A DNA stretch of 8,290 nt from a bacterium (GCA_024278345.1 JAJRTK010000309.1:1-8290), one strand, 5' to 3'. Positions 1 through 8,290 are shown, counted from the stretch's first letter. The notes: generated from the letters alone by a model not told the origin. Program-made: numbers and translations.

Positions 1-1
1 A

Positions 2-122
2 GCGCGCAGCGCACAAAGATGTGGGTCCAGGGAGCTGGCTCCCTGGCGTGGGTCTGGGAGCGGCGCTCCCAGCGGAGGTCCGGAGGCAGAGCCTCCGCCG
101 GGTTCCAGGGCTGGAAGCCCCG
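2..122 (+). repeat. Tandem-hairpin array 1, rightward
   Basis: Five short perfect palindromes in a row: GCGC/GCGC (2-12), CCAGGGAG/CTCCCTGG with loop CTGG (27-46), CTGGGAGC/GCTCCCAG (54-72), CGGAGGC/GCCTCCG (81-97) and GGGCT/AGCCC (108-120). They are separated by GGGT- or GGT-containing spacers. The left end may continue outside the window. The core at 21-46 recurs in reverse orientation at 518-543 with one mismatch in 26 bases. Such arrays of GC-rich hairpins occur as dispersed elements in several proteobacterial genomes, as far as I recall; their function is unknown to me. Confidence 0.75.
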
Positions 123-470
123 GGGCGGCGTCTGAAATCTGAACCGTGGCCGGTACCATGACCGAGGTCCGCTTTTTTTTCTCCAGACCTCAAAGTCTGC
201 GTTGAAGTGGAGACACTCTTCTATGGGTGGGGTCCGCTCGCGGCGGCGGCAATCCGTCCGCCGCCACTCTGCAATTCTCCCCCCTTTTCTCATCGGTTGC
301 CAGGAAACCGGAGCACTACCGGAATGCTGGCATTATCCCGGATATCTCACCATGGATCGTGACGAGGCAGGCTGAGGCACGGCCAATCGTCCGGGCAACG
401 CCTCGCTGGCGCTCGGCGGGTCACGTTTGCGTGACTCGAAGGGTCACTCCTCGCGTTACTCGGCGGTCGT
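123..470. other. Non-coding stretch between the two hairpin arrays
   Basis: No convincing gene. It holds repeat copy A (215-269), a run of eight T (173-180) flanked by GAGGTC (164-169) and GACCTC (186-191), and a GTCACG/CGTGAC hairpin (420-435) followed by GTCAC-like direct repeats (419-461). The T run follows only a weak bulged stem (152-170), so it is at best a poor rightward terminator. Open frames here have no recognisable protein features. Confidence 0.5.
215..269 (+). repeat. Palindromic repeat, copy A (short version lacking the inner hairpin)
   Basis: Contains TCCGCTCGCGGCGG (233-246) and TCCGTCCGCCGCCACTC (253-269), both identical to blocks in copy B, but separated by only 6 bases instead of 30. 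The upstream stretch TTCTATGGGTGGGG resembles the TTCATTTGGGTTGCG that precedes copy B. The GGCGGCGG and CCGCCGCC arms can pair. It lies in non-coding DNA. Confidence 0.7.
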
Positions 471-563
471 CCGGGGATTCCTTCCCCGGTCCCTGGCAGG
501 GCTTTGCCCTGCACCCACCAGGGAGCGAGCTCCCTGGACCCACGTGGATGGACGCTGCGCGTC
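471..563 (-). repeat. Tandem-hairpin array 2, leftward (inverted partner of array 1)
   Basis: On the minus strand, in order: GACGC/GCGTC (563-551), a 7-base spacer, GTGGGT, CCAGGGAGC/GCTCCCTGG (537-518), GCAGGGC/GCCCTGC (512-496) and CCGGGGA/TCCCCGG (489-471). The order small GCGC-type hairpin, short spacer, GTGGGTCCAGGGAGC core is the same as in array 1, so the two arrays face each other across about 350 bases. Confidence 0.75.
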
Positions 564-614
564 TTTTCTTTCATTCTTCTGGGGTGGTCCGATGGATCTC
601 GTACCTTCGAGATC
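563..614 (+). repeat. Possible fourth, diverged copy (D) of the palindromic repeat
   Basis: CTTTTCTTTCATTCTTC (563-579) resembles the leaders of copies B and C. It is followed by GGGGTGGTCCG, as in copy A, and then by a perfect 7-bp hairpin GATCTCG/CGAGATC (595-601 and 608-614). The palindrome itself is different in sequence, so membership is tentative. It abuts the outer end of the hairpin array at 471-563. Confidence 0.4.
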
Positions 615-617
615 ACC

Positions 618-735
618 GTGAGAATTGCCGATGGTGTTGTCCAGGAACAGACCATCCACGTGAAGTTCGCCGACGGAACCGAAGCCGACATCGATCTGAA
701 GTCCGAGATCTGGGGGGAAGTCTTCAAGCGAGTCA
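618..735 (+). pseudogene. Fragment of a DUF2442-like gene
   Basis: From GTG 618 the plus strand reads VRIADGVVQEQTIHVKFADG, then TEADIDLKSEIWGEVFKRVR. The pattern (short strand, I-x-V-x-F-x-DGTE, then DL and WG-x-VF) resembles the N-terminal half of the small DUF2442 proteins, which usually run to about 75-100 residues. Past about 733 the frame enters the antisense of the psd 3' end and loses any resemblance (stop at 828-830). The fragment is convergent with psd. The expected partner DUF4160 gene is not seen nearby. The match rests on pattern memory, so it is tentative; a chance open frame is the alternative. Confidence 0.35.
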
Positions 736-1569
736 GAGTCGCCCCAGCTTTTGGCCGAAGCGGACGGGATTTCCCGGAGTGGCGCCGTCCAGACTTCCCA
801 GCCCGGGCTGCAGGAGAAGAATCACCGTAGAGCCGAGCTCGAAGCGGCCGATCTCTTCGCCTCTTTTCAAGACGATGGGCTCCGGGAAATAGCGTTCCGC
901 GGCCAGCTTGGTTCCGTCGTGGGTCGTGAGAGGATCGAATTGGAGACGGACCTTGCCCACCACCACGGCCGCGATGAGGACAAGGAGCATGTTTTGGCCT
1001 CGAACCGAGGCGCGCAAGATGATCCTTTCGTTGCCGGTGTAGAGGCCCGGAACTTGCGTCCGGGACCAGTCGTTCACCGGCAAGACGTTGCCCGGAATAT
1101 GGATTGCCTGGTGGATGGCCATGTCGGCTGGCGCGTGGATGCGGTGGTAGTCGGCGGGGGAGAGGTAGAGGTTGACGTAGATGCCGCCATCCCAGCCGCT
1201 GGCCCAGCGGGGGCCTCCCAGAAGTCCTTCCAACGTATAGGTCAGCCCTTTGGCCTGGATCAGGGCGCCGGGATCGAGGTGGCCAGCTTGAGAGACGCGG
1301 CCATCCACGGGGCTGATCCAGGCATCCGGATCACTGGCCATGGGTCTGGCTTCGGGTTTGAGCTCGCGGGTAAAAAAGTCGATGAAAGTGGAGTAGTCTT
1401 CGGGTTCTTCACGGACGGCTTCGGCCATGTCGATCTCGTAGTGGCGGCAGTACCTTCGGATGGCGGCAGCAAGAAAGACTCGGGGCAAGCGCTTGGAGGC
1501 GGCCCAGCCGGCGAAGCGGGTCAAATGGTGGCCAGCGGAGGATTCCAGAATGCGAAGTCCAAGGTCCAA
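733..1569 (-). CDS. psd: Phosphatidylserine decarboxylase proenzyme
   Basis: The protein has 278 residues, close to the usual length of bacterial proenzymes. It decarboxylates phosphatidylserine to phosphatidylethanolamine at the inner membrane using a pyruvoyl group made by self-cleavage. All key sites are visible: FFTREL (from 65), SPVDGR with catalytic Asp 89, YLSPADYHRIHAP with His 142, and FELGST (243-248), where cleavage before Ser 247 yields the pyruvoyl alpha chain. The C-terminus ends naturally in VRFGQKLGRL. The start is a TTG with GGAG 8 bases upstream; the frame is closed by a stop at 1603 and no ATG or GTG lies between, and an ATG at codon 48 would remove conserved sequence. It follows the LolA-like gene on the same strand after 218 bases containing a large hairpin, so it may be a separate unit. 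The role is probably housekeeping, though an amine-lipid link is possible. Confidence 0.95.
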   Translation of the reverse strand: MDLGLRILESSAGHHLTRFAGWAASKRLPRVFLAAAIRRYCRHYEIDMAEAVREEPEDYSTFIDFFTRELKPEARPMASDPDAWISPVDGRVSQAGHLDPGALIQAKGLTYTLEGLLGGPRWASGWDGGIYVNLYLSPADYHRIHAPADMAIHQAIHIPGNVLPVNDWSRTQVPGLYTGNERIILRASVRGQNMLLVLIAAVVVGKVRLQFDPLTTHDGTKLAAERYFPEPIVLKRGEEIGRFELGSTVILLLQPGLGSLDGATPGNPVRFGQKLGRL

Positions 1570-1577
1570 GGGGAGTG

Positions 1578-1581
1578 CTCC
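1578..1581 (-). promoter_or_regulatory. Ribosome binding site supporting the TTG start of psd
   Basis: GGAG with an 8-base spacer before TTG 1569. This is the only usable start codon between the in-frame stop at 1603 and the conserved domain. Confidence 0.5.
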
Positions 1582-1671
1582 GGGAGAAGGGAAACTAGTG
1601 AATCACGAGTTGGCGGCCTTTTGGGGGGCAGGAGGTTTTGGGTTCAGAGCCTGGGAAGGGGGCGATGAGGA

Positions 1672-1733
1672 GCTCCTGCCAGCGGACGGATTGCCGCTGG
1701 CGGGAGCGGAACGGTAAGAATGAAAAAAGAAAG
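1672..1733 (-). repeat. Palindromic repeat, copy C: 14-bp hairpin plus pyrimidine-rich leader
   Basis: Lies between the LolA-like gene and psd. Bases 1672-1685 and 1694-1707 pair over 14 positions with one mismatch, around an 8-base loop. Read on the minus strand, the hairpin is preceded by TTCCGCTC, and that by CTTTCTTTTTTCATT (1719-1733). The same order (leader, TTCCGCTC, palindrome containing TCCGTCCG) recurs at 3724-3807. The loop side shares GGCAATCCGTCCG with copy A at 248-260. No T run follows the hairpin in the direction of transcription, so it is not a textbook terminator; it may still slow or stabilise the transcript between the two genes. The rest of the 218-base gap shows no gene and no clear promoter. 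Confidence 0.7.
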
Positions 1734-1787
1734 ATGTTGGAAACGATTGTGTCCAGGCGGCGTTCCAAGATTCGGTGTTGCCGGGGG

Positions 1788-2606
1788 TCATCTGCCCAGC
1801 CTTCGATAGTCGAAGCGGCTCGGATCGATGCCCTGGTCGAGCTTGCGTTCTTGGTATTCCATGACGGTGCGGCTGTGGCGGATTTCGTTGGTCATGACGT
1901 TTTTGAAAAAACGCCATTTTCCGTCCACTGGGCGCCATTCCGATTGTTCCAAGGTCTTGGTGTGCCGGTCATGGCGGTCGAAGGTTTCGATCTTGAGGAC
2001 CAGGAAACGTTCCGCGTCGATCCAGAGGAGACGTTTGGAATAGCTGGACTGATTCTTCGGCGTGCTTGCCCGGGGTTGCGCCAGGATCACGTAGCAGTCG
2101 ATGCCGTCCAGCGGTTCTTTCCTCTGGAGCTCGTAGTCGTTGCTGTCGAAGTTTTCGGTTCGGAGGTCTTCGTAACTGAAGTCGGTTCCGGCGAAGCTTT
2201 GGGACTTGGAGGTGTCCGCGATACGGCGGCTCCGTTTGAGTTGTGGCAGGTAGACCCAGCGGTCATCGGGGCGTCCTGTATGTTCCAGGGTGAGGAGGCT
2301 TGTTCCCTTCATACTGGCCGGCTCCAGGAAGGTGAGGAGAAACTTGTCGTCCTGTTGGGCCTTCTCTTCATCGCCAGAATCAGTGCGACCGGATTCGAAA
2401 AGAAACTCGAGTTTCATTTTGCGAGGCCTCGATTTGAGGCTCCGGTAGACGTAGACGGTGGCGATGCCGCTTTCGTTTCGGGCTTGGTGGAACTCCTCGG
2501 TCTTTTGGACGATCTGTCTGGCCGTTGGCTGCTCGGCCGTGAATGCGGTTGCGGTGGCAAGGAGAGTAGAAAAGAGGAAGATCCGGAAAACTCGAGGGAT
2601 GAACAT
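1788..2606 (-). CDS. Periplasmic LolA-like 'outer membrane lipoprotein-sorting' protein
   Basis: The protein has 272 residues. The N-terminus (MFIPRVFRIFLFSTLLATATAF) is a Sec signal peptide: basic residues, a hydrophobic core, and an A-T-A cleavage site after about residue 21. The mature part has the marks of the LolA-like family often annotated as outer membrane lipoprotein-sorting protein: WVYLPQLKRSRRIA, the following GTDFSYEDL, a central LLWIDAERFLVLKIE, and the C-terminal DPSRFDYRRLGR. Family members have a LolA/LolB-type half-barrel that binds acyl chains, and are often found beside MMPL/RND exporters. ATG 2606 is 5 bases after the upstream stop; its GGAG lies in the last codons of the upstream gene, so it belongs to the same operon. 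Inferred role: periplasmic handling of a lipid-like product or its carrier. The ligand is not known. There is no lipobox cysteine, so it is not itself a lipoprotein. Confidence 0.82.
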   Translation of the reverse strand: MFIPRVFRIFLFSTLLATATAFTAEQPTARQIVQKTEEFHQARNESGIATVYVYRSLKSRPRKMKLEFLFESGRTDSGDEEKAQQDDKFLLTFLEPASMKGTSLLTLEHTGRPDDRWVYLPQLKRSRRIADTSKSQSFAGTDFSYEDLRTENFDSNDYELQRKEPLDGIDCYVILAQPRASTPKNQSSYSKRLLWIDAERFLVLKIETFDRHDRHTKTLEQSEWRPVDGKWRFFKNVMTNEIRHSRTVMEYQERKLDQGIDPSRFDYRRLGR

Positions 2607-2611
2607 CGTGC

Positions 2612-5497
2612 TCACTCCGTTGGCGAGAGCATGGGGGTGGATGTCGTGCAGACGGTGGTGAATCCATGTTTGGCGGAAAGTCGCTTCATCATTTCCACCT
2701 GCTTGGCCTGGATCGGCCCCACGGCGCAATCATTCTCTAGCTGTTCGAAGCCCAAAAGCAGGGTCTCGGCCATGCAGGCGTAGAGGTGACCCGGAGGCAA
2801 GCGAAGGCCCCGGACCTGAAAATCGGGATTGCCGGGAAGCTGGAGGATACCGCCTCGAAGGATCCGGAGATCAGGGCGCTGGAGGCGGAGGGCGTCGGAC
2901 GTGTCGCCCGGGAGGGCAATGTCGCAGATCAATCGGGTTTTCGGGCTCACGTCTCCTGGTTGGATGAGCGGTTCAGAGCTGCTGGAGGCAGCGACGATGA
3001 GATCGCACTTTCCCAGATCCCGCAGGTCGTCGCTCACTTCGATATGGGTCTTCGGAAAGCGCCTGGAGATGCGGTGCGCCAGTTTTTCAAGGCGTCGGCG
3101 GGCTCGCGGGCGACCGATGAGCAGGAGAGAGGGTACCCTGGCAGCCATCATTTCCCCATAGATGGAGCCGATATTGCCGGTGGCCCCCAGGATGCCCAGG
3201 GTGGCGTCGCCCAGAGGCAGGTCCAATTGGGCGGCGGCTTTCTCAAGTGCCTGCAGCCCCGCGGCCACGGTCATGGCATTTCCGGTGGTGACCGGGATGG
3301 GTGAGGAGCGTAACCGGAGCCCTTGTCCCGTGGCGATGGAGGTGAACCCCCCAAGGCCCAGCAACCTTGCCCCTTTGGCGTGGGCCATAATGACAGCTTC
3401 TTGGATTTGTTCCAGCAGCCAGCCGGAGTCGCCCTGGGCTAGGGCTTTCTCGAACTGCCGCGCCGTCAGAGGAAGAGCCAGGAATAGAAGATCCAGAGTT
3501 TTTCCCGTAGCCGAGACGATGGAGTGCGTTTCGAAAGTAAAGGGTCCCAGATGGCGATGAAACCTGTCAAGAAGGGTCTCCAAATGTGGTGTCGGGCAGT
3601 TGGCCAGGCATGGATCGAAATGGGCCATGTCCGAAGGATCGAGGAAATGCCCAAGAAAAGCTACGCGGTTTCGGTTCTTTGTGGGATGGTGGGAGGCCTG
3701 AAGGGCAAGGTTCTGGCAAGCCCCTTTCTTTTCATTTGGGTTGCGTTCCGCTCGCGGCGGTCTGACCCACGCCCGCGGCGTGAGTTCCCCTCCGTCCGCC
3801 GCCACTCGCATCTCATCACCCCTGGCCTGCTCTCGATGCCCGCGAGGCGTCTCAGGACCCTCTTTTGGGGGGAGGGCCGACCCCGGGCTCGCTAGAGAAG
3901 GTTGGTCGGTATTGAGCGCGGCTCTGCCGGGGTCCAGTCGGCCTGGCAGCGCACGGCACAGGTGAGCTGTGAGGCCATAGACGCGGCCCTCGTTTAGAAG
4001 CCGGAAGACGCGGTCCAAAGCATTGATGAAGCGGTTGACGTCCGATTCTTGGAGGAGAGCCGAGGGCTGGATTCGGAGGGTGTTGGGACTGGAGAGCGTT
4101 GGCAGAACGCGGATATTCTCTTGATGCAGTAAGGTGCTGGCCAGCAGATAGCCAAGAAGACCCCGTTCCCACAGAAGCTTGAGGGTCCCCGAAGGCGATC
4201 TGTCTTGGGATTCCAGATCGAAGCCCAGGAGGAGGCCACGCCCGCGTACGTCGCCAACGACAGCAGGCCAGCGCTTTTTTAGATCTTCCATCTTGGTTCG
4301 GAGAGTGGTTCCCAACGTTTTGGCTTGGCCAAGCAATGCTCCTTTTTTTTCGTGGAGCATTTCCAGGGCTTCCAGGGCCACAAGGCAGGAAGCGTCGTCT
4401 TCGGCGAAGGTCGAGGTTTGGCACTTTCCGAAATCCTGCAGGTAGCGTTCCTTCTGGATGGCCAGGGCCGCGATTTTCACCAGGCCGCCGCCCAAACTTT
4501 TGGAGAGGACGATGTAATCTCCAGTGACTCCCAGGTGTGTGGAGGCTAGAAAGCTCCCGGTCCGGCCGAAGCCGGATTGGATCTCGTCCAGGATGAGCGG
4601 GCATCCGGCCTTCTGGGCGGCGCTTCTGAGATCCGCCAGAAACCCCGGATCTTGTTCGTGGACGCCGCCTTCGCCCTGGATCGGTTCTACAAAGATGCCC
4701 GCGATCTTGCTCAGCCGCTTTTCTACAAGGTTTGTCCCGCCTTGAGGAAGGAACTGAACATCCATGAGCGAAAGAGTCTGGCCGTCAAGGAGATCCCGGA
4801 GCTCCGTGGGGTTGCCGGGATCGACGAATTGGACCGTGGGACCCAAATGGCTAAGCTCGGGGCGGTTCAAGGAGGAAAAGGTAAGGGCGCCCGCACCGGT
4901 GGTTTTCCCGTGGAAACTGCCTTTGACAGCCAAGAAGAGTGGAGGGCGAAAGGGCAGCTCCCACTGGTTTCTTGTCAGTGTTTTGAGCCGGCGGCTTTCG
5001 GGCGTGTCTCCAAGGGATTTGGCAAGTTTGAGAAGGCGCGAATTGGCGGTCGTGACCCTTTGTTCCAGGCGGGTGTGGTGTTCCATGGCCGCGTGTCTGA
5101 GCGCGGCCTCAATCGATTCGGCGCCAGTATTGAGCAAGGTGACGATCCACTGGCGCCCCGTGGAGTCGGCCAGGTGTCCGGCGAGTTTTCGGCAGAGCTT
5201 CCCGGCCGGCCCCCTCACGCTTCCCTGGGCATTGAAGGGCACGGAATCCCCCAGTGCCTGGATCAGACGTTTCACTAGGCGGGGATGGTTGTGCCCGAAC
5301 AGCCCGGCTCCAAAGCCTCCCACCATGTCCAGAGTGGCGATTTCGGCGCCGTCAGCAGTGGCCCGGTACAGGTGATCCCCCCGTGCCCGATGGTAGACGA
5401 CGTCGAGGTCCAGGGCTCCTTGGAGCAGAACGAGGGCGGGCCGCGAGAAGTCGCGGTAATCTGCCACGGCCTCACTGGCTGGAATCGCCCGGTTCAT
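2612..5497 (-). CDS. Class III PLP aminotransferase fused to long-chain acyl-ACP reductase (AAR-like); putative fatty aldehyde/amine-forming enzyme
   Basis: One open frame of 961 residues. Residues 20-505 are a fold-type I class III aminotransferase: NTGAESIEAALRHA (from 123), GSFHGKT (from 193), DEIQSGFGRTG (from 304) and LSKSLGGG with the PLP lysine at 333. Residues 515-608 form a Pro/Arg-rich, low-complexity linker. Residues 610-961 match cyanobacterial acyl-ACP reductase over its full length: FLGHF near the start, GLGGFTS (from 714), the NADPH-binding GATGNIGS (771-778), ILRGGI (from 879) and YACMAE with the expected catalytic Cys at 908. Inferred reaction: acyl thioester to aldehyde, then transamination to a primary amine. 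ATG 5497 overlaps the upstream stop as ATGA and has GGAGGA just upstream; the longer frame back to 5803 only runs inside the upstream gene. Two adjacent genes without a stop between them are a possible alternative (internal ATG 3811). Confidence 0.88.
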   Translation of the reverse strand: MNRAIPASEAVADYRDFSRPALVLLQGALDLDVVYHRARGDHLYRATADGAEIATLDMVGGFGAGLFGHNHPRLVKRLIQALGDSVPFNAQGSVRGPAGKLCRKLAGHLADSTGRQWIVTLLNTGAESIEAALRHAAMEHHTRLEQRVTTANSRLLKLAKSLGDTPESRRLKTLTRNQWELPFRPPLFLAVKGSFHGKTTGAGALTFSSLNRPELSHLGPTVQFVDPGNPTELRDLLDGQTLSLMDVQFLPQGGTNLVEKRLSKIAGIFVEPIQGEGGVHEQDPGFLADLRSAAQKAGCPLILDEIQSGFGRTGSFLASTHLGVTGDYIVLSKSLGGGLVKIAALAIQKERYLQDFGKCQTSTFAEDDASCLVALEALEMLHEKKGALLGQAKTLGTTLRTKMEDLKKRWPAVVGDVRGRGLLLGFDLESQDRSPSGTLKLLWERGLLGYLLASTLLHQENIRVLPTLSSPNTLRIQPSALLQESDVNRFINALDRVFRLLNEGRVYGLTAHLCRALPGRLDPGRAALNTDQPSLASPGSALPPKEGPETPRGHREQARGDEMRVAADGGELTPRAWVRPPRAERNPNEKKGACQNLALQASHHPTKNRNRVAFLGHFLDPSDMAHFDPCLANCPTPHLETLLDRFHRHLGPFTFETHSIVSATGKTLDLLFLALPLTARQFEKALAQGDSGWLLEQIQEAVIMAHAKGARLLGLGGFTSIATGQGLRLRSSPIPVTTGNAMTVAAGLQALEKAAAQLDLPLGDATLGILGATGNIGSIYGEMMAARVPSLLLIGRPRARRRLEKLAHRISRRFPKTHIEVSDDLRDLGKCDLIVAASSSSEPLIQPGDVSPKTRLICDIALPGDTSDALRLQRPDLRILRGGILQLPGNPDFQVRGLRLPPGHLYACMAETLLLGFEQLENDCAVGPIQAKQVEMMKRLSAKHGFTTVCTTSTPMLSPTE
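2615..2618 (-). promoter_or_regulatory. Ribosome binding site fixing the start of the LolA-like gene
   Basis: GGAG sits just before the TGA of the aminotransferase-reductase gene, 8 bases upstream of ATG 2606. It selects the start that begins directly with the signal peptide, instead of an in-frame start 123 bases earlier that would bury the signal sequence. Confidence 0.6.
3724..3807 (+). repeat. Palindromic repeat, copy B, located in frame inside the aminotransferase-reductase gene
   Basis: On the plus strand: CTTTCTTTTCATT (3724-3736), then TCCGCTCGCGGCGG (3747-3760), an inner hairpin (CACGCC/GGCGTG around CGC, 3768-3782, extendable with a wobble pair), then TCCGTCCGCCGCCACTC (3791-3807). 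The 14-base and 17-base blocks are identical to those at 233-246 and 253-269. The outer arms GCGGCGG and CCGCCGC enclose the inner hairpin, giving a two-tier stem. Translated on the minus strand it provides about residues 564-592 of the fusion protein, part of the linker, without breaking the frame. Confidence 0.7.
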
Positions 5498-8154
5498 TCT
5501 TCCTCCGCCAGGATTTCCACAAGACCCCGGTCTCCATCTACGATGATCATCGCGCCGTCGGGAATCTTCTCGGTGGCCCCCGGCACGGCCAGCACCGCTG
5601 GAAGTCCGTACTCCCTGGAGATGACAGCCGCGTGGCTCAAGAGCCCGCCGGTTTCCGTGACCACGGCTCCAACGCGCCCTAGAAGCGGCGTCCAGCCTGG
5701 ATCGGTGAAAAGGGTGATCAGGGCGTCGCCACCGTTGACCCGGTTGCTTTCGTCCAGGCTCCGGATGACACGAGCGGTGGCACGGACTCGGCCGGGGCTG
5801 CAAGCGACGCCCTGGAGTACTTCATGTTCCCCACTTGTCTGGGGAGGTCTCGTGGCTTTTCGGCGCCACTGGTAGCGGTCGCCGATTTCGTTGGGGTTTT
5901 TGAAGTTTCTCCATGCGCGGCAATAGCGGCGGTTCTTGACGACGAGCGCCCTGGCTTTCGAGGCGTCCAAGCGCCCGGCCAGGAGGTCCAGCGCTTCCTG
6001 GTGGCGGAGGAAAAAGAGATCATCAGCTTGGTCCAGGACGCCCTTTGCCCGGACTCTTCGCCCCACTTCCACCGTGTAGCGGCGCACCAGGTCGTAGGCT
6101 CGTGTGGAAAGGTCACGCATCTCTTCCCGCCACCAGCAGAACTTCCGGACGCGCTGGAGCCCGGCAAGAAAGCGCGTGACCCGTCCGGGAACCCAGCGCC
6201 ATCCCGGTTGCTGCCGAAGAAATGTTTCCAGCTTGGTTCGTTCTTCCAGGTAACGCCGGTGTTGTGCCTCGTTGAGGACTCGGGGATCCCGCTTCGGATC
6301 GAATTCGAGAACCAGCTTTTGGAGCGTTGAGTAGACTTCTCTCGGCTGTTCTCTCCACCTTGGCCGCAGAATGTCCAACTCCCGTGTTCCGTGGTAGCCA
6401 TAGGTTAGAAGAAACTGTTCCAAGCGGTCGCTTTCGGGAAGTCCTTCTAGAAGGCTAGGGAGATCCACGGGGTCCGCCTTTGCGACGGCCTGCTTGAGCA
6501 GCGGTCGTTTCTCAATGGAGGCGGCCAGATCCCAGAGAGCTGTTACCGGCCGGAGATGACTCAGATTCCGGAGGCCCAGCATCAGGTTTAGCCAACTGAA
6601 TTCTCCGTTGGCCATCCGGTTCACGCTATCAAAACTCTCCTTGAAGACCAGCTTCGCGTTGGAGGTATTGTAGATTGTCCGAAAATAGGCCGACTCCGTT
6701 TCCACGTAGAGGCCGTTGAGCAGCCTGTCATAAAGTACCGCCAGCTCCCCATCGGTGAGCCGAGCCAGGTGCGGCCGCTGGAAAAGGGCCGCATCGTGCC
6801 AGAATTCCTGGTGAAACCGGCGAATCCAGCTCATGCATTTCCGGAACCCCCCGTAAAGTGCCAGAAGTGAGGGGAGCGCCTTGAGTGCTCCAGTCACCGT
6901 CATGGGAACCGTCAGGCCGTCTCCTTCGTAGGTGATCTCAATGCTCAGATCCGAGTCGAATTCCCTTTCATTGAAGCCGGGCGCGTTGGCCAGGCATCGC
7001 TTCACGGCGCCCACGTTCCAGTAGGGGCGCCCGAAGAAGACGCGGCCCCACTCTAGATCGCTCTTTAGCTCGTCCGGCAAGAGCCGGATCTCATGGACGT
7101 ACGCCGGCAATGTCCCATGCCAGATTCGATCATACAGGGACCACATGAAGGGCGACACGACGCTGGAGCTCACGCCGCCGTCACGGAAATCGGCCGTTGT
7201 CCATTCACCGAGTCCCGGCGCGTAGCCAATTCTTGTGATAGGCCGAGTCTGAAGCGCCCATAGATGGCCGTCCAGGTCGAAGGACCACTCCACATCTTGC
7301 GGCGCTCCCAGGAGCGCGTGAAGGTCTCTGCCCATCTGGCCAAGCTCTTGAAGCTCGCCAGAGGAGAGGATCTCGTCCCCCTGCCCCATTTTTTCCTTCA
7401 GTTTTCCCGAATGCCACTCCAGGACATAGCGGGAGGGATTCACCCGGCCCGAGACCAGGGCTTCGCCCAAGCCCGGGACCGCCTCCGCCAGCATCTCATC
7501 GTCCCGCCCTGTTTGGGGGTGGAGCGTGAACAACACGCCGGACACCCGTGGCTGGACCATTTGCTGGAGAATGACCGCCATGGAGAGCTGCTTTAGCGGT
7601 AGCCCGTTCCGCTGGCAGTAGCCGAGCACCCGATTGTTCCAGGCGCTGACCCAGCAGCGGCGCACTGAATCGACGACCGCTTCCAGATCCGTGACCTCCA
7701 GAAACGTTTCGTATTGCCCGGCAAAGCTCGCCTCTTCCAGATCCTCCATGGTTCCTGATGATCGGACGGCCACCGGTACGCCGCCAAGCTTACACCAGGC
7801 CAATTCCAGGGCCTCCAACACGAGCCTTGGCAGATCCCCCGTCAGCATGATTTCCCGTAGCTCCTCCAACTCTCCTTCCTCTTCCTGGCTATTTTGGACG
7901 CGCTTCAGCAGTTCCTTGCCCTTCCGGGGAAGATTCTCCAGGAACTCTTCATAGGCGGCGGTGGAAAGGCAGAAGGCGCGAGGCACATGGAAACCCTCTC
8001 GCGTCAAAAGAGCCAGTCCGGCGGCTTTGCTTCCTATCTCGCCCCGCCGGGCTTCGGCTGCCTTGCTACCCAGATCGATGAGCCACTCTTCGCCGGGCCT
8101 ATTTTCCGGCCCTTGAGCATCTTCTTGATTCGTTCCACTTTTGTCGGCTGCCAT
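5494..8154 (-). CDS. ATP-grasp/phosphohistidine enzyme of the rifampicin phosphotransferase / PigC-TamQ ligase type
   Basis: The protein has 886 residues. The N-terminal PPDK_N-type ATP-binding domain (about 40-310) shows GSKAAGLALL, VAVRSSGTMEDLEEASFAGQ (from 129), PGLGEALVSG (from 228) and LQTRPIT (from 301). A central region (about 310-780) includes LDILRPRW, a segment also found in RPH and PigC-like proteins. The C-terminal swivelling phosphohistidine domain (782-880) has TETGGLLSHAAVISREYG with the phospho-acceptor His at 841. No PEP/pyruvate TIM barrel follows, so it is not a true PEP synthase. Length and domain order match rifampicin phosphotransferase and the pyrrole/amine condensing enzymes PigC and TamQ. 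Its gene neighbours favour the condensing role, but this is inferred. I chose ATG 8154 because GAGGA lies 9 bases upstream; TTG 8217 would add 21 residues and overlap the preceding stop. The stop overlaps the next ATG. Confidence 0.88.
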   Translation of the reverse strand: MAADKSGTNQEDAQGPENRPGEEWLIDLGSKAAEARRGEIGSKAAGLALLTREGFHVPRAFCLSTAAYEEFLENLPRKGKELLKRVQNSQEEEGELEELREIMLTGDLPRLVLEALELAWCKLGGVPVAVRSSGTMEDLEEASFAGQYETFLEVTDLEAVVDSVRRCWVSAWNNRVLGYCQRNGLPLKQLSMAVILQQMVQPRVSGVLFTLHPQTGRDDEMLAEAVPGLGEALVSGRVNPSRYVLEWHSGKLKEKMGQGDEILSSGELQELGQMGRDLHALLGAPQDVEWSFDLDGHLWALQTRPITRIGYAPGLGEWTTADFRDGGVSSSVVSPFMWSLYDRIWHGTLPAYVHEIRLLPDELKSDLEWGRVFFGRPYWNVGAVKRCLANAPGFNEREFDSDLSIEITYEGDGLTVPMTVTGALKALPSLLALYGGFRKCMSWIRRFHQEFWHDAALFQRPHLARLTDGELAVLYDRLLNGLYVETESAYFRTIYNTSNAKLVFKESFDSVNRMANGEFSWLNLMLGLRNLSHLRPVTALWDLAASIEKRPLLKQAVAKADPVDLPSLLEGLPESDRLEQFLLTYGYHGTRELDILRPRWREQPREVYSTLQKLVLEFDPKRDPRVLNEAQHRRYLEERTKLETFLRQQPGWRWVPGRVTRFLAGLQRVRKFCWWREEMRDLSTRAYDLVRRYTVEVGRRVRAKGVLDQADDLFFLRHQEALDLLAGRLDASKARALVVKNRRYCRAWRNFKNPNEIGDRYQWRRKATRPPQTSGEHEVLQGVACSPGRVRATARVIRSLDESNRVNGGDALITLFTDPGWTPLLGRVGAVVTETGGLLSHAAVISREYGLPAVLAVPGATEKIPDGAMIIVDGDRGLVEILAEEE
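5501..5506 (-). promoter_or_regulatory. Ribosome binding site for the aminotransferase-reductase gene, within a translationally coupled junction
   Basis: GGAGGA lies 3 bases before ATG 5497, inside the last codons of the upstream gene, whose TGA shares bases with the ATG (ATGA). The overlap implies translational coupling and roughly matched expression of the ligase/phosphotransferase-like enzyme and the aminotransferase-reductase. Confidence 0.6.
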
Positions 8155-8163
8155 TTCCCCTTG

Positions 8164-8168
8164 TCCTC
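8164..8168 (-). promoter_or_regulatory. Ribosome binding site deciding the start of the RPH/PigC-like gene
   Basis: GAGGA on the minus strand, 9 bases before ATG 8154. The alternative in-frame TTG at 8217 has only a G run directly against it, so this site supports the shorter 886-residue protein. A second purine tract (AAGGGGAA) touches the ATG and is too close to be the main site. Confidence 0.5.
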
Positions 8169-8213
8169 GTGGTTCACGCGATTGCCCGGCCAGAAATCGT
8201 TCGCCCCCGGGGC

Positions 8214-8290
8214 TCAATCCCCCGTTTGGGCCAAGTAGATAGCTTTGGCACGATGTCGCCGGATCTTGCCGCTAGAGGTTTTGGGCATCG
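8214..8290 (-). CDS. C-terminal end of an acyl-AMP-forming ligase (acyl-CoA/acyl-ACP synthetase or FAAL type), partial
   Basis: Only the last 24 codons and the TGA stop are in the window; the rest lies beyond the right edge. The tail begins MPKTSSGKIRR and ends AQTGD. PKTSSGK followed by basic residues is the A10 motif of the adenylate-forming superfamily; its lysine contacts the adenylate in the first half-reaction. Known family members of this kind load fatty or aryl acids onto CoA or acyl carrier protein, or make free acyl-AMP. Its position as first visible gene of an operon with an acyl-thioester reductase suggests that it supplies the acyl substrate. The substrate, and whether it is a CoA ligase, an acyl-ACP synthetase or an FAAL, cannot be read from so short a tail. 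The TGA overlaps a possible TTG start of the next gene, but I place that start 60 bases downstream. Confidence 0.8.
   Translation of the reverse strand, partial: MPKTSSGKIRRHRAKAIYLAQTGD

Follow-up and report, generated by a model that had tools for sequence, protein, structure and literature searches.

What would a bacterium make with a gene set that places an adenylating ligase, a phosphohistidine enzyme and an aminotransferase–reductase fusion side by side? The question is raised by a complete 8290-bp contig (C235, hereafter the window) of a 6.06-Mb genome assembly, 87.9% complete, whose source bacterium belongs to a rare phylum and is known from metagenomes only. A preliminary description had read the three genes as a tambjamine-like fatty-amine cassette built around a PigC/TamQ-like enzyme, with an amine-containing lipid, rather than a tambjamine, as its fallback. 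Our analysis upholds the fatty-amine module and favors the fallback, which fits best, and does not uphold the PigC/TamQ assignment. No description of this gene combination or pathway was found in the open-access literature that we searched.

Probable operon layout and the aminotransferase–reductase fusion

All recognizable genes in the window lie on the minus strand. Positions 8214–8288 encode the last 24 codons and stop of a fatty acyl-AMP ligase (FAAL; MPKTSSGKIRRHRAKAIYLAQTGD-stop), and the remainder of that gene lies past the contig end. This tail aligns with the C-termini of FAALs that adjoin homologous reductases in Planctomycetota, which bears out the adenylating ligase proposed earlier. 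After a gap of 59 bp comes the gene for PEPS1 (5494–8154), an 886-residue phosphohistidine enzyme with the architecture of rifampicin phosphotransferases (RPH). It shares a 4-bp ATGA overlap with the gene for a TamH-like fusion (2612–5497), in which a class-III aminotransferase precedes an AAR-like acyl-thioester reductase. Only 5 bp separate the stop of the fusion from the ATG (at 2606) of a gene for a LolA-like outer-membrane lipoprotein-sorting protein (1788–2606; PF17131). Because of this 59-bp gap, 4-bp overlap and 5-bp gap, the FAAL, PEPS1, fusion and LolA-like genes very probably form one operon. A phosphatidylserine decarboxylase (PSD) gene (733–1569) lies 218 bp beyond the LolA-like gene. 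The three consecutive, closely spaced or overlapping genes of the preliminary description were thus all recovered in place and on the same strand.

The front of this operon is probably carried by another contig of the same genome, C330, which ends with an ACP gene (PF00550, 49.5 bits) and the beginning of a FAAL gene that overlaps it. The N-terminus of that FAAL resembles those of the FAALs at loci L058 and L181 (G and L numbers denote our genomes and loci), and an ACP gene directly precedes the FAAL gene in the related Planctomycetota loci L058, L220 and L221. As the end of C330 shows this same ACP–FAAL arrangement, we infer that it joins the window, in which case about 1.3 kb of the FAAL gene would probably be missing between the two contigs. 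The operon would then run ACP–FAAL–PEPS1–TamH-like fusion–LolA-like, followed by PSD, with the window as its rear part.

Profile searches resolved the fusion into an aminotransferase class III domain (204.5 bits) followed by an AAR/PigE-type reductase. Its best NCBIfam match was PigE (313.6 bits, against a cut-off of 850), and its second half, taken alone, matched both PigE and the acyl-ACP reductase family of cyanobacteria, as well as the solved structures of the two. The protein retains the PLP lysine K333 (4501–4499), the reductase cysteine C908 (2776–2774) and a nucleotide-binding GxxGxxG motif. The interdomain linker spans about 105 codons (3671–3985), of which about 110 bp (3718–3830, strand unassigned) are an in-frame copy of a dispersed repeat that occurs at least 40 times in the genome. 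This repeat prompted us to consider the fusion an artefact, an explanation ruled out by the existence of collinear, repeat-free aminotransferase–reductase fusions in Photobacterium, Paraburkholderia, Leisingera and many Planctomycetota; the fusion is therefore real, and the repeat probably inserted into a pre-existing linker while keeping the reading frame open. Profiles, catalytic residues and collinear fusions elsewhere all agree with the aminotransferase joined to an AAR-like reductase that had been noted initially.

The closest functional parallel is the tambjamine YP1 pathway of Pseudoalteromonas tunicata, where PtTamA (adenylation and ACP) and PtTamH (transaminase–thioester reductase) convert fatty acids to amines (PMC9594044). 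The two systems share a transaminase–thioester reductase fusion and, if C330 does front the operon, probably also an adenylating enzyme with its ACP; the window fusion has the N-to-C domain order and catalytic residues of TamH. They differ in that ACP and FAAL are separate genes in the window system, whose fusion also has a repeat-bearing linker and which keeps the company of lipid genes, with no bipyrrole genes recognized in the window. PigE of the prodigiosin MAP pathway contains the same two domains, but in reversed order, with the reductase first (PMC8341465), and the window fusion falls below its family cut-off. By analogy with the tambjamine enzymes, the FAAL, ACP and fusion are likely to make a long-chain amine. 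The TamH domain order, the recurring gene linkage and the ACP–FAAL pair of C330 all accord with the fatty-amine module first suggested.

No bipyrrole (MBC) gene was recognized in the window, as had been remarked from the start, and a single PigN-type probe, which lacked a positive control and constitutes weak evidence, gave no match in the 87.9% complete genome. Seven other genomes of the same phylum were searched for the fusion and yielded generic aminotransferases only. A reductase scan of named genomes placed Planctomycetota loci among the best matches. In the fusion tree, copies from PEPS1-bearing genomes cluster with one Planctomycetaceae copy (L055) and the G148 copy; the latter stands beside that of G178, and the placement of L188 is loose.

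Affiliation of PEPS1

Known members of the superfamily to which PEPS1 belongs synthesize PEP, inactivate rifampicin, activate phenols or catalyze the condensation that yields prodigiosin. PEPS1 itself carries PPDK_N (222.9 bits) and PEP-utilizers (72.8 bits) domains, laid out as an ATP-grasp domain, a non-barrel middle (substrate) domain and a C-terminal swivel domain with the motif GGxxSHAAxxxRE, whose phosphohistidine is His841 (5634–5632). True PEP synthases match it in the ATP-grasp and swivel parts only, and the domain profile search found no TIM-barrel PEP/pyruvate domain in PEPS1; since the swivel domain occupies the C-terminus where such a barrel would stand, we rejected PEP synthase as its identity. 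The length, the phosphohistidine and the missing barrel were each read correctly in the preliminary description, as the domain and profile searches confirm. Among solved structures, those of RPH gave the best profile coverage of the ATP-grasp region and the C-terminal part. An AlphaFold model built from a two-row alignment had a mean pLDDT of 34.5 and was set aside.

All NCBIfam profiles scored PEPS1 far under their cut-offs, the PEP synthase-type profile at 394 bits, RPH at 345.2 bits (cut-off 999), RedH at 332.5 bits (cut-off 1350) and PigC at 325.7 bits (cut-off 1300). In a 27-row tree, the PEPS1 proteins form their own 12-row clade with support of 100/100, and PigC, RPH and a second type, PEPS2, each form clades of their own. 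The substrate domain of PEPS1 is 38–45% identical to those of its orthologs, 17–21% to PigC, and 14–21% to PigC or RPH. It lacks the RPH motifs, and the PigC motifs MDTGEIVTGLM-P and NISxSxxxLxQCPPTRD are also missing from PEPS1. From these clades, domain identities and differing motifs, we conclude that neither PigC/TamQ nor antibiotic-kinase membership holds, in a comparison that covered PigC, RedH and RPH, with TamQ outside it and HpeHI outside the tree. The initial view of the enzyme as PigC/TamQ-like is therefore not supported, and PEPS1 is likewise not placed among the antibiotic phosphotransferases, being outside the RPH clade.

What PEPS1 shares with the PigC/RedH/TamQ ligases is the pairing of ATP-grasp and swivel phosphohistidine domains, the absence of a TIM barrel and a TamH/PigE-type neighbor; against this stand its separate clade, the missing PigC motifs and a substrate domain only 17–21% identical to that of PigC. 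With RPH and the phenolic dikinase HpeHI it has the domain architecture and the proposed phosphohistidine mechanism in common, but its genomic company consists of lipid genes, rather than genes of drug resistance or aromatic catabolism. Judged by its sequence, PEPS1 belongs with the phosphohistidine dikinases of RPH architecture, among which its separate clade would represent a new family.

Genomic linkage and lipid-gene company

Across 392 Planctomycetota genomes, orthologs of PEPS1 (about 41–47% identity) were found in 13, and the fusion (matches above 250 bits) also in 13; both occur together in 11 (Fisher p = 8e-18, a value that ignores shared ancestry). FAAL, fusion and PEPS1 stand together in G011 (L058) and G052 (L181), and the fusion adjoins PEPS1 in G322 (L180) and G175 (L188), so that the linkage reported from the window recurs in these four other genomes. 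In the remaining shared genomes, PEPS1 and the fusion are on different contigs. At L058, FAAL, fusion and PEPS2 genes follow in a row, with PEPS1 and PSD genes beside them on the opposite strand, amid MMPL, DUF3419 and UbiA-like genes.

One recurring partner is a CarS-like gene (CarS being CDP-archaeol synthase), which lies directly behind PEPS1 in G322, G033, G132 and G178, overlapping it or within 5 bp. In G052, a CarS-like gene near PEPS1 is followed by a PssA/archaetidylserine-synthase-like gene. The partner families recurring around PEPS1 recall CarS and the archaetidylserine synthase and decarboxylase, although the CarS-like and PssA-like proteins score under the NCBIfam equivalog cut-offs and neither gene is present in the window. 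Near PEPS1 or the fusion, we further recovered PSD genes (G011, G178 and G020), UbiA-like genes (G011, G009 and G033), DUF3419 genes (G011 and G009), a lipid kinase (G322 and G175) and MMPL genes (G011, G033 and G178).

Several of these families also have members elsewhere in the genome to which the window belongs. Contig C517 has adjacent CarS-like, UbiA-like and MMPL genes, and C85 carries a PEPS2 ortholog (620 bits to the PEPS2 of G009). Since a canonical CdsA is encoded separately, the CarS-like enzyme represents a second CDP-lipid synthase beside it. The window PSD (PF02666, 186.1 bits against a cut-off of 22) has the LGST self-cleavage motif and is the sole copy found in the recovered genome; it may serve ordinary PE synthesis as a housekeeping enzyme. 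In Photobacterium and Leisingera, genes for homologs of the LolA-like protein are neighbors of MMPL genes and of related fusions, and the protein is a probable lipid carrier working with an MMPL pump.

Candidate pathway and rival explanations

Taken together, the gene content suggests a pathway whose genes would be spread across several loci. FAAL would load a fatty acid onto ACP, the reductase domain of the fusion would free the ACP-bound acyl group as an aldehyde, and the aminotransferase domain would convert this to a long-chain amine. PEPS1 would then move a phosphate from ATP, via His841, onto one of the pathway's lipid intermediates; lipid phosphorylation is its most likely role in view of its RPH-type architecture and of the CDP-lipid synthase to which it is coupled. 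The CarS-like enzyme would activate the phospho-lipid to a CDP-lipid, the PssA-like enzyme would add a serine head, PSD would decarboxylate that head to ethanolamine, and the LolA-like protein and MMPL would carry the product toward the outer membrane. The scheme leaves out the step that would join the fatty amine to a phospholipid-like core.

The strength of this proposal declines as it grows more specific. There is an even prospect that the TamA/TamH-type fatty-amine module feeds an amine-derived phosphorylated membrane lipid, and not a tambjamine. The kinase step, the head-group steps and the final structure, all read solely from gene company, come a little short of that. Distinctly more tentative, and on balance doubtful, is the full reading of a bacterial membrane lipid of a new class, derived from a long-chain amine and phosphorylated by PEPS1 instead of through the glycerol-3-phosphate route, with CDP activation, serine or ethanolamine heads and LolA-like/MMPL export, shared by several Planctomycetota and the rare phylum to which the window genome belongs. 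The TamA/TamH cascade was characterized as part of pigment biosynthesis; in the present case its enzyme logic accompanies, across two phyla, phosphohistidine enzymes of a separate clade together with genes for CDP-lipids, serine/ethanolamine head groups and lipid export. If the reading is true, it would identify the genes behind a lipid class not yet described, in bacteria about which little is known, and lipid phosphorylation would be a new function for the superfamily of PEPS1.

PEPS1 could instead act as a functional analogue of PigC/TamQ, spending ATP on the activation of a partner, either an aldehyde or a carboxyl compound, that it would then join to the fatty amine; the product would be an alkyl amide or an alkaloid resembling a tambjamine. 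The shared superfamily and domain layout speak for such a role, as do the PigC and RedH matches at 326–333 bits, albeit under the cut-offs, and the fusion adjoining PEPS1 much as PigE-type genes adjoin PigC-type genes in prodiginine clusters. We nevertheless consider it unlikely, given the separate clade, the missing PigC motifs, the divergent substrate domain, the lack of recognized bipyrrole genes in the window and the CarS-like coupling at orthologous loci, which points to a phosphorylated lipid product. It is very improbable that PEPS1 inactivates a drug or phenol as a small-molecule dikinase like RPH or HpeHI, with its position beside the amine genes being incidental: RPH provides its best solved-structure match and a profile score of 345 bits, yet this score is far under the cut-off, the tree sets PEPS1 apart from RPH, and the fusion accompanies it in 11 of the 13 Planctomycetota genomes that encode it.

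Two further alternatives concern the product. The lipid might be a membrane anchor for an exosortase protein-sorting system, since an XrtH gene (91.1 bits, cut-off 86) adjoins the CarS-like, UbiA-like and MMPL genes of C517; co-occurrence gave this no support, as XrtH-like genes were found in 21 of the 392 Planctomycetota genomes, among which are neither the 13 genomes with PEPS1 nor the 13 that carry the fusion, and we regard the idea as highly unlikely. The PSD, CarS-like and PssA-like genes might also be ordinary membrane genes, with a small exported alkylamine or lipoamine as the product. The single PSD of the genome is compatible with this, and so are gammaproteobacterial fusion genes, which are accompanied by ketosynthase, LolA-like and MMPL genes and by no recognized CarS or PSD gene. 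This explanation appears rather improbable, however, in view of the canonical CdsA encoded separately in the genome and of the CarS-like gene that immediately follows PEPS1 in four genomes and lies close to it in one more.

Dispersed repeats in the window

The linker of the TamH-like aminotransferase-reductase fusion carries, in frame within its coding sequence, a copy of a dispersed genomic repeat (window 3718-3830), for which 481 candidates were recovered at first look and at least 40 copies were scored in the genome. Weaker, related stretches lie at window 225-266 and 1677-1710. Positions 3-46 and 518-561 form a 44-nt inverted repeat with 84% complementarity. When translated, this repeat also turns up where contig C464 ends (locus L248 12440-13069), so it too is probably a dispersed element found at the ends of contigs.

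Fusion variants in other lineages

In three gammaproteobacterial loci (L050 2729-16358; also L066 and L093), a TamH-like fusion co-occurs with ketosynthase genes and with genes encoding a FabG-type SDR, a LolA-like lipoprotein-sorting protein and an MMPL-type putative exporter, and in a Gemmatimonadota locus two B12-binding radical SAM genes accompany an MMPL gene and the fusion (L057 935-11470). An Anaerolineae protein of 1556 aa unites fatty acyl-AMP ligase, aminotransferase and reductase (L059 706-5376). In Planctomycetota (L229, L230 and L231), a diacylglycerol-kinase-like gene adjoins a second, divergent type of aminotransferase-reductase fusion, with an FAD monooxygenase-like gene also present in L230.

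Neighborhoods of recurring partner genes

A Roseinatronobacter plasmid encodes, in order, UbiA, PEPS2 (the second type of phosphohistidine enzyme), DUF3419, two unknown genes and an AMP-binding gene (L146 523-8507), possibly a separate lipid cluster. On contig C517 of the window's own genome, CarS-like, UbiA-like and MMPL genes adjoin a gene for exosortase H and one for a further exosortase-like protein (L246 6402-12518).
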